From assembly GCF_019744875.1 (NCBI RefSeq), contig NZ_JAIETU010000003.1, positions 372,001 to 436,000 of the forward strand: 64,000 bases of DNA. The letters run 5' to 3'. How positions within the stretch are numbered: position 1 is the first letter of the stretch; each line of letters begins with the position of its first letter. The notes under the pieces are model-generated. The model saw only the letters and a list, made by a program, of their open reading frames with translations. It did no database searches and was not told the DNA's origin. Position numbers and translations under genes: made by a program. Below, piece after piece: positions 1 to 64,000 of this stretch. This stretch comes from Hyphomicrobium sp. (GTDB lineage Bacteria; Pseudomonadota; Alphaproteobacteria; Rhizobiales; Hyphomicrobiaceae).

Positions 1-213
1 GATCGAACCCTCGACGGCGCCCGCCGGGAGATCCTGAAACAGAATGGTGTGCTCGCCCTTTTCGAGCTGCACCTTGGCGACGCGCATCACCTCCGCACCC
101 ATGGGATACACCGTCACGGCATCGATGCGAGACACGGCTTCAACCTCGGCCGCGTGGCCGGCGCGAACGCCGAGCACGGCAAACAGAAGCGACACGACAA
201 CGATCTGCTTCAC
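1..213 (-). CDS. MuiA-like DUF4139/DUF4140 protein, N-terminal fragment
   Basis: Partial gene running off the left edge; 71 codons are visible. It starts with GTG, preceded by an AAAGG-type ribosome site. The first 20 or so residues form a signal peptide (KQIVVVSLLFAVLGVRAGHA), then comes the segment DAVTVYPMGAEVMR followed by LEKGEHTILFQDLPAG. That pattern (a 'VTVYP.GA.V.R' strand, then 'L..G.....DLP') is typical of the N-terminal domain of secreted mucoidy-inhibitor MuiA family proteins (DUF4140 followed by DUF4139). The family has no established biochemical activity. The catalogue assignment rests on the first domain only, so it is moderately secure. Confidence 0.6.
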   Translation of the reverse strand, partial: MKQIVVVSLLFAVLGVRAGHAAEVEAVSRIDAVTVYPMGAEVMRVAKVQLEKGEHTILFQDLPAGAVEGSI

Positions 214-406
214 GGGAAGGGCACCTTTCGGATGGCGTTGGGAAGTCACGGAAGTTGAGACGTTACTACGAGAGACGCGCGGATCGGCATGCGCGACGCG
301 CTGAAATCACCTCGCAGGAACTCGCGAAGCGGTGATGGCACCTGTGCGGCCGTTTCGCGACGAAATTATGGCCGGCAGCACCCGCGACGTGCGCTGGCCC
401 GAACGC

Positions 407-439
407 AAAAAAAAACGGAGCCGCCCGAAGGCAGCTCCG
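407..439 (-). terminator. Rho-independent terminator of the outer-membrane protein gene
   Basis: On the minus strand a 9-bp stem (GGAGCTGCC / GGCGGCTCC, one G-U pair) closes a TTCG tetraloop and is followed by nine T residues. It lies about 65 nt after the stop codon of the beta-barrel gene. Confidence 0.9.
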
Positions 440-504
440 CTCATTTACCAATCCCACGAAGACGCAGCCCGGGACAAAATACGTCGGGCCGCGCCTTCAA
501 TTCC

Positions 505-1335
505 TTACTTCATCGCGACCGGATACATCGGCTGCGGGCTGTCGAGGCGATAGCGCGCGCTCAGCAGAAGGTCATGCGAAGTGATGTCCTGGATTTCGAG
601 GCCGGAGTAGGAGCTCGATCCGTCGTAAGCCGTTGCGCGACCGGTCTCGACGGAGCCGAGATCCGTGTAGCGATAGGCAAAGTCGAGAGTGAGCTGCGGC
701 GTCACGTCGTAGCTCAGGCCCGCGTAGAGCGCCCAGGCGAAGTTCGTCGAGTAGGTGTCCTTGTCGCCGTAGAACACGCTGTTGTTCGGAACGTTGACGT
801 CCTTGAAGCCCTGCACGTCGATGCCGGCGATGCCGATACCTGCGCCGACGTAAGGCGTGATGCCGCGGAACGTACCGAGATCGATGTAGGCGTTGAACAG
901 ACCGAGCCAGCTTTCGAGGTCGGCCGTGTATTCGTTGGTGCCGCAGTTTCCGGCAACGCCGCAAGGACCGTAGCTGTACGAATCCTGCGCCACGAAGAGC
1001 TGCTTGCCGCGATATTCACCCGTCACGTCGAAGCGCAGCCAGCGGCTGTGCTCGATACCGATGCCGAAGCCGTAAAGCGCCGTGCTCTTGATGTCCTCAT
1101 GATGGACAGTGTGATTCACGAACTCAGGCTCGTTGACGAAAATCCCACCCGGCTCCGGGTTCTTCATGCCGATGGTGCCCTTGAGGTACCACGCGCGGCC
1201 CGACGGCGCCGGAGGCGGAATGTCCTTGATGCTGCCGTACCCGAGGTCGGCTGCCTGTACCGGCGCCGTGGTGGCAAAAAGCAAAGCTGCGCTGACGGCT
1301 GCGCCCGCCAGGACGCAAACGCGTGACGTTCTCAT
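505..1335 (-). CDS. Outer-membrane beta-barrel protein (Omp25/RopB-like)
   Basis: A 276-residue exported protein. The chosen ATG at 1335 has an AAGGGA ribosome site and begins directly with a signal peptide (MRTSRVCVLAGAAVSAALLF, cleavage after VQAA). An in-frame upstream ATG at 1494 would add 53 residues that do not look like protein. The mature part is rich in alternating aromatic/glycine strands (ITPYVGAGIGIAG, LTLDFAYRYTDLG) and ends with strand-like LLLSARYRL, as in the 8-stranded OMP_b-brl family. It begins with the 'ADLGY...PP' segment common to rhizobial Omp25/RopB-type proteins. A TTCG-loop terminator follows, so it is monocistronic. Exact ligand or role is unknown. Confidence 0.8.
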   Translation of the reverse strand: MRTSRVCVLAGAAVSAALLFATTAPVQAADLGYGSIKDIPPPAPSGRAWYLKGTIGMKNPEPGGIFVNEPEFVNHTVHHEDIKSTALYGFGIGIEHSRWLRFDVTGEYRGKQLFVAQDSYSYGPCGVAGNCGTNEYTADLESWLGLFNAYIDLGTFRGITPYVGAGIGIAGIDVQGFKDVNVPNNSVFYGDKDTYSTNFAWALYAGLSYDVTPQLTLDFAYRYTDLGSVETGRATAYDGSSSYSGLEIQDITSHDLLLSARYRLDSPQPMYPVAMK

Positions 1336-1531
1336 CGACTGTCCCTTTCGAATTCTGAAAACAGACGCAGCACTAATCTCTAGGGGACACTGTCGGAGAA
1401 CGTTTAATATACACTTAAGCGGCGTCCCGCTTTGACCCATCGCGTGGCACACGCGCAGCATCGCGCACGCAGGCGATATCGCAGTCGCGATCACCGTGCG
1501 CGCTTCGACGAAAACGTTTCGTTAAGATGTT

Positions 1532-2884
1532 CTACGCGGCCTTGGCGGCAGTCCTCACCGCCTCGACGATATCGCCGACAACAGTGTTGACGAGACCCTC
1601 GTCGTCGCCCTCCGCCATCACGCGGATGACGGGCTCTGTGCCGGAAGGACGAATGACGAGTCGTCCCCCATCGCCGAGCTTCTGCTTTGCGCCCTCGATG
1701 GCGCGCTGCACGCGGCTGTCTTCCAGCGGCTTGCCGTTGACGTAACGCACGTTCTGCAGCACCTGCGGCAACGGCGTGAACCGCGCGCACACTTCCGAAA
1801 CGGGCTTTCCGGTTGCCACCACGCAGGCCAGCACCTGCAGCGAAGAAACTAGTCCGTCACCCGTCGTCGTGAAGTCGGACAGAACGATATGCCCAGACTG
1901 CTCGCCGCCGACGTTGTAGCCGTGCCGGCGCATGTGCTCGACGACATAGCGATCGCCCACAGGCGTGCGCGCCAGCGACAGCCCCTGGCCCTTGAGATAA
2001 CGCTCAAGACCGAGGTTGCTCATGACAGTCGCCACGATCCCGCCCGCGCTGAGCTTGCCCCTGCGGTTCCAGCTCTCTGCAATCACGGCCATGAGCTGAT
2101 CGCCATCGACGATCGCGCCCTTCTCGTCGACGATGACCACGCGGTCCGCGTCGCCGTCGAGAGCGATGCCGATATCGGCGCGCACTTCACGCACCTTGTC
2201 GATGAGCGCCTCAGGCGCCGTCGAGCCGCACTTGTAGTTGATGTTGCGACCGTTCGGATCGACGCCGATCTTGATGACTTCCGCGCCGAGCTCCCAGAGC
2301 GCTTCGGGCGCCACCTTGTAGGCCGCGCCGTTGGCGCAATCGATCACGATCCGCAGGCCGTTGAGACGCAGGTTCTTGGGCAGCGTCCGCTTGGCGAATT
2401 CGATGTAACGTTCCTGCGCGCTCTCGACGCGCGTCGCCCGCCCGATGCTGTCTGCGGATGCGAGCAGCGGCTCGCTCGGCCCTTCGATCAGACGCTCAAT
2501 CTCGAGCTCGACCTCGTCTGATAGCTTGTAGCCGTCGGGATCGAACAGCTTGATGCCGTTGTCGTCATAGCGGTTGTGCGAAGCTGAGATCATCACGCCG
2601 AGATCGGCGCGCAGGCTGCGCGTCAGCATCGCGACGGCCGGTGTCGGCATCGGCCCGAGCAGGAACACGTCCATGCCGACCGCCGTGAAGCCGCTCATCA
2701 GCGCCGCTTCGAGCATGTAGCCGGAGAGGCGCGTGTCCTTGCCGATCACGACGCGGTGGCGATGCGAGCCGTTCTGAAACAGCTTGCCGGCCGCCATGCC
2801 CACCTTGAGGGCGATTTCGGACGTCATCGGGTGCTTGTTGGCGAGCCCGCGAATGCCGTCGGTTCCGAAATAGCGGCGTGTCAT
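1532..2884 (-). CDS. glmM: Phosphoglucosamine mutase
   Basis: A 450-residue enzyme converting glucosamine-6-phosphate to glucosamine-1-phosphate, the second step of UDP-GlcNAc synthesis for peptidoglycan and LPS in the cytoplasm. The N-terminus [11 protein letters not shown] is the family signature. The phosphoserine loop is ISASHN with the catalytic serine at about residue 102, the metal loop is DGDADR near residue 240, and the sugar-phosphate loop near the C-terminus reads [12 protein letters not shown]. Length is normal. A GAGGGG ribosome site precedes the ATG. It is the last gene of the minus-strand folP/ftsH/tilS series, separated from folP by 324 nt. Confidence 0.97.
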
Positions 2885-3208
2885 CAGTTCCCCTCACCGG
2901 TCAGATGCCCCACGGGCGAATCTTATGTCCCTCGCGACCGCCAGCCAAGAGTGCATATACCCATTTTGCCCGATCCCTATCGGGCCCAAAAGGTGCTGGG
3001 GCCGCCGCGCCCGCGCGCGGGCGCCGAAAGTCCTACGGAATCACATGCGCGTGTAGAATCCGGGCTTCGCAGGTCGATTGGTCGGCGGATCGTACGATCA
3101 TCGTTAACGCGCACTTACCCGCCCAGCCGGCGAAGCGCAACCCTCATGCCGCCTTCGCCTGTCGCCCCGCCGCCGGACGGGTGCAGGCAAACGCCCCCTC
3201 GGGGGGCC
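2885..3208. other. Intergenic region between folP and glmM
   Basis: 324 nt without a convincing gene. The only clear structure is a G/C hairpin (CCCCCTCGGGGG core) right after the folP stop at about 3193-3208, followed on the minus strand by a short T tract. It may act as a weak terminator of folP. The rest should hold the glmM promoter, but I cannot point to a clear box. Confidence 0.4.
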
Positions 3209-4297
3209 CTAGACCAGACGCGATTCCGAGCCCGCCTGCGCCGCCTCCCAGACCGCCACCGCCTGGCGCGTGTCAGCCACGTCGTGCACGCGGACGATCT
3301 GCACACCCTGCGAGAGCCCATGCAGCGCCGCCGCGATCGAGCCCGGCACGCGACGGGCCGGATCCTCCACATTGCAGATCTGGCCGATCAGCTTCTTGCG
3401 GCTGGCCCCGAGCAGCACCGGCACGCCGAGCCCGTGATAAAGGCTCATCGCCCCCAGCACCGCCACGTTGTGATGCAGGTGCTTGCCGAAGCCGATGCCC
3501 GGGTCGGCTATCAGCCGCGACTTCGGAATGCCCGCGTTCACGCACGCCCGGATGCGCTGCTCGAGAAAATCGAACACGTCGAGCACCACGTCGCTGTACT
3601 GCGGGTTGTCGTTCATGGTCTTGGGGTCGCCCTGCGCATGCATGAGCATGACGGGCAGCCCGCTTTCGGCGGCAACCTCGAGCGCATCCGGATCGTATGT
3701 CAGCGCCGAGACATCGTTGAGAATATCGGCGCCCGCCTGCGCCGCGCGCCGCATCACCTCGGCCTTGCGCGTATCGATGGAAATGAGCTTGTCCGTCTTC
3801 GCCCGCAGTCCCTCGATCACGGGGATCACGCGCCGCAGCTCGTCTTCCACCGCGACGAGATCCGAACCCGGCCGGGTCGACTCGCCGCCCACGTCGAGAA
3901 TGTCGGCGCCTTCCTCGGCGAGTGCGAGAGCATGCGCGATGGCTGCGTCCACCGAGTTGTGCCGCCCTCCGTCCGAAAAGCTGTCCGGCGTCACGTTGAC
4001 GATCCCCATGAGGCGCGGGCGATCCAGCGACAGCCCCGCAATGCGCGCGCGCGGGCTGCGGATCGCCTCAACGAGATCGGCCGCATCGAGCGTGCTCCGC
4101 CCCCAGTCGCGTTCGAACAGCTCACCGAGACCGATGGTCCGGCGCTGCGTGCCGCGCGGGCTTCGTTCGAGCACTTCGAGCGCCGAGAACGCGAGCGGCC
4201 CGCCGGCCAGCGGCAACCCGCCCCAGACTTCCTGCGGATCGTCCCCGATCTGGCTCGGATAGATCCCGAGCGGGCGGACATAGATGGAGCGCTGCAT
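3209..4297 (-). CDS. folP: Dihydropteroate synthase with N-terminal extension
   Basis: A 362-residue enzyme joining 6-hydroxymethyl-dihydropterin pyrophosphate to p-aminobenzoate in folate synthesis; the target of sulfonamides. The catalytic TIM barrel begins at about residue 96 with LMGIVNVTPDSFSDGG, followed by GADILDVGGESTRPG, then DVSALTYDP and a C-terminal VHDVADTRQA. Typical enzymes are about 280 residues. The first 95 residues here (YVRPLGIYP, LAGGPLAFSALEV) are an additional domain I have seen in other alphaproteobacterial forms, with no assigned role. It sits between ftsH and glmM on the same strand. Enzyme identity is secure. Confidence 0.95.
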   Translation of the reverse strand: MQRSIYVRPLGIYPSQIGDDPQEVWGGLPLAGGPLAFSALEVLERSPRGTQRRTIGLGELFERDWGRSTLDAADLVEAIRSPRARIAGLSLDRPRLMGIVNVTPDSFSDGGRHNSVDAAIAHALALAEEGADILDVGGESTRPGSDLVAVEDELRRVIPVIEGLRAKTDKLISIDTRKAEVMRRAAQAGADILNDVSALTYDPDALEVAAESGLPVMLMHAQGDPKTMNDNPQYSDVVLDVFDFLEQRIRACVNAGIPKSRLIADPGIGFGKHLHHNVAVLGAMSLYHGLGVPVLLGASRKKLIGQICNVEDPARRVPGSIAAALHGLSQGVQIVRVHDVADTRQAVAVWEAAQAGSESRLV

Positions 4298-4364
4298 GGC
4301 AATCCTCGGACCATGGCCGCTTCGTCGGATGGACCCCGAAGCGGGCTGGATCGGTCATCGGCAA

Positions 4365-4395
4365 ACGGAAACGGCCGCGATCATCTCGCGGCCGC
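4365..4395 (-). terminator. Likely terminator after ftsH
   Basis: A perfect 9-bp inverted repeat (CGGCCGCGA / TCGCGGCCG, 5-nt loop) at 4372-4394, followed on the minus strand by TTTCCGTTT. It lies about 75 nt beyond the ftsH stop. The T tract is interrupted, so termination strength is uncertain. Confidence 0.6.
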
Positions 4396-4470
4396 TCCAG
4401 CACTTAAACGAAACCAAACTTGCTCAGCAAGGAAAGATGGTGCGCGGACCCTCTCCCCCGACCGGACGCA

Positions 4471-6393
<1,923 letters not shown>

Positions 6394-6555
6394 CTGTTTT
6401 CCCGTGCCAACCGGCGCCCAGGACGGACACCGGCACGATCCACGCCAATTACCGGCTAAGATAGGGGGCGGGGGGGTGTTTGCCAAGTTGAATGCCCCCG
6501 CCTTTTCCGGCGAAGACGCCGCATCGTTCGCTTTTGGTGAAAGGTCTGCCTCCGA

Positions 6556-7899
6556 TCACCTCACCTTGCGCTTGAGCCCAATGAATTCGGCGCTGAAGCG
6601 GGCGTCGCTGGGCAGCCTGTCGGCCAAAGGGGGCACCGCGATGATGCGGTCAGCCGACCAGATCGCGGGCAATCCGGCCGCGGCGCGAGCCGGGGGGCGG
6701 TCGTTAAGGCGAAATTTGTCCCGCAAGGTTGCATACGCGGCGAGCCCGAGCGCCCGCACCACGACCGGCGCATCGGGCGCATCGCCTTCTCCGTCGCCTT
6801 CCCCAACTCCCGGCTCGTAGCGAATACGGAAGCGCCAATCCCACAGGATCTCCTGCCCGACCTCCAACGGCACGGGCGGCGCAGCGACCGGCGGCGGCTC
6901 GCGATAGAGCCGCAGCGTCGTGCGCCCCTGCGAGACGATGCACCCGCCGAGCGTCTGCGCCATCGGCCGGTCGTCGCGCGTCATCGCCGCTTCGAGTGCT
7001 TCCACCTGCGACAGGCGCGCGGGCTTCGCCGCGCCACCGAACGCACCGAGCAGCCGCGCCAGTATGCGGATGCGCACTTCCGCAGGCTCGCCCCGCCACG
7101 CCTCGCGCGAAAACGAGGCGAACACTCCGCTGTTGAGAGCAACGAGCGTCTCGATCCGCTCCTCGGTCATCGTGTCGAGCGCGACACGGGCCCGCGCAAG
7201 ACGCCGCGCGCTGAGCGCGAGCTTGTCATTCGAGAGGCCGAGCGCGGAGAGATGCGCAGCCGCCTGGCGCAGGCGCACGCGCTCGAATTCACTCCGGTCG
7301 TTGCTGGGGTCCTCGAGCCACGTGCCGCCGCTCTCCCTGAGAACCGCTGCAGCCGCAGCCTTCGGCACACCGAGCAGCGGCCGCACCAGCTCGACGGATC
7401 CATCCGGCAGCAGCGCACGCACGGACGCCATGCCGGCAAGTCCGTCGAGGCCGCTGCCCCGCCCGAGCCGCATCAGAAAGGTTTCGGCCTGGTCGTCGGA
7501 GGTGTGCGCGGTGACCACAGCGCCCGCCCCCACGGCGCGCGCATGCGCCACGAGCAGGGCATAGCGCGCCTCACGCGCCCGCTCCTGCACACTCGCTAGA
7601 GGCTTCTCCGCCCGCCACACAAGGGTCGCGTGCGCAAACCCTGCCGCACGCGCCTGCTCCGCAACCCAGTCCGCCTCGCGCGCGGCCTCAGCGCGCAGGC
7701 CATGATCAACCGTCGCCACGTCGATGATCAGACCGTTTGGAGCAAGGCCCGCTTTGACCCAGCGCGCCACGAGCGCCATCAGCGCCATGCTGTCGACGCC
7801 GCCGGAAACAGCCAGCACGACGCGCCGGTAGGGCCCCAGCGCGTCCTTCAGCAACGCATCGACTGATGCGAGATCCTGGAAAGGGTGCGGGTCCGTCAT
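6556..7899 (-). CDS. tilS: tRNA(Ile)-lysidine synthase
   Basis: A 447-residue N-type ATP pyrophosphatase that attaches lysine to C34 of the tRNA-Ile reading AUA, so that AUA is read as isoleucine. The PP-loop SGGVDS is at residues 32-37, followed by the family segments ATVDHGLRAEAAREADWV and TAHTSDDQAETFLMRL. The C-terminal 200 residues are weakly conserved, as expected. It lies between cpoB and ftsH, the standard order for this neighbourhood in alphaproteobacteria. The ribosome site is weak. Confidence 0.95.
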   Translation of the reverse strand: MTDPHPFQDLASVDALLKDALGPYRRVVLAVSGGVDSMALMALVARWVKAGLAPNGLIIDVATVDHGLRAEAAREADWVAEQARAAGFAHATLVWRAEKPLASVQERAREARYALLVAHARAVGAGAVVTAHTSDDQAETFLMRLGRGSGLDGLAGMASVRALLPDGSVELVRPLLGVPKAAAAAVLRESGGTWLEDPSNDRSEFERVRLRQAAAHLSALGLSNDKLALSARRLARARVALDTMTEERIETLVALNSGVFASFSREAWRGEPAEVRIRILARLLGAFGGAAKPARLSQVEALEAAMTRDDRPMAQTLGGCIVSQGRTTLRLYREPPPVAAPPVPLEVGQEILWDWRFRIRYEPGVGEGDGEGDAPDAPVVVRALGLAAYATLRDKFRLNDRPPARAAAGLPAIWSADRIIAVPPLADRLPSDARFSAEFIGLKRKVR

Positions 7900-7998
7900 G
7901 GAGCGTCTCGATCGCGAGAGGCTCGATCGGTCGCAGCCCGCACGCCGTGCCGCGTCATGCGCCTAACAGGCAGACGTATCGAGCCTGCGGCCGGCGCG

Positions 7999-9138
7999 TC
8001 ACGGGCAGCCAATCCGCTGCCGCTCGGTGTCGGCCTTCGACTTGAGAAGCGGCGGCGCATTCGGATACTTCGACGACACGGCCCGCAGCGACGCGCACGC
8101 ATCCTGCCGCTTGCCGAGCTGCGCCAGCGACATACCGCGCTTCAATTGCGCGTCCGGCGCCTTGCCGCTCGTGCCGTAAGCCTGGATCACGAGGTCGAAG
8201 GCCTCGGCGGCATCCGCGAAGTTGCGTTGCACGTAGTGCGACTCGCCGAGCCAGTAGAGCGCGTTCGGGGCCAGCGGATCCTTCGGATAGGTTTTCAGGA
8301 AGTCGCGGAAGCCGGCCTGCGCCGCGCCGTAGTCCTGCTGCAGCAGGTGGCCGTAGGCGTTCTCGTAGACTTCCTTGGCGCTTCCCCCACCCATCGGATC
8401 GGCGGCCGCGTGCTGCTCGCCGCCCGGCGGCGGCGGCAAGGATTCGGTGCCGTACGTCGACGGCGCAGACGGCTGCTGCGGATCGACCGGCGGGAATGCG
8501 GACCCACCCGCGCTCGGGCCTGGACCGGCAGCAGGCCCCGGCGAGCGCTGTTCGAAGCCGCTGTCGGAGGTCACTTCAGTCGAGCCGAACCGGCTGGTTT
8601 GCGTGCCGTCATCGCCGAAACCCTGGCCCGACGGCCCGGACGCATCCGAGCGGCGGCCACCGGCGGCCCCCTGGGCTCTCATCTCGTTCGAGAGCTGTTC
8701 GACCTGCGCCGTAAGAGCGCGAATTTGCGTTTCGAGGCTGTCGAGCCGCACGCTGTCGCCGGCCGACATGCCACCGCCCTGCTCACTGCGCACCGGCGCC
8801 GATTGCGTCCCACCCGTCCGCGCCAGCGATTCGAGCGTACCGATCACCACCTGCAGATCCACGAGCTGGCCTTCGAGCTGCTCGACGCGCTGGCGCAAGC
8901 CCGCGCTGTCGCCACCACCGCCACCTGCGGCAGGCGCCGCACCCGCACCACCCGCCGCCCCTTTTTGCGACGGCGCCTTCGTCCCGGCGCCCTTGACGGC
9001 AGGAAGCTGCTCGGTTTCGAAACTCTGCGCCAGCGCAGCCCCGGAACCCATCAGCCCGGCCCCCATCACGAGAGCCATCGCAAGGCCCGCGGCGGACCAA
9101 CCGAAAGGCCGTCGAAGAACGGGCGAGGTGGAATACAT
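7999..9138 (-). CDS. cpoB: Tol-Pal system protein CpoB (YbgF)
   Basis: A 379-residue periplasmic coordinator of outer-membrane constriction and peptidoglycan synthesis. A signal peptide ends at about AALAQS. A coiled coil follows (SAGLRQRVEQLEGQLVDLQV and a second segment SLETQIRALTAQVEQLSNEM), as in the trimerisation domain of YbgF. Next is a long Gly/Pro/Ser-rich linker, then a C-terminal TPR-like region starting at AKEVYENAYGHLLQQDYGAA with typical PKDPLAPNALYWLGESHY. An ATG at 9138 is chosen; a TTG at 9144 lies closer to the strong AGGAGG site and is possible. It is the gene before tilS on the strand. Confidence 0.9.
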   Translation of the reverse strand: MYSTSPVLRRPFGWSAAGLAMALVMGAGLMGSGAALAQSFETEQLPAVKGAGTKAPSQKGAAGGAGAAPAAGGGGGDSAGLRQRVEQLEGQLVDLQVVIGTLESLARTGGTQSAPVRSEQGGGMSAGDSVRLDSLETQIRALTAQVEQLSNEMRAQGAAGGRRSDASGPSGQGFGDDGTQTSRFGSTEVTSDSGFEQRSPGPAAGPGPSAGGSAFPPVDPQQPSAPSTYGTESLPPPPGGEQHAAADPMGGGSAKEVYENAYGHLLQQDYGAAQAGFRDFLKTYPKDPLAPNALYWLGESHYVQRNFADAAEAFDLVIQAYGTSGKAPDAQLKRGMSLAQLGKRQDACASLRAVSSKYPNAPPLLKSKADTERQRIGCP

Positions 9139-9343
9139 GGGCAACGAGCCCTCCTTTATTGAGCGGTCAACGTCACTGCGCGCGGCCTCGTGTGAACGCA
9201 GCGTGCGGCACGAAACGAATGCGAGGGCTTAGAGCACGCGGGCCAGGGCGCACGGACAAGCTCTCGCCGACGAACTGATGGCTTCACTTGCTCTCCGTCC
9301 TTCCCCGGCGCTTGTCAACCGGGTCGGCCCCCGGGGGTGGACC

Positions 9344-10504
9344 TTACTGGGACGCCGGTGACTGCGTGATGTCGGCCGAATCCGACCCACGCTCACCATC
9401 CGTGATCCGGCCTTGCAGCAGGATCGTGATGGTGCGCCGATTCTGGGCCTGGCACGCCGCTTCAGGGCAGTCCGACACCCGTTCTTCGCGGCCGCGCCCG
9501 TATGCCGTCAGCCGCGCCGCCGGCACGCCTTCCGCGATCAGCCGGTCGCGAACGACTGCGGCCCGCTGCTCGGAGAGCTCCAATGTTTGAGTGTCGGGAA
9601 GAGCGCCGTCATCGGCATGACCTTCCACGGCCGCCGACAGCCACGGATTCTGGATGAGGAATCGCGCTTGCGCCTGAATGACGCTCTGGGCGCGCGTGCC
9701 GAGGCTTGCGCTGTTGGCGCTGAAGAAGACGCGATCACCGGCCGCTGAAAGAAAACGCCCGTCGATATCGGCGGACACGCGCGCCTGTACGAGCGCGCTC
9801 CGGCTGAGCGGCCGGTCGACGTCGAGCGCGACACGCTTTTCGGTTTGCGTCCACGACGAGGCCGCATCGACCGCGGCCGCCGTAGGCGCACGCCCGGGAG
9901 CATGCGCAGCCGGGAGGGCCGCCGCCGCTGTGGGATCCTTTGCCGGCATCGTCGATCCGGGCGTCGCGGGTCCCGGCGTCGTCGATCCGGTCGTGGTGCT
10001 GTAGATTCGCCCGAGATGGCGGCGGGCCTCTGTCGCCTGCACACTCCGCGGCGCTTCGGCGATCAGGCGTTCGAACAACGGCTGCGCCTTGTCCGCGCGG
10101 CCGTCTTCAAGCGCGGCCATGGCCTGGCCGTAGAGCTCCTCGGCCGTATCGGCAGGCGCCGTCTTCTGCCAGCTCTCGAAGAACCAGCGGTTGCTGCCGT
10201 CTTCGCTCTGCTCGCTCTTCGCCTCGGGCACGCCCGCGGGCGGCTCGACGACGGAAAAGCCGCTGTGTGGATTTCGGATGTTGAACGTCCCGAGCGGGAC
10301 TTCGCCGCTCGACGTATCGGACGTTTGAGATCGCGCCGGGATCGATGTGGCGAGCGGAAGCGCAAGAAGAGCCGCAAGGCAGACGACAGAGAGAGCAGTG
10401 CCTCCAGCCCGATGGGCGAAGCGATGGCCCATCGAATGACGGGCGGGGCGACAAGCGTCGCGGATGATCGATTTCTGACCTGCGGCCGCACCGTGCGCGC
10501 GCAT
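9344..10504 (-). CDS. OmpA/Pal-like peptidoglycan-binding protein with N-terminal linker
   Basis: A 386-residue exported protein located between pal and cpoB. The ATG at 10504 has a GAGGG ribosome site; an internal ATG at 10432 would give a more compact signal peptide (MGHRFAHRAGGTALSVVCLA) but has a poor ribosome site. The middle holds a TPR-like segment (AEELYGQAMAALEDGRADKA) and a Thr/Pro/Ala linker. The C-terminal domain is OmpA-like: RVFFSANSASL, VEGHADDGA with the key aspartate, LSEQRAAVVRDRL with the arginine that contacts diaminopimelate, and QNRRTITILL. There is no lipobox, unlike Pal. I read it as a soluble periplasmic Pal relative that could bind peptidoglycan; its function is not established. 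It has its own transcription unit because a terminator separates it from pal. Confidence 0.8.
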   Translation of the reverse strand: MRAHGAAAGQKSIIRDACRPARHSMGHRFAHRAGGTALSVVCLAALLALPLATSIPARSQTSDTSSGEVPLGTFNIRNPHSGFSVVEPPAGVPEAKSEQSEDGSNRWFFESWQKTAPADTAEELYGQAMAALEDGRADKAQPLFERLIAEAPRSVQATEARRHLGRIYSTTTGSTTPGPATPGSTMPAKDPTAAAALPAAHAPGRAPTAAAVDAASSWTQTEKRVALDVDRPLSRSALVQARVSADIDGRFLSAAGDRVFFSANSASLGTRAQSVIQAQARFLIQNPWLSAAVEGHADDGALPDTQTLELSEQRAAVVRDRLIAEGVPAARLTAYGRGREERVSDCPEAACQAQNRRTITILLQGRITDGERGSDSADITQSPASQ

Positions 10505-10755
10505 GGAGGCACCCTCACTTCACCGGCCGTTGGAAACGCGCGGAATACCAGCCGGAACCCGCCACCGGAACCTGCTCACGTGTGCGCTTCCAATACGGCT
10601 AAACTTTGCCGCCGGAGCCTGGAAACAAGGCAGAATGGCAACACTTACGCCCTGGTTCACACCAAAGCGGTTGAGCCGGAACCCGCCGCAAACGGAATAG
10701 CCACACTCGGCCGCCACACCGCGCCACGTAAAGCCGGGTCGTCGTCCCGGAAACG
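10505..10755. other. Upstream region of the Pal-like gene
   Basis: About 250 nt between the pal terminator and the Pal-like start. No supported gene. It must hold the promoter of the Pal-like gene, but no clear box stands out. Confidence 0.3.
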
Positions 10756-10789
10756 AAAAAAGCGCACGAGCGAGAAGCTCATGCGCTTT
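10756..10789 (-). terminator. Rho-independent terminator of pal
   Basis: Minus-strand stem GCGCATGAGC / GCTCGTGCGC with a 5-nt TTCTC loop, extended by AAA/TTT pairs and ending in a run of six T residues. It lies about 50 nt beyond the pal stop codon. Confidence 0.9.
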
Positions 10790-10840
10790 GATTTCGAATG
10801 CCGCCGATCGGAGAAACCGAATTGTGGGCCCGCGCCGATC

Positions 10841-11350
10841 TTACGACGCGACTCGGTTGTTCAGCACCGTCTGGGCGCGCCGGTTCTGCGACCAGCAGGA
10901 GATGTCGTTGCATACCGCAACCGGCCGCTCCTTGCCGTACGAGATGGTGCGAACGCGATTCGCCGCCACACCGTTCTGGGCGAGATAATTGCGAACCGAA
11001 GTCGCGCGCCGCGCGCCAAGCGCGATGTTGTATTCGCGCGTGCCGCGCTCGTCGGCATGTCCTTCGATCGTGATCGTGAACTGCGGATACTGCCTCAGCC
11101 ACTGCGACTGCTTCTGCAGGATCGCCTGGGCTTCCGGCGTGAGGTCCGTGCTGTCGGACGAGAAATACACGAGATCACCGACGTTCACGCTGAAGTCGCG
11201 CTGCGTGCCCGGCGTGATCGGACCTTTGCCGTCCGGCCCGAGCTGCGAGTTCGGATCGTTTTGATTGTTGGCGCACCCGCCGAGGGTCGCTGCCGTCAGC
11301 GCGAGCATTACCGCACACATAAAGCCCGAGGCCCGAAAAACAGGCGCCAT
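10841..11350 (-). CDS. pal: Peptidoglycan-associated lipoprotein Pal
   Basis: A 169-residue outer-membrane lipoprotein that tethers the outer membrane to peptidoglycan and binds TolB. The ATG at 11350 has a strong AAGGAAG site and gives a normal lipoprotein signal with lipobox LGGC, lipidated Cys at residue 26. The OmpA-like domain includes VYFSSDSTDL, ITIEGHADERGTREYNIALG and RRATSVRNYLAQNGV, with the diaminopimelate-binding Asp and Arg in place, and ends with NRRAQTVLNN. The length is usual. It lies downstream of tolB on the same strand but is separated from it by the two small lipoprotein genes and a terminator, so it has its own promoter here. Confidence 0.97.
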   Translation of the reverse strand: MAPVFRASGFMCAVMLALTAATLGGCANNQNDPNSQLGPDGKGPITPGTQRDFSVNVGDLVYFSSDSTDLTPEAQAILQKQSQWLRQYPQFTITIEGHADERGTREYNIALGARRATSVRNYLAQNGVAANRVRTISYGKERPVAVCNDISCWSQNRRAQTVLNNRVAS

Positions 11351-11872
11351 AAATCTTCCTTTCGTGGGCTCAACGGCGGCACGCCCGCGCACCGGAGCCA
11401 AAACTGTCCCCTAACCGACCCAATTACCCGAGCCAAAGTACGAAAATGTGGCCACGTCCCATGCCAAGCTGAGATCCCCCGAAAATGATCTCATCGTCCA
11501 AACCCGGGTCGTTCCATCGGCGTTTCCCGCGAGCGCCTCCCTTGCCTCTGATGGGCTTTGAAGACGAGCCTGACGCTCCATGAGCGTGGCGGCGCGAAGC
11601 CGCCAAAATGGCCGTCTGAGAGACGCAAGCCGAAAATGAGCGATATCACCCGATGCAGCAAGCAGCGAATGTGACGCGGATTAAATCGTCTGGGGAAAGA
11701 GGCTGGAAGGGCGCACACCGACGCAGAGGTCCGGTAGGCGGTGAAATTTTCCCACGATCCGCAGCCTCGGATTCGTCGGCAGGAACGAGTTGTCAGGGCG
11801 TCGGATTCGCCGGGCTCCAGCCGGCTCCATGGGCCCACCGGCCTCGTCACGCGCATTGGGAAAGCACGCTAC
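11351..11872. other. Long region without a supported gene upstream of pal
   Basis: About 520 nt. Open frames on the minus strand here (up to 121 codons) have no recognisable protein features and no ribosome site. A perfect 6-bp GC hairpin (GGCGGC-GCGAA-GCCGCC) occurs near 11589-11605. The pal promoter should lie near 11360-11450. The composition is less GC-rich than the neighbours. Confidence 0.35.
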
Positions 11873-11913
11873 AAAAAAACAGAGCTGCCGCAGCGTTCGC
11901 TACGACAGCTCTA
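11873..11913 (-). terminator. Rho-independent terminator after the tandem lipoproteins
   Basis: A long minus-strand stem of about 14-15 bp, beginning AGAGCTG and closing CAGCTCT with two G-U pairs, followed by G and seven T residues. It lies about 50 nt after the stop of the second small lipoprotein gene. Confidence 0.9.
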
Positions 11914-11962
11914 ATTTTCAAATCTACCTGGACTTTACATCCAAGCCGATTTTGAATTCGCC

Positions 11963-12085
11963 TTAGCGAACGTCGGCAACAGCCGGAACGTCTGCGCCGA
12001 GCTTGAGAGGAGCAGCCTCTTCACGACGGCAAGCGCCGAGAGCGACAGCAACGATAGCAGCGGCAAGAACGATAGCGCCCTTCAT
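11963..12085 (-). CDS. Tiny lipoprotein A (40 residues)
   Basis: A 40-codon gene. ATG at 12085 preceded by AGGAG at ideal spacing; stop TAA at 11963. The protein begins MKGAIVLAAAIVAVALGAC, a complete lipoprotein signal with a lipobox-like LGAC (Cys at about residue 19). The mature peptide is only about 22 residues: CRREEAAPLKLGADVPA plus a short tail. It is a paralogue of the next gene upstream; the block CRREEAAPLKLGA followed by D/E and VP is identical in the two apart from the acidic residue. It is not entericidin by sequence. Its position between tolB and pal and the shared terminator suggest a small envelope protein operon. No function is known to me. Confidence 0.8.
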   Translation of the reverse strand: MKGAIVLAAAIVAVALGACRREEAAPLKLGADVPAVADVR

Positions 12086-12123
12086 GGTAGTTCTCCTGTT
12101 GTGTCCCAAAAAATTTTCGGACG

Positions 12124-12258
12124 TTAGCGAGCCACTTCCGTGGCAGTCGGAACCTCGGCGCCGAGTTTCAACGGCGCCGCCTCTTCACGACGGCAAGCGC
12201 CGAGAGCAACAGCGACGACGGCAGCCGAGAGAATGATCAGCCCCTTCACACCCTGCAT
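12124..12258 (-). CDS. Tiny lipoprotein B (44 residues), paralogue of A
   Basis: A 44-codon gene, 38 nt upstream of its paralogue. ATG at 12258 preceded by AGGAGAT; stop TAA at 12124. The signal is MQGVKGLIILSAAVVAVALG with the lipobox LGAC (Cys at about residue 22), and the mature part starts CRREEAAPLKLGAEVP. A longer in-frame start at 12396 exists but would destroy the signal peptide. The pair looks like a tandem duplication that has diverged in the signal and tail while keeping the mature core, which argues for selection on the core. Confidence 0.8.
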   Translation of the reverse strand: MQGVKGLIILSAAVVAVALGACRREEAAPLKLGAEVPTATEVAR

Positions 12259-12529
12259 GGTCTTATCTCCTGATGCTTGTTCGGCAACGAGCCGAATATC
12301 TGGGTACCGGCGCTGCATGATTTGATCAAGAACTGAGGGTGCCAAGTCACTGTTTTCCCCCCTCGTTGATGCGAAAATGCAACTCGATATCCACACGCTC
12401 TAAACAACTCGCAACGAAAAGCCGGCACTCCGGAAGTGGCTGATTTTCCGGCGCTAATTCCATCACGGCGCGCATGACGCGCACATGCAAGATAGAGAGC
12501 TGGCGGTTAAGACCGCGTTAATCGCTGTC

Positions 12530-14074
12530 TCAGTTCAGGAGGGGCGACCAGGCAGGGTCCGACCCGAACGAGGGCGTGTTGACGACTCGTTCGTTGTAGC
12601 CGGTCAGATCGACGGAGTAGATTCGCGACCCGCCCGTCTCCCCCTGGCTCTCGCGGAAGAACATCAGAACACGCCCATTGGGGGCCCAGGTCGGCCCCTC
12701 GTTGTGGTAGCCCTCGGTCAAAACGCGCTCTCCCGACCCGTCAGGACGCATGACGCCAATCAGGAATCGGCCTGCGAGCTGCTTGGTGAAGGCGATGTAG
12801 TCGCCGCGCGGCGACCAGACCGGCGTCGAATAGCGCCCCTCCCCCATGCTGATGCGGCGCGCATTGCTCCCGTCCCCACCCATCACGAAGAGCTGCTGGG
12901 TGCCGTCGCGGTCGGATTCGAACACGATCTGGCGGCCGTCCGGCGCGTAGGACGGGCTGGTGTCGAGCGCCCCCGAGCTGGTGAGCTGGCGCGTCTGGCG
13001 CGTCCGCAGGTTCATCTCGAAAATGTTCGAGTCGGCGCCGTTCTGCAGGCTCATGATCACGCTTTGCCCGTCGGGTGAGAATCTAGGGGCAAACGTCATG
13101 CCCGGAAACTCGCCGACAGCCTCGCGCTTGCCGGTTTCGAGGTTCATCAGGAACACGTGCGGCTGATCCTTGGTGTAGGCCATGTAGGCGATCTCGCTCG
13201 CGATCGGATTGAATCGCGGCGTCAGCACCAGCTCCTGGCCCTGTGTCAGCAGGCGCACGTTGGCCCCGTCCTGATCCATGATCGCGAGTCGCTTCACCCG
13301 CTTCGCCTTCGATCCCGTCTCGTCGACGAACACGACCCGCGTGTCGAAGTATCCCTTTTCGCCCGTCAGGCGCTCGTAAACCTGGTCCGCCACGAGGTGG
13401 CCGACGCGCCGCCAGTTCTGCGACCCCGTCGTGAACCGCTGTCCCGCGAGCTGCTTGCCGCTGGTCACGTCCCAGAGCCGGAATTCGCTCATCAGCTTGC
13501 CGTCCGGCCCGCGCGTCACGCGACCCACGGCCAACGCTTCGGCACCGATCTGGCGCCAGTCGGGGAAACGGGGCAATGCGTTGACATCGCGAATGTTTTC
13601 AAGAAATGACGCCGGATCCAGAGGCTGGAACAGGCCCGAACGCTCGAGGTCGGCCATCAGCACCTGCGCCACATCGGCCGCGAGCTTGGGATCGTCGCCC
13701 GTAAACACCGGGATCGCGATGGGGATGGGCGCCACCGTGCCCTGGCGCTGCGTGCCGCGCAGGCCATCGGACGAGAACCCATCCACGCCTGCACCCGGGC
13801 GCGAGTCGCCGCTCCCGCCGCTGGTCGGCGGACCCGGCGGGCCTTGCTGAGCGGGCGGCGGCACCTCGTAGCCCTGCTGGCGCAACTGGTCGCCGAAACT
13901 TCCGCCCCCGCCGCCACCTGCCGGCGGGCGATAGGCATCGTCCACCTGCGCCAGCGCTTGCGGGACCGGCAGTGTGCCGATCGCAGCGGCGGCAAGGAGA
14001 ACGGCAAGGACCCGGACGACGTGCTTGGACAGCGCGCGCAGCGCATGCGCGGGGCGGAGGCTTGGTTCGGTCAT
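12530..14074 (-). CDS. tolB: Tol-Pal system beta-propeller protein TolB
   Basis: A periplasmic protein of about 514 residues linking TolA and Pal. It has a signal peptide ([20 protein letters not shown], cleavage near ALAQ), an unusual Gly/Pro/Gln-rich linker of about 60 residues, then the N-terminal TolB domain starting at [16 protein letters not shown], and a six-bladed C-terminal propeller with repeated blade motifs ([53 protein letters not shown]). Start choice is uncertain: ATG at 14074 has a close GAGG; other in-frame ATGs lie at 14083, 14116 and 14164. The tolA stop is just upstream, at 14170, so the two genes are coupled. Confidence 0.93.
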
Positions 14075-14169
14075 GGTCCTCATCTTCGATATGATCGTGG
14101 CAACAAGCGTGCTCATGAAGGCCAAAACCCCAAAAATCGGGCGTGAGCGCGGCGTCGTTGGCATAACGC

Positions 14170-15240
14170 TTACAGCATTTCGCGCGGATCAAAATCCCAG
14201 ATGATCGACTTCCAGGCCCAATAGCGGTCCTCGGGCAGCGTGAACGGAGAGCACGCCTTGACCGCGCGCACCGCCGCCTCGGCCGCGATCTGGAACACCG
14301 GGCCGGCCTGCGGAGCCTCGACAGCGGGCTCCCCCTCCAGCGTTCCGTCCGGCCGCAACCGCCAGCGCACCGTCACGACCATCGTCTCGATGCCGCCGCC
14401 GCCGCCCGGAAGTTTCCAGCACGCCCGCAATTGCTGGCTGATCTGGGCGCGCAGCAAATCCTGTTCGCGCACGGAAAGGCGCGGCGCATCGCCCTCGGCC
14501 GCACCTGCCGTCGGCCCGGTGTAGTCGGTCGGGTTCTCCGGCTGCGTCGCTGAGTTGGGCGCGCCCTTGCGGGTCGGATCCTTGTCGAGCAGGGCCGCAA
14601 GGCGGTCGGCCTGCTCCTGCTTTTTCTTCTTTTCCTGTTCCTTTTTCTTCTGCTCGGCGAGCTTCTTCTTGCGCGCCTTTTCGCGCTCCTCGGCCTTCTT
14701 CTTCTCCTCGGCCTTCTTTTTTTCTTCCTCGGCTTTTTTCTTCTCGTCCTCGGCCTTTTGTTTCTCTTCCGCCTGCTTGAGTTCTTCCGCTTTCTTTTCC
14801 TCTTCCGCCTTTTTCAACTCGTCGGGCGTCGGCCCCGGCGGCGGATCGGGCGGCATGGCGGCGAGCTTTTCGGCGATCGCATCTGGCTTCGGCGGCTCCG
14901 TCTTGGCGGGCTCCGGCGGCGGCGCGGGCGCCTCTTCGACCTTCTTCTCGGGTTCGGGCGGCGTTGGTTCGACGGGAAGCTCGGGCGCGAGAATGGGCTT
15001 CGGCTTTTCGGCCTCAACCTTCGACATGTCGGGCTTCGGCTCGTCCTTGGCTTTCGCCTCGAGTTCCGTCGCAGTTGTGCTGCCTTTTTTGAGCGCAAGC
15101 AGGTCCGACGGCGTGATGAGCGCGACCTCGATCGGCGCGGGTTCCGGCGCCTTGAGCGGCGGCGTCGAGAGCATGGCGAGATACATCCACGCCAGCGCGC
15201 CGCCATGCAAAAGGATCGACAGGGTCAAGCCGAACGGCAC
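14170..15240 (-). CDS. tolA: Tol-Pal system protein TolA
   Basis: An inner-membrane protein that spans the periplasm to reach Pal/TolB using energy from TolQR. I choose GTG at 15240: AGGGGGA precedes it, and it places the membrane helix [20 protein letters not shown] right at the N-terminus with the S-x3-H motif that TolA uses to contact TolQR. The frame stays open to a GTG at 15447, but that would add 69 unlikely residues before the helix. After the helix come a Pro/Glu/Lys-rich stretch, a long Lys/Glu/Ala coiled coil ([20 protein letters not shown]), and a C-terminal TonB-like domain ([18 protein letters not shown] ... [14 protein letters not shown]). About 356 residues, typical of alphaproteobacteria. 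Confidence 0.92.
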
Positions 15241-15483
15241 GGCAGTCCCCCTGCTGAGAATGCGAGCGCGTCTTGTGATCCGGCCGGGTCGCGACGGCTT
15301 TCCACTCCAACGCAGACGTCCTGGTTCCGCACCAAGCGCACGACGCGGCGCGCGGAGCCTTGCTCCGGCCGGTATGATGTCGGCGGGCTGGCGCGATCCC
15401 GCGCCGCGCTCCCTCGCCTGAACTGCATCATCCCATCGTCCTCGCACGAGCCCTGCGGAGGACCCTCAGCCCTCCGTACTCGA

Positions 15484-15945
15484 TCACTGCGGGGCGGCTG
15501 CCCCGTCCTCCACTTCCGTCACCAGCGAAACTTTCTTGAAGCCGCCGGCGCTGATCCGGCCCATGACGCGCATGATCTGGCCGTAGTTCGTACCCTTGTC
15601 ACCGCGCACGAAGATCTGCTCGTCGACGCCGTTCTTGGCGATGGCCTTGAGCTTCTCGGCCACCTCGTCGATCGTCACCTTCGTCTCACCGATGAAAACA
15701 TCGCCATTGGTCGAAACCGAGATGGTGAGCGGCTCGTGATTGCTTTCGAGCTGCTTTCCTTGCGACTGCGGCAGCTCGATCGGCACGCCGACCGTGAGCA
15801 GCGGCGCCGATACCATGAAGATGATCAGCAGCACGAGCATCACGTCGACCATCGGCGTGACGTTGATTTCGCTCATGGGCGCACGCCGGCCGCGCCGGCT
15901 TCTGCGCCGGCCGCCGCCACCCGCAGCGTTGATGCTCATTCCCAT
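15484..15945 (-). CDS. tolR: Tol-Pal system protein TolR (ExbD family)
   Basis: A 153-residue component of the proton channel that energises TolA. A basic N-terminus (GGRRRSRRGRRAPMSEINVT) precedes the single membrane helix PMVDVMLVLLIIFMVSAPLL, which carries the conserved proton-pathway aspartate (VDVMLVLL). The periplasmic domain is normal (VFIGETKVTIDEV, FVRGDKGTNYGQIMRVMG). It lies 22 nt downstream of tolQ on the minus strand. Confidence 0.97.
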   Translation of the reverse strand: MGMSINAAGGGGRRRSRRGRRAPMSEINVTPMVDVMLVLLIIFMVSAPLLTVGVPIELPQSQGKQLESNHEPLTISVSTNGDVFIGETKVTIDEVAEKLKAIAKNGVDEQIFVRGDKGTNYGQIMRVMGRISAGGFKKVSLVTEVEDGAAAPQ

Positions 15946-15967
15946 CTTAGTGTCCCGTGTCCGATGG

Positions 15968-16681
<714 letters not shown>

Positions 16682-16948
16682 TGCGTCAACCGTCTTTCGA
16701 GGCTTCGAGCGGGCGGCCGAGGCGCCATGAGGAAATGAGTGTGCCGAATCGACAATCCGCTCCCCAGCCCCCGCGGATCGAACGTGCACCGGCGCGCACG
16801 GAGCATCAAGGCCCATGTTGCCGCGCAATATGCCCAAATGAGGGCGGTTGTGGAGCGGACGCAAATTGGCGACGGCGGCATTCGACGGAAAAAGGCGGCC
16901 TGGAAACGCCATCGCACCGCACGACGTTCGCTGCCGAAGCCGCGCGCC

Positions 16949-17275
16949 CTAAACCGGCCGGGGACCGTGCAGGATGAGGAGCGCGCCCGCGACGCAAATG
17001 GCGCCGCCCACCACGTCCCAGCGGTCGGGCCGCGCGCCTTCGAACGCCCAGAGCCAGATCAGCGACGCGGCGATGTAGATCCCGCCGTAGGCGGCATACG
17101 CGCGCCCCGCAAATTCAGTGTCGATCCGCGTTAGCAGCCACGCGAACGCAACGAGCGCGGCAATCCCCGGCACGAGCCAATACGCCGGGGCGCCCTGCCG
17201 CGCCCAGGCCCAGACCGCAAAGCACCCTGCAATTTCGAGCAGCGCCGTTACCGAGAAGATCGCGAACGATGTCAT
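16949..17275 (-). CDS. YnfA/UPF0060-family small membrane protein
   Basis: A 108-residue protein with four predicted membrane helices, distantly related to small multidrug resistance transporters. ATG at 17275 overlaps the carbonic anhydrase stop codon (ATGA), so it is translationally coupled. Family hallmarks: [20 protein letters not shown] at the N-terminus, [20 protein letters not shown] in the middle, and a C-terminal [16 protein letters not shown]. The start of helix 1 with the conserved Glu (LLEIAGC) matches the UPF0060 family. The substrate is unknown. Confidence 0.92.
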
Positions 17276-17937
17276 GCCCCGGCCCCCTCGTCCAACAGGC
17301 ACCGCCACGCCCCCGTCTTGGGATCGTAGGCCCGGATTTCACCCGCCTCCATGTCGTAGAGCCAGCCGTGAATTCCGATGCGCCCTTCGGCAACGCCGCG
17401 CGCAACGATGTCATAGGTCATGAGATTGTCGAGCTGGAACTGAATATGCGCGCGGATGGTCGCGAGACTGCGCTCGTCCTCGGGCACGCGCGCGGCCGCC
17501 ACGAGTTGGTGCGCGGGCCGCGTATATTCGACCCAGCGGCCAAGGTGAGCATCCGTTTCCGGCGGCAGCGGCTCGGCAAGCGCCTGGATGCCGCCGCAGC
17601 CCGTATGTCCGCACACCACGATATCGTCGACGCCGAGCGCCCCCAGCGCATACTCGATCGCCGCACCCACGGCTTCGTCACCGGCAAACGAAGGCGGCAC
17701 GCAGTTGGCGATGTTGCGCACCTCGAACAGCTCTCCCGGATCGGCGGACGTGATCTGCGAAGGCACGACGCGGCTGTCGCAACAGCCGATCCAGAGCAGC
17801 CGCGGTTTCTGCTTCTTGGTCGCGAGGCTCTTGTAGAACGCCTTGTCGCGATCGAACTCCATGCGGAAGCGCTCGTAGCCCTCGATCGCATCCTTGATAT
17901 CGAGGTCGATGCCTTCGGCATCTTTCGCGGTCGTCAT
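17272..17937 (-). CDS. Beta-class carbonic anhydrase
   Basis: A 221-residue enzyme interconverting CO2 and bicarbonate. Zinc ligands are Cys53 in CCDSRV, His111 and Cys114 in CGHTGCGG, with the Asp-Arg pair of the CDSR motif for catalysis. The family blocks [15 protein letters not shown] and [16 protein letters not shown] are present. ATG at 17937 has a GGGGGA site; an earlier in-frame ATG at 17988 is possible. It lies between ybgC and the YnfA-like gene, with which it overlaps by 4 nt. The pair therefore forms an insertion in the Tol-Pal neighbourhood. Confidence 0.95.
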
Positions 17938-18014
17938 GGTTTCCCCCGGATTGCCACCCCTGCGGCGCGGCGCATCATCGTCGTACATCCACGACTTGTC
18001 TATGCGCCTTGCTT

Positions 18015-18539
18015 TTAGGCAGCACCGCCCTCCGAGTGCGCGCGGAACGCGTCACGAACTTCCGCCGAAACGCGCAACGGCTTGCCCGACACGGCCACCA
18101 GCACAACTGTCACCTCGGCTTCGAATACCCGACGGTCCTGGTTGAGCACGGCTTGCAGCAGCGTCACGCTCGCGCCCCCGATTTCCTTGACGCGCGTCTC
18201 GACGATCAGCACGTCGTCCATGCGCGAGGGCCGCAGGAAATCGCAATTCATGCGCCGCACGACGAACGCAGCCGGCTCCCGGCTGGCCGACCCGTCGATG
18301 AGGCGGCGCGAATCCGTGCCCAGCAGACGCAGAAAATCCGTCCGACCCCGCTCGCACCAGCGGATGTAGGAGGCGTGATAGGCGATGCCGCCCGCGTCCG
18401 TATCCTCGAAGTAGACGCGCACCGGCAGCACGTGGCGCCGCCCGCTTGCGTCGTCGATGATGCGCCCGGCCAGATCCGGCCAGCCCGCTGCTGCATCGCC
18501 CAGTAGCGCAGCGGAATCGCTATGTGATGTATCGCTCAT
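18015..18539 (-). CDS. ybgC: Tol-Pal associated acyl-CoA thioesterase YbgC
   Basis: A 174-residue hot-dog fold thioesterase, the usual first gene of tol-pal clusters. The catalytic motif is VYFEDTDAGGIAYHASYIRW, with the essential Asp of the 4-hydroxybenzoyl-CoA thioesterase family, followed by ERGRTDFLRLLG. ATG at 18539 (MSDTSHSD) is preferred over 18671; the N-terminal 45 residues of the shorter form are still non-conserved. It is 77 nt upstream of the carbonic anhydrase gene. Confidence 0.94.
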   Translation of the reverse strand: MSDTSHSDSAALLGDAAAGWPDLAGRIIDDASGRRHVLPVRVYFEDTDAGGIAYHASYIRWCERGRTDFLRLLGTDSRRLIDGSASREPAAFVVRRMNCDFLRPSRMDDVLIVETRVKEIGGASVTLLQAVLNQDRRVFEAEVTVVLVAVSGKPLRVSAEVRDAFRAHSEGGAA

Positions 18540-18589
18540 GAGGTCTCTGTTGAATGCTGGTGCGCTTCGGAAGCGCGGCAAAACTGACG

Positions 18590-19522
18590 TCAGGCAAACG
18601 TGCGCCCCGAGCCCACCGTGACGAGCACGATCTCCGGCGGCGAGCCGAACCGGATCGGCAGACTGGAGCACCCTATCCCGGCCGAAACCACGAGATTGCG
18701 GTTATCCTCGATGATGTGCCCGAACAGATAACGCTGACCATAGCGGGAGGGAACCACTGGCGCATAGCCGAGCACGCGCACCTGCCCGCCATGTGTATGG
18801 CCGGCCACCGTCAGCGCCACGCGATCGGGCACCTTCGGGAAGATGTCCGGCTCATGCACCATCAGCACGACCGGCGCATCGTCCGTCACCTTGGCGAGCG
18901 TGCCGTCGAGGTCGTCCACGCCCTCGTAGGTAGCGCCGCGATTCTGGGAGCGGTCCCGCTTCGTCGGCCAGAACGCCCATTGGTCGCCCAGCCCCGCGAC
19001 CCAGAACGGCAGGCCATCCTTCTCGAGGCGCACCGCGTCGTTTTCGTAGACGGGAATTCCGGCCGCCGTGAGCGCCTCCCCGGCCTTGATGGGACCGCCG
19101 CGCCGCCGCTGCGTTTCGATGTCTTCCCACCAGTCGTGATTGCCCAGCACGGCATGCACGCCGAGCGGCGCCCTGAGCCCGGCCAGCGCGCCAGCCCACT
19201 CCGCATGCGGGATGAGACGCCCGAAGGTCGCCATCTTCCCGCCCGGCACGAAATCGCCGAGCAGAAACACGAGATCGGGCATCAGCGCATTCGTGCGCGC
19301 CACGATCTTGCGCAGGCGATCCATGCCGAGCCAAGGCTCGCAGATGTGCAGGTCCGTCAGAATGGCGATGCGCAGCGTCAGCCCGGCCGGCCAGTCCGGC
19401 GGCGACACCGCATACCGCGTCACGCCGAGCCGGAACGGTTCGGCCAGCGCATAGCCGCCGAACGACATCGAAGCGACACCCGATAGCGCGAGGCCCTTGA
19501 GCAGTTGTCGGCGCGTGATCAA
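18590..19522 (-). CDS. Calcineurin-like metallophosphoesterase with twin-arginine signal
   Basis: A 310-residue exported phosphoesterase. It begins MITRRQLLKGLALSGVASMS, a twin-arginine-type signal. Metal-site motifs in order: ILTDLHIC, FLLGDFVPGG, VLGNHDWW, a later VHEP and AGHTHGGQ. This is the YaeI/YkuE-like arrangement; substrates of that group include phospholipid-type phosphoesters, but the substrate here is unknown. It lies 50 nt upstream of ybgC on the same strand and could be co-transcribed with it. Confidence 0.9.
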   Translation of the reverse strand: MITRRQLLKGLALSGVASMSFGGYALAEPFRLGVTRYAVSPPDWPAGLTLRIAILTDLHICEPWLGMDRLRKIVARTNALMPDLVFLLGDFVPGGKMATFGRLIPHAEWAGALAGLRAPLGVHAVLGNHDWWEDIETQRRRGGPIKAGEALTAAGIPVYENDAVRLEKDGLPFWVAGLGDQWAFWPTKRDRSQNRGATYEGVDDLDGTLAKVTDDAPVVLMVHEPDIFPKVPDRVALTVAGHTHGGQVRVLGYAPVVPSRYGQRYLFGHIIEDNRNLVVSAGIGCSSLPIRFGSPPEIVLVTVGSGRTFA

Positions 19523-19686
19523 ATGGGCCTCGTGGAATGCAAATGGGGCTGCAAAAAAGGCTGAAACGACGGCTGACCGGCGCCCGCCGGAGCGGTCTCA
19601 CGTCCCTAAACGGGCTCGCCGTTCGCTCTACCGAAGCACCAAATCATGACCGGAAGGTTGCGTCATGACGTCCGCCCGGCGGCAGC

Positions 19687-20730
19687 CTAGTCGTCCTCGC
19701 CGCCTTCGAACATCGGCAGCTCCGGCGTCGAAGCGCGCGGCGGCCCCGAAAGCCCGAGATGGCGGAACGCCTTCATCGTCAGCACACGCCCCCGCGGCGT
19801 CCGCCCGATGAACCCTTGTTGCAGAAGATAAGGCTCGACGATTTCCTCGACCGCATCGCGCGGCTCCGACAGCGCCGCCGCAATCGTCTCGATGCCGACA
19901 GGTCCGCCTTCATACGTGCCCGCGATGCAGGTGAGATAGCGATGGTCGAGCGCATCCAGCCCCGCGTGATCGACTTCGAGCGCCCTCAGCGCCACGTCCG
20001 CCACGCCCGCGTCGATCACGGGCGCACCCGCCACCGCTGCGAAATCCCGCACCCGCCGCAACAGGCGCCCCGCGATACGCGGCGTACCCCGCGCGCGCCG
20101 CGCGATTTCCGCAGCCCCGTCCGGCGCGATCGGCGCACCGAGCACCCGCGCCCCACGCGTCACGACGCTTTCAAGCTCGGCCACCGTGTAGAAGTTGAGG
20201 CGGATCGGAATGCCGAAGCGATCGCGCAGCGGCGTCGTCAGCAGACCCGCCCGCGTCGTCGCGCCGACCAGCGTGAATTTCGCGAGATCAATCCGCACCG
20301 ACCGCGCCGCCGGCCCCTCGCCGATGATGAGGTCGAGCTGGAAGTCCTCCATCGCCGGATAGAGGATTTCCTCGATTGCCGGATTGAGGCGATGGATTTC
20401 ATCGATGAACAGCACGTCGCGCTCTTCGAGATTGGTGAGCAGCGCCGCGAGATCGCCCGCCTTCGAAATCACCGGCCCCGAGGTGGCGCGAAACCCGACG
20501 CCGAGCTCCTTCGCCATGATCTGCGCGAGCGTCGTCTTGCCGAGGCCCGGCGGGCCGGCGAACAGCACATGGTCGAGCGCATCGCCGCGCGCCCGCGCCG
20601 CCTCGATGAAGACGCGCAGATTCGCGCGGGCCTGCTCCTGGCCCACGAATTCGTCGAGCGAGCGCGGCCTGATGGACGCTTCGTAGGCGTCCGCCTCGCG
20701 TTTCGCTCCGCTAATGAGGCGGTCGGTCAT
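19687..20730 (-). CDS. ruvB: Holliday junction branch-migration helicase RuvB
   Basis: A 347-residue AAA+ motor that drives branch migration with RuvA during recombination repair. Recognised by [20 protein letters not shown], Walker [10 protein letters not shown], Walker [11 protein letters not shown], sensor [13 protein letters not shown] and the C-terminal winged-helix segment [14 protein letters not shown]. Length and order are typical. It is 46 nt downstream of a small membrane protein gene and belongs to the ruvC-ruvA-ruvB series, interrupted here. Confidence 0.98.
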
Positions 20731-20776
20731 GTTTTGTTCGTGGCCGTGTTTGCGCGCGCCGTCAAGCGCGACTGAG

Positions 20777-21019
20777 CTAGCCGCGCCGGCAGATCATGCG
20801 ACCGAAAATCAGCGCGATCGCCGGCGGCCCCGCGGCCAGCAGTCCGTACATCAGGGCGTGGCGGCCGGTTGCAGCCCGCAGCGCCTCGACGGTTGCCGGG
20901 TCCGTCGCCGAAACATCGAGCGGCGCGTAGGGTGCGTTGACGTAGCCGAAATAGGCCACCGCCCCCGTCCAGATCAGCGACAGCACCAGCCACACCGGAA
21001 ACGAAAACAGTTTGCACAT
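20777..21019 (-). CDS. Small two-helix membrane protein
   Basis: An 80-residue protein with two predicted membrane helices ([20 protein letters not shown] near the N-terminus, [20 protein letters not shown] near the end). ATG at 21019 is preceded by AGAGGA at good spacing. A small membrane protein between ruvA and ruvB is common in alphaproteobacteria, which supports this being a real resident of the ruv operon. Its role is unknown. Confidence 0.8.
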
Positions 21020-21037
21020 CTGCGCCGTTCCTCTCGC

Positions 21038-21058
21038 CCTACTGCCTACTGCCTACTG
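21038..21058. repeat. Three tandem copies of a 7-bp unit
   Basis: Unit CCTACTG three times in a row (21038-21044, 21045-21051, 21052-21058), followed by another CC. The array covers the last codons and the stop codon of the HNH-like gene on the minus strand and lies 19 nt before the start of the small membrane protein gene. Confidence 0.9.
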
Positions 21059-21857
21059 CCGTGTCGAAGGCGTTCCAGAATGCATATTGAATGTTCGGCA
21101 CATCCTCGTCAGAGACTTTGAACGTCCTGCCGGGCAAGGCGTGCGCGTTGAGTGGCCAGACGGGGAACAATCCGACACTCGAAGTGAATTCCGCGCAGTC
21201 TATCCTGAGCCGCGGTGGATACCGAAGCGTGAAAAACACAACTCGCCCAATCGCAAAGATAGTTGTTTGCGCGTTGTTGTTTTCCGCAGCTACGTGATTA
21301 GGATCGAGAACCTCTAAAAAAGAACCACCTCGATGCCAAGCAGCGCCGTGATTACAACCAACGTAATTGCCTGCGGCTACTATCCAACCGTCTCTAGGTA
21401 TAAGCGATTTTTTGAAATCTAGCCGCTCATTCGGAGTAAGCGCCATTGTTTCAGGGTCCGCAAACTCATAAACCATCGTAAACATGATGGCCCATCTGGC
21501 GACGTGCAGTCGGCTCGCACAGTCAAGGATGGGCCATTTGCCGTGCACCATATCACTTATGAGGGGCTTGGCGTTTCTCTGAAGGTCACCCATCCAGCCG
21601 TTGTTGCAGTTCTCGCAAACGACACGTAGCGTTTGGGAAATCGGAGCGCCCGGTCGCGCTAGTCTACCCTTCCCACGCGGGCGTATCCCGATACGATCAC
21701 CTCGCTTGTTCCGCAGATCAGTCGTTACGGTATGTTGTGTATGACTACCTCGAGATAAGTCCGGGAATGCTCGGCGAAGCCATTTCCCCCAGAAGTGCTC
21801 TTTTGTTATATCTTTCGCTCTTCTAACTGAGCAACCAAAGGCACAAAGCTTAGTCAT
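21039..21857 (-). CDS. HNH_5-like putative nuclease
   Basis: A 272-residue protein with a split zinc-ribbon/HNH-type arrangement: CAFGC near the N-terminus, then ITKEHFWGKWLRRAFP, and about 60 residues later VVCENCNNGWMGDL. This C..C / EH / C..CNN layout is that of HNH_5-type endonuclease domains (Cys pairs bind zinc, EH and NN lie at the active site). The remaining 180 residues are unrecognised. ATG at 21857 is chosen; an earlier in-frame ATG at 21887 exists, and neither has a strong ribosome site. Base composition is clearly less GC-rich than its neighbours, consistent with horizontal acquisition. It interrupts ruvC-ruvA-ruvB. Nuclease activity is an inference. Confidence 0.65.
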   Translation of the reverse strand: MTKLCAFGCSVRRAKDITKEHFWGKWLRRAFPDLSRGSHTQHTVTTDLRNKRGDRIGIRPRGKGRLARPGAPISQTLRVVCENCNNGWMGDLQRNAKPLISDMVHGKWPILDCASRLHVARWAIMFTMVYEFADPETMALTPNERLDFKKSLIPRDGWIVAAGNYVGCNHGAAWHRGGSFLEVLDPNHVAAENNNAQTTIFAIGRVVFFTLRYPPRLRIDCAEFTSSVGLFPVWPLNAHALPGRTFKVSDEDVPNIQYAFWNAFDTAVGSRQ

Positions 21858-21973
21858 GATTGCGCCCGACAATGGTAGAATGCCCATTCGCTATTGAGGA
21901 TCGCGCCTTTGGGTTGAGTGCCCCCCCCTGATCGGATCGCAAGCGCCGGACCTGCCCTCTGCGCTTGGCGGCC

Positions 21974-22600
21974 CTACCGCGCCAGCTCCTTGAGCCCGCG
22001 CCGGATCAGTTTAGCGGTGTCGGCCTCCGCACCAAGCTCTTTCATGGCAGCAGCCACCGCCGCCGCCGCCTGGGACGGATTGTAGCCGAGATTGGTCAGG
22101 GCAGAGATGGCCTCCGCCGCCGCCATGCCTGCCGCCGGCACGCTCGCGCCGCCCGCATCCGGAGCTTCGCCCGACGCCGGATTGAGCCCCGCCACCGACA
22201 GCCCCGGCGCCTTGTCCTTGAGCTCCGTGACGATGCGCTGCGCGAGCTTCTTGCCCACGCCCTGCGCCTGCTCCACCGCCGCCCAGTTGCCGAGCGCGAT
22301 GGCGTTGGCGAGGTCGTGCGTCGACAGCACGCCGAGCACGCCCAGCGCCACCTTGGAGCCGACGCCCTGCACGCCCTGCAGCGTGCGGAACCAGCTCCGC
22401 TCGACCTCGCTCTGGAACCCGTAGAGCCGGATGGCGTCCTCGCGAACATGCGTATCGATGGTCAGAACCACCGTCTCGCCATGCTTGAGATTGCGCAGCG
22501 TCCGCGACGAGAGTTGCACCTCATAGCCGACGCCGCCGACATCGATGATGGCGTGCGCTTCCCCGATGGCATCCACCACGCCCTTGAGCTGCCCGATCAT
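21974..22600 (-). CDS. ruvA: Holliday junction branch-migration protein RuvA
   Basis: A 208-residue DNA-junction-binding partner of RuvB. The N-terminal OB fold starts [20 protein letters not shown] and includes [13 protein letters not shown]; the helix-hairpin-helix DNA-binding segments are [19 protein letters not shown] and [18 protein letters not shown]; the C-terminal RuvB-binding domain ends at [20 protein letters not shown]. It overlaps ruvC by 4 nt (ATGA). A Gly/Ala-rich linker joins the last two domains, as usual. Confidence 0.97.
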
Positions 22601-23127
22601 CTCACTGCCTCTTCCTTGACGAGCCGCCGCGCCAGCGCCGCCGCACCGCGATGGTTCGCATGACAGATCGCAATGGCGAGCGCGTCCGCCTCGTCGGCGC
22701 TCTCGAAGCGCGCTTTCGGCAGCAGAAAACCGACCATCGCCTGGATCTGCTTCTTCTCGGCGTGCCCCGCGCCGACCACCGACTTCTTGATCAGGTTCGG
22801 CTGATACTCGGCCACGCTAAGCCCCCGCATGGCCGGCGCCAGCAGCGCCATGCCGCGCGCCTGCCCGAGCTTGAGGGTGGAGCGCGGGTTCTCGTTCACG
22901 AAGGTCTCTTCGACGGCCGCCTCGCGCGCTTCGGACGCTGCGATCACGCACATCAGCCCTTCGAACAGCTCGCGCAGCCGGTAGGCGAGATCCTCGTCCG
23001 CTGTCGACGTGATGAGGCCCGACGAGACGTAGCTCAGCCGCACGCCATCGGTCTCGATGACGCCCCATCCGGTGCGCCTGAGCCCCGGATCGATGCCGAT
23101 GATGCGAACTTTGCTCTCTCCCCGCAT
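22597..23127 (-). CDS. ruvC: Crossover junction endodeoxyribonuclease RuvC
   Basis: A 176-residue Holliday junction resolvase. Catalytic acidic residues are visible: Asp in [15 protein letters not shown] (about residue 13), Glu in [15 protein letters not shown], and the C-terminal pair in [16 protein letters not shown]. The basic segment [18 protein letters not shown] is the DNA-contact loop. It is the first gene of the ruv series on the minus strand and overlaps ruvA. Confidence 0.97.
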
Positions 23128-23258
23128 CCCGACCGCATATCACGGGCGGAGATGATTCGTCGTCGCCAACAGGCAGCGCCCTCTCCCCATGATCATGGGA
23201 TGAAGGCGGAGCGTGGGACAGGCAAGGACTGCGAACCGGTCGCGGGTTTAACGCCCGC

Positions 23259-23852
23259 CTAGATCCGCACCTCGGCATGCCGGCGCAGCCTGAGGCTGAA
23301 CCCGATCAGGAGAATGCCGTACAGGATGGCGAACGAGCCGATCACCAGCACCATGGCCAGCGCGCCCGCGCCCGGCCAAGCGGCGAGCATGAGGCCGAAG
23401 ATCACCGACAGCGCGCCGCTCGCGATGAGCAGCCACTCGCCTTCGATCTCGTGGCGCATCTTGATCGCACCGTAGATCTGCATCACGCCCGTCGCAATGG
23501 CCCAGCCGGCGATGAACAGCAGCAGCACCAGCGCCGTGATCTGCGGATACCCGATCGTCAGCACGCCCGCCGCAATGCCGAAAATGCCGACCAGCGCCAG
23601 CCACCAGCGCGGCGCGGGCAGCCCTCCCCGGATCGCCGCGACAATCGCCAGCACGCCATCCATGAGCGCGAACACGCCGTACATGATCACCAGCGTGAAA
23701 AGAGTAATCCCAGGCCAGACGAACGTCAGCACACCAAAGATGATGGCGAGAACACCACGCAGCAGGATGAGCCACCAGTTCCTGGCGAGATCGTCGAGCA
23801 TGGGGCGCATACGAACGCTGCCCGGAGGCGCGGCATGAGGCGAAGCTTGCAT
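23259..23852 (-). CDS. HdeD-family membrane protein
   Basis: A 197-residue integral membrane protein with six predicted helices, of the HdeD/DUF308 acid-resistance family. The pattern NWWLILLRGVLAIIFGVLTF at the start and the repeated paired helices (GWAIATGVMQIYGAIK, LLIASGALSVIFGLMLAAWP) are characteristic. ATG at 23852 has GGGAG at good spacing; an upstream in-frame ATG at 23894 is unlikely. The biochemical role is unknown; family members help survival at high density and low pH in enterobacteria. It is upstream of, and possibly separate from, ruvC. Confidence 0.9.
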   Translation of the reverse strand: MQASPHAAPPGSVRMRPMLDDLARNWWLILLRGVLAIIFGVLTFVWPGITLFTLVIMYGVFALMDGVLAIVAAIRGGLPAPRWWLALVGIFGIAAGVLTIGYPQITALVLLLFIAGWAIATGVMQIYGAIKMRHEIEGEWLLIASGALSVIFGLMLAAWPGAGALAMVLVIGSFAILYGILLIGFSLRLRRHAEVRI

Positions 23853-24037
23853 GGTCGATCTCCCGATGATGTGGACGGTATGGATCGCCCTCAAGTCTAC
23901 ACCATCGGTTGCGCGGCCTCCGTAAAATCCGTAACCAACGTTCCGTTAATCCTACCGGCCGGTTCACGGATCCGGTTTCGCAGCAGCAAATCGCGCCGCC
24001 CGATGAGGGGGGACGCCAGGCCATCGGAGGGCACGCC

Positions 24038-24385
24038 ATGACGTTTCCAGCAGAGCTCGGCGCCAACGAATGGATGATGATCTGGGGCGCGGGACTGGCC
24101 CTTCTCGGCGTCATCATCATGTGGCGCGTCTCGCGTTACGATCTGGCGGGTGCCGCCTTCGACAGCGCCTGGCAGGTGGCCCGCGGCAAGCGCTCGGCCG
24201 AGACGCCCACGGCGCTCGAGGAAAAGTACAACGAGATCGCGCGCGAAGCCTCCCTCACCGGCAAGGCGAAGCGCACGGCCGGCACCGTCATCGGGCACTT
24301 CGCGGCCAAGGTGTTCAACCTGATCGCAATGCTGATGCTGCTCGCGGGCGCCGTGCTGATCGCGCTCGGCGTCTACTGGCGCTAG
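24038..24385 (+). CDS. Small membrane protein of unknown function
   Basis: A 115-residue protein. ATG at 24038 is preceded by GGAGGG at ideal spacing; the frame is open upstream to 23909 without protein-like content. Two membrane helices are predicted, about 13-32 (WMMIWGAGLALLGVIIMWRV) and about 93-113 (FNLIAMLMLLAGAVLIALGV), with a soluble charged middle (AWQVARGKRSAETPTALEEK). It stands alone on the plus strand, convergent with the 273-residue gene; the MITE-like element lies just past its stop. I do not recognise the family. Confidence 0.75.
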   Translation: MTFPAELGANEWMMIWGAGLALLGVIIMWRVSRYDLAGAAFDSAWQVARGKRSAETPTALEEKYNEIAREASLTGKAKRTAGTVIGHFAAKVFNLIAMLMLLAGAVLIALGVYWR

Positions 24386-24397
24386 CTGACCGCTCCG

Positions 24398-24599
24398 CTA
24401 GAACATTTTCCGATCTGACGGAATCGGCAAGAGGAGCTAGGTGACTGGATCCTGGCCTCCGCCAGGATGACGTTGGAAATGAGCGGTCCGTAGCGACCAA
24501 TAAATCCGTCACCCTGACGAAGGTCAGGGCCCAGCCACGCTTCAAGCTATGCTCATTAAGCGGACTAACGCGAAGCCGTCAGATCGGAAATTGCCCTAG
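24398..24599. mobile_element. 202-bp MITE-like element with 24-bp terminal inverted repeats
   Basis: The left end 24398-24421 and the right end 24576-24599 are inverted copies matching at 21 of 24 positions; the shared core is TTTCCGATCTGACGG. Both outermost 4 bp read CTAG, which may be part of the repeat or a target duplication. The interior has no gene but carries two REP-like hairpins. The TAG stop codon of the minus-strand neighbour (24596-24598) lies inside the right end. Confidence 0.65.
24444..24536. repeat. Inverted pair of REP-like palindromes inside the MITE-like element
   Basis: Two hairpin units, 24451-24468 (ATCCTGGC / GCCAGGAT type) and 24508-24533 (ACCCTGAC / GTCAGGG type), in opposite orientation. 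Each matches the same template, GTCAYCCT - short stem - AGGRYCCAG, also found at 38371-38503. Confidence 0.7.
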
Positions 24600-25417
24600 C
24601 CCGCGCGCGCCGTGGCGGCACCGCATCGTTCCAGCGCCGCCGACGTCGATGACCAGCGGTCCTTCGTCACCGTCACGACGTACCTTCGGCAGCCGGCCTC
24701 CGCGCCCGTCACGAAGTGGACCTCGAATTTCGCTTGCTGGCGCGAGGGCGACGGCGGCCACGCGAATTTGCCGTCGTCCGCGGTTTTGGCGATCGCCGTC
24801 TTGATGGCATAGGCCGCGTTCTTGAAATCCTCTTGGCTGAGCCGCGAGAGGAGCACGTTCGGAAGATCGGGGCTGAGACCTGCGGAAGCTGCCTGTGTGC
24901 GCCGCTCCTTTTTGTCTGCGGGCTCTTCGGCCGCTTCGGCGGTCTCCGTATAATCCGTACCGGCCGCCACCGATGCAGTGGCCTCCGGCGCGCCCGCGCC
25001 ACCGCCCTTCTCTTCCTGCACCGGCAGGACGGAAAGGATCGGCGGAAGATTGCTGGCCGCCTCGCCGGGCAGCGGCCCCGAGGCCACTCCCGAGCTTCCG
25101 TCCGACGATCCCATAGCGACCGCCTCCGGCTGCGGGCTCGCCGCGCGCACGTTGGCGGCGATGTCTCGAGCCTTATCGATCACCGCCGTGACGACGGGCT
25201 CCGCCGTGGAAAGAACGCTCTTAAGATCCGCGGTGGTCACGGCCGCGGCCCACGCTGCACTCAGGCCAACCGCAAGCACGAAGCGAAACGCAACCCGGGA
25301 CGCGGATGCGCGCGGCACGCCCGCACCGATCCTCTCATCCGGACCGATATCCAAGCTGAAATCGCTGGGCCGCGTGTCATACACGGTCTCCGCCCAGCGG
25401 CTTTGCCCATGAACCAT
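24596..25417 (-). CDS. Single-pass membrane protein in the bactofilin operon
   Basis: A 273-residue protein whose ATG at 25417 has a strong GGGGAGG site and follows the bactofilin stop by only 12 nt, so the two are almost surely one transcription unit. One membrane helix is predicted at about residues 42-61 (VAFRFVLAVGLSAAWAAAVT). Residues 90-180 are a low-complexity Ala/Gly/Pro/Glu linker. The C-terminal 90 residues look folded (QEDFKNAAYAIKTAIAKTA, AKFEVHFVTGAEAGCRRYVV). The topology suggests a periplasmic domain tethered to the membrane. I do not recognise the family. The stop codon is supplied by the end of the MITE-like element, so the original C-terminus may have been changed. Confidence 0.75.
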   Translation of the reverse strand: MVHGQSRWAETVYDTRPSDFSLDIGPDERIGAGVPRASASRVAFRFVLAVGLSAAWAAAVTTADLKSVLSTAEPVVTAVIDKARDIAANVRAASPQPEAVAMGSSDGSSGVASGPLPGEAASNLPPILSVLPVQEEKGGGAGAPEATASVAAGTDYTETAEAAEEPADKKERRTQAASAGLSPDLPNVLLSRLSQEDFKNAAYAIKTAIAKTADDGKFAWPPSPSRQQAKFEVHFVTGAEAGCRRYVVTVTKDRWSSTSAALERCGAATARAG

Positions 25418-25429
25418 GGTCCGCCTCCC

Positions 25430-25804
25430 CTATCGGATAAGCCGATCGGCTTCCACCGCCTCCATCATCACGCGATCTGCAAGCGCGCGCGGGTTCGCCA
25501 CACGCCGCGATTTGCCCTCGAAGAAGCACCCGTTCTCGAGGCTGAAGCCGCTATGGAACACTTCCGCTGTAACGAGGCATGCGGCCTTGAGCGTCACGTG
25601 ATCCGCATAGATGGCGCCCGACGCTTCGCCCATCACGGTCACGGTCTCGGCGATGACGGTCCCTTCGACCGCGCCACGCTCGGAAATCAGGATCTCCTTG
25701 CAGCTCACGTCGCCGACGATCGTGCCGTCCACCACAACGCTGCCGGGAAAGGTGATGGCCCCTTCGATGGCCGCCTGACGGGGGATCGAAAGTGTCGTGC
25801 TCAT
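25430..25804 (-). CDS. Bactofilin
   Basis: A 124-residue cytoskeletal protein of the bactofilin (DUF583) family, which polymerises into filaments near the membrane and often recruits cell-wall enzymes. The core is a right-handed beta-helix with a repeating pattern every six residues: IEGAITFPGSVVVDGTIVGDV, then AVEGTVIAETVTVMGEASG, then IYADHVTLKAACLVTAEVF. ATG at 25804 has GGAAGAGG. It is followed at 12 nt by the single-pass membrane protein gene, a likely partner. Confidence 0.9.
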   Translation of the reverse strand: MSTTLSIPRQAAIEGAITFPGSVVVDGTIVGDVSCKEILISERGAVEGTVIAETVTVMGEASGAIYADHVTLKAACLVTAEVFHSGFSLENGCFFEGKSRRVANPRALADRVMMEAVEADRLIR

Positions 25805-26064
25805 GAGCGGGACCTCTTCCGCGACGCAGATACAGCCGGAAAAGTAGGTCGAAGAATGTGTCGAAAGGTCGGCCCGCAACTCGATGAGGGGAAATCGAAT
25901 TATTCCGGCATCGCCGAAGATTTTTAGCCCAGCCCGGCGCGGCCGCCCTTGCCGCCGGCGTCACCGGACGGCACCGCCCGAAATCAATCAGTGGACGCCC
26001 AAAACGGCGAGAACGCGCGAGCTACAGCGCCGGACGCGGCCAACGCGCACCGTTCGTGGAGCGG

Positions 26065-26715
26065 TCAGAATCCGTAGCTGATACCGCCGCGCACCGTGTG
26101 AATCTCAACGTTGTCAGCACGGTGATCGTAACCGAGGCTGGAGACGACGCTGCCGAAATCGATGAACTGATATTCCGCGCGCGCCCGCCAATCCCCGAAG
26201 ACGGCGTATTCGATGCCGCCGCCCACCGTCCATCCGACGAGGGCGTTCGAGTTGGCCAACTTCAGCGTCAGATCCTTCTTCTCGATCTCACCCACGGCCA
26301 GACCCGCAGTCGCGAACAGAAGCGCGCTCCCGTAGGCATAGCCCAGCCGCGCCCTGACGGTGCCGAAGTGGGCCATCTCAAGCTCGTTGACGAGGCCCGC
26401 AAACTTGCTGTCGTTGCCCGACAACGAGGCCCAGGTCAGATCGCCCTCGATGCCGTAGGCGAGCGGCCCACGCTGCCACAGATACCCGGCATAAACACCT
26501 CCCGCTGCGCTGTCATAGGAGATATCGCCGTCGCGCCGCCATTCGGGAAAATTAATGTTGCGCCACGAGTTTTTGGTCTCGCCCGAGGCCGACCCTGCGT
26601 GCGCGCCGACGTACGCCCCGTTCCAGTCGTAGATGCCTCCTTTGAGAAGGTCAGACCCACGAACGTCGCCTGCAGATGCGGCGATCATGAACGCGATGGC
26701 GAGTGCTTTGCGCAT
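26065..26715 (-). CDS. Outer-membrane beta-barrel protein (Omp25-like)
   Basis: A 216-residue exported protein. ATG at 26715 with a GGGGA site gives a clean signal peptide (MRKALAIAFMIAASAGDVRG). The mature sequence starts YDWNGAYVGAHAGSASGETK, the typical opening of the rhizobial 'porin-like' outer-membrane family, and contains strands such as VYAGYLWQRGPLAYGIEGDL and FGTVRARLGYAYGSALLFAT; it ends VRGGISYGF with a terminal Phe, the signal for barrel insertion. It is a separate paralogue group from the protein at 505. An upstream in-frame ATG at 26778 is unlikely. Confidence 0.88.
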   Translation of the reverse strand: MRKALAIAFMIAASAGDVRGSDLLKGGIYDWNGAYVGAHAGSASGETKNSWRNINFPEWRRDGDISYDSAAGGVYAGYLWQRGPLAYGIEGDLTWASLSGNDSKFAGLVNELEMAHFGTVRARLGYAYGSALLFATAGLAVGEIEKKDLTLKLANSNALVGWTVGGGIEYAVFGDWRARAEYQFIDFGSVVSSLGYDHRADNVEIHTVRGGISYGF

Positions 26716-26873
26716 GTTGGTCCCCAAGGATGCTCTGCAAAAAAGCGAGCGTGGACGCAAACAAGCCTCGGAAAACAATCATTCGAGCGCGTTAAAATGA
26801 AGTTACTGGGCGCAGGGCCAAAAGCGGTCTCATGCGCCGCCGCCGGCACGCCGCAGCAAGCGCGCTGTCGATA

Positions 26874-26905
26874 AGAAAAAGCCCAGCCTTGTCGCAAGGC
26901 TGGGC
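26874..26905 (-). terminator. Rho-independent terminator of gap
   Basis: A perfect 11-bp minus-strand stem (GCCCAGCCTTG / CAAGGCTGGGC) with a 3-nt loop, followed by TTTTTC. It lies 32 nt beyond the gap stop codon. Confidence 0.93.
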
Positions 26906-26936
26906 CGGATCGTCAGAGAAACCTGGGCCGCGTCGC

Positions 26937-27944
26937 TTAGAGCAGCTTGCCCATCGCAACAGCCGTGTCGGCCATGCGGTTCGAGAAACCCCACTCGTTG
27001 TCGTACCAGGAGAGAACGCGCACCAGCGTGCCGTCCATCACCTTGGTCTGATCGAGGTGGAAGATCGAAGAGCGGGCATCGTGGTTGAAGTCGATCGACA
27101 CGTTCGCCTGATCGGTCACGCCGAGAATGCCCTTGAGCTGCTGCTCGGACGCAGCCTTGATCGCTGCGTTGATCTCGTCCTTCGTCGTCTCGTGCTTGGC
27201 GACGAACTTGAGATCGACAACGGAAACGTTCGGCGTCGGCACGCGGATGGCCGAGCCGTCGAGCTTGCCGTTCAGCTCCGGCAGCACGAGGCCGACCGCC
27301 TTCGCCGCGCCCGTCGAGGTCGGGATCATCGACAGCGCAGCGGCGCGCCCGCGATAAAGATCCTTGTGCATCGTGTCGAGCGTCGGCTGGTCGCCGGTGT
27401 AGCTGTGAATGGTCGTCATGAAGCCCTTTTCGATGCCGACCAGCTCGTGCAGCACCTTGGCAACCGGCGCGAGGCAGTTGGTCGTGCACGAGGCGTTCGA
27501 GACGACGATATGATCCTTCGTCAGCTTGTCGTGGTTGACGCCGTAGACCACCGTCAGGTCGGCGTTGTCGGCCGGCGCCGAGACGAGCACGCGCTTGGCG
27601 CCCGCCGTGAGATGCGCCGAGGCCTTCTCCTTGCTCGTGAAGATGCCGGTGCACTCGAGCGCGATCTCGACGCCGAGTTCCTTGTGCGGCAGCTCGGCCG
27701 GATTCTTGACGGCCGTCACCTTGATCGGACCGCGTCCGAGATCGATGGTGTCGCCCTTGACGATCACATCGCCCGGAAAGCGACCGTGCACGCTGTCGAA
27801 GCGCAACAGATGCGCGTTCGTTTCGACAGGACCGAGATCGTTGATGGCCACGACCTCGATGTCGGTCCGGCCCGACTCATAGATCGCGCGCAGCACGTTG
27901 CGGCCGATGCGGCCAAATCCGTTGATCGCGACCTTGAGTGCCAT
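26937..27944 (-). CDS. gap: Type I glyceraldehyde-3-phosphate dehydrogenase
   Basis: A 335-residue glycolytic enzyme oxidising glyceraldehyde-3-phosphate to 1,3-bisphosphoglycerate with NAD(P). The N-terminal nucleotide fold [20 protein letters not shown], the catalytic Cys153 in [12 protein letters not shown], the catalytic His in [12 protein letters not shown], and the C-terminal [12 protein letters not shown] are all present. A single-gene transcription unit with a strong terminator; pgk is not in the window. Upstream (27945-28228) is a 284-nt region without a gene. Confidence 0.97.
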
Positions 27945-28228
27945 AAACGTCCTCCAGACGGAAAAGATGGGGTTTTCTTTGGATCGGCGGCCGGAAAGAC
28001 AAAGTGCCGTAGCCGCGGAGCGGCGCCATTAAGTTGAGCACGCCATCGCCTGTCAATCCTCCGTCCGGCCACACCCTGCCGCAGGCTCAGGCAGGAACGG
28101 CCATAACCCCACAGGTATTCCTCGTTTTATTTCGCTCCGCTCGGGTGATTTCTTGCGCTGATAGATGAGATTACATATTGTGCGCTCATACCCCACGACA
28201 CGTCCGCAAGGAGGATGCAATTCAACCG

Positions 28229-28483
28229 ATGGCCCAGCGGACGAGAGAGAAGGCGAAACGTCCCTCAGGACGCGTGAAAGAGCCGTCGCCCTCGGTAACC
28301 GGCCTCCCGGAACGGGCGGACGCACGGCTCAAGGCGGTCGAAAAAGAGCGCGACTCACTCAAGTCTGAGCTCGACGCCGCCAAACAGCGCATCGCCGCCC
28401 TCGAGGAAAGCCGCAACGTCGTCGCCCAACGCATCGACTGGGTCATCGAGTCACTCAACGGCGTGGTCGATAAGCCGGGCTGA
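28229..28483 (+). CDS. Coiled-coil protein (DUF4164-like)
   Basis: An 84-residue protein dominated by a coiled coil in its second half (ADARLKAVEKERDSLKSELD, AAKQRIAALEESRNVVAQRI) and ending WVIESLNGVVDKPG. A short coiled-coil gene ahead of the 6S RNA/5-FTHF cyclo-ligase block occurs in Rhizobiales, where DUF4164 and ZapA genes sit. The start is unclear: ATG 28229 has no ribosome site near, while a perfect AGGAGG at 28209-28214 is 14 nt away and would fit a start at 28220 (ATT). The frame is also open to an ATG at 28178. Confidence in the frame is good, in the start low. Confidence 0.65.
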   Translation: MAQRTREKAKRPSGRVKEPSPSVTGLPERADARLKAVEKERDSLKSELDAAKQRIAALEESRNVVAQRIDWVIESLNGVVDKPG

Positions 28484-28515
28484 GCCCTCGCTTTTCCGCC
28501 CCCGAGCGCCTATGT

Positions 28516-28677
28516 TAGCCGCGCTGCGGGGTTCGTCAGGAACAACTGAATCTCCAGGGCCTATAAGATCTGCCTGGGAGCTGTCCCTGGCCGGGACCGT
28601 GGTCCCGGACATATGGCGCCCACCTTACATTTGTAGGGACCCGGCGAGATCAACCGTTCCAACGGCCACCGCGGCAC
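28516..28677 (+). ncRNA. ssrS: 6S RNA
   Basis: About 160 nt ahead of the 5-formyltetrahydrofolate cyclo-ligase gene, the standard location of 6S RNA in proteobacteria. The closing stem is GCCGCG (28518-28523) against CGCGGC (28670-28675). Conserved alphaproteobacterial blocks follow in order: GGGGTTCGTCAGG, then TCTGCCTGGGAGCTGTCC, later ACCTTACATTTGTAGG and GATCAACCGTTCC. A TATGTT box at 28511-28516 could be the -10 element. It sequesters sigma-70 RNA polymerase. The exact ends are approximate. Confidence 0.85.
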
Positions 28678-28768
28678 TTTCTTTCATGCCCAACTCGCTC
28701 GACAGCCGTTGGCGCAATCTCTCATCTGACGATCCGCAAACGCATGTCCCGCGAGTGAAGCCGTTCCG

Positions 28769-29350
28769 TTGACAGTCATCGACGACCTCAAAAAAGAGAT
28801 GCGCCGGGCAGCGAAAACGGCGCGCCGCGCAGCGTTCGAGACACGCGGAGCAGCCGCCTCCCGCGAGATCGCCGGCCACGGCATCGCCTTCGCGGGCCGC
28901 CCCCCGCCGCTGATCGTCTCGGGCTTCCTCTCCATCGGCGACGAGATCGACGCTACACCGCTGATGCAGCGGTTGATCGACGAAGGCTATCGCCTGTGCC
29001 TCCCCGTCATGGAAGGCAAAGGCAAATCACTCGTTTTCCGCGCGTGGTCGCCGGGCGATCCGCTGGCCGAGACGACCTGGAGCATCCGCGAAGCGCTCCC
29101 CTCGGCCGAGGTGCTCGACCCGGACATCGTGCTCGGCCCGCTGCTCGCGTTCGACGGCGCGGGCTACCGGCTCGGCTATGGCGGCGGCTTCTACGACCGC
29201 ACGCTGGCGCGCCTCAGGGCCATCAAGCCCATCGTCTCGATCGGCATCGCCTTCGACGAGCAGAGGGTCGACGCCGTCCCCCATGCGGATTATGACGAAC
29301 CGCTCGACTGGATCCTGACGCCGTCGGGCGCGATGAAGTGCCCGGCATGA
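28769..29350 (+). CDS. 5-formyltetrahydrofolate cyclo-ligase
   Basis: A 193-residue ATP-dependent enzyme converting 5-formyl-THF to 5,10-methenyl-THF. The start is TTG at 28769, placing it about 90 nt after the 6S RNA. Family motifs: an N-terminal basic helix KKEMRRAAKTARRAAF, the segment RLCLPVMEGKGKSLVFRAW, and the substrate-binding block LAFDGAGYRLGYGGGFYDRT near residue 130, followed by GIAFDEQRVDAVPHADYDEP. Often called ygfA (fau) in enterobacteria. Co-transcription with 6S RNA, as in E. coli, is plausible. Confidence 0.95.
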   Translation: MTVIDDLKKEMRRAAKTARRAAFETRGAAASREIAGHGIAFAGRPPPLIVSGFLSIGDEIDATPLMQRLIDEGYRLCLPVMEGKGKSLVFRAWSPGDPLAETTWSIREALPSAEVLDPDIVLGPLLAFDGAGYRLGYGGGFYDRTLARLRAIKPIVSIGIAFDEQRVDAVPHADYDEPLDWILTPSGAMKCPA

Positions 29351-29408
29351 CGAAAGCAAGAATGATCTCTCAGGTCGCAAAACGCCCCCCCACGAACGGT
29401 ATGCCGTT

Positions 29409-29431
29409 CCCCTCCCCCTTGTGGGGAGGGG
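29409..29431. repeat. Perfect 9-bp CCCCTCCCC hairpin
   Basis: Stem CCCCTCCCC / GGGGAGGGG around a 5-nt loop, between the cyclo-ligase and YmdB-like genes. No T tract follows, so it is a palindromic spacer rather than a terminator. Confidence 0.7.
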
Positions 29432-29474
29432 TTACCGAAGGCCGCCGTTCAGCGCCTCAGAGTGAGGCCATCTG

Positions 29475-30299
29475 ATGCGCCTGCTTTTTCTGGGCGACAT
29501 CGTGGGGCGCGCGGGCCGCAAGGCAGCCATTGAGGCGATCCCGCGCCTGCGCAAGCGCTACAATCTCGACTTCCTGGTCATCAACGGCGAGAACGCCGCC
29601 GGCGGCTTCGGCATCACCGAAAGCATCCACCTTGAGCTGATCGACGCGGGCGCCGACGCCGTCACCCTCGGCAATCACGCCTTCGACCAGAAGGACACGC
29701 TGGTCTACATCCAGCGCCAGGAGCGCCTGATCCGCCCGATCAATTTCCCGCCCGGCACGCCCGGCCGCGGCGCAGCCCTCCTCAAGGCGCGCAACGGCGC
29801 CGACGTGCTCGTCATCAACGCCATGGGCCGCGTGTTCATGACCGAGATCGACTGCCCGTTCCGCGCCATCGACCGCGAAATCACCGCCTGCGGGCTGAAA
29901 TCCGGCGCCGACGCCATCCTGGTCGACTTCCACGCCGAAGCGACGAGCGAGAAGCAGGCCCTCGGCCACTTCGTCGACGGCCGCGTGAGCGTCGTCGTGG
30001 GCACCCACACGCACACGCCCACCAGCGACGAGCGCATCCTGAACGGCGGCACGGCCTACATGTCGGACGCCGGCATGTGCGGCGATTACAATTCCGTGCT
30101 CGGCATGGAGACCGACGAGCCGATCAACCGCTTCCTGACCCGCCTGCCGCGCGAGCGCTTCGAGCCCGCCGTCGGTCCCGCCACCGTCTCCGGCCTCGCC
30201 GTCGAAACGGACGACCGCACGGGCCTCGCCGTGCGCGTCAAAAGTTTGCGGCTCGGTGGCGTTTTGGAGCCGACCGAGCCGCTATTTTGGGTCGAGTGA
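29475..30299 (+). CDS. YmdB-like metallophosphoesterase (TIGR00282 family)
   Basis: A 274-residue dinuclear metal phosphodiesterase. In Bacillus the homologue hydrolyses 2',3'-cyclic nucleotides and affects motility/biofilm choice. The motifs are MRLLFLGDIVGRAGRKA, VINGENAAGGFGIT, DAVTLGNHAFDQKD, ILVDFHAEATSEKQA and VVGTHTHTPTSD, which give the two metal centres. ATG at 29475 has a GAGG site. It lies 124 nt after the cyclo-ligase gene, in the same direction. Confidence 0.95.
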   Translation: MRLLFLGDIVGRAGRKAAIEAIPRLRKRYNLDFLVINGENAAGGFGITESIHLELIDAGADAVTLGNHAFDQKDTLVYIQRQERLIRPINFPPGTPGRGAALLKARNGADVLVINAMGRVFMTEIDCPFRAIDREITACGLKSGADAILVDFHAEATSEKQALGHFVDGRVSVVVGTHTHTPTSDERILNGGTAYMSDAGMCGDYNSVLGMETDEPINRFLTRLPRERFEPAVGPATVSGLAVETDDRTGLAVRVKSLRLGGVLEPTEPLFWVE

Positions 30300-30663
30300 G
30301 AGAGAGAGAGATTGTGGCAACCACGTGAGGAGGGGCGGGACCCGCCCTCAGTGCATCGGTGAGCTTGCTCACCCTGGACCGCGATTGGGCAGAAGCGGCG
30401 TCGGACGCAAGGCTAGTTGATTCTGCCCCGTCCATCGAGAGCGGGCGCGAAATAACGCCTGTTTGCGGCCCCAGGAGTGCTTCCGGAAAAGTGGGACCCG
30501 GTTTTTCGAGAAGAAGCACGACCAATCAAAAGTCTGGAGCCGTTCCACAGGGTCCAGCAAAACCAGAACGGCTCCAGGGGGGTTGACCGGGGCCGGACGG
30601 CCGATCATTAAGTCGGACGCACCACGCCCGGGGCACCCCTGGGCCCTAAGTCCGGGACCGCAC
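30300..30663. other. Intergenic region holding a rhizobial-type palindromic repeat
   Basis: 364 nt between the YmdB-like gene and yebC. It begins with a short GAGAGAGAGAG tract right after the stop. The second half is taken up by the two-palindrome repeat described separately. An in-frame extension of yebC reaches 30463 but crosses the repeat and is not protein-like. Confidence 0.6.
30477..30577. repeat. Two-hairpin palindromic intergenic repeat
   Basis: Hairpin 1 (30477-30519): outer GTGCTTC / GAAGCAC with the inner GGAAAAGTGGGACCCGG core recognisable from repeats scattered through rhizobial genomes. Hairpin 2 (30534-30577): a perfect 12-bp inverted repeat CTGGAGCCGTTC / GAACGGCTCCAG. Confidence 0.75.
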
Positions 30664-31413
30664 ATGGCTGGCCATTCAGCATTCAAGAACATCATGCACA
30701 AGAAGGGCCGCAAGGATGCGGCCCGCGCCAAGGTGTTCACCAAGATCGCGCGCGAAATCACCGTTGCCGCCAAATCCGGCTCTCCCGATCCTTCCATGAA
30801 CCCGCGCCTCCGCCTCGCCATCCAGAGCGCGCGCGCCGAGAACATGCCGAAGGACAACATCGAGCGCGCCATCAAGAAGGCCCAGGGCGGCGACAGCGAA
30901 GCGTATGAAGCGATCCGCTACGAAGGCTATGCGCCGGGCGGCGTCGCCGTCATCGCCGAAGCCCTCACCGACAATCGCAACCGCACCGGCGGCGCCGTAC
31001 GCGCGGCCTTCACGAAAAACGGCGGAAACCTTGCTGCCACCGGCGCCGTTGCTCACATGTTCGAGCACGTCGGCGAGATCCGCTTCAAGGCCGCCGCCGG
31101 CACACCCGACGCGGTATTGGAAGCCGCCATCGACGCAGGCGCCGACGACGCGTCTTCCGATGCCACGGGCCACGTCGTCATGTGCGCCTTCGACAGCCTC
31201 GGCACCATCGCCGCCGTGCTGGAAGAAAAACTCGGCGAGCCCGAGAGCGTCCGCGCCATCTGGAAGCCCAACCTTTCGACTGAGGTCGACGAGGACAACG
31301 CCCAGAGCATCATGAAGCTGATCGCAGCCCTCGAAGACGACGACGACGTCCAGAACGTGTTCGCCAACTTCGAGGTCTCGGAAGACGTCCTGAAAAAACT
31401 TACGGCCGCCTGA
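30664..31413 (+). CDS. YebC/PmpR-family transcription/translation regulator
   Basis: A 249-residue protein of the universally conserved YebC family; recent work ties members to ribosome function at proline stretches and to transcription control. ATG at 30664 begins the family signature [20 protein letters not shown], followed by [34 protein letters not shown] and [20 protein letters not shown]. Length is normal. The gene stands about 50 nt ahead of the aldolase gene on the same strand. Confidence 0.95.
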
Positions 31414-31464
31414 GGCAGAGCTGCCCGGCCCGATCCTGAACCCTGTAACCGAAGCGAGAGACCC

Positions 31465-32499
31465 ATGACCGAGAAGCTCGAAGACATCGCCCAAGCCATG
31501 GTCGCACCCGGCAAGGGCATCCTGGCCGCCGACGAAAGCTCGGCCACCATCAAGAAGCGCTTCGACTCGATCTCGGTGACGTCGACCGAGGACACCCGCC
31601 GCGACTATCGCGAGATGCTGTTCCGCTCGTCGGACGCCATGAAGAACTACATCTCCGGCGTCATCCTCTATGACGAGACGATCCGCCAGAAGGCCAAGGA
31701 CGGCACGAGCCTCGTGGACGTGATGCGCGCCGCCGGCTCCATCCCCGGCATCAAGGTCGACACGGGCGCCAAGCCGCTCTCGGGCCCGACCTCCAAGATC
31801 GAAACCGTCACCGAGGGTCTCGACGGCCTGCGCGAGCGCCTGGCCGAGTATTACAAGCTCGGCGCGCGCTTCGCCAAATGGCGCGGCGTCATCACCATCG
31901 CCGATGGCCTGCCGACCTGGAACTGCGTCAAGGCCAACGCCCACGCCCTCGCCCGCTACGCCAGCCTCTGCCAGGAAGCCGGCATCGTCCCCATCGTCGA
32001 GCCCGAAGTGCTGATGGACGGCGCACACGCATCGCACGACATCGACGAATGCTACCGCGTCACGGAATGGACGCTCCGCACCGTGTTCCGCGAGCTCTAT
32101 GACGCCCGCGTCTCCCTCGAAGGCATGGTGCTGAAGCCGAACATGGTCATCGCCGGCCAGAAGAGCGCCCGCCAGGCGTCGCCTGAGGAAGTCGCCGACA
32201 AGACGCTGCGCTGCCTCAAGGCAACCGTCCCCGCGTCGGTGCCCGGCATCGCCTTCCTCTCCGGCGGCCAGTCCGACGAGGCGGCTACCCAGCATCTGTC
32301 CCTGATGAACGCCTCAGGCCCTCTGCCGTGGGCGCTTACGTTCTCCTACGGCCGCGCGCTGCAGGCCGCAGCCCTCAGCGCCTGGAGCGGCAAGACTGAG
32401 AACGTCGCCGCCGGCCAGCGCGCCTTCGCCCACCGCGCCCGCATGAACAGCCTCGCCGCGCTCGGCAAGTGGGATCAGAAGCAGGAAAAGGCGGCCTGA
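31465..32499 (+). CDS. Class I fructose-bisphosphate aldolase
   Basis: A 344-residue Schiff-base aldolase cleaving fructose-1,6-bisphosphate. The family opening GKGILAADESSATIKKRFDS, the catalytic Lys in LEGMVLKPNMVIAG, the second lysine region KWRGVITIADGLP, and FLSGGQSDEAATQHL with the phosphate-binding loop are present; the enzyme ends LAALGKWDQ. Class I enzymes of this eukaryote-like type occur in many Rhizobiales. A strong terminator follows. Order with yebC upstream is consistent with one operon, with a 51-nt gap. Confidence 0.96.
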   Translation: MTEKLEDIAQAMVAPGKGILAADESSATIKKRFDSISVTSTEDTRRDYREMLFRSSDAMKNYISGVILYDETIRQKAKDGTSLVDVMRAAGSIPGIKVDTGAKPLSGPTSKIETVTEGLDGLRERLAEYYKLGARFAKWRGVITIADGLPTWNCVKANAHALARYASLCQEAGIVPIVEPEVLMDGAHASHDIDECYRVTEWTLRTVFRELYDARVSLEGMVLKPNMVIAGQKSARQASPEEVADKTLRCLKATVPASVPGIAFLSGGQSDEAATQHLSLMNASGPLPWALTFSYGRALQAAALSAWSGKTENVAAGQRAFAHRARMNSLAALGKWDQKQEKAA

Positions 32500-32527
32500 T
32501 CGCCGCCATCGCACACTGAGAATTGAG

Positions 32528-32559
32528 GACGGCGGGTCGCAAGGCCCGCCGTCTTTTTT
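32528..32559 (+). terminator. Rho-independent terminator of the aldolase gene
   Basis: Perfect 9-bp stem GACGGCGGG / CCCGCCGTC with an 8-nt loop and six T residues, 28 nt past the stop codon. Confidence 0.95.
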
Positions 32560-32788
32560 GTGCGCGCAAAGCAACACGCGAGGCGTGACGCTTTCGAATT
32601 CAGCGCCCCACACGGAACAAACCCAAGCCGACGCCGTTATCTCGGAAATCCAATCGGTTAGCCTTCGGCCCGCTGCGGTCGAAGGTGAGCGGCAAGGCGC
32701 GACGAGCCCCCCTCGTTGCGCCTTGACTGCGTGAAGGCATGCCCGCTTGGCCATGACGGCTTGAGCACGCCCTCGCTCCACACGGCGC

Positions 32789-32826
32789 AAAAGAAAGCGC
32801 GCGCGAACCGAAATGCTCGCGCGCGC
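32789..32826 (-). terminator. Likely terminator of the L,D-transpeptidase gene
   Basis: On the minus strand, a 10-bp stem GCGCGCGCGA / TCGCGCGCGC with a 9-nt loop, followed by TTTCTTTT. It lies about 25 nt past the transpeptidase stop. Confidence 0.8.
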
Positions 32827-32849
32827 CCTGTCGAACGATTGTCGGACGA

Positions 32850-35201
32850 TCAGTTCAGCCAGAAGCCCGAGATGGCATCGGCGAGCGTATCCGGCGCCTG
32901 ATTGACCTTCTTCTTGCGCTTGTTGGAGGCCGGCTGCTGCTTGCCGTTTTCAGCGACCGGAGTGTACTCCTCCGCCCCTGTCGACGACGACATCTCGACG
33001 ACCGGATCGAGCCGCAGCGTCCGCCCCGTCAGCGCGGCCGAAAGCTTTCCGTCATGGCCGTAGATGTCGGCATACGACGAAACCTTCCCGCTCTCATCGG
33101 CAACAGCCGTGAAGTAGGTCATGTGAACCGGGATCTTGTGGTCGAGATGGACCTCGCCCCCGCCCGCGATCGCGTTGGCCACCTGCTGGTCGTTGTAGCC
33201 GTTGCCCTCGGCGAGCATGACCGCTGCAAACCCTTTCGGGTTCTGCACGCGGATGCAGCCGTGCGACAGCGCGCGGTTGGCCTGCGCGAACAGCGGCCGC
33301 TCGATGGTGTCGTGCATGTAGACGTCGTGCTTGTTCGGGAAGCGGAACTTCACGATGCCCAGCGGGTTCTTGCCGCCCGGCGGCTGCACGAAGCTGTAGT
33401 TGCGCACGTCGGCGGTAGACCAGTTGACGCTGTCCGGATCGATCTTCTTGCCGCCGCGGTAGACGTCGAGACCGTGCGCGCGGATGGCCGCGCCACCGCC
33501 GCCGCCGCCGCCGAACAGCGAGGAGAAGAAGTCGCCGCCACCGGCCGCCCGAAGGCGCGGCTGCAGCTCGCGCATCTTGATTCCGTCCGGCATGCCCCAC
33601 GACGGATTGAAGCCGACGAATTCCATGTCCGCAGAGAACACCGGCGTCGCCCACGCAGGCAGGCCGACGATGATGCGCTCCTTGAAGATGATTTCGTTGC
33701 CCTTGTAGACGCGCGTCATGAACTCCGGAATGTTGTTCTGCACGTAGACCTTGCCCATGTCCTCGGGCAGCCAGCGCCAGCGCTCCATGTTGAGCACGAG
33801 GCGCAAGGTGTTGGTCTCGGGATCGGGCGCCTTGTGCGAATCCACCTCGCGGTTGAGCGACACGCGCGTCGCGCCTGAAAGCTGGCCCGTCGCCTTGATG
33901 CCGCGCTCGACCTGGAACGCCTTGAGCGCAAGCTCCAGCTTTTCGTCGAACATCGTGTCCGGCGTTCCGGCTTCAGCCGTCACCTTGAGACGCTGACGCA
34001 GCAACGCCACTTCCGGCGCGTCCACGCCCTTCTTCAGCGTCACCTTGGTGGAAGGAAGATTGATCTTCAGCGCCGGATCGACTTCCACTTCGGGCTTCGA
34101 CGGTCCGCGCGCGGCCAGCAGCGCCTTACGCAGGTTCTTGAACCCTGCGTGCTGCGGATGCAGGCCCTGCAGATAGGTATCCGGCGACGAGGACGCCGCG
34201 AGATCGGTGAGCACGACGTTCGGATCCTTGATCGTCGGCGTCATGTCGAGAATGCGGCTCAGCGACTGCGGATTGACCCGCCCGCCGCGCGCGAAACGCG
34301 CATACTTCAAAAATTGCAGCGTCAGCTTGCCTTCGGCTTCCGCGAGCGCTTCCGGCGTCGTACCGCCGGCCGAGGGAAGATCGAACGCGGCCGCTGAAAG
34401 GCCCCACTCGTCGGCCCGGCGCACTTCGTCCATGGCGCTCTTGGCGCGGGCGTTGAAGCCGGTGCTGTCGACCCAGACCGGGCCTCCCGTGCGCGCCGTG
34501 TAGAACGCGACGGCAGCCGCTACGTCATCCTTGTTGACGCCCTGCGCGTTGCTTCCGAGCCAGGTCCGCGTTGCCAGAACGACGGGATCGACAATCGGCG
34601 CAGCCGGTGCCGCCGCGGCGGCGGGAGCGGCAGGAGCAGCTTGCGCGGCGGCCGGCGGCGTCGCGGGCGGCGTCGTCGCTGCCGCCGCCGGAGGAGGCGT
34701 AGAGGCTGCAGCCGCCGGAGGCGTCGCAGCGTCCGGTGCAGGAGTGGCTGCAGCGGCGGGCGGAGCGGTCTGCGCCTCGGACGCTGCGGGAGCGGCCTGC
34801 GCCGCCGGAGGCGTCGCAGCCGGAGGTGTTGTCGCGCTCGGCGCAGCAGGCGCTGCGGTCGCGGGCGATGTAGGCGTCACTGCGTTTGCGACCGCGGGCG
34901 CGGCGCTCGGCGGTGTCGCCTGAGAGGAAGGCGCGGCAGCGGCAGGCGTGCTCGGAGAGGCGGATGGCGACGCGTTCGTCTGTTGCGGCGGCAGAGTACC
35001 CGTTGTCGTCGCGGTTGTTGTGGTCGGGGCTGTCGTCGCAGCGGCCGTCGTCGCAGCAGACTGCGCCGAAGGCTCCGTTGGCGTCGTGCCGGAAGGAGCC
35101 GCACCGGACGGTGTTTCCGCGCCCGCCTGGGCCGCGCCCAGCGCCAACATCAGACACGCCGCTGAAATCTTACTCGTATGCGGGAAGGCAATTCTGAGCA
35201 T
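32850..35201 (-). CDS. L,D-transpeptidase (YcbB/LdtD type) with long low-complexity N-terminus
   Basis: A 783-residue periplasmic enzyme that forms 3-3 peptidoglycan crosslinks or attaches proteins to the wall. ATG at 35201 has GGAG at good spacing. Parts: signal peptide to about residue 30 (ACLMLALGAAQAGA), then about 170 residues of Ala/Pro/Thr low complexity, a scaffold domain (VDSTGFNARAKSAMDEVRRA), a peptidoglycan-binding helix bundle (LKAFQVERGIKATGQLSGAT), and the YkuD catalytic domain with VYMHDTIERPLFAQANRALS leading to HGCIRV, the catalytic Cys in SHGCIRV. A glycine-rich insert (FFSSLFGGGGGGGAAIRAHG) lies inside the catalytic domain. Typical family members are 500-600 residues. Monocistronic, divergent from the ThiE-like gene. 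Confidence 0.93.
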   Translation of the reverse strand: MLRIAFPHTSKISAACLMLALGAAQAGAETPSGAAPSGTTPTEPSAQSAATTAAATTAPTTTTATTTGTLPPQQTNASPSASPSTPAAAAPSSQATPPSAAPAVANAVTPTSPATAAPAAPSATTPPAATPPAAQAAPAASEAQTAPPAAAATPAPDAATPPAAAASTPPPAAAATTPPATPPAAAQAAPAAPAAAAAPAAPIVDPVVLATRTWLGSNAQGVNKDDVAAAVAFYTARTGGPVWVDSTGFNARAKSAMDEVRRADEWGLSAAAFDLPSAGGTTPEALAEAEGKLTLQFLKYARFARGGRVNPQSLSRILDMTPTIKDPNVVLTDLAASSSPDTYLQGLHPQHAGFKNLRKALLAARGPSKPEVEVDPALKINLPSTKVTLKKGVDAPEVALLRQRLKVTAEAGTPDTMFDEKLELALKAFQVERGIKATGQLSGATRVSLNREVDSHKAPDPETNTLRLVLNMERWRWLPEDMGKVYVQNNIPEFMTRVYKGNEIIFKERIIVGLPAWATPVFSADMEFVGFNPSWGMPDGIKMRELQPRLRAAGGGDFFSSLFGGGGGGGAAIRAHGLDVYRGGKKIDPDSVNWSTADVRNYSFVQPPGGKNPLGIVKFRFPNKHDVYMHDTIERPLFAQANRALSHGCIRVQNPKGFAAVMLAEGNGYNDQQVANAIAGGGEVHLDHKIPVHMTYFTAVADESGKVSSYADIYGHDGKLSAALTGRTLRLDPVVEMSSSTGAEEYTPVAENGKQQPASNKRKKKVNQAPDTLADAISGFWLN

Positions 35202-35646
35202 CAAATCGGCTCCGTCAAAGCAAAACGCGCACCCCTGTCTCGGACATCGAGCAAGTCAAACCAGCCAGACGCGTGACGACTCAAGAAACACGTGAAGACA
35301 GAGCATGGCTATTTCATGCCCGGTCATAAGCTTATCGCGACCGATACTCCGGATCCCGCCCCGCTTCCGTCGTGGCAAACCCCGAAGGTGTGATCGCCTT
35401 TCAGCCGGTGGCGCATCTGCGGCGCCCATCGGCAAACAGCAACGGATCGCCGCGGCGCATCTGCGCCGCCGCCCGTTAACTCTAGATTCGCCCACGACAA
35501 TACCTAGAATGCGCCTATCGGGATAGGCGTAAGACCTCGTAGGCAATCCTCTCCCGTGCAATGTGGACCGCGGCACCGGAACTCTTTTCCGCCCGAATTG
35601 GGACCGATACGCTCGCGCGACCGCCAGAGATTGAAAAAATCGAACC
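35202..35646. other. Divergent promoter region, L,D-transpeptidase / ThiE-like gene
   Basis: 445 nt without a supported gene. GCGCATCTGCG occurs twice, near 35409 and 35456, 47 nt apart. No TPP-riboswitch core was seen ahead of the ThiE-like gene, although the first gene is of thiamine-related ancestry. Confidence 0.4.
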
Positions 35647-36300
35647 ATGACAAGACATCCGACCTCCCCAGGCCTGTGCCTCGCGGCTGAAGTCCACGCC
35701 GGACCTGAATGGCTGGCCCGCGTCGAGGCCGCGCTCGAGGCCACCCACGCCGCAACCCTCATTCTCGACGGCGTGGACGGCGCCGCAGTCGATGCGGATG
35801 CCGCACGCCCCCTCGTACAGATGGCCCAGCGCAGGAACGTCGCCGCCCTCGTCGTGGACGACTGGCGCACCGCGCGTGCCGTCGGCGCAGATGGTGTTCA
35901 CCTCACGCCCCGCGCCAACATCGACGAAGCCTACCGCGCCGCGCGCGCCGGTCTCGATGAGGGATCCATCGTCGGCGCCGATGGAGGCACCTCGCGCCAC
36001 GACGCAATGATGCTCGGTGAAGCCGGCGCCGACTACGTCGCCTTCGGGCCGACGGACAGCGAAGGAGAAGATTCGCAGGCAGCCCTCGTTGGCTGGTGGT
36101 CCGAGTTGTTTGTCGTGCCCGTCGTCGCCGTCGGCATTGAAACCGCCGAGGACGCCGCAGACATGGCCGCCGAAGCGCCGGACTTCATCGCCATCCGCCT
36201 GCCCCATCCCGGCGACGCAAAGCCCGTCTCGGAGTGGGCCGCCGAAATCCTGAGCGCGATCTCTTCCGCTCCGGTCTCCGCCGCAGGAGCGCCCGCGTGA
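35647..36300 (+). CDS. ThiE-like protein, probably not a thiamine-phosphate synthase
   Basis: A 217-residue protein with the TIM-barrel layout of thiamine-phosphate synthase/TenI: AALVVDDWRTARAVGADGVH, LTPRANIDEAYRAARAG, GGTSRHDAMMLGEAGADYVA, FGPTDSEGEDSQAA, PVVAVGIETAEDAA. But several usual active-site motifs differ (see findings). Annotators often call such genes thiE; a diverged barrel of unknown function is safer. The stop codon overlaps the start of the Sel1-repeat gene (GTGA), so the two are coupled. Confidence 0.7.
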   Translation: MTRHPTSPGLCLAAEVHAGPEWLARVEAALEATHAATLILDGVDGAAVDADAARPLVQMAQRRNVAALVVDDWRTARAVGADGVHLTPRANIDEAYRAARAGLDEGSIVGADGGTSRHDAMMLGEAGADYVAFGPTDSEGEDSQAALVGWWSELFVVPVVAVGIETAEDAADMAAEAPDFIAIRLPHPGDAKPVSEWAAEILSAISSAPVSAAGAPA

Positions 36301-37307
36301 AGCAGCTTCATCTGGCCATTCTGGGCGGCGTCGGGCTCCTGCTCGGCGTGGCGGGCGGACTGGCCGCCACCGGTATGCTGACGCCTTATCTTCCGAAATT
36401 TCTGTCGCAGCCTGCGCCCTCTAAGTCCCCCGAGCTCGCGAGCGAGCCCAAGGATCTGCCGCAGTCCGACGAAACGGCCTACATCGCCTTCGACCAGGGC
36501 CGCTATCTCACGGCCCTCGAACTGGCCGAGAAGGACGCGGCACGCAACGACCCCCAGGCCCACACTCTGATCGGACGCATCTACGCCGATGGCCTCGGCG
36601 TGCCCAAGGACGACGCCACGGCCGCGCGCTGGTACGCCCGCGCCGCCGAGCTTGGCGATATGCCGGGCATGCTGGCCCTCGGCACCATGCTCGCCGAAGG
36701 CCGCGGTGTCGCAAAGGATATGAACCTCGCTGCCGAGATGTTCGAGAAGGCGGCCGCGACCGGCGATCCGCTCGCCAATTACAATCTCGGCCTCATGTTC
36801 CTGCGCGGCAGCGGCAAACCTGAGAACCCTTACCGCGCGGCCATGCACCTCCGGTACGCAGCCGAAAAAGGCATCGCCGCCGCGCAGTACGATCTCGCAG
36901 CCCTCTATCTCGACGGCCGCGGCGTCCCCAACGACGCCCTCGAAGCCGCCCGCTGGAGTTCCAAGGCTGCCGCCCAGGGGCTACCCGCCGCCGAATACGA
37001 CTATGCCGTGATGCTGCTGCGCGGCCGCGGCCTGACCAGCGACAAGGACAAGGCGATTCCCTACTTGCGCTCCTCGGCCGAAAAGGGCGTCGCGGGCGCC
37101 CAGAACCGCCTGGCGCACGTTTACATGGAAGGCGTCGGCGTCGAGGCGAGCCCCATCGAAGCCGCCAAATGGCGCTTGATCGCCAAGGCCGCGGGCGTCA
37201 CCGACGACAAGCTCGACGTGTTTGTCGCGGCCCTCCCCGACGCCGACCGCACCAAGGCCGAAGCAGCCGCCTTCGAGTGGCGCGAGAAGAAGCAAGTGAT
37301 GCCGTAG
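36297..37307 (+). CDS. Sel1-repeat (TPR-like) exported protein
   Basis: A 336-residue protein. The GTG at 36297 overlaps the stop of the upstream gene by 3 nt and is preceded by AGGAG at good spacing. A membrane helix or uncleaved signal is at residues 5-26 (LHLAILGGVGLLLGVAGGLA). The rest is a run of about six Sel1 repeats, each like AHTLIGRIYADGLGVPKDDA / TAARWYARAAELGDMPGMLA / LGTMLAEGRGVAKDMNLAAE. Such proteins are adaptor scaffolds in the periplasm or at the membrane. The coupling to the ThiE-like gene suggests a shared task that I cannot name. Confidence 0.9.
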   Translation: MKQLHLAILGGVGLLLGVAGGLAATGMLTPYLPKFLSQPAPSKSPELASEPKDLPQSDETAYIAFDQGRYLTALELAEKDAARNDPQAHTLIGRIYADGLGVPKDDATAARWYARAAELGDMPGMLALGTMLAEGRGVAKDMNLAAEMFEKAAATGDPLANYNLGLMFLRGSGKPENPYRAAMHLRYAAEKGIAAAQYDLAALYLDGRGVPNDALEAARWSSKAAAQGLPAAEYDYAVMLLRGRGLTSDKDKAIPYLRSSAEKGVAGAQNRLAHVYMEGVGVEASPIEAAKWRLIAKAAGVTDDKLDVFVAALPDADRTKAEAAAFEWREKKQVMP

Positions 37308-37478
37308 ATCTTTGGCCGTGATACCTCGGCCGGGGCCCCCTCGCCTGCGGCAGTAACCACGCAGAGCTTGAAAAGAGTTGACGGACACGCCTGAACCCGG
37401 CATGGCCACCCGACCCTGGCCGCCATCCCGCCTTGGCGATGTTCCCCGCAGCCGATTGTCGTTGAGATCCCGCCGCTC

Positions 37479-38267
37479 ATGCCAGCCTCCGCATTGATGA
37501 ACGTCATGATTTCGGCCGCCCGCAAGGCTGGCCGCTCCCTCGCGCGCGATTTCGGCGAGGTCGAGCAGCTTCAGGTGTCCATCAAGGGCCCGGCCAACTT
37601 CGTCAGCGCCGCCGACCACAAGGCCGAGGACATCATCTACAAGGAGCTCGCCAAGGCGCGCCCCGGCTACGGCTTCCTGATGGAAGAGCGCGGCGAGCTC
37701 AGGGGCGACGACGAGACCCACCGCTGGATCGTCGATCCGCTCGACGGCACGACCAACTTCCTGCACGGCATCCCGCATTTCGCGATCTCGATCGGCCTCG
37801 AACGCGAGGGCGTCATGGTGGCGGGCGTCGTCTACAATCCCGCGACCGACGAGCTATTCACCGCCGAGAAGGGCAAAGGCGCGTTTCTGAACGATCGCCG
37901 CCGCCTGCGCGTTGCGGGCCGCAAGACGCTGGCCGACGCCGTCGTGGTCACAGGCATTCCCCATCGCGGCCGTCCCGGCCATCCGAAGTTCCTGGACGAG
38001 ATGAAGTCCGTCATGATGGAAGTGGCGGGCCTGCGCCGCTCGGGCTCGGCAGCGCTCGACATGGCCTACGTCGCGGCCGGCCGTTACGACGGCTACTGGG
38101 AGCGCAATCTCAAGGCGTGGGATCTCGCGGCCGGCATCGTGCTGGTGCGTGAAGCGGGCGGCCTCGTGACCGACGTCACGGGCGGCGACGACGTGTTGAC
38201 CCGCGGCAATGTCCTCGCCGGCAACAACTACATCACCAAAGCGCTCACGCCGCTGCTGGCGCTGTAG
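37479..38267 (+). CDS. suhB: Inositol-1-monophosphatase family protein
   Basis: A 262-residue Mg-dependent phosphatase of the SuhB family. The metal-binding Glu is in FLMEERGELRG, followed by HRWIVDPLDGTTNFLHGIPH, the family signature, and NLKAWDLAAGIVLVREAGGL near residue 210. ATG at 37479; the frame has a second ATG at 37497. It follows the Sel1 gene with a 171-nt gap. Substrates include inositol phosphates; in E. coli SuhB also acts in rRNA antitermination. Confidence 0.95.
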   Translation: MPASALMNVMISAARKAGRSLARDFGEVEQLQVSIKGPANFVSAADHKAEDIIYKELAKARPGYGFLMEERGELRGDDETHRWIVDPLDGTTNFLHGIPHFAISIGLEREGVMVAGVVYNPATDELFTAEKGKGAFLNDRRRLRVAGRKTLADAVVVTGIPHRGRPGHPKFLDEMKSVMMEVAGLRRSGSAALDMAYVAAGRYDGYWERNLKAWDLAAGIVLVREAGGLVTDVTGGDDVLTRGNVLAGNNYITKALTPLLAL

Positions 38268-38370
38268 AGTCTGATCGTTCGAGATGCGAGCGATCACGCT
38301 AGCATCGTGGACGTGCATCAAACGCTGATCAAGAAAATCACGCCAACAACAAGAGCGCCGCTACTTGCTC

Positions 38371-38503
38371 CTGTCATCCTAGGCCTTGTGCCTAGGATCC
38401 ATGTCGCCGCCTGGACGAACAGCGAGGGAATAGCTGACCTCCAGGAACCTTCATCCCTTCTCCCGAATGGAAGACTGGATCCTCGGGACAAGCCCGAGGA
38501 CGA
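38371..38503. repeat. Inverted pair of REP-like palindromes between suhB and trpE
   Basis: Unit 1 hairpin 38376-38398: ATCCTAGGC / GCCTAGGAT with a CTTGT loop. Unit 2 hairpin 38480-38500: TCCTCGGG / CCCGAGGA with an ACAAG loop. The two units are near-copies in opposite orientation, sharing CTGTC-TCCT-GG and AGGATCCA; they lie between the convergent stops of suhB and trpE. Same template as the units at 24444-24536. Confidence 0.8.
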
Positions 38504-38556
38504 CAGTGGAGGCCCGAAGCCACACCACGCCTCGCGCGCAATGACGCGCTGTCGCC

Positions 38557-40119
38557 TCAACGGCCCTTCCCAGCGCCGCCCTTGCTCCCGCGCGAGGCGA
38601 ACCGCACGGCCTCCTCGGCTGCGCGCACGATCGCCTTGGCCTTATTGATGCATTCCTGCTGCTCTTTTTCCGGCACGCTGTCGAACACGATGCCGGCGCC
38701 CGCCTGCACGATGAGCTTGCCGTCCTTGACGAGCGCGGTGCGCAGCACGATGCACGTGTCCATCTCGCCGTCCGCCGTGAAATAGCCGACGCAGCCCGCG
38801 TACGGCCCGCGCTTGGCCTTCTCCAGCCCGTCGATGATCTCCATCGCCCGCACCTTGGGCGCACCCGAAACCGTGCCGGCCGGAAAGCCCGCCATCAGCG
38901 CGTCGATCGCATCGCTCTTGCCCGCGAGCTTGCCGACCACGTTCGAGACGATGTGCATGACGTGGCTGTAGCGCTCGATGACGAACCGCGCCGTCACGTT
39001 GACGGATCCCACCTCCGCCACGCGCCCCACGTCGTTGCGCCCGAGGTCGAGCAGCATGAGATGCTCGGACCGCTCCTTGGGATCGGCCAGCAGCGCTTCG
39101 CCCAGCGCCTTGTCCTCGGCCTCCGTCGCCCCGCGCGGCGCCGTGCCCGCGATCGGCCGGATCGTCACCTCGCCGTCGCGCAGGCGCACGAGAATTTCCG
39201 GGCTCGATCCCACCAGCGCGAATGACCCGAGATCGAGATGAAACAGGAACGGCGACGGGTTCGTGCGCCTGAGCGCCCGGTAGAGCGCGAACGGCGGCAG
39301 AGTGAACGGCGCCGTGAAGCGCTGCGACAGCACCACCTGGAAGATGTCGCCGGCGCGAATGAACTCCTTGGCCTTGTCGACCATGCCCATGAACTCGCGC
39401 GCCGTCGTGTTGGAGCGCGGCTCCGGCTGCGCGAGCTTCTTGGACGTGAGCGCGCCCGCATGCGGCAACTGATTGTCGAGCGCCGCCACCACGCCCTTGA
39501 TGCGCTTCAGCGCCGCCTTGTAGGCCTTGTCCGCATCCGCCTTGGCGTCGGGCCGCACCGGCGTGACGATACTGATCTCGTCCTTCACGGAATCGAAGAT
39601 CACGATCACGGTCGGGCGCATCATGACGGCATCGGGCACGCCGAGCTCGTCCGGATTGGCCTCGGGCAGCTTCTCGATCAGGCGTACGGTATCGTAGCCC
39701 ATGTAGCCGAACACGCCGGCGGCCATCGGCGGCAGATCGGCCGGCAGGTCGAGACGCGATTCAGCGAGAAACTCCCGCAACGACGCCAGCGTCGGTTTTG
39801 CTTCGGCCGTAAACTTTTTCGGCTTGGCAATCGGCGCGCGGTTGATCTCGGCCGCTTCGCCGTTGGCACGCCACACGGCATCCGGTTCGAGCCCGATGAC
39901 GGAGTAGCGCCCGCGCGAGGCGCCGCCCTCGACGGACTCGAGCAGGAACGAGAACGGCTTGCCGAAGGCGAGCTTCAGATAGACCGAAACGGGGGTCTCG
40001 AGGTCCGCGACCAGCCGCGTCCACACCACTTGCGGATCGCCGGCGCGATAGCGCTTCGCGAACGCGTCGCGCGTCGGCAGCGCCTCGATGGTCGCCCCTC
40101 GTTGCGAGAGCGTGCTCAC
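38557..40119 (-). CDS. trpE: Anthranilate synthase component I
   Basis: A 520-residue enzyme forming anthranilate from chorismate for tryptophan synthesis. GTG at 40119 has GGGAG at spacing 9. Key motifs: SVYLKLAFGKPFSFLLESVE at the N-terminus, SPFLFHLDLGSFALVGSSPE, the catalytic IRPIAGTAPRGATEAEDKAL, LDLGRNDVGRVAEVGSVNVT, and SGAPKVRAMEIIDGLEKAKR near the C-terminus. It lies 14 nt downstream of ppiD, apparently co-transcribed; trpG is not in the window. Confidence 0.96.
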   Translation of the reverse strand: MSTLSQRGATIEALPTRDAFAKRYRAGDPQVVWTRLVADLETPVSVYLKLAFGKPFSFLLESVEGGASRGRYSVIGLEPDAVWRANGEAAEINRAPIAKPKKFTAEAKPTLASLREFLAESRLDLPADLPPMAAGVFGYMGYDTVRLIEKLPEANPDELGVPDAVMMRPTVIVIFDSVKDEISIVTPVRPDAKADADKAYKAALKRIKGVVAALDNQLPHAGALTSKKLAQPEPRSNTTAREFMGMVDKAKEFIRAGDIFQVVLSQRFTAPFTLPPFALYRALRRTNPSPFLFHLDLGSFALVGSSPEILVRLRDGEVTIRPIAGTAPRGATEAEDKALGEALLADPKERSEHLMLLDLGRNDVGRVAEVGSVNVTARFVIERYSHVMHIVSNVVGKLAGKSDAIDALMAGFPAGTVSGAPKVRAMEIIDGLEKAKRGPYAGCVGYFTADGEMDTCIVLRTALVKDGKLIVQAGAGIVFDSVPEKEQQECINKAKAIVRAAEEAVRFASRGSKGGAGKGR

Positions 40120-40133
40120 GTGTTGGCGCTCCC

Positions 40134-42044
40134 TTACTGTCCGGTCTCGGTCTCGACGTTGGCGCCCGTCGCGCGCGCCAGCTCCGCCTCGTTGATCGAC
40201 ACCTTGAGCTTGTTCCGGATCCCCGTGACGTAGGCGATCAGCTCCTCGTTGGCGAGTTGATCGGACAGCTCCTTGTTGAGCGTTGCCGCGTGCTCCTTCG
40301 TGACTGCGGGCGCCGCGATGACGTCCTTGACCTGGAACACGATGCGGCTCGCCCGATCGCTGGTCGCGGCATAGCCCGCCCCGCCCTTGGGCAGCGCGAA
40401 GGCCTGCTTGACGGCTTCGGTCGTCAGGCCCGGCGGCGACATCTGCCGCTTGATCGGATCGCTGACCTCGGCCTTTCCGCCTGCATCCGCAGCGACGGCC
40501 GCGAACGCCTCACCCGACCGGAGGCGCTCGGCGAGCTTGCCCGCAAGCTCGTTCAACAGGCGCGTCTTCTCCTTGTCGAGATAGAGGGCCTTCACGTCGG
40601 CTTTGACGTCGGCCAGCAGCTTCTGCTTGGGTTCGGTCACGCCGAGAACGTCGAACCAGGCGAACGCCGAGTTCGGCAGCTCGACGGCGGCCGGCTGCGT
40701 GCCGATGCCCGTCGCGAACACCTGCTTCAGCGCGATGGCCGCATCCGGCATGTCGATGGCCGTCTTGCCGTCCGGCGTGAGGTTCTTGGCATCGACGGCC
40801 TCGATGTCGAAGAACTTGACCTTCTGCTCCTCGCTGATCTCTTTCAGCGTCTTGCCCGCATTGCGGCCTTCTTCGATGAGATCGAAGCGCTCCTGCAGCA
40901 GGCCTTCCGCACGCTGCCCGGCGAGCTTGTCGCGAACCTTCTCGCGGACCTCGTCGAATGTGCTGATCTTGCCTTCTTGAATTTCGATGGCGCGCACGAG
41001 CACGGTCGCAAAGCGGCCGTCGATGACTTCGGACAGCTTGTCACGCGGGAGCGCAAACGCGGCCTCCGCGATTTTCTTGTCGATCAGGTCGTCCTTTGCG
41101 ACCAGGCCGAGGTTGACGTCGCTTTCGGTCGCGCCGTTGGCCTTGGCGACGTCGAGGAAGTTCTTCTTGCCGGCTTCGATATCGGCCCGCGCGGCCTCCG
41201 CCGCAGCCTTGTCCTTGAAGGCGATCTGCTGCAGGCGGCGGCGTTCCGGCGTGTCGTAGGTCGCCTTGTTTTCCTGATAGAACGTCTTGAGCTCGTCGTC
41301 GGTGAGCGTCACCGTCGACTTGAGCGCTTCGGCCGAAAGCACCAGCATCGCCACCTTGCGATACTCGGGCGTCATGAAGTCGGCCTTGTTGGCTTCATAG
41401 GTCTCGGTGATCTTCGCGTCATCCGGATCGGCCACGACGGCCTTCATCGGGTCGATCTGCACGAACTCGATCGTGCGCGTCTCGTCGCGCCACGCGTTGA
41501 GATCGTCGATCATCGTCTTCGGCACGGCCACGGAGGAGGCCAGTGCATCCGAGATCTGCCGGCGCACCTCGTCCTCGCGGCGCAAAGCCAGGAAGCCGTG
41601 CTCGGTGACGTTCATCTGGCGCAGCAGGCCGTCGAAACCCATGCGCGAGAACTTGCCGTCGGGCCCCGCGAAATCGGGATCCTTGCGCACGCCCTCCGCG
41701 AGCACTTCATCTGAGAGCGACAGCCCGAGCAGGTCCGCATGCGATTTCACCGCCGCCTGCGCGATCAACTGATCCAGCGTCTGGCGATCGAAGCGCAGCA
41801 TCAGCGCCTGCTCGGTGGACAACCGCCCGCCGCCTTCAAGCTGCACCGACTGAATCTGGTTCTGGAAAGCGCGCTGGAAATCCGTGACGGAAATTTCCTC
41901 GCTGCCGACGTGCGCGACCGAACCGCGGCCCGCCCCCCGGAACACATCAGAAACGTTCCAGAACACACCAAAGCTCACGATCAGAATCGCGAACAGAATC
42001 TTGGCCAGCCAGCCTTGGGCGCCGCGTCGGAGGGCGTCGAGCAT
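40134..42044 (-). CDS. ppiD: Periplasmic peptidyl-prolyl isomerase D-like chaperone
   Basis: A 636-residue membrane-anchored periplasmic chaperone. ATG at 42044 gives the standard N-terminus MLDALRRGAQGWLAKILFAI, leading into a single membrane helix (residues 13-33). The SurA-like N-domain follows (NQIQSVQLEGGGRLSTEQAL, LDQLIAQAAVKSHADLLGLS), then a parvulin-type PPIase domain (YDTPERRRLQQIAFKDKAAA) and a second, degenerate one; C-terminal region EELIAYVTGIRNKLKVSINE. The frame also opens at 42107 but that adds 21 poor residues. It assists folding of outer-membrane proteins; in this family the parvulin domains often lack catalytic residues. Confidence 0.93.
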   Translation of the reverse strand: MLDALRRGAQGWLAKILFAILIVSFGVFWNVSDVFRGAGRGSVAHVGSEEISVTDFQRAFQNQIQSVQLEGGGRLSTEQALMLRFDRQTLDQLIAQAAVKSHADLLGLSLSDEVLAEGVRKDPDFAGPDGKFSRMGFDGLLRQMNVTEHGFLALRREDEVRRQISDALASSVAVPKTMIDDLNAWRDETRTIEFVQIDPMKAVVADPDDAKITETYEANKADFMTPEYRKVAMLVLSAEALKSTVTLTDDELKTFYQENKATYDTPERRRLQQIAFKDKAAAEAARADIEAGKKNFLDVAKANGATESDVNLGLVAKDDLIDKKIAEAAFALPRDKLSEVIDGRFATVLVRAIEIQEGKISTFDEVREKVRDKLAGQRAEGLLQERFDLIEEGRNAGKTLKEISEEQKVKFFDIEAVDAKNLTPDGKTAIDMPDAAIALKQVFATGIGTQPAAVELPNSAFAWFDVLGVTEPKQKLLADVKADVKALYLDKEKTRLLNELAGKLAERLRSGEAFAAVAADAGGKAEVSDPIKRQMSPPGLTTEAVKQAFALPKGGAGYAATSDRASRIVFQVKDVIAAPAVTKEHAATLNKELSDQLANEELIAYVTGIRNKLKVSINEAELARATGANVETETGQ

Positions 42045-42304
42045 CGCGAGTGATCTTCCTGTTAGATACGGCCCGCGCGCGCCCAAATGCCTTGAGCTCG
42101 CCGCCACCGCTTGCAGAAAAGGACTATCCCGTCCATGACGGGAGCACGGGCTGATATGAAGCCCAGCGCGCCGCTGAATGCAAGACCGAGCTGGGGGCGG
42201 ATTTTCGGCGTCGTTGGACGGCGAATCTCCGGACGTAGACGGGCAGTTGGCTGGCGGCAGCCCTCGAACCAGCCGTTGATGAGCCCGTGGGAGACGCGAC
42301 GCCG

Positions 42305-43069
42305 ATGACCGACGAACCGATCAGGGTCCGCTCCCTGGTAGCCGGAAACTGGAAAATGAACGGCCTCGAGGCGTCCTTGAACGCTGCCGCGGCCGTACGC
42401 GACGCCCTCCCGGGGCTTGGCGCGAGCGCCCCCGACGTCATGATCTGCCCTCCGGCAACCCTGCTGACCGCCCTCGCGGCCGTCGCCGCCGGGTCCACCC
42501 TGGCCGTCGGTGCTCAGGATTGCCACACCGCGGCCTCGGGCGCCCACACCGGCGACATTTCGGCCGAGATGGTAAAGGACACGGGCGCCAGCGCCGTCAT
42601 CGTCGGCCATTCGGAACGCCGCGCCGACCACGGCGAGCTGGATCGCATCGTCCGCGACAAGGCCGCGGCCGCGCACCGGGCGGGCCTGACCGCGATCGTC
42701 TGCATCGGCGAAACCAAGGGCGAGCGCCTGGCAGGGCTTACGCTGGATGTCGTCCGCCGGCAGCTCCGGGCCTCCATCCCGCCCGCATCCACCGCCGCCA
42801 ACCTGGTCGTCGCTTACGAGCCCGTCTGGGCCATCGGCACGGGCCTCACGCCGAAACCGGCCGACGTGGCCGAGGTGCACGACACCATTCGCAAGAGCCT
42901 CATCGGCCAGCTCGGCGAGACGGCTCACGGCGTGCGAATTCTCTATGGCGGCTCGGTCAAGCCGGACAACGCGCGCGAGCTCCTGTCGCTGCCGCACGTC
43001 AATGGCGCGCTCGTCGGCGGCGCGAGCCTCAAGGCCGACGATTTCCTGGCCATCATCCGCGCCGCATAA
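42305..43069 (+). CDS. tpiA: Triosephosphate isomerase
   Basis: A 254-residue enzyme interconverting dihydroxyacetone phosphate and glyceraldehyde-3-phosphate. Active-site residues: Lys17 in AGNWKMNG, His in VIVGHSERR, Glu in [11 protein letters not shown]; phosphate loop [15 protein letters not shown] at 42305 is chosen; the GTG at 42287 is an alternative start, 6 codons upstream. Divergent from ppiD, followed by a small exported protein, secG and pyrG, the order seen in many alphaproteobacteria. Confidence 0.96.
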
Positions 43070-43107
43070 GTATCATCACCCTGTTGCAGGCGGACGGACG
43101 ATCCGCA

Positions 43108-43518
43108 ATGAGTGGACGCATGAATCGCAGCTTTGCACCGCTTCTCGCTTTGGTCCTGTCCGCAGCTCCTGCGGCAGCGGCTCCGCTCGATCCTGAGGCC
43201 TGCAAGGTCCTGAACACCGAGCACGATGCGATGATCGGCGCCGGCCTCAAAGCCGACATGGACCGCGGTCCGGTCTGGGCAAAAGCAAACCTCCCCGAAG
43301 ATCGCCTCAAGAAGATCGAGCGCCTGATCTCCGTCGAAGAGCAGCTCAGCTTCCGCTGCGGCCAGCTCGTGACCGCGAGCCCTCAAATAAAAGAGCCGCC
43401 CAAGCCCCCCGAGGAAAAGGCCGCCGCCGCGGGTGACAAGCCGGCTGAAGAAGTCTTCAGCGGTCTCGGCTTCGGCGACCTCCCGGCCCCCAAGCGCAAG
43501 CCCAAGAAGACCCCCTAG
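43108..43518 (+). CDS. Small exported protein, unknown
   Basis: A 136-residue protein, or 132 residues from a second ATG at 43120. A signal peptide ends near APAAAA (MNRSFAPLLALVLSAAPAAA). The mature part has two cysteines (EACKVLNTEHDAMIGAG and SFRCGQLVTAS) that could form a disulfide, and a Pro/Glu/Lys-rich C-terminus (PPKPPEEKAAAAGDKPAEEV). It sits just after tpiA, 38 nt past its stop. I do not recognise the family. Confidence 0.75.
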   Translation: MSGRMNRSFAPLLALVLSAAPAAAAPLDPEACKVLNTEHDAMIGAGLKADMDRGPVWAKANLPEDRLKKIERLISVEEQLSFRCGQLVTASPQIKEPPKPPEEKAAAAGDKPAEEVFSGLGFGDLPAPKRKPKKTP

Positions 43519-43786
43519 CGTTCGGGCGGCGAGCGTTTCAGCGGTGGAAAACCTGATGCCCGCCGCTCCCTCGTAGCACTCCCGCCGTCGCGAACGGATC
43601 GCGAGACCTCTAAGGCCACCGCATGAGATAGGACCACACACACCATGAGATCGTCGGCTGGCTCATCGACATCTCGGTACCCTGCTGCGCAATGCCATCT
43701 AGCCGCAGGCCCGCAAGTGGTGTAGAAGCCCGCCAAAATCCCCCCCTTTTTGGCGTCCCGGATCGGGCGCCCGGAGCTTTCGTTCG

Positions 43787-44152
43787 ATGACCACGGTTCT
43801 TCTCGTAGTTCACATCATGGTTGCAGCCGCTCTCGTCGCGGTGGTGCTCTGGCAGAAGTCCGAAGGCGGCGCCCTCGGCATCGGCGGCGGCGGTGGCGGC
43901 GGCTTCCTGACCGGCCGCGGCACGGCGAACCTGCTCACCCGCACCACGGCCATCCTGGCCGCCTGCTTCTTCCTGACCAGCATCCTCCTGACGCTGATCT
44001 CGCAGCACTCCGCTCCGAAGGGTTCGGCCTTCGACGCACCCGCATCCACGATGGTCCCGGCCGATCCGGGCGCACCTGCGGCGCCTGCTGCCCCCGGCGC
44101 GGCACCGGCGGCGGACGCTCCGCGCGGCGGCATCCTCGACAAGATCAAGTAG
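43787..44152 (+). CDS. secG: Preprotein translocase subunit SecG
   Basis: A 121-residue inner-membrane component of the Sec translocon. Two helices: MTTVLLVVHIMVAAALVAVV, and TTAILAACFFLTSILLTLIS near residue 60, with the intervening cytoplasmic loop carrying the family's glycine stretch (SEGGALGIGGGGGGGFLTGR). The Ala/Pro tail is typical of alphaproteobacterial SecG. ATG has GGAG at spacing 10. Confidence 0.95.
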   Translation: MTTVLLVVHIMVAAALVAVVLWQKSEGGALGIGGGGGGGFLTGRGTANLLTRTTAILAACFFLTSILLTLISQHSAPKGSAFDAPASTMVPADPGAPAAPAAPGAAPAADAPRGGILDKIK

Positions 44153-44186
44153 CGCACTGGCAACGCTGGTTCGTAGCGAGACGATC

Positions 44187-44220
44187 GGGAGGCGAGCCGC
44201 ACGCGGCTCCCTCCCCTTTT
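44187..44220 (+). terminator. Terminator of secG
   Basis: Inner stem GAGCCG / CGGCTC with a CACG loop, outer GGGAGG / CCTCCC with a bulged C, then four T residues. It is 34 nt past the secG stop. Confidence 0.8.
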
Positions 44221-44359
44221 CGTTTGGCGCGTCCGGTTCCTTCGCCCCGCATTTTCCCTCGCGCCGCGTCTTCCCTGGTGATGTGGCCCTCCCGCAACTG
44301 GCCACGGACACCTCCTGTTGCTAGCGTCCTCCTCGAGATCGACAGGGTGGGCACAGGCG

Positions 44360-44914
44360 ATGCGCAGACGCGCGACGGCAACATTGGCAGTCTTGAGCGG
44401 CATGGGCGGCGCGCTCCTCGTGGCAGGCTGCTCCCAGTCCGGCATCGGCGCCACAGGCATTGGCGCGTTCGCGGGGGTGGGTCCCGTTCCCTATCAGCAC
44501 GCCAGCGCCTTCATGCCGGTCGGCTTTTCCGAAAGCCTGATCGGCCAGGACCGCTACCGCATCGAGGTCAAGGGCCCGCTCGGTTCGCCGCGTGAACGCA
44601 TGGAAAAAATCGCCCTTACGCGCGCCGCCGAAATCGGCAAGGACGCAAAGCACAAATACTTCAAGGTCGAAGGCGTGCAGGTCTCGAACTCCTGCAAATC
44701 CTACGTCACCGGCGGCAAGCCGGGCAGCATGGGCGCCGGCAAGACCAAGGTCAGCGCGCACACCATCCTGACCGCCGACGTCACGTTCGCCCCGGCGCCC
44801 GCCGACCCCTCCTTTGTCGAAACCCGGGGCGCCTTCGAGCGCTATCGCGCCGAGCTGGACCAGGACCAGACCTCATCCCCACCCGTTGATCCGTCCACAG
44901 CCCAGTGCGGATAA
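44360..44914 (+). CDS. Lipoprotein of the CC0125/CC1285 type
   Basis: A 184-residue lipoprotein. The lipobox LVAGC follows a normal signal (MRRRATATLAVLSGMGGALL). The folded part has FMPVGFSESLIGQDRYRIEV, LTRAAEIGKDAKHKYFKVEG and TILTADVTFAPAPA, which resemble the small family of alphaproteobacterial lipoproteins of the CC0125/CC1285 type. Start ATG at 44360; an upstream in-frame start near 44318 would lengthen the signal. Lies between secG and pyrG. Function unknown. Confidence 0.72.
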   Translation: MRRRATATLAVLSGMGGALLVAGCSQSGIGATGIGAFAGVGPVPYQHASAFMPVGFSESLIGQDRYRIEVKGPLGSPRERMEKIALTRAAEIGKDAKHKYFKVEGVQVSNSCKSYVTGGKPGSMGAGKTKVSAHTILTADVTFAPAPADPSFVETRGAFERYRAELDQDQTSSPPVDPSTAQCG

Positions 44915-44954
44915 TCCTCGCTCCTCCGGCCCTTCCCACACCGGTCGTGGATGA

Positions 44955-46634
<1,680 letters not shown>

Positions 46635-46674
46635 TTAGGCGGCCTGGGTCTCACGGATTGGAACAAGAGACCGC

Positions 46675-47223
46675 ATGAGCTCGGCGTCGAAGATCTTCAT
46701 CAGCCAGGACAGCTTCGACGCCTGGGCGCACGCCACCAGATCGCGCACCCTTTTCGGCATCGGCGCCTTGATGCTGATGATGGCCTTGGCGTGCTCGGCC
46801 GCCATCACGATCATGGGCCCCCGACTGGCGCGTGAAGGAGCCTTGCTCTGGTTCGGAACGAGGACGGACGGCGTCGTGCAGAACGTCAAGATCGTGGAAG
46901 TCGGAAGGTTCAAGGGCGGCGACCCCAAATACGAGCTCACCATCGACTATCGATTCACGGCGTCCGATGGCGTCGAGCATCCAGGCTCGACCGTGCGAGG
47001 CGACGTGCGCGAACCGCCATCTCTCCAACCTGGCGATCGAGCGGGCGTCTACTATGACACCCGCAACCCCTCGAACTCCGTCGCCGAGCACAACCTCAGA
47101 ACGGACGTTTACGCGTTGCTCCTGTTCCTGCCGTTTATGGCCGTCGTAGGAATTGCAGCCCCACTTTGGTTTTTGGTTCTTTGCTGGAACTGGCGGCGGA
47201 AACGTCGGGCCGCACGACCCTGA
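46675..47223 (+). CDS. DUF3592-like membrane protein
   Basis: A 182-residue protein. Two membrane helices, about 29-48 (GALMLMMALACSAAITIMGP) and about 147-170 (LLLFLPFMAVVGIAAPLWFL), flank a beta-rich extracytoplasmic domain (TDGVVQNVKIVEVG, KYELTIDYRFTASDGVEHPG, PGDRAGVYYDTRNPSNSV), typical of DUF3592. It starts 40 nt after pyrG and may be read from the same transcript. No function is known. Confidence 0.75.
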   Translation: MSSASKIFISQDSFDAWAHATRSRTLFGIGALMLMMALACSAAITIMGPRLAREGALLWFGTRTDGVVQNVKIVEVGRFKGGDPKYELTIDYRFTASDGVEHPGSTVRGDVREPPSLQPGDRAGVYYDTRNPSNSVAEHNLRTDVYALLLFLPFMAVVGIAAPLWFLVLCWNWRRKRRAARP

Positions 47224-47547
47224 CGTCCTGCCCGAAGGAACGCAGGAACCGGGTCCACGACCGATTGAACGCCATCCCGTCCACCCTGTCTTCCACACAC
47301 CCTGGGCAATTCGATAGGCGCGGACACGAGCGCGTGACCTCAATACTGCGACCGATTGCGAGCGCGCGCACGGGCGTAGCATTGCCCCCGTAGAAGCCTC
47401 GACGTTCCCACGCGCAGGCCACCCCACGCGCCGCGACCCTCAATTTCGAAGTCGCCCCGCACACGCCCGGCCTGACCTTTTCGGCGGCTCGCGCTCGCTT
47501 TCGAACGCACCGCAAAATGGAGAGACAAGCAAACCCGGGAGGTCACA
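47224..47547. other. Intergenic region after the DUF3592-like gene
   Basis: 324 nt. I see no gene, hairpin terminator or repeat here. The end holds the upstream region of the next gene, whose GGGAGG ribosome site is at about 47538-47543. Confidence 0.4.
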
Positions 47548-47865
47548 ATGACAGTTCGAACGCCTGCCGCGATCCTCGCGTCCCTGGCACTCGCAATGCT
47601 CCTTGTCGCAAGCTCGGCCGAGCGCGCCGAAGCCCGGCGCGGATGGGGATGGATCGGCGGGGGCATCGCCGCAGCCGTCATCCTCGGCGGCATCCACCAT
47701 CACCGGTATCACCGCCGCTACTACCGCTATCCCGCTTATGCCTACGGCGGCGGCTATTACGACGATTACTATTACGCCCCGCGCTACTACTACCCGCGCC
47801 GGCATATCCGCTTTTACGGCTATCGCCCCTTCCGCCTCCATCACCGTCACTGGCGCCGCTGGTAG
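47548..47865 (+). CDS. Small secreted Tyr/His/Arg-rich protein
   Basis: A 105-residue protein. ATG at 47548 follows GGGAGG at ideal spacing. A signal peptide (LASLALAMLLVASSAERAEA) is followed by a helix GWIGGGIAAAVILGGIHHHR and then a tyrosine-, histidine- and arginine-rich tail (YYRYPAYAYGGGYYDDYYYA). Similar short Y/H/R-rich proteins are common in Rhizobiales and unassigned. The many histidines suggest metal binding, an inference only. Confidence 0.75.
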   Translation: MTVRTPAAILASLALAMLLVASSAERAEARRGWGWIGGGIAAAVILGGIHHHRYHRRYYRYPAYAYGGGYYDDYYYAPRYYYPRRHIRFYGYRPFRLHHRHWRRW

Positions 47866-47991
47866 CAGCGATATCACTTGCGAAGCCCAGAGCCACGCCG
47901 TGCCATCGGATACGGCGTTGCACGGTCGTGCTTACGCGCCAACTCCTGACGAAGTGGAGGGCATTACAGCGGGCTTGGGAGCGAGCGAGAT

Positions 47992-49494
47992 TTACGCTTG
48001 CTGACGCGTTGAATGCTGCTCGATCCAGCGCGCAATACGCTCAACGCAGTCGTCGTCGGTGTAGTAGGCGGCGTGCACAAGGCTCTGGTCGCGTTCGATG
48101 TGCTGCAGCAGGTCAGCGACATCCGAAGCGGTGAGCACAAGATTCGAAAACAGGTCCGCAGCCGAACCAAGATGGCTATTGATCCAGCCCGACCTGGCCG
48201 CCATGGCGCGCGTCTCCACTGCGGCAGGCAGCGCCTCGAACGTGAACTGCGTGCCCCCGGCGCGCTGCGGCACGGTCGTGACCTCCGGAAGCGGATACCG
48301 GTAGCCGTCGAGACCGAGCGCCCACCTTTGCAGCAGCGTCCACGACTGCTTGCGCACGAGATAGGTGACGCACTCGCTCGGAATGATGGGCAAGGCGAGC
48401 AGCGAGGTGAACGTAAGCTCGATCGGCTTTGAGAAGTTGGCGACGTGCCGGCCAGACCCGAGCGAAAGGAGCGCGATCAGCAGCACCGCGCCGATAATTG
48501 CGAGGCACCCCACGAACACGGTCAGCAAAAGAGACTGCGGCGAAAGCCCGAAATGATACGGAACGGCCAGAATGCACGCGAGGATGAGCACGTAGAAAAA
48601 CCGGAAAACCCACGTCATCGCGGGCCCCGACGGCGACCTGTCGAGCGCCTGGCGGATCACCAGTGTTTTCGCAGCCTCGTACCTGAGCAGGGCCGCGGCC
48701 TTCAGCCTGCCAAGCACGTACGCCGGCAAACTTTCTTTCACGGCCAGCGGGTTCGGCGTGCTGCGGACGTGATGAAGAAGCTGCCAGGCCTCATCGTACC
48801 GGCTGTTGATGCCCAACGCGGGAACTGGATCAGCGCTCTTGCGGAATAGATGCGGCATGATCCGCGGCAGCACGATCATCCACACGAAGCAGAACGCAAC
48901 GGCGATAGCAGCGGCCGCGATGGCGTAGGCGCTGGCAGCATCCGTCCAATGTCCGGCGCGGACGCGTTCCTCGATCATGAGGCCGATCAGCGCCAACGCG
49001 GGCAGCAAGCCGGCCGCCGTAATCCAGCCAAGCCGTTTGAAATTGCGTCGCTGGATCGGTCCATAAACGTCGAGGAATGGCGTACCGAGCGTGACGACAC
49101 TGCGCACCGACTTTTCCGCCGGCGTGCCGCGCAACAGGTACATCGCCTCCGCGATGACGTTGCCGCCGTGGCTATGGCCCACGATATGACAAGCCCAGCC
49201 CTTCCGATGAAGCTCGGTGATGTGCTCGCGCAGGTGCTGGATGGCCCAGAAGCGATCGACCCAATGGTTGGCGCCCGTCCAGAAAAAGTACGGGGCCACT
49301 TCGTCGCAATGCGCCCAGCAGCGCGGAGCGGCCTCACCGAGCCTGTCATGTAGCCGCTTGATGAAGGGATTGAGGGCGTCCGGCTTCCACCACCGCGCGT
49401 CTTCACCGCGAGGCCCCGCGAAGGTGCCGTGCACGAGAACGATGGTTTCCTTCGCAGCGGGGGTTTCCTGCGCAGCGGGCCTGTCGTCGTCCAT
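47992..49494 (-). CDS. Membrane-associated alpha/beta hydrolase
   Basis: A protein of about 500 residues. The N-terminal 160 residues are an alpha/beta hydrolase fold: ETIVLVHGTFAGPRGED with the oxyanion-hole segment, and the nucleophile elbow HIVGHSHGGNVIAEAMYLL, followed by VVTLGTPFLDVYGP. Four membrane helices come next (about 176-195, 215-240, 325-345, 350-375; for example YAIAAAAIAVAFCFVWMIVL and LLTVFVGCLAIIGAVLLIAL). The remaining C-terminal 170 residues are unrecognised. Start choice is uncertain: ATG 49494 (MDDDRPAAQ), ATG 49527 or ATG 49569. A lipase or esterase acting near a membrane is possible, with no substrate evidence. Confidence 0.75.
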   Translation of the reverse strand: MDDDRPAAQETPAAKETIVLVHGTFAGPRGEDARWWKPDALNPFIKRLHDRLGEAAPRCWAHCDEVAPYFFWTGANHWVDRFWAIQHLREHITELHRKGWACHIVGHSHGGNVIAEAMYLLRGTPAEKSVRSVVTLGTPFLDVYGPIQRRNFKRLGWITAAGLLPALALIGLMIEERVRAGHWTDAASAYAIAAAAIAVAFCFVWMIVLPRIMPHLFRKSADPVPALGINSRYDEAWQLLHHVRSTPNPLAVKESLPAYVLGRLKAAALLRYEAAKTLVIRQALDRSPSGPAMTWVFRFFYVLILACILAVPYHFGLSPQSLLLTVFVGCLAIIGAVLLIALLSLGSGRHVANFSKPIELTFTSLLALPIIPSECVTYLVRKQSWTLLQRWALGLDGYRYPLPEVTTVPQRAGGTQFTFEALPAAVETRAMAARSGWINSHLGSAADLFSNLVLTASDVADLLQHIERDQSLVHAAYYTDDDCVERIARWIEQHSTRQQA

Positions 49495-49688
49495 CGAGCA
49501 CCCGTCGGCTGTTGGCGTCGCGACCATCGAAACACGCCGCACCCAGCCGCGCCACCCCCTTCGCGCCATCGCCGGAGACCCGCGCGAGCACGCACGTCGC
49601 CCGTCGCCGACGCCGAATTGTCATAAATGCGACACGGACTTAGATGGATCGGCGCGCGGCTGCCACCGAGCGCCCAGCGGGCGTAGTA

Positions 49689-50114
49689 TTAGAAAATTCC
49701 AGAGACCTTTCCCTTTCTCGACGCGAGGCGTTCGTCATTAAACTGGCGTGTAGCAATCGCTTTCAGCGCCAACGGTTTTGACTTGTACTCGCGTTGGTCT
49801 CCGAGAAACGCCTGGGCTAGAAGAATAGCCTCGCGGGCTTTCACAGTTCGATCCGCCCGCACCCTATCAAGAACGGCCGTGAATGCCCCAAATTCACCGC
49901 GAGAGCCTTTGAGTTCCTCAAGGTATTTAGAAACCAGCGAACCATCAGGCGTCGGCACAGACTTCCGTTTCGGAACTTTGATTTTTGCAAGCTGTGAACA
50001 GAATTGCTCCATCGTCATGTCGTCGAGTGGGCGGAGAGCAGCGTCAAGCGAAGCGAGTTCGTCAGAAGACAAGCCAATGCCGCCGAGCCCTTCGCGCAAC
50101 GACTTAACGTTCAT
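49689..50114 (-). CDS. Partner protein of the ParA-like ATPase, unknown
   Basis: A 141-residue soluble, helix-rich protein whose ATG at 50114 overlaps the stop of the ParA-like gene by 4 nt (ATGA), so the two are co-translated. Segments include SLREGLGGIGLSSDELASLD, DDMTMEQFCSQLAKIKVPKR and KAREAILLAQAFLGDQREYK. No helix-turn-helix or ParB-type motif can be seen. Composition is less GC-rich than most of the window. I do not recognise the family; the tight coupling is the only functional hint. Confidence 0.75.
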   Translation of the reverse strand: MNVKSLREGLGGIGLSSDELASLDAALRPLDDMTMEQFCSQLAKIKVPKRKSVPTPDGSLVSKYLEELKGSRGEFGAFTAVLDRVRADRTVKAREAILLAQAFLGDQREYKSKPLALKAIATRQFNDERLASRKGKVSGIF

Positions 50115-51334
50115 TGGGAAACCCTAACTTTTGCACCGGGAACGGAAAACATTTCTTCAAGAGACCGTGATGTGCGCCAACGTACGTTCCGCTCGACATG
50201 CTGACCTAGATGCCCAAACATCTCTCGCACTTCCCTCGTCGACGCATTGTTGGAAGTCCGGCTATAGACAATCTCGCTCCCGCCAGCTTTTGCCAACTCT
50301 TCACGCCGCCAGATCGGACAGCTCTTCAACACCGGCACAAGCTCACCACTCTCCCCAAGCGATCGCTCGAGATCGCCGATAGCTTCCAGTTCCCGATCAT
50401 TGTATCCCGCCGCGGTCGACACCATCGAAGGCACAATACCGAGAAACTTAAGGCTCGGATTGAGCTTCTGTCTGAATTGCTGGATCGCCATCACGGTGTT
50501 GACGGTCGCTCTCTGCGACTGTCCATCCAAAATGGTTGGGACCAGCACATGGGTGCTCGCCACGAGGGCATTGACGACGCCAGTCAACAACCGGGGCGGC
50601 GCGTCAATAATTACGAGGTCGAATCCAGTATCAGGATTGTCGAAGCTGAACGGCGCTGATCGGAGGTAGCGACTGAGATTGTACCTAACCTCATTGTCGC
50701 GCCCCACAAGCCAGCGGAACATCATCTTCACTTCGGAGCGGCTGTAGTCGTAAAACGCGGGGTAAATCCACATCCCACTGTTGATTGAAAGAAGGCGCTC
50801 AGCTTTGCCGCGCACAGCTTCAGGATCGCGTTCCCCTTCGATAAGCATGTAGGAACTGCCGACATAGTCCGCGACGTTCGCGTGGGCCATGACAGTTTCA
50901 GAAAGGCTTCCCTGATAGTCGCTGTCGATGAGAAGAACGCGCTTACCAAGCGCAGCAAAATGACCCGCGAGGTTGGCGGAAATCGTCGTCTTTCCCACCC
51001 CACCTTTGAAGTTCACAACGCATATCACCGGAATGCTTGAAGCCTGCGCGTTCTGGTGCTCCACCAAATCGACGGTGGACGGTGAGCGAAGCCAAAAATC
51101 CTTTGGATCTTTGACAGTGCGTTCGAGATCTTGAAACCGTTCGCGAAGCGATTGAGATTCTTGTTTGAGAGACGCGATCTGAGCTAGATCACCGCCGTTA
51201 CCGGCGCGCCTCCCTATTTTGTAAAAGGTGTATGCGAACCCACCGACGCCGACGATGGCCGCGACAAACTCTTTGACGTAAGGAAGATTGAGACCGACCT
51301 CTAAGAACCCCGCCACACCACCAACTCCCCGCAT
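50111..51334 (-). CDS. ParA/MinD-like ATPase with N-terminal membrane anchor and coiled coil
   Basis: About 407 residues. The N-terminus has one membrane helix (KEFVAAIVGVGGFAYTFYKI) and a coiled coil (AQIASLKQESQSLRERFQDL) before the ATPase domain. The deviant Walker A is VNFKGGVGKTTISANLAG, the A-prime motif VLLIDSDYQGSLSE, the Walker B FDLVIIDAPPRLL, all as in ParA/Soj. Start choice: ATG at 51334, or a GTG at 51316 with a better GGGGAG site; the frame also stays open upstream. A chromosomal or plasmid partition role is unlikely because there is no ParB-like partner or parS cluster in sight, and a membrane-tethered ParA is unusual. I infer a membrane-localised switch working with the 141-residue partner. 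Confidence 0.82.
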   Translation of the reverse strand: MRGVGGVAGFLEVGLNLPYVKEFVAAIVGVGGFAYTFYKIGRRAGNGGDLAQIASLKQESQSLRERFQDLERTVKDPKDFWLRSPSTVDLVEHQNAQASSIPVICVVNFKGGVGKTTISANLAGHFAALGKRVLLIDSDYQGSLSETVMAHANVADYVGSSYMLIEGERDPEAVRGKAERLLSINSGMWIYPAFYDYSRSEVKMMFRWLVGRDNEVRYNLSRYLRSAPFSFDNPDTGFDLVIIDAPPRLLTGVVNALVASTHVLVPTILDGQSQRATVNTVMAIQQFRQKLNPSLKFLGIVPSMVSTAAGYNDRELEAIGDLERSLGESGELVPVLKSCPIWRREELAKAGGSEIVYSRTSNNASTREVREMFGHLGQHVERNVRWRTSRSLEEMFSVPGAKVRVSQ

Positions 51335-51603
51335 TACATACAAATGGCAATGGCGAGCACAATGCCCCTGCGCGCTCCGCGTGTACAGCCATCGGAACGT
51401 CCGCAACTGGCTGAATCCACAATGCTGCGTGGCACACTCGCCACAAGTCCATTCCCGCCGCTCAGTGACGGCGTGAACGTGCATGCCGAAGGCGTGCGCG
51501 CGTCGCGAGCGGCGCACGGACTCTACCTCGACGAACGGGCGCTCTTACGAATGACGGGACTTCACCAGGAGAAGCGTCCGCAGCCCGCAGGCTGCACGCA
51601 ACC

Positions 51604-53889
51604 TCACCACTGATACTTGATCGACGTGATCACTGTGCGGCCGTTGCCATACAGGCAGGTCTCACGATTGGTGCATTGCGACACATACTTCTCGTCGAAG
51701 ATATTCGAGACGTTGAGCTGCAGCTTCGTGCCGGCCATGCGCGGTGACAGCGCCCCGAAATCGTACTGCGCCGCCGCGTCGAAAAGCGTGAAGTCCGGCA
51801 CCTCCAGAGTGTTGTCCTCGTTGCCCGCGGATTCGCCCACGTAGCGCACGCCGCCGCCGAACCCGAGCCCCGCCAGCGGCCCATCTTCGATGCGATAGAA
51901 CGCCCAAAGTGCGGCGAGCTGATCTGGGATGTTCAGGGGATGCTTGCCGAGGATTGTCGGGTTGAGGCTTTCGGTAATCTCGGCATCGACGAGCGTATAG
52001 GACCCGATCAGGTCAAGCTGATCCGTGAGGCTGACCTTTCCTTCCGCCTCAAACCCTCGCGAGTGGACCTCGCCAATCTGCACGCGAGTGGCCGGCAAGA
52101 CCGGATCAGCCGTGACAACATTCTGCTGCGTGAGGTCATAAGCGGCGAGCGTAAAGAGCGCCTTGTATCCCGTCGGCTCGTATTTGATGCCGACCTCGTA
52201 CTGCTCGCCCGTCGTGGGCTCGAAAGCACGCCCTCCTGAGGAGCCCAGCGTCGGCTGGAACGACGTCGAATAGCTGACGTACGGCGCAAATCCACCGTCC
52301 AGCAGATAAGTGATGCCGTACCGTTGCGTGAACTCTTCGTCATCCTGGCTGTTGTCGAGCGCCACGCCCAGCAAATCGTCGGTGCTCGTGGAGGCATAGT
52401 CCTGGCGCAGACCGAGAGTGAAGACCGCCCGGTCCCACTTCACCTGATCCTGCACATAGATGCCCGTCTGATCGAGCACCTGATCGGTGATTTCAGGTGC
52501 GCCCGGCACCAGGATCGAGGTGTCGCCGTAAACGGGATTGAAGATGTCGATGGGCGCGCCAAGCGACAGATTGACGAACGACCGTTCGTTGAGATGCTGA
52601 TAGTCCACGCCGAACAGCAACGTATGCGCGAGCGGCCCCGTGCGGAACTTCGCCTCTGCATTGGTGTCGACGGAGAACGCGTCGATGTCGGCCGTTTGAT
52701 CGACGACGAAGCGAAGCATCGTAGTGGGATCGAGCATGCCGTCCGGAAACGGCAGGAACTGGTGCACGGCGCCGTCGGTGTGCATGTAGCGAAGGTTCTG
52801 GCGCATCGTCCAGCTGTCGTTGAGGTGGCTCTCGAAAGCGTAGCCGACCGACTGCTGGTCGCGGTTGTTGACGTTGTAGGAGGGCTCGCCAAGGAACCGG
52901 TGGCGCGGGATTTCGCCGAACGGGCTTGGCGTGACCGAACCGTAAGACGGAATGTTATTGTAAAGGCCGACGTCGGGATCGTGCTGCAGGTTGGCGAGGA
53001 ACGTCAATGTCGTACCGGTCACGGGACGCCAGGTGAGTGCCGGCGCGATCCAGTAGCGTTCCTGCTCGTTGAAGTCGACCTGCGAGTCGACGCCGCTCGC
53101 GAGCCCGCTCAACCGATAGGACCACCTTTTGTCGGAATCGACGGGGCCGCTGAAATCGAATGCGGCCTGAACGCGGTCGAAGTTTCCAAATGAAAGCTGG
53201 ATCTCGTGAAAGGGCTCGTCGGTTGGCCGTTTGCTGATGGCGTTGACGATACCGCCCGGCGATGCCGAGCCGTAGAGCATCGAGGCCGGCCCATGCAGAA
53301 CCTCAAGCCGCTCGAGACCGTAGAGTTCGATCTGCGGTGTCGTGTAGTTGGCGCCACCGAGATACTTGAGACCGTCGAGGTAGCGGTCGAGAACGAAGCC
53401 TCTTGAGTAGACGATGTCATAGCCGCCGAACGCCGACCGCGTGCCCGCGGCAACGCCGGACGTGTATTGAAGCGCCTCTTTCACGCTGGTGGCGCTTTGC
53501 TGGTCCATCTGATCGCGCGTGACGACCGAGACGGCTTGCGGTGTCTCGATCAAGGGCGTGTCGGACTTCGTCGCCGTGCCGCTGACTTTGGCGACGAACC
53601 CCTGCACGGGGCTCACAGCGGTTTCCGGGCGGTCTTGTGCGCGCGCAGCAGGCTCGGGCGCAGGCGCGGCCTGAACCGATGTTTGCTGCTTAGGCTTGGA
53701 AGGCGCGGCCTTTTTCTTGGCTGGCGTCTTCGTCGCAGTCGCTTCCACCTCAATCGGGGGAAGCTGCGATGAAGGCTGCGGCTGTTCGCTTGCCGTCTGC
53801 GCCAAGGCCGGATGAGCAACAATCGTCGTCGCGAGGCAGAAAGAGCCTCGGAGAAGCCGAGACCGGAAGGCTCTGTTGGACAGCCGCAT
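51604..53889 (-). CDS. TonB-dependent siderophore receptor
   Basis: A 761-residue outer-membrane receptor. A signal peptide ends near AQTAS, followed by an about 90-residue Ala/Pro/Lys linker. The plug domain begins about residue 100 (SDTPLIETPQAVSVVTRDQM, QYTSGVAAGTRSAFGGYDIV, LEVLHGPASMLYGSASPGGI), and a 22-strand barrel follows, with paired Tyr-rich strands and ending IKYQW, a terminal aromatic. Plug and C-terminal block NIFDEKYVSQC are those of FhuA-like ferric-siderophore receptors. No fecR/fecI-type regulator or ABC transporter is adjacent. I could not identify a convincing iron-responsive operator upstream. Confidence 0.93.
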   Translation of the reverse strand: MRLSNRAFRSRLLRGSFCLATTIVAHPALAQTASEQPQPSSQLPPIEVEATATKTPAKKKAAPSKPKQQTSVQAAPAPEPAARAQDRPETAVSPVQGFVAKVSGTATKSDTPLIETPQAVSVVTRDQMDQQSATSVKEALQYTSGVAAGTRSAFGGYDIVYSRGFVLDRYLDGLKYLGGANYTTPQIELYGLERLEVLHGPASMLYGSASPGGIVNAISKRPTDEPFHEIQLSFGNFDRVQAAFDFSGPVDSDKRWSYRLSGLASGVDSQVDFNEQERYWIAPALTWRPVTGTTLTFLANLQHDPDVGLYNNIPSYGSVTPSPFGEIPRHRFLGEPSYNVNNRDQQSVGYAFESHLNDSWTMRQNLRYMHTDGAVHQFLPFPDGMLDPTTMLRFVVDQTADIDAFSVDTNAEAKFRTGPLAHTLLFGVDYQHLNERSFVNLSLGAPIDIFNPVYGDTSILVPGAPEITDQVLDQTGIYVQDQVKWDRAVFTLGLRQDYASTSTDDLLGVALDNSQDDEEFTQRYGITYLLDGGFAPYVSYSTSFQPTLGSSGGRAFEPTTGEQYEVGIKYEPTGYKALFTLAAYDLTQQNVVTADPVLPATRVQIGEVHSRGFEAEGKVSLTDQLDLIGSYTLVDAEITESLNPTILGKHPLNIPDQLAALWAFYRIEDGPLAGLGFGGGVRYVGESAGNEDNTLEVPDFTLFDAAAQYDFGALSPRMAGTKLQLNVSNIFDEKYVSQCTNRETCLYGNGRTVITSIKYQW

Positions 53890-54010
53890 CGTTTGAACAC
53901 CCGAGTTGCATCGCGCTCAGCTTGCAAACTCTACTTTGGGCGTCAACAAAATACGTAGGTATTCAACCGGATGGAGCGACCGCGTTGCACTCCAGCTACA
54001 GGCAGTCTGC

Positions 54011-54505
54011 CTACTCCAGCTCCTCGTCACGCATCAAAACAATGATCAGCACCAGCGCAAAGCATGCGGCGAAGCGGAAGGCCGCCGCCTGCGCGTTCCA
54101 CGTCTGCGATTGCCACATCTTGAACCACTCGCCGCCGACGACGAGGAAGCCGCCGTAGTAGAGCAGGAAACCGAACGTGAGGCCCGCGACCGCCAGCCCC
54201 TTGGCCGCGTTGAAGCGCGCCGCCGACGCACCCCTCAGCCTGAACAGCCGCCACGCGCCGGCAAGGCACAGCGCACCGCACGCAAGCTCCGCCGCGATGA
54301 TCAGCCAGTAAGCGACATGCTGCAGCCAGGGCGCGGTGATCGCCCGCCAGCGCAGCGCGGAATCGGGAAACGTCGTGTCCATCGAGAGCACATGCTCGAC
54401 GAACCGGAGATTGGTGCCATAGTCGAGAAGGTTGTCGATGCCGACCAGCAGCGCAAAAGCGCCGACCGAAGCGACCAGCAGAACCTTGGACAGTCGGACG
54501 ATCAT
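54011..54505 (-). CDS. DUF2165-family membrane protein
   Basis: A 164-residue membrane protein with four predicted helices (for example [74 protein letters not shown]). The conserved N-terminal block [20 protein letters not shown] and the later [14 protein letters not shown] match DUF2165. ATG at 54505; it is divergent from the ECF sigma gene and shares the promoter region with it. Function unknown. Confidence 0.85.
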
Positions 54506-54547
54506 GCGAGCCTCGTTTTTAGCGCCAGCGTGCGATGTTCGTTACCC

Positions 54548-54578
54548 GGGAACCTTTCCAGCCAGCCAGCATCCAATG
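54548..54578 (+). promoter_or_regulatory. Candidate ECF sigma promoter ahead of the sigma gene
   Basis: GGGAACCTT (54548-54556) and CATCCAATG (54570-54578), with 13 nt between them. The same two blocks at the same spacing recur at 55302-55332 in front of the next gene. The GGAAC -35 type is usual for ECF sigma factors. The likely transcript start is about 32 nt ahead of the sigma ATG. Confidence 0.7.
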
Positions 54579-54609
54579 AAGGCCAGAGTAATCGTCCGGA
54601 ACCCACCCG

Positions 54610-55299
54610 ATGCACAAGCTAAAACACGATGCGCTTCAAGAGGCACCCGACACGGAACTTGTCGCCCGCGTGCTTGCGCGCGACGAAGCGGCCGTGCGGG
54701 CCCTCATCCAGCGGTACAACAGGCGCCTCTATCGCGTGGCGCGCAGTATCTTGGGCGACGACGGCGAGGCCGAGGACGTGCTGCAGGAGGCTTACCTGCG
54801 CGCCTTCGCGGCGCTCGGCAGCTTTCGCGCCGAGTCGACGTTGTCGACGTGGCTGACCCGTATCGTACTCAACGAGGCATTCCAGCGCTTGAGGCACCAC
54901 GTAGACGTGCCGATTTCAGCCATTGGCCGCGAGAGCGGGCCTATGCAGGTAGCGGACATCATTCCGTTTCCGGCTTCGTCCCGCACCGCTTTGGATCCGG
55001 AGCGCGCCATGGCGCAATCAGAGCTTTGCCGCATTGTTGAAAGCGCCATCGACGCGCTACCGCGCGACTTCCGCGCCGTGCTCGTGGCACGAATGATCGA
55101 AGGGATGAGCGTCGAGGAAACGGCCGCGGCCTTCGATCTCTTGCCTGAAACCGTAAAGACCCGCCTGCACCGCGCACGCAAGCTTCTCAAGGACGCACTC
55201 GCGGAACACCTTGGACCGCAGTTCGCCGACGTCTTCCCGTTCGACGGCAAGCGCTGCGAGCGAATTACGGATGCGGTTGTCAGCCGCCTCGGCTTCTAG
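54610..55299 (+). CDS. ECF-type RNA polymerase sigma factor
   Basis: A 229-residue sigma-70 family regulator of the extracytoplasmic-function group. Region 2 is [20 protein letters not shown] / [20 protein letters not shown] / [20 protein letters not shown]; region 4 is [20 protein letters not shown] / [20 protein letters not shown], the helix-turn-helix. There is no adjacent anti-sigma gene; the next genes are DUF4142, a cupredoxin and folE. A 20-residue insert between regions 2 and 4 ([20 protein letters not shown]) and a 40-residue tail lengthen it relative to the usual 180-200. Confidence 0.93.
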
Positions 55300-55301
55300 G
55301 C

Positions 55302-55332
55302 GGGAACCTTCCGCCGAAACGCCCATCCAATG
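55302..55332 (+). promoter_or_regulatory. Candidate ECF sigma promoter ahead of the DUF4142 gene
   Basis: GGGAACCTT (55302-55310) and CATCCAATG (55324-55332), 13 nt apart, just past the sigma stop codon at 55299. It is identical in both blocks and in spacing to the site at 54548-54578. Confidence 0.72.
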
Positions 55333-55378
55333 CTCCGTGACTGCAACAGGGCCGCAGGCCCCACGCACGGAGACCAAC

Positions 55379-55900
55379 ATGATGAGAAACTCGATGATCG
55401 GCATGGTTGCCGGTCTTGTTCTGTCGACGGCAATCGCCATCGCAGCCGACAAGCCATCCGATCCGCAGATCGCCCACATCGCCTATACAGCCGGCGATCT
55501 CGATATCAAGGCCGCGAAGCTCGCACTCGAAAAGTCAAAAAACGAGACAGTCCGCGCATTCGCCAACGACATGGTGCGCGACCATCAGGCCGTGAACGAC
55601 AAAGCGCTGACCCTGGTCAAGAAGCTCGGCGTCACTCCGGTGGACAACGAAACGAGCAAGGCCCTGATTGCGCAAGCCGAAAAAAAGCAGGCCGAACTCG
55701 CATCGCTTTCGGGCTCAGCGTTCGAGAAAGCCTACGTCGACAACGAGGTCGCCTATCACAAGATGGTCAACGACGCGCTGAGGACGACACTCATCCCATC
55801 GTCCAGCAATGCGGAACTCAAGAGCCTCTTGGAAACCGGCCTGAAGATTTTCGAGGGACACCTCCACCACGCCGAGATGCTGGCGCACACGCATCATTAG
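55379..55900 (+). CDS. DUF4142-family exported protein
   Basis: A 173-residue exported helical protein. ATG 55379 (or the next ATG at 55382) follows a GGAG site. The signal peptide is MRNSMIGMVAGLVLSTAIAI. The mature domain is a ferritin-like four-helix bundle: QIAHIAYTAGDLDIKAAKLA, VRAFANDMVRDHQAVNDKAL, YVDNEVAYHKMVNDALRTTL, and a C-terminal FEGHLHHAEMLAHTHH. Members are periplasmic and linked to stress. It is the first gene after the sigma factor, from a matching promoter. Confidence 0.88.
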   Translation: MMRNSMIGMVAGLVLSTAIAIAADKPSDPQIAHIAYTAGDLDIKAAKLALEKSKNETVRAFANDMVRDHQAVNDKALTLVKKLGVTPVDNETSKALIAQAEKKQAELASLSGSAFEKAYVDNEVAYHKMVNDALRTTLIPSSSNAELKSLLETGLKIFEGHLHHAEMLAHTHH

Positions 55901-55910
55901 TGGGGGTCAC

Positions 55911-56234
55911 ATGCGAAAAATATCAGGCGCGACATTCGCCGGGATATTTCAACTGGCGCTGACTTTCCCGTCTCAGGGAGGCGAACCCGTTCGTGTGAAA
56001 ATCACGAACCTCGCCTTCCTACCTGCGGAAATAACGGTCCAGGCCGGCGAGACGGTCGAATGGGTCAACGAGGATTTCATCGATCACACGGCAACGGAAA
56101 CATCTGAAGAATGGGACGTCCCCATTCCCGCCGAGAAATCGGCCGAGCTCAAGCTCACGCGGGCAGGGACGTTCTCTTACTACTGTCGCATCCACCCGGG
56201 AATGAAGGGGACGGTTCATGTCATCGCCAAATAG
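55911..56234 (+). CDS. Cupredoxin-like exported protein
   Basis: A 107-residue protein. ATG at 55911 has GGGGG in front and is 10 nt past the DUF4142 stop. A short signal segment ([18 protein letters not shown]) precedes a plastocyanin/amicyanin-type domain: [40 protein letters not shown], and [20 protein letters not shown]. The type 1 copper ligands are His in DHTA, Cys in YYC, His in RIHPG and Met in PGM. It could carry electrons in the periplasm, or protect against oxidative stress. Overlaps folE by 17 nt. Confidence 0.92.
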
Positions 56235-56844
56235 CAGACAAGCAGCAGTAAAGTCCCCGCCAGTCGCAGCAAACCTCTCCAAGCCAAATCGGCACGAGGC
56301 GGAAGCTGCCGTGCGCACGCTTATCCGATGGGCGGGCGACGATCCCGTACGCCCTGGCTTGCTCGAAACGCCGGCCCGCGTCACGCGGGCATTCGAGGAA
56401 TACTTCTCGGGATACGCGCTCGATCCCGAGGCCCTCTTGCGCAAGACGTTCGACGAGATCGAGAACTACGACGAGATGGTCATCTTGCGGGCCATTTCCT
56501 TTGAAAGTCACTGCGAGCACCACCTGGCGCCAATCATCGGACGCGCGTGGGTCGGCTATATTCCGGATGGCCGCGTTGTCGGCATCAGCAAACTTGCACG
56601 GGTCGTCGATGCATTTTCAAAACGCCTGCAGATCCAGGAAAAAATGACGGCGCAGATCGCCAATGCGATCGACGGAGCGCTGCAGCCGAAAGGCGTAGGT
56701 GTCGTGATACGGGCGACTCACGAGTGCATGACGACGCGCGGTGTACACAAGCCAGGAACGGAACTCGTAACGAGCAGACTGCTGGGACGCTTCCGCGACG
56801 ACCCACAGACGCGCCAAGAGTTCCTAAGGCTCGCGGCCCCCTGA
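56218..56844 (+). CDS. folE: GTP cyclohydrolase I
   Basis: A 208-residue enzyme converting GTP to 7,8-dihydroneopterin triphosphate, the first step of tetrahydrofolate synthesis. Zinc and catalytic motifs are [20 protein letters not shown] (Cys and His ligands), [20 protein letters not shown] and [20 protein letters not shown], with the second zinc Cys. ATG at 56218 has AAGGGGA in front and overlaps the end of the cupredoxin gene by 17 nt. Having folE under an ECF sigma operon is not the common arrangement. Confidence 0.97.
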
Positions 56845-56881
56845 CCCCACGATACGTCTCGTGCGTGCGCTTCGGACGCTC

Positions 56882-57862
56882 TTACACCAAACCCGCTTCG
56901 TAGCATTGAAGATGCGTATTGGCGATCCTGAGCAGCGGAGTCGCAAGTCCATGGCGGTCGGCCCGGCGCACCATGTCACCCAGAATGTGGTCCGCCTCCG
57001 TGTGCCGGCCGCCCCGGACATCGCGGAGCATCGAGGACGTGAGCGACGATTCCCGCTCCGTCAGCGTTCTGCGGTAAGCGACCATCGCCGCCTTGTCGGG
57101 CGTGATGCCTTCCGCGCGCGCAACCGCGAGGCATTCGTCGAGAAGCTGAAGGATCAGGCCGCGCCCATCAGCGCAGGCCATGATCGTGCCGATGCTGGCC
57201 CGCATCAGGCAGGTCGCGCCCGCAAGCGTGGTGAGGAACACGAACTTGCTCCACAAATCCCGCTGGACGTCAGCGCTCAGCACGGCATCGACCCGCGCCT
57301 CGCCGAGCAGCCTGATGAAATCCTCCGCAACCGGATCCGGCTGTCCCGACACCGGCCCGACGGTCGTCGAAAAAAAAGGTGAGAGATGCGCGATCACGCC
57401 GTCGTCGCGAAGCGTGAGGGCGCCGTGCACGACCCCGCCCAGCACCACCGTGTGCGGAAACTTACGCGCCAGAATTTCGAGCTGCACGACACCGTTCAGA
57501 AGCGAGAGAATACGGGTTGCAGGGCCGACCGCCGGCGCGATCGCCTCGATAGCGCTGTCCAGCGCCGGAGCCTTACACGCGATGACAATGACGTCCGGCG
57601 CGAAAGCCGGATCCAGCGCGCTTGTTGCGCGCGCGGGCGTCGAGAAATTGCCGAGCGAACTTTCGACGATCAGCCCGCGCGAGGCCAAGCTGGCCAGCCG
57701 TTGCCCGCGCGCGAGAAACACGACATCCGCTCCCGCCGCCAGCAGCTTCGCCCCGATGTAACCGCCAACCGCGCCAGCCCCGAGAATGAGGCACCGCAAA
57801 GCGTGTGCACCTGCACGCGCCGGACGCGGCTCGGGATTGGGCTGAGCACGCGTCTCAATCAT
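56882..57862 (-). CDS. panE: Ketopantoate reductase family protein
   Basis: A 326-residue NADPH-dependent reductase of the PanE/ApbA family (ketopantoate to pantoate for coenzyme A). The nucleotide fold ALRCLILGAGAVGGYIGAKL, catalytic Lys in VIACKAPALDSAIEAIAP, LSLLNGVVQLEILARKFPHT, the conserved Asn-Gly and the C-terminal HLQCYEAGLV are visible. ATG at 57862 has GGAGG at spacing 4-5; an earlier in-frame ATG at 57937 is possible. It overlaps the upstream marR gene by 8 nt, so is transcribed with it. Substrate is inferred from family only. Confidence 0.9.
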   Translation of the reverse strand: MIETRAQPNPEPRPARAGAHALRCLILGAGAVGGYIGAKLLAAGADVVFLARGQRLASLASRGLIVESSLGNFSTPARATSALDPAFAPDVIVIACKAPALDSAIEAIAPAVGPATRILSLLNGVVQLEILARKFPHTVVLGGVVHGALTLRDDGVIAHLSPFFSTTVGPVSGQPDPVAEDFIRLLGEARVDAVLSADVQRDLWSKFVFLTTLAGATCLMRASIGTIMACADGRGLILQLLDECLAVARAEGITPDKAAMVAYRRTLTERESSLTSSMLRDVRGGRHTEADHILGDMVRRADRHGLATPLLRIANTHLQCYEAGLV

Positions 57863-58346
57863 GGGACCTCCGCACGCGTTGCGCGGAACGGCCGCCACGT
57901 CCCGTCCGGCTGCCCGATGCAGCCAACGGCGCATCAAACTGATCGAGAAGTTGTTCCAGCACGGGGCGTATCCCTTTCAGCTCCAGAAGGTGCGCCGATG
58001 CGAGCCCGTCCATGAGCCGTTCGGCCTTGGCGGTCGGCAGAACGCAAACCCGCCGCGCATCCTCCCGATCCTTGACCCGGCTGACGAAGCCGTTCGCCTC
58101 CAGCCGGTTGACGAGCTCGACTGCGGTATGATGCCGGATCATCAGCCGCTCGGCCACGTCCCCGATCCCGAGATGGTCGCGCGCCCCCATGATGGCGAGC
58201 AGCGCCTGATACTGTCTCGGACTGAGCCCTGCCGCATCGGCCGCCTGCTCGCTGAACGCGAAGAAGCGCCGCAGCGCATAGCGAAAGTCCGCCAGGGCTT
58301 CGTATTTGGTCTTGGCAAACTTCGATGGCGGCGCGGCGCTCGGCAT
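57855..58346 (-). CDS. MarR-family transcription regulator
   Basis: A 163-residue winged-helix regulator. ATG at 58346 has GAGGG. Core: KYEALADFRYALRRFFAFSE, the winged helix AGLSPRQYQALLAIMG / ARDHLGIGDVAERLMIRHHT / AVELVNRLEANGFVSRVKDR, and a C-terminal dimerisation helix. It overlaps panE and lies across from metB; a perfect palindrome at 58360-58378 in the gap is a strong candidate operator. Confidence 0.93.
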   Translation of the reverse strand: MPSAAPPSKFAKTKYEALADFRYALRRFFAFSEQAADAAGLSPRQYQALLAIMGARDHLGIGDVAERLMIRHHTAVELVNRLEANGFVSRVKDREDARRVCVLPTAKAERLMDGLASAHLLELKGIRPVLEQLLDQFDAPLAASGSRTGRGGRSAQRVRRSHD

Positions 58347-58359
58347 GATGCCCTCTTGA

Positions 58360-58378
58360 TATATCGTGATACGATATA
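58360..58378. promoter_or_regulatory. Perfect 19-bp palindrome, candidate MarR operator
   Basis: TATATCGT-GAT-ACGATATA, 8 bp on each side of a 3-bp centre, with no mismatch. It starts 14 nt upstream of the marR ATG and lies 70 nt before metB. It is AT-rich in a GC-rich setting, as operators often are. A TATAGT -10-like box partly overlaps it (58375-58380). Confidence 0.8.
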
Positions 58379-58447
58379 GTATCCTAACCCACAGATGCTC
58401 GCCACTGGCGGCGGCTTCATTTGCGGCTGACGCGGGACGCGACACTT

Positions 58448-59644
58448 ATGACAAACCGAAAAGATCCACAAACGGTGGCGGCGCGAACCGGCATCGCATC
58501 CGATACGGCCTTCGGCGCGGTGGTGCCGCCGATCTACCTCTCCACGACCTATTCGTTCGAAGGCTTTGAACGCGCGCGCGCCCACGATTACTCGCGCACC
58601 TCGAACCCCACGCGCGCGCTTCTCGCCGAAACGCTGGCGGATCTGGAAGGCGGCCAGGGAGCCGTCGTCGTGTCGTCTGGAATGGCGGCGGTCGACCTGA
58701 CGTTCAGCCAGCTCAGATCCCACAATCTCCTCATTGCGCCGCACGATTGCTACGGCGGAACACATCGCCTTCTGTCGGCACGCCGCGACCTCAAGCAGTT
58801 CGATGTCATGTTCGTCGACATGGGAGATCCCCGCCAATTGGACGCGGCCTTCGCGGCCTCTCCGGCGATGGTGCTGATCGAGACACCCAGCAATCCGTTG
58901 ATGCGCGTCGTCGACATCCGCGCCATTACCGAGCGCGCCAAGAAGGCCGGCGCAAAGGTCGCGGTGGACAACACGTTTCTCTCACCCGCCCTGCAGCGTC
59001 CCCTCGAACTCGGCGCGCACTACGTGATCCATTCGACGACCAAGTACCTCAACGGACACTCGGACGTGGTGGGAGGCGCGGTCGTCTGCGCGGACAAGGC
59101 GGATGCTGATACCCTGGCGGCCTGGGCCAACATCGTCGGCGTCACGGGCTCCGCCTTCGATTCCTATCTCACACTTCGCGGCATCCGGACGCTTTTTCCG
59201 CGCGTCGCCCAGCAGCAGCAGACGGCGCTCGCCATCGCAAAGCACCTCGAAGGCTCTCCGATGGTCTCCAAGGTCCACTACCCGGGTCTGCCCTCCCATG
59301 CCGGCCACGCGATCGCCAAGACTCAGCAGAGCGGCTTCGGCGCAATGCTGAGCTTCGAGCTTACCGGCGGCACGGACGCGGTCCGCCGCTTCGTGGAGGC
59401 GGTCCAAGTGTTCACGCTCGCCGAGTCGCTCGGCGGGGTGGAAAGCCTCGTCGCGCATCCCGCCACGATGACGCATGTCGGCATGGACCCCGATGCGCGC
59501 CGCGCCGCTGGCATCACCGATGGGCTCCTGCGGATTTCAGTGGGCCTCGAAGCGGAAAGAGACCTGATCGAAGACCTGGAAAGCGCGCTCGACGCGGCGT
59601 CCAAAGCGGATGCGGCGAATGCAAAACAGGCGCGCGCCTCATAG
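58448..59644 (+). CDS. metB: Cystathionine gamma-synthase/beta-lyase family PLP enzyme
   Basis: A 398-residue PLP enzyme of the Cys/Met metabolism family. The segments SDTAFGAVVPPIYLSTTYSF, YSRTSNPTRALLAETLADLE and VAVDNTFLSPALQRPLELGA are present, and the PLP lysine is in HSTTKYLNGHSDVVGG. The C-terminal block VESLVAHPATMTH follows. ATG at 58448 (MTNRKD). Reads as metB or metC; I favour cystathionine gamma-synthase from the overall block order, but a lyase is not excluded. It diverges from marR and is likely regulated at the palindrome. Confidence 0.9.
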   Translation: MTNRKDPQTVAARTGIASDTAFGAVVPPIYLSTTYSFEGFERARAHDYSRTSNPTRALLAETLADLEGGQGAVVVSSGMAAVDLTFSQLRSHNLLIAPHDCYGGTHRLLSARRDLKQFDVMFVDMGDPRQLDAAFAASPAMVLIETPSNPLMRVVDIRAITERAKKAGAKVAVDNTFLSPALQRPLELGAHYVIHSTTKYLNGHSDVVGGAVVCADKADADTLAAWANIVGVTGSAFDSYLTLRGIRTLFPRVAQQQQTALAIAKHLEGSPMVSKVHYPGLPSHAGHAIAKTQQSGFGAMLSFELTGGTDAVRRFVEAVQVFTLAESLGGVESLVAHPATMTHVGMDPDARRAAGITDGLLRISVGLEAERDLIEDLESALDAASKADAANAKQARAS

Positions 59645-59681
59645 CGGGCCGCACACGAACAAAAAAACAGGAGGCGCGGCC

Positions 59682-59822
59682 ATGCTCCATGACCCGCGAA
59701 GGCAGGATCTCGAACGGAACGCCGCCCCGCCAAGGGTGGATCCCGTCACGGCGCTCGTTGTCCACGGCGTCCTCATTGCAGGCATTCTCGCCGTGCACTT
59801 CGGCGTCGCGCCCTTGTGGTGA
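59682..59822 (+). CDS. 46-residue single-pass membrane protein
   Basis: A 46-codon gene. ATG at 59682 follows AGGAGG at ideal spacing; the stop TGA is at 59822. The N-terminal half is polar (MLHDPRRQDLERNAAPPRVD), the rest is one membrane helix (VTALVVHGVLIAGILAVHFG) ending VAPLW. It lies 37 nt past metB and is convergent with the MHYT protein. The clean ribosome site and the single helix support a real gene; its role is unknown. Confidence 0.7.
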   Translation: MLHDPRRQDLERNAAPPRVDPVTALVVHGVLIAGILAVHFGVAPLW

Positions 59823-59859
59823 CGAGCACCGCAACGGCCACGCCCGCCCGCTCCTCTTC

Positions 59860-62331
59860 TTAAGCGTATTGCTTCCGGGCGCGCGCCGCCGGCGCAGGCG
59901 GCTCGACCGGCGCAGCACGCTCTACGTGGTCCGAAAAATACGCACGAAGCTCTGAGGCCGGCTTGGGCTTGCTGTAGAGAAAGCCCTGCATCTCAGTGCA
60001 GCCTTCGTGGCGGATCATGTCGAGCTGTTCCTGAGTTTCGACACCCTCAGCCGTAATCGAGAGATCGAGCGCGCGGCCCAATCCGCTGATGGCGCGCACG
60101 ATGGCCAGACTGCTATCGCCGTCCGCAAGCCCCGAGATGAAGCTCCTGTCGATCTTGATTTTGTCGAACGGGAAGCTGCGCAGATAGCGAAGCGAAGAAT
60201 ACCCCGTGCCGAAATCGTCCATCGCGATCCGCACGCCGAAATCGCTCAGCTTCCGCAGGATCTCCAGCGTTTCTTCGCTGTCGCTGAGCAGCGCGGACTC
60301 CGTGATTTCGAGCTCGAGCCGGCCGGGCGCAATTCCCGACGCCGCAACAGCGTTGAAGACCGACTGTACGAGTGTCCGCCCCCTGAACTGCACGGGCGAA
60401 AGATTGACCGCCACCCTGATATGGTCCGGCCAGTTCGCCGCATCGGCGCACGCCTGCCGGAGAACCCATTCGCCGATGGGGATGATCAGTCCGCTTTCCT
60501 CCGCAACGGGGATGAAATCCGCCGGCGGGACTGTCCCGCGCTCCGGATGGCGCCAGCGCAGAAGCGCTTCGAAACCGGAAATTTCATCGCGCTCAAGATT
60601 GACCAGCGGCTGATAGTCGAGCTCAAACTCGCCATTGACCAGCGCCAGCCGCAAGTCGTGCTCGACCCTGCGGCGGTGTCGCGCGTTTGTATTCATCTCT
60701 TCTTCGAAGAAACGGTACGTGCCGCGTCCATCGCTCTTCGAGCGGTACAAAGCCAGGTCGGCTTGCGCGACAAGCGCTTCCCCATCGACGTCTCCATTGG
60801 AGAACGCGATGCCGACACTCGTTCCGATCGAGCATTCATGCCCTTCGATGTCATAGGGCTGGCGCACGGTTTCGATAATGCGCGCAGCAAGGCTTGCAGG
60901 CTCGCTGGCAGGCTCGGTCGTGCAAATCATCACGACGAACTCGTCGCCACCGACCCGCGCAACGATGTCCGACTTCCGCACGCACTCGCGCAACCGCTCC
61001 GCGACCGCCTTGAGCAGAGCATCGCCGACGCTATGTCCGAGCGTATCGTTCACGTCCTTGAAGCGGTCGAGATCGAGGAACAGAAGAGCCGTCTTCTCCG
61101 TCGCACTCTGGCCATGAAGCGACTGCTGAAGCCGCTCGTGCAGATACGCGCGATTGGGCAAGCCGGTCAGCATGTCGTGACGCGCCATGTGCGCGATCTT
61201 CGCTTCCTGCTGGCTGCGTTCGGTCACGTCTTCATGGACGTCGACCCAGCCGCCGCCCGCCATTGGCCCGACGCGCACGAATATTGTCCGCCCGTCCTTG
61301 AGATGAAAAGGACCAGTGAACGCCTTGCCGACGCTCAATCGCTTCTTCAGCCCTTCGATCCACTCGTCCGCCTCGGCAGTCACCGGGCCGGCGTCCGCAT
61401 CGCAGCTCATTTCTGCGTGGTAGCGAATGATATCGCCAAACGGCGTACCCGGCTGGGTGAGCTCTTCCGTCAGGCCATACATGGTCCGGTAGAAATCGTT
61501 GCACATGATGAGGCGGTGCTGCCCGTCGAACATGGACAAGCCGACGGGCAGATGGCGCACAGCGGCATCGAAGCGGCTGTTCTGTTCGCGCAACGCGGTC
61601 TCACAGCGAATGTTCGCACGCTGGATGACGACCGCCGTGGCCGCGGACAGCAGCACGACGAACGTAATGGCCGCCGTCATCATCGCGAGCAGCGGGCGGT
61701 CCAGAGTCGAAGCCTGAAAATCCACGGTTGGATCCGGCAGGATGCTGACCGCACCCATCGATGTAAAATGCATGCTGCAGATGGCGAGCGCCAGGAAGGC
61801 AGCCGCGGAAACGATCGCCGCGAGACCCTGCTTGCGATGGAACACATGCAGCGCCGCACACGCCACCGCGATACCGAAGATCCATGAGGCGACGACGAGC
61901 GAAGCATCCCACTCGAGCGTACCGGGAGCCTTGAGCGCTGTCATTCCGACGTAGTGCATCGTGCCGATGGCAAGGCCGATCACGACCCCGCCCGCGCGCG
62001 GCCACCATTGTCCCCCGCGCCCGGCCAACATGAACCCCGCCGCAGCGAGCGCGACAGCAATCAGAAGTGACGCCAAGGTCGGGTTGAGGTCGAATTCGGT
62101 AGGAAATCCGCCGTCGTAGGCAAGCATGGCAACGAAGTGCGTCGCCCAGATCCCCGTTCCGGCGGACACCCCGGTGAGGATCGACCAACTGGTTCTGCGG
62201 AGCCCGCGGCTGGTGGTCGCCACGGAGTAAGTCATGAACGTCGTCAGCGCCGTGCTAACGCAAACCACCGCCGCCAGGGCAACAAGCCAATAGTCGTGCT
62301 CCGTCGCCAGGCAGGAGAGAACGCGATACAT
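59860..62331 (-). CDS. MHYT-PAS-GGDEF-EAL cyclic-di-GMP protein
   Basis: An 823-residue membrane protein. The N-terminal MHYT sensor has seven helices and its three metal-type motifs THFVAM, MHYVGM and MHFTSM (the copper/oxygen-type motif family). A PAS-like region follows (RFDAAVRHLPVGLSMFDGQH), then GGDEF with intact VARVGGDEFVVMI near residue 475, and EAL (SGFEALLRWRHPERGTVPPA, later DDFGTGYSSLRYLRSFPFDK and ITAEGVETQEQLDMI). Both catalytic motifs look intact, so it may make or break c-di-GMP. No neighbour suggests the output. Confidence 0.94.
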   Translation of the reverse strand: MYRVLSCLATEHDYWLVALAAVVCVSTALTTFMTYSVATTSRGLRRTSWSILTGVSAGTGIWATHFVAMLAYDGGFPTEFDLNPTLASLLIAVALAAAGFMLAGRGGQWWPRAGGVVIGLAIGTMHYVGMTALKAPGTLEWDASLVVASWIFGIAVACAALHVFHRKQGLAAIVSAAAFLALAICSMHFTSMGAVSILPDPTVDFQASTLDRPLLAMMTAAITFVVLLSAATAVVIQRANIRCETALREQNSRFDAAVRHLPVGLSMFDGQHRLIMCNDFYRTMYGLTEELTQPGTPFGDIIRYHAEMSCDADAGPVTAEADEWIEGLKKRLSVGKAFTGPFHLKDGRTIFVRVGPMAGGGWVDVHEDVTERSQQEAKIAHMARHDMLTGLPNRAYLHERLQQSLHGQSATEKTALLFLDLDRFKDVNDTLGHSVGDALLKAVAERLRECVRKSDIVARVGGDEFVVMICTTEPASEPASLAARIIETVRQPYDIEGHECSIGTSVGIAFSNGDVDGEALVAQADLALYRSKSDGRGTYRFFEEEMNTNARHRRRVEHDLRLALVNGEFELDYQPLVNLERDEISGFEALLRWRHPERGTVPPADFIPVAEESGLIIPIGEWVLRQACADAANWPDHIRVAVNLSPVQFRGRTLVQSVFNAVAASGIAPGRLELEITESALLSDSEETLEILRKLSDFGVRIAMDDFGTGYSSLRYLRSFPFDKIKIDRSFISGLADGDSSLAIVRAISGLGRALDLSITAEGVETQEQLDMIRHEGCTEMQGFLYSKPKPASELRAYFSDHVERAAPVEPPAPAARARKQYA

Positions 62332-62440
62332 ATTTCTCGCTCCAATACTGGATCACGAAGAAAATACACAGCGTTCACGAAAGAACTCTTAAGCGTCGGC
62401 GGAAGGCCATACACCGCGCTAATTTCTGCGCCGGCCTAGG

Positions 62441-62463
62441 AAAATCCGAGGTTGCGCCCTCGG
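62441..62463 (-). terminator. Likely terminator of the RTX gene
   Basis: Minus-strand stem CCGAGG / CCTCGG with a 6-nt loop, followed by ATTTTCC, 13 nt beyond the RTX stop codon. It is short but well placed. Confidence 0.6.
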
Positions 62464-62476
62464 AAATCAGCTCAGA

Positions 62477-64000
62477 TCACAAATAAAACTGTGCCGAAGC
62501 AAGGCTCGCGACGTTCTGCAGATAGACGCAGAAGTCGGCAGTCGCGTCGCCGTTGACGTCCGCGCTGAGAAAACCGTTCGAGAAAATCAACTGGCCCGCG
62601 ACACCCGTGAAGTTCGTGTCGCCGAGATATTTGAAAGCCTGGTTGCCGGCCTGCTTGGTGCTCGCATCCAGAAGCTTGAGATCGATGATATCGACGCTCG
62701 CATCGAAATCCGTGATGGTGTCGTACGAAAACGTGTTGCTGTCGTTGAGCACCGAAAAGCGAACGATGTCCGCGCCCGCGCCACACGTGATCACGTCGGC
62801 ACCCAAGCCGCCGATCAGGATGTCGTTTCCGTCGCCACCCACCAGCACGTCGTTGCCGGCCTTGCCATCGAGAACGTCGTTCCCGGCACCACCTACAATC
62901 GTGTTGTTGAGCGCGTTGCCTGTGCCCTTGAAGGCTGCCGCTCCAATGTACGTCACGTTCTCGACGTTGCTTCCGAGCGTGTAGGTCTTGAGAGAGGTCT
63001 GCACGGTGTCGATGCCCGCATTGGCCAACTCCGTGACAGAGTCGCCCGCCACATCGACGACATACGTATCGTCGCCCGCGCCGCCGAACATCTTGTCGCT
63101 TCCCGCGCCGCCATCGAGCAGATCGTTGCCCGCATTACCGTGCAGCACGTCGTTGCCCGCCAACCCGCGCAGGATATCGCCCAGCGCGCCACCGATCATC
63201 GTATTCGCAACCGCGTTGCCGGTGCCGTCGAAGGCGCCGATACCGGTGTAGGTCAGATGCTCGAGATTGGTCCCGAGCTGGAACGTGGACAGGTCCGTCT
63301 GGATCGTATCCGTGCCGCCTTTGGCGCCCTCGTTGACGACGTCGGCCGCGTTGTCGACGACATAGGTGTCGTTCCCCAAATCGCCCTGCATCACGTCCGC
63401 GCCGCTGCCGCCATCGAGCAGATCGTTGCCCTTGCCGCCGATCAGCGTATCGGCGCCACCCAGGCCGAAAAGTTGATTGCTCGTGCCGCCCGTGATGAAG
63501 TTGTCGCTGGCGTTGCCGTAGGCGGTGAAGGCACCTTTTCCGGTATAGGTCAGCGTCTCGACATTGCCGGTGAGCGTGTAGGAGGAAAGCGAAGTCCGAA
63601 CCGCGTCCGTCCCGCCGTTCGCCGCTTCGGTAACGATGTCCCCCGCGTCGTCCACCGTATAGGTGTCGTTGCCGGATCCGCCAACGAGGAGATCGGCGCC
63701 TGTGCCGCCGTCGAGCGTGTCATCGTTGGCGCCACCATAGAGCGTATCCGCGCCCGCGCCGCCGATCAGCGTATCGCTGCCCGCACCGCCCGAAAGCACG
63801 TTGTTGAGCGCATTGCCCCTCAATGTGTCGTTCTGTGCCGTGCCGACGGCGTTCTCGATCCAGGCGCTGAACGCAATCGAGATGTTCGACGTCATCATGT
63901 CCGAGTTCGAGAACGCACCCGGATTGAGATCGATGACGCACGCATAGCTCGATCCGGACAGATCGATCGTATCGTTGCCGGAGCTGTCGAAGAGGCACAC
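62477..64000 (-). CDS. RTX (hemolysin-type) calcium-binding protein, C-terminal part
   Basis: At least 508 codons, continuing beyond the right edge. It has nine-residue RTX motifs throughout (GGAGSDTLIGGAGADTLYGG, GGKGNDLLDGGSGADVM) and ends in a C-terminal region typical of type I secretion substrates (DTITDFDASVDIIDLKLLDA, GQLIFSNGFLSADVNGDATA). Within it are three tandem units of about 100 residues, each starting with the motif NDTYxVD or DDTYVVD (first unit 63670-63374, second 63373-63074, third 63073 to about 62788). The N-terminal portion and its function are outside the window. Confidence 0.93.
   Translation of the reverse strand: MCLFDSSGNDTIDLSGSSYACVIDLNPGAFSNSDMMTSNISIAFSAWIENAVGTAQNDTLRGNALNNVLSGGAGSDTLIGGAGADTLYGGANDDTLDGGTGADLLVGGSGNDTYTVDDAGDIVTEAANGGTDAVRTSLSSYTLTGNVETLTYTGKGAFTAYGNASDNFITGGTSNQLFGLGGADTLIGGKGNDLLDGGSGADVMQGDLGNDTYVVDNAADVVNEGAKGGTDTIQTDLSTFQLGTNLEHLTYTGIGAFDGTGNAVANTMIGGALGDILRGLAGNDVLHGNAGNDLLDGGAGSDKMFGGAGDDTYVVDVAGDSVTELANAGIDTVQTSLKTYTLGSNVENVTYIGAAAFKGTGNALNNTIVGGAGNDVLDGKAGNDVLVGGDGNDILIGGLGADVITCGAGADIVRFSVLNDSNTFSYDTITDFDASVDIIDLKLLDASTKQAGNQAFKYLGDTNFTGVAGQLIFSNGFLSADVNGDATADFCVYLQNVASLASAQFYL
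62788..63670 (-). repeat. Three tandem ~300-bp RTX repeats
   Basis: Three units of about 99-100 codons, each with the order [N/D]DTY.VD...D.V.E..N.G.D...T.L..Y.L..N.E.LTY.G..AF...GNA, followed by two or three GGxGxD.L.GG RTX nonapeptides. The amino-acid order is kept while many positions differ, so these are old duplications. Confidence 0.85.

Follow-up and report, generated by a model that had tools for sequence, protein, structure and literature searches.

Two putative ECF29-class promoters at a sigma factor gene and its DUF4142–cupredoxin–folE neighbours in Hyphomicrobium

The locus described here lies in a window of 64,000 nucleotides (positions 372,001 to 436,000, forward strand, of contig NZ_JAIETU010000003.1) from the Hyphomicrobium sp. 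assembly GCF_019744875.1, and all coordinates refer to that window. It comprises a gene for an ECF sigma factor, three genes that follow it on the same strand and two that diverge from it. An earlier note, written from the letters alone, had named the first four as ECF sigma, DUF4142, cupredoxin and folE, and a domain scan gives the same four. The features are as follows.

51604-53889, minus strand: TonB-dependent receptor, diverging from the sigma gene
54011-54505, minus strand: DUF2165 membrane protein, diverging from the sigma gene
54548-54556, plus strand: −35 block of candidate promoter P1, GGGAACCTT, 5' of the sigma gene, of the same family as 70 aligned sites (both window sites included)
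54570-54578, plus strand: −10 block of P1, CATCCAATG, included in the 70-site alignment
54610-55299, plus strand: ECF sigma factor, 229 residues, ECF29-like (NF008888, 282 bits, cut-off 204; 50% identity to S. meliloti rpoE8 over 216 residues)
55207-55296, plus strand: C-terminal extension of the sigma factor with FPFxGxRC, residues about 200-229
55302-55310, plus strand: −35 block of candidate promoter P2, GGGAACCTT, 2 nt 3' of the sigma stop codon
55324-55332, plus strand: −10 block of P2, CATCCAATG, included in the 70-site alignment
55379-55900, plus strand: DUF4142 protein, probably exported (start picked by the analyst); predicted four-helix bundle, nearest solved fold the copper-binding CopM
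55911-56234, plus strand: cupredoxin of the amicyanin/plastocyanin type, probably exported, with an intact type-1 copper ligand pattern
56218-56844, plus strand: GTP cyclohydrolase I (FolE), the second copy of the genome, its start overlapping the cupredoxin gene by 17 nt

The sigma protein contains the Sigma70_r2 and Sigma70_r4_2 domains, and its best NCBIfam model is NF008888, a model that does not carry the name ECF29 and whose curated cut-off was used as a stand-in for membership in that group. The nearest named sigma loci come from Hyphomicrobium and Filomicrobium, and the genome itself (G000) holds six matches to the protein at E 0.001 or better, one of them being the protein itself.

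The piece of information from which the analysis started was a two-block motif, GGGAACCTT-N13-CATCCAATG, which the earlier note had placed at 54548/54570 and at 55302/55324 with exactly 13 nt between the blocks. Both the coordinates and the spacing hold, and the two copies lie 754 nt apart in one locus. The bases between the blocks are unlike in the two copies (TCCAGCCAGCCAG vs CCGCCGAAACGCC), which bears out the further claim that no duplication is involved. The motif matched twice in the window vs 0 times in 100 dinucleotide shuffles of it. The note had also suggested searching the whole genome and listing the genes downstream of each match, and had named a lack of enrichment as evidence against its proposal; this check was carried out and did not refute it. 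P1 and P2 proved to be the sole matches to GGGAACC-N14-17-CATCCAA among the 4,523,470 bases of the 23 contigs (reversed-pattern control, 0), and the full 31-mer likewise has no other match there when up to 3 mismatches are allowed (control, 1 match). A looser pattern, GGGAAC-N15-17-CATCCA, adds a single site at position 84075 of contig C6, with a spacing of 17 and CGT, not CTT, after GGGAAC. The reading-frame listing contained no same-strand frame starting within 200 nt downstream of it; being without a gene at promoter distance, this site was rejected as a third promoter and taken as a chance match. Judged by the exact and near-exact searches for the motif, no part of the regulon in this genome lies outside the locus.

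The enrichment was evident when 397 genomes of the order were searched with GGGAAC-N16-17-CATCCAA, which matched at 96 places in 71 genomes. NF008888 sigmas are found in 46 of the 397 genomes, and 50 of the 96 matches lie no further than about 1.4 to 1.8 kb from such a gene, against a chance expectation of about 0.01. Counted by genome, 34 of the 46 sigma-positive ones have the exact motif next to the sigma gene, while any match anywhere was found in 37 of the 351 sigma-negative ones (Fisher p 1.3e-19, kinship ignored). Twelve sigma-positive genomes have no exact motif next to the sigma gene: 10 of them gave no DUF4142 hit in the fetched stretch, and the remaining two (G230 and G399) have a weight-matrix hit before DUF4142. 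The other 46 places are somewhat more than those of the reversed-pattern control (27, counted by hand). Seven of them belong to sigma-positive genomes and were all opened: six were put down to chance, the majority of them being located within long reading frames, and one, in G226, is the only one at promoter distance before a gene that is linked to the sigma elsewhere, that of an exported globin. The 46 places also include seven similar sites in a genus that lacks the sigma (g93); the one opened, in L203, lies inside a 350-codon reading frame and is probably coding sequence. In a class-wide search with a stricter pattern (385 genomes), seven sites were found outside the own genome, with 0 in the control. 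Five stand beside a full sigma gene, one by a 48-residue sigma-like fragment that follows a cargo gene of this kind, and the last is in a genome that has no such sigma.

The shape of the motif was examined in 66 sigma loci (746 kb). L173 was left out because it duplicates L035; the sigma genes of the other loci all differ, but many of these loci come from a few genera and are not independent. These loci contain 73 exact motifs around the sigma gene on its own strand, one elsewhere or on the other strand, and none of the reversed pattern. At least one motif is present in 49 of the 66 loci and exactly two in 24; in L049, where the DUF4142 gene diverges from the sigma, a motif is carried on the DUF4142 strand. 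The gap from GGGAAC to CATCC is 16 nt in 70 sites and 17 in three, and the 70 sites with a spacer of 16 give the consensus cGGGAACcttt-N11-gCATCCAAtg, in which the two A after CATCC, although outside the search pattern, are present in 70/70. Six loci lacking DUF4142 (L175, L178, L179, L181, L183 and L188) keep GGGAACC upstream of the sigma, with a −10 near GCGTTTAT at a spacing of about 17. This suggests that, in the sigma loci with such a −10, its specificity may have shifted inside the family.

A weight matrix made it possible to follow the promoter through different gene orders. A hit was defined as a score above the highest of 1340 single-base shuffles (12.6), and since the matrix was built partly from the loci tested, only sites outside it count as an independent test. 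DUF4142 is linked to the sigma in 49 loci; it follows the sigma in 41 of them, precedes it in 6 and diverges from it in 2. A hit lies upstream of DUF4142 in all 49, and the sigma, too, has one upstream in 44 of them, 30 of these sites having helped to build the matrix and 14 not. In the five loci with no hit before the sigma (L161, L162, L164, L166 and L187), DUF4142 and the cupredoxin precede it, so the sigma can be served by the first promoter. In both divergent loci (L049 and L228), each gene has a motif on its own strand. When DUF4142 is missing, a hit upstream of the sigma is seen in only 4 of 17 loci. Through three gene orders, the promoter moves with the genes on rearrangement.

A promoter of this kind has been described before. 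In S. meliloti, RpoE8, encoded in the rpoE8-SMb20593-amcY locus, belongs to group ECF29, and its transcription start has been mapped behind a −35 GGGAAC and a −10 GCATCCAA, a motif known for the group (PMC6180224). P1 matches this published motif in full, and P2 has C, not G, before CATCCAA. The same report notes a second motif match in the gap between rpoE8 and SMb20593; no transcription start was found before SMb20593 (PMC6180224). The pSymB stretch and the window share three genes in the same order (50% identity for the sigma, 65% for DUF4142 and 48% for the cupredoxin), the −35 and −10, and both promoter positions, the second right after the sigma stop. They differ in that the window adds a folE overlapping the cupredoxin gene, in the divergent gene (DUF2165 in the window, acyP in S. 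meliloti) and in the host, a non-nodulating Hyphomicrobium as against a nodulating S. meliloti. The promoter class is thus one already described, and the window locus is, to judge by these likenesses, a further instance of it and the counterpart of the rpoE8 locus. What the present survey adds is that the promoter pair, as recognised by its motif, is common beyond nodulating bacteria. An EcfG site can be set aside, in line with the earlier note: EcfG/ECF15 promoters have in common with the present ones the GGAAC-type −35 and their occurrence in Alphaproteobacteria, but their −10 is GTT, and at P1 and P2 it is CATCCAA. PhyR and NepR are the usual partners of EcfG; no PhyR- or NepR-like family was recognised among the six scanned proteins of the locus.

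The products of the downstream genes give some indication of what the system may serve. The model of the DUF4142 protein is a confident four-helix bundle (pLDDT 87.8), and H33, H69, E123, H127, H161 and H164 are invariant in 33/33 aligned sequences drawn from the 49 loci. Its top match among solved folds is CopM (PDB 5ffc and others), a weak one (E 1.3e-3, 12% identity), followed by DUF305 and Dps/ferritin-like proteins. CopM, a periplasmic DUF305 protein of Synechocystis, resembles the DUF4142 protein in fold, with invariant histidines in the latter, but belongs to another Pfam family, and copper binding by the DUF4142 protein is putative. The DUF305 Pfam score of the DUF4142 protein stays below the cut-off, and no PDB sequence match to it was found at E 0.01. 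In the cupredoxins, the type-1 copper ligand pattern is kept in 49/49 hits (the duplicate locus L173 included). A DUF4142 protein of a lanthanide metallophore cluster was described as ferritin-like and putatively exported in one report (PMC11317620). The natural reading of this cargo would be copper or redox handling in the envelope, and another metal is possible. In the open literature searched, no work linked DUF4142 with an ECF sigma factor and a promoter, and none joined DUF4142 with a cupredoxin. Judged by title and the start of the abstract, the papers found there on DUF4142 and sigma factors included none on this sigma, and those on GTP cyclohydrolase none on a link to ECF sigmas. The available text of a toolbox paper (PMC10880074) holds nothing on ECF29.

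The last gene of the window operon encodes an extra FolE, since another folE, 76% identical, sits on contig C3. The 17-nt overlap speaks for one transcript of the cupredoxin and folE genes. FolE adjoins the sigma in a small minority of loci. Filomicrobium (L035) shows the order P-sigma-P-DUF4142-cupredoxin-folE, and G490, which shares the class but not the order (L225, 4263-6860), shows P-folE-sigma; behind the sigma come one more promoter-like site and a protein that looks exported (DLWIGHIFWVRNV). The P-folE-sigma arrangement of G490 and the folE-ended operon of Filomicrobium argue that folE is no accident here. In L192, a protein similar to this exported-looking one comes after the sigma. 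In L165 and L193, the sigma is preceded by a globin-like protein and by a FolE that is more distant. Two further candidates were discounted. The FolE of L168, 4.5 kb from the sigma, clusters with other FolE in a 24-row tree and was considered a coincidence. The motif that G485 (L212/L224) carries before folE and an apaG-like gene, which we call so from the look of its protein, lies in a genome with no NF008888 match at E 1e-20. The same tree, in which most forks are weak, gave no support for a single clade of ECF29-linked FolE copies.

Other cargo is found where DUF4142 is lacking. In L177, L182 and L186, the promoter heads an operon of an exported-looking protein and a Tat-type cupredoxin, and the sigma comes after them. 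An exported-looking family, FLPGMGxLYVDPxTLPAGPFxAYD ... GHPGVxxPHxHVxxWH, is paired with a Tat-type cupredoxin by the sigma in L177, L182, L183, L186 and L188; the one member scanned gave no Pfam match. The G226 site mentioned above (site 4778 of L194, reverse complement), far from the sigma, is an ECF29-type promoter by its score of 34.7 and lies 176 nt before a truncated-globin-like gene. The globin is probably exported, and the same family adjoins the sigma in L165 and L193, where promoter-like sites about 120 nt before it score 11.9 and 10.4, above 99% of the shuffles and below the highest. This globin family occurs in 4 of the 397 genomes, all of them sigma-positive, two of the four having supplied the query; the chance of finding both independent ones (G260 and G337) sigma-positive is about 0.01 (by hand). 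Before the globin in G260 and G337, no site scored above the highest shuffle. To judge by these predicted products, alternative exported cargo does occur beside ECF29-type sigmas.

As for how the sigma might be controlled, none of the six scanned proteins of the locus belongs to a recognised anti-sigma family. The DUF2165 membrane protein was considered as an anti-sigma factor and rejected, as it is not conserved with the sigma: neither it (at E 1e-4) nor the TonB-dependent receptor was found beside the sigma in the other 66 loci. The sigma itself carries a C-terminal extension with FPFxGxRC, of which F211 and C216 are present in 65/65 homologues that extend to that point (L186, cut by a contig end, was left out). 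ECF29 is listed among the groups with regulatory extensions, under the mechanism 'Others', in a review (PMC8999054). Compared with ECF sigmas that have such extensions, the tail in the window is only about 30 residues long, with a single invariant cysteine. It may keep the sigma inactive or sense a signal. An AlphaFold model of the sigma, moderate in quality at pTM 0.55, does not reveal a docking place for the tail.

All these observations could be integrated by assuming that P1 and P2 are ECF29-class promoters read by the sigma factor encoded between them, which would thus govern its own gene as well as DUF4142, the cupredoxin gene and folE. This is what the earlier note had proposed, and the co-occurrence in 34 of 46 genomes, the three gene orders and the published ECF29 motif support it, at a probability of roughly 0.8; we infer the identity of the reader, and with it autoregulation, from sequence comparison. 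The possibility that the promoters are genuine but read by another ECF sigma, with the local one silent or minor, should be weighed against this. It could draw on the five further matches to the sigma protein in the genome, and on the fact that the S. meliloti orthologue, overexpressed 126-fold, activated no detected target (PMC6180224). In nodules, amcY rose 2.6-fold in a strain devoid of ECF sigmas and 3.2-fold when rpoE8-SMb20593 was deleted, whereas activation by the sigma would lead one to expect a fall; as one cause of the rise the authors suggest that an upstream promoter had come closer, and they call the regulation of RpoE8 a mystery (PMC6180224). The null result of the overexpression fits a sigma that needs activation, and equally leaves autoregulation unproven. 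Nevertheless, the motif tracks the NF008888 genes across genomes in the proportions given above, and the promoter travels with them through rearrangements, which makes another reader unlikely.

The motif might instead be a binding site for a repressor or an activator, such as a copper regulator, rather than a promoter, inasmuch as two conserved blocks at a fixed spacing could be half-sites and the cargo may be copper-related. The blocks, however, are neither inverted nor direct repeats of each other, a spacing of 16-17 nt and a GGAAC −35 are usual in ECF promoters, and one homologous site has a mapped transcription start, all of which renders such a site improbable. That the two copies stand 754 nt apart in one locus might even recall a recent duplication or a functionless chance repeat, a notion that deserves hardly any credence given the differing spacers, the empty shuffles and the conservation of the same two positions in many genomes.

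If P1 and P2 are indeed read by the local sigma, a simple scheme can be drawn. RNA polymerase with the sigma encoded at 54610-55299 would read P1 (54548-54578) into the sigma gene itself, and P2 (55302-55332) into DUF4142, the cupredoxin gene and folE, probably as one transcript. With such a positive loop, activation of the sigma would switch the system on sharply. Until then, the C-terminal extension may hold it inactive, or else it may itself sense the signal. Because the cargo consists of a CopM-like helical bundle and a cupredoxin, this signal could be a disturbed copper or redox balance of the envelope. The second FolE might keep pterin or folate synthesis running when the housekeeping enzyme is impaired.

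A broader and distinctly speculative proposal is that ECF29 sigmas are one-component copper or redox switches, in which a short tail with one reactive cysteine makes an anti-sigma factor dispensable and the envelope cargo is interchangeable (DUF4142 with a cupredoxin, an exported protein with a Tat cupredoxin, an exported globin, or another exported protein), with a spare FolE added in some species. If true, it would account for the lack of effect when the sigma is overexpressed and the signal is absent.

What is added to the known system is the second folE in the operon (found in the window, in Filomicrobium and in one distant genome), the promoter pair being widely conserved, the alternative cargo, the CopM-like model of DUF4142 and the one-cysteine tail. 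The interest of the locus lies more in the switch mechanism and the link to folE than in the promoter itself. The survey offers a testable answer on RpoE8-type control, that of a self-contained module combining a fixed promoter, a thiol within the sigma and a copper-looking envelope cargo. It also gives a possible reason for the negative outcome of the earlier overexpression screen, and the second folE would provide a target gene that can be followed by simple biochemistry.
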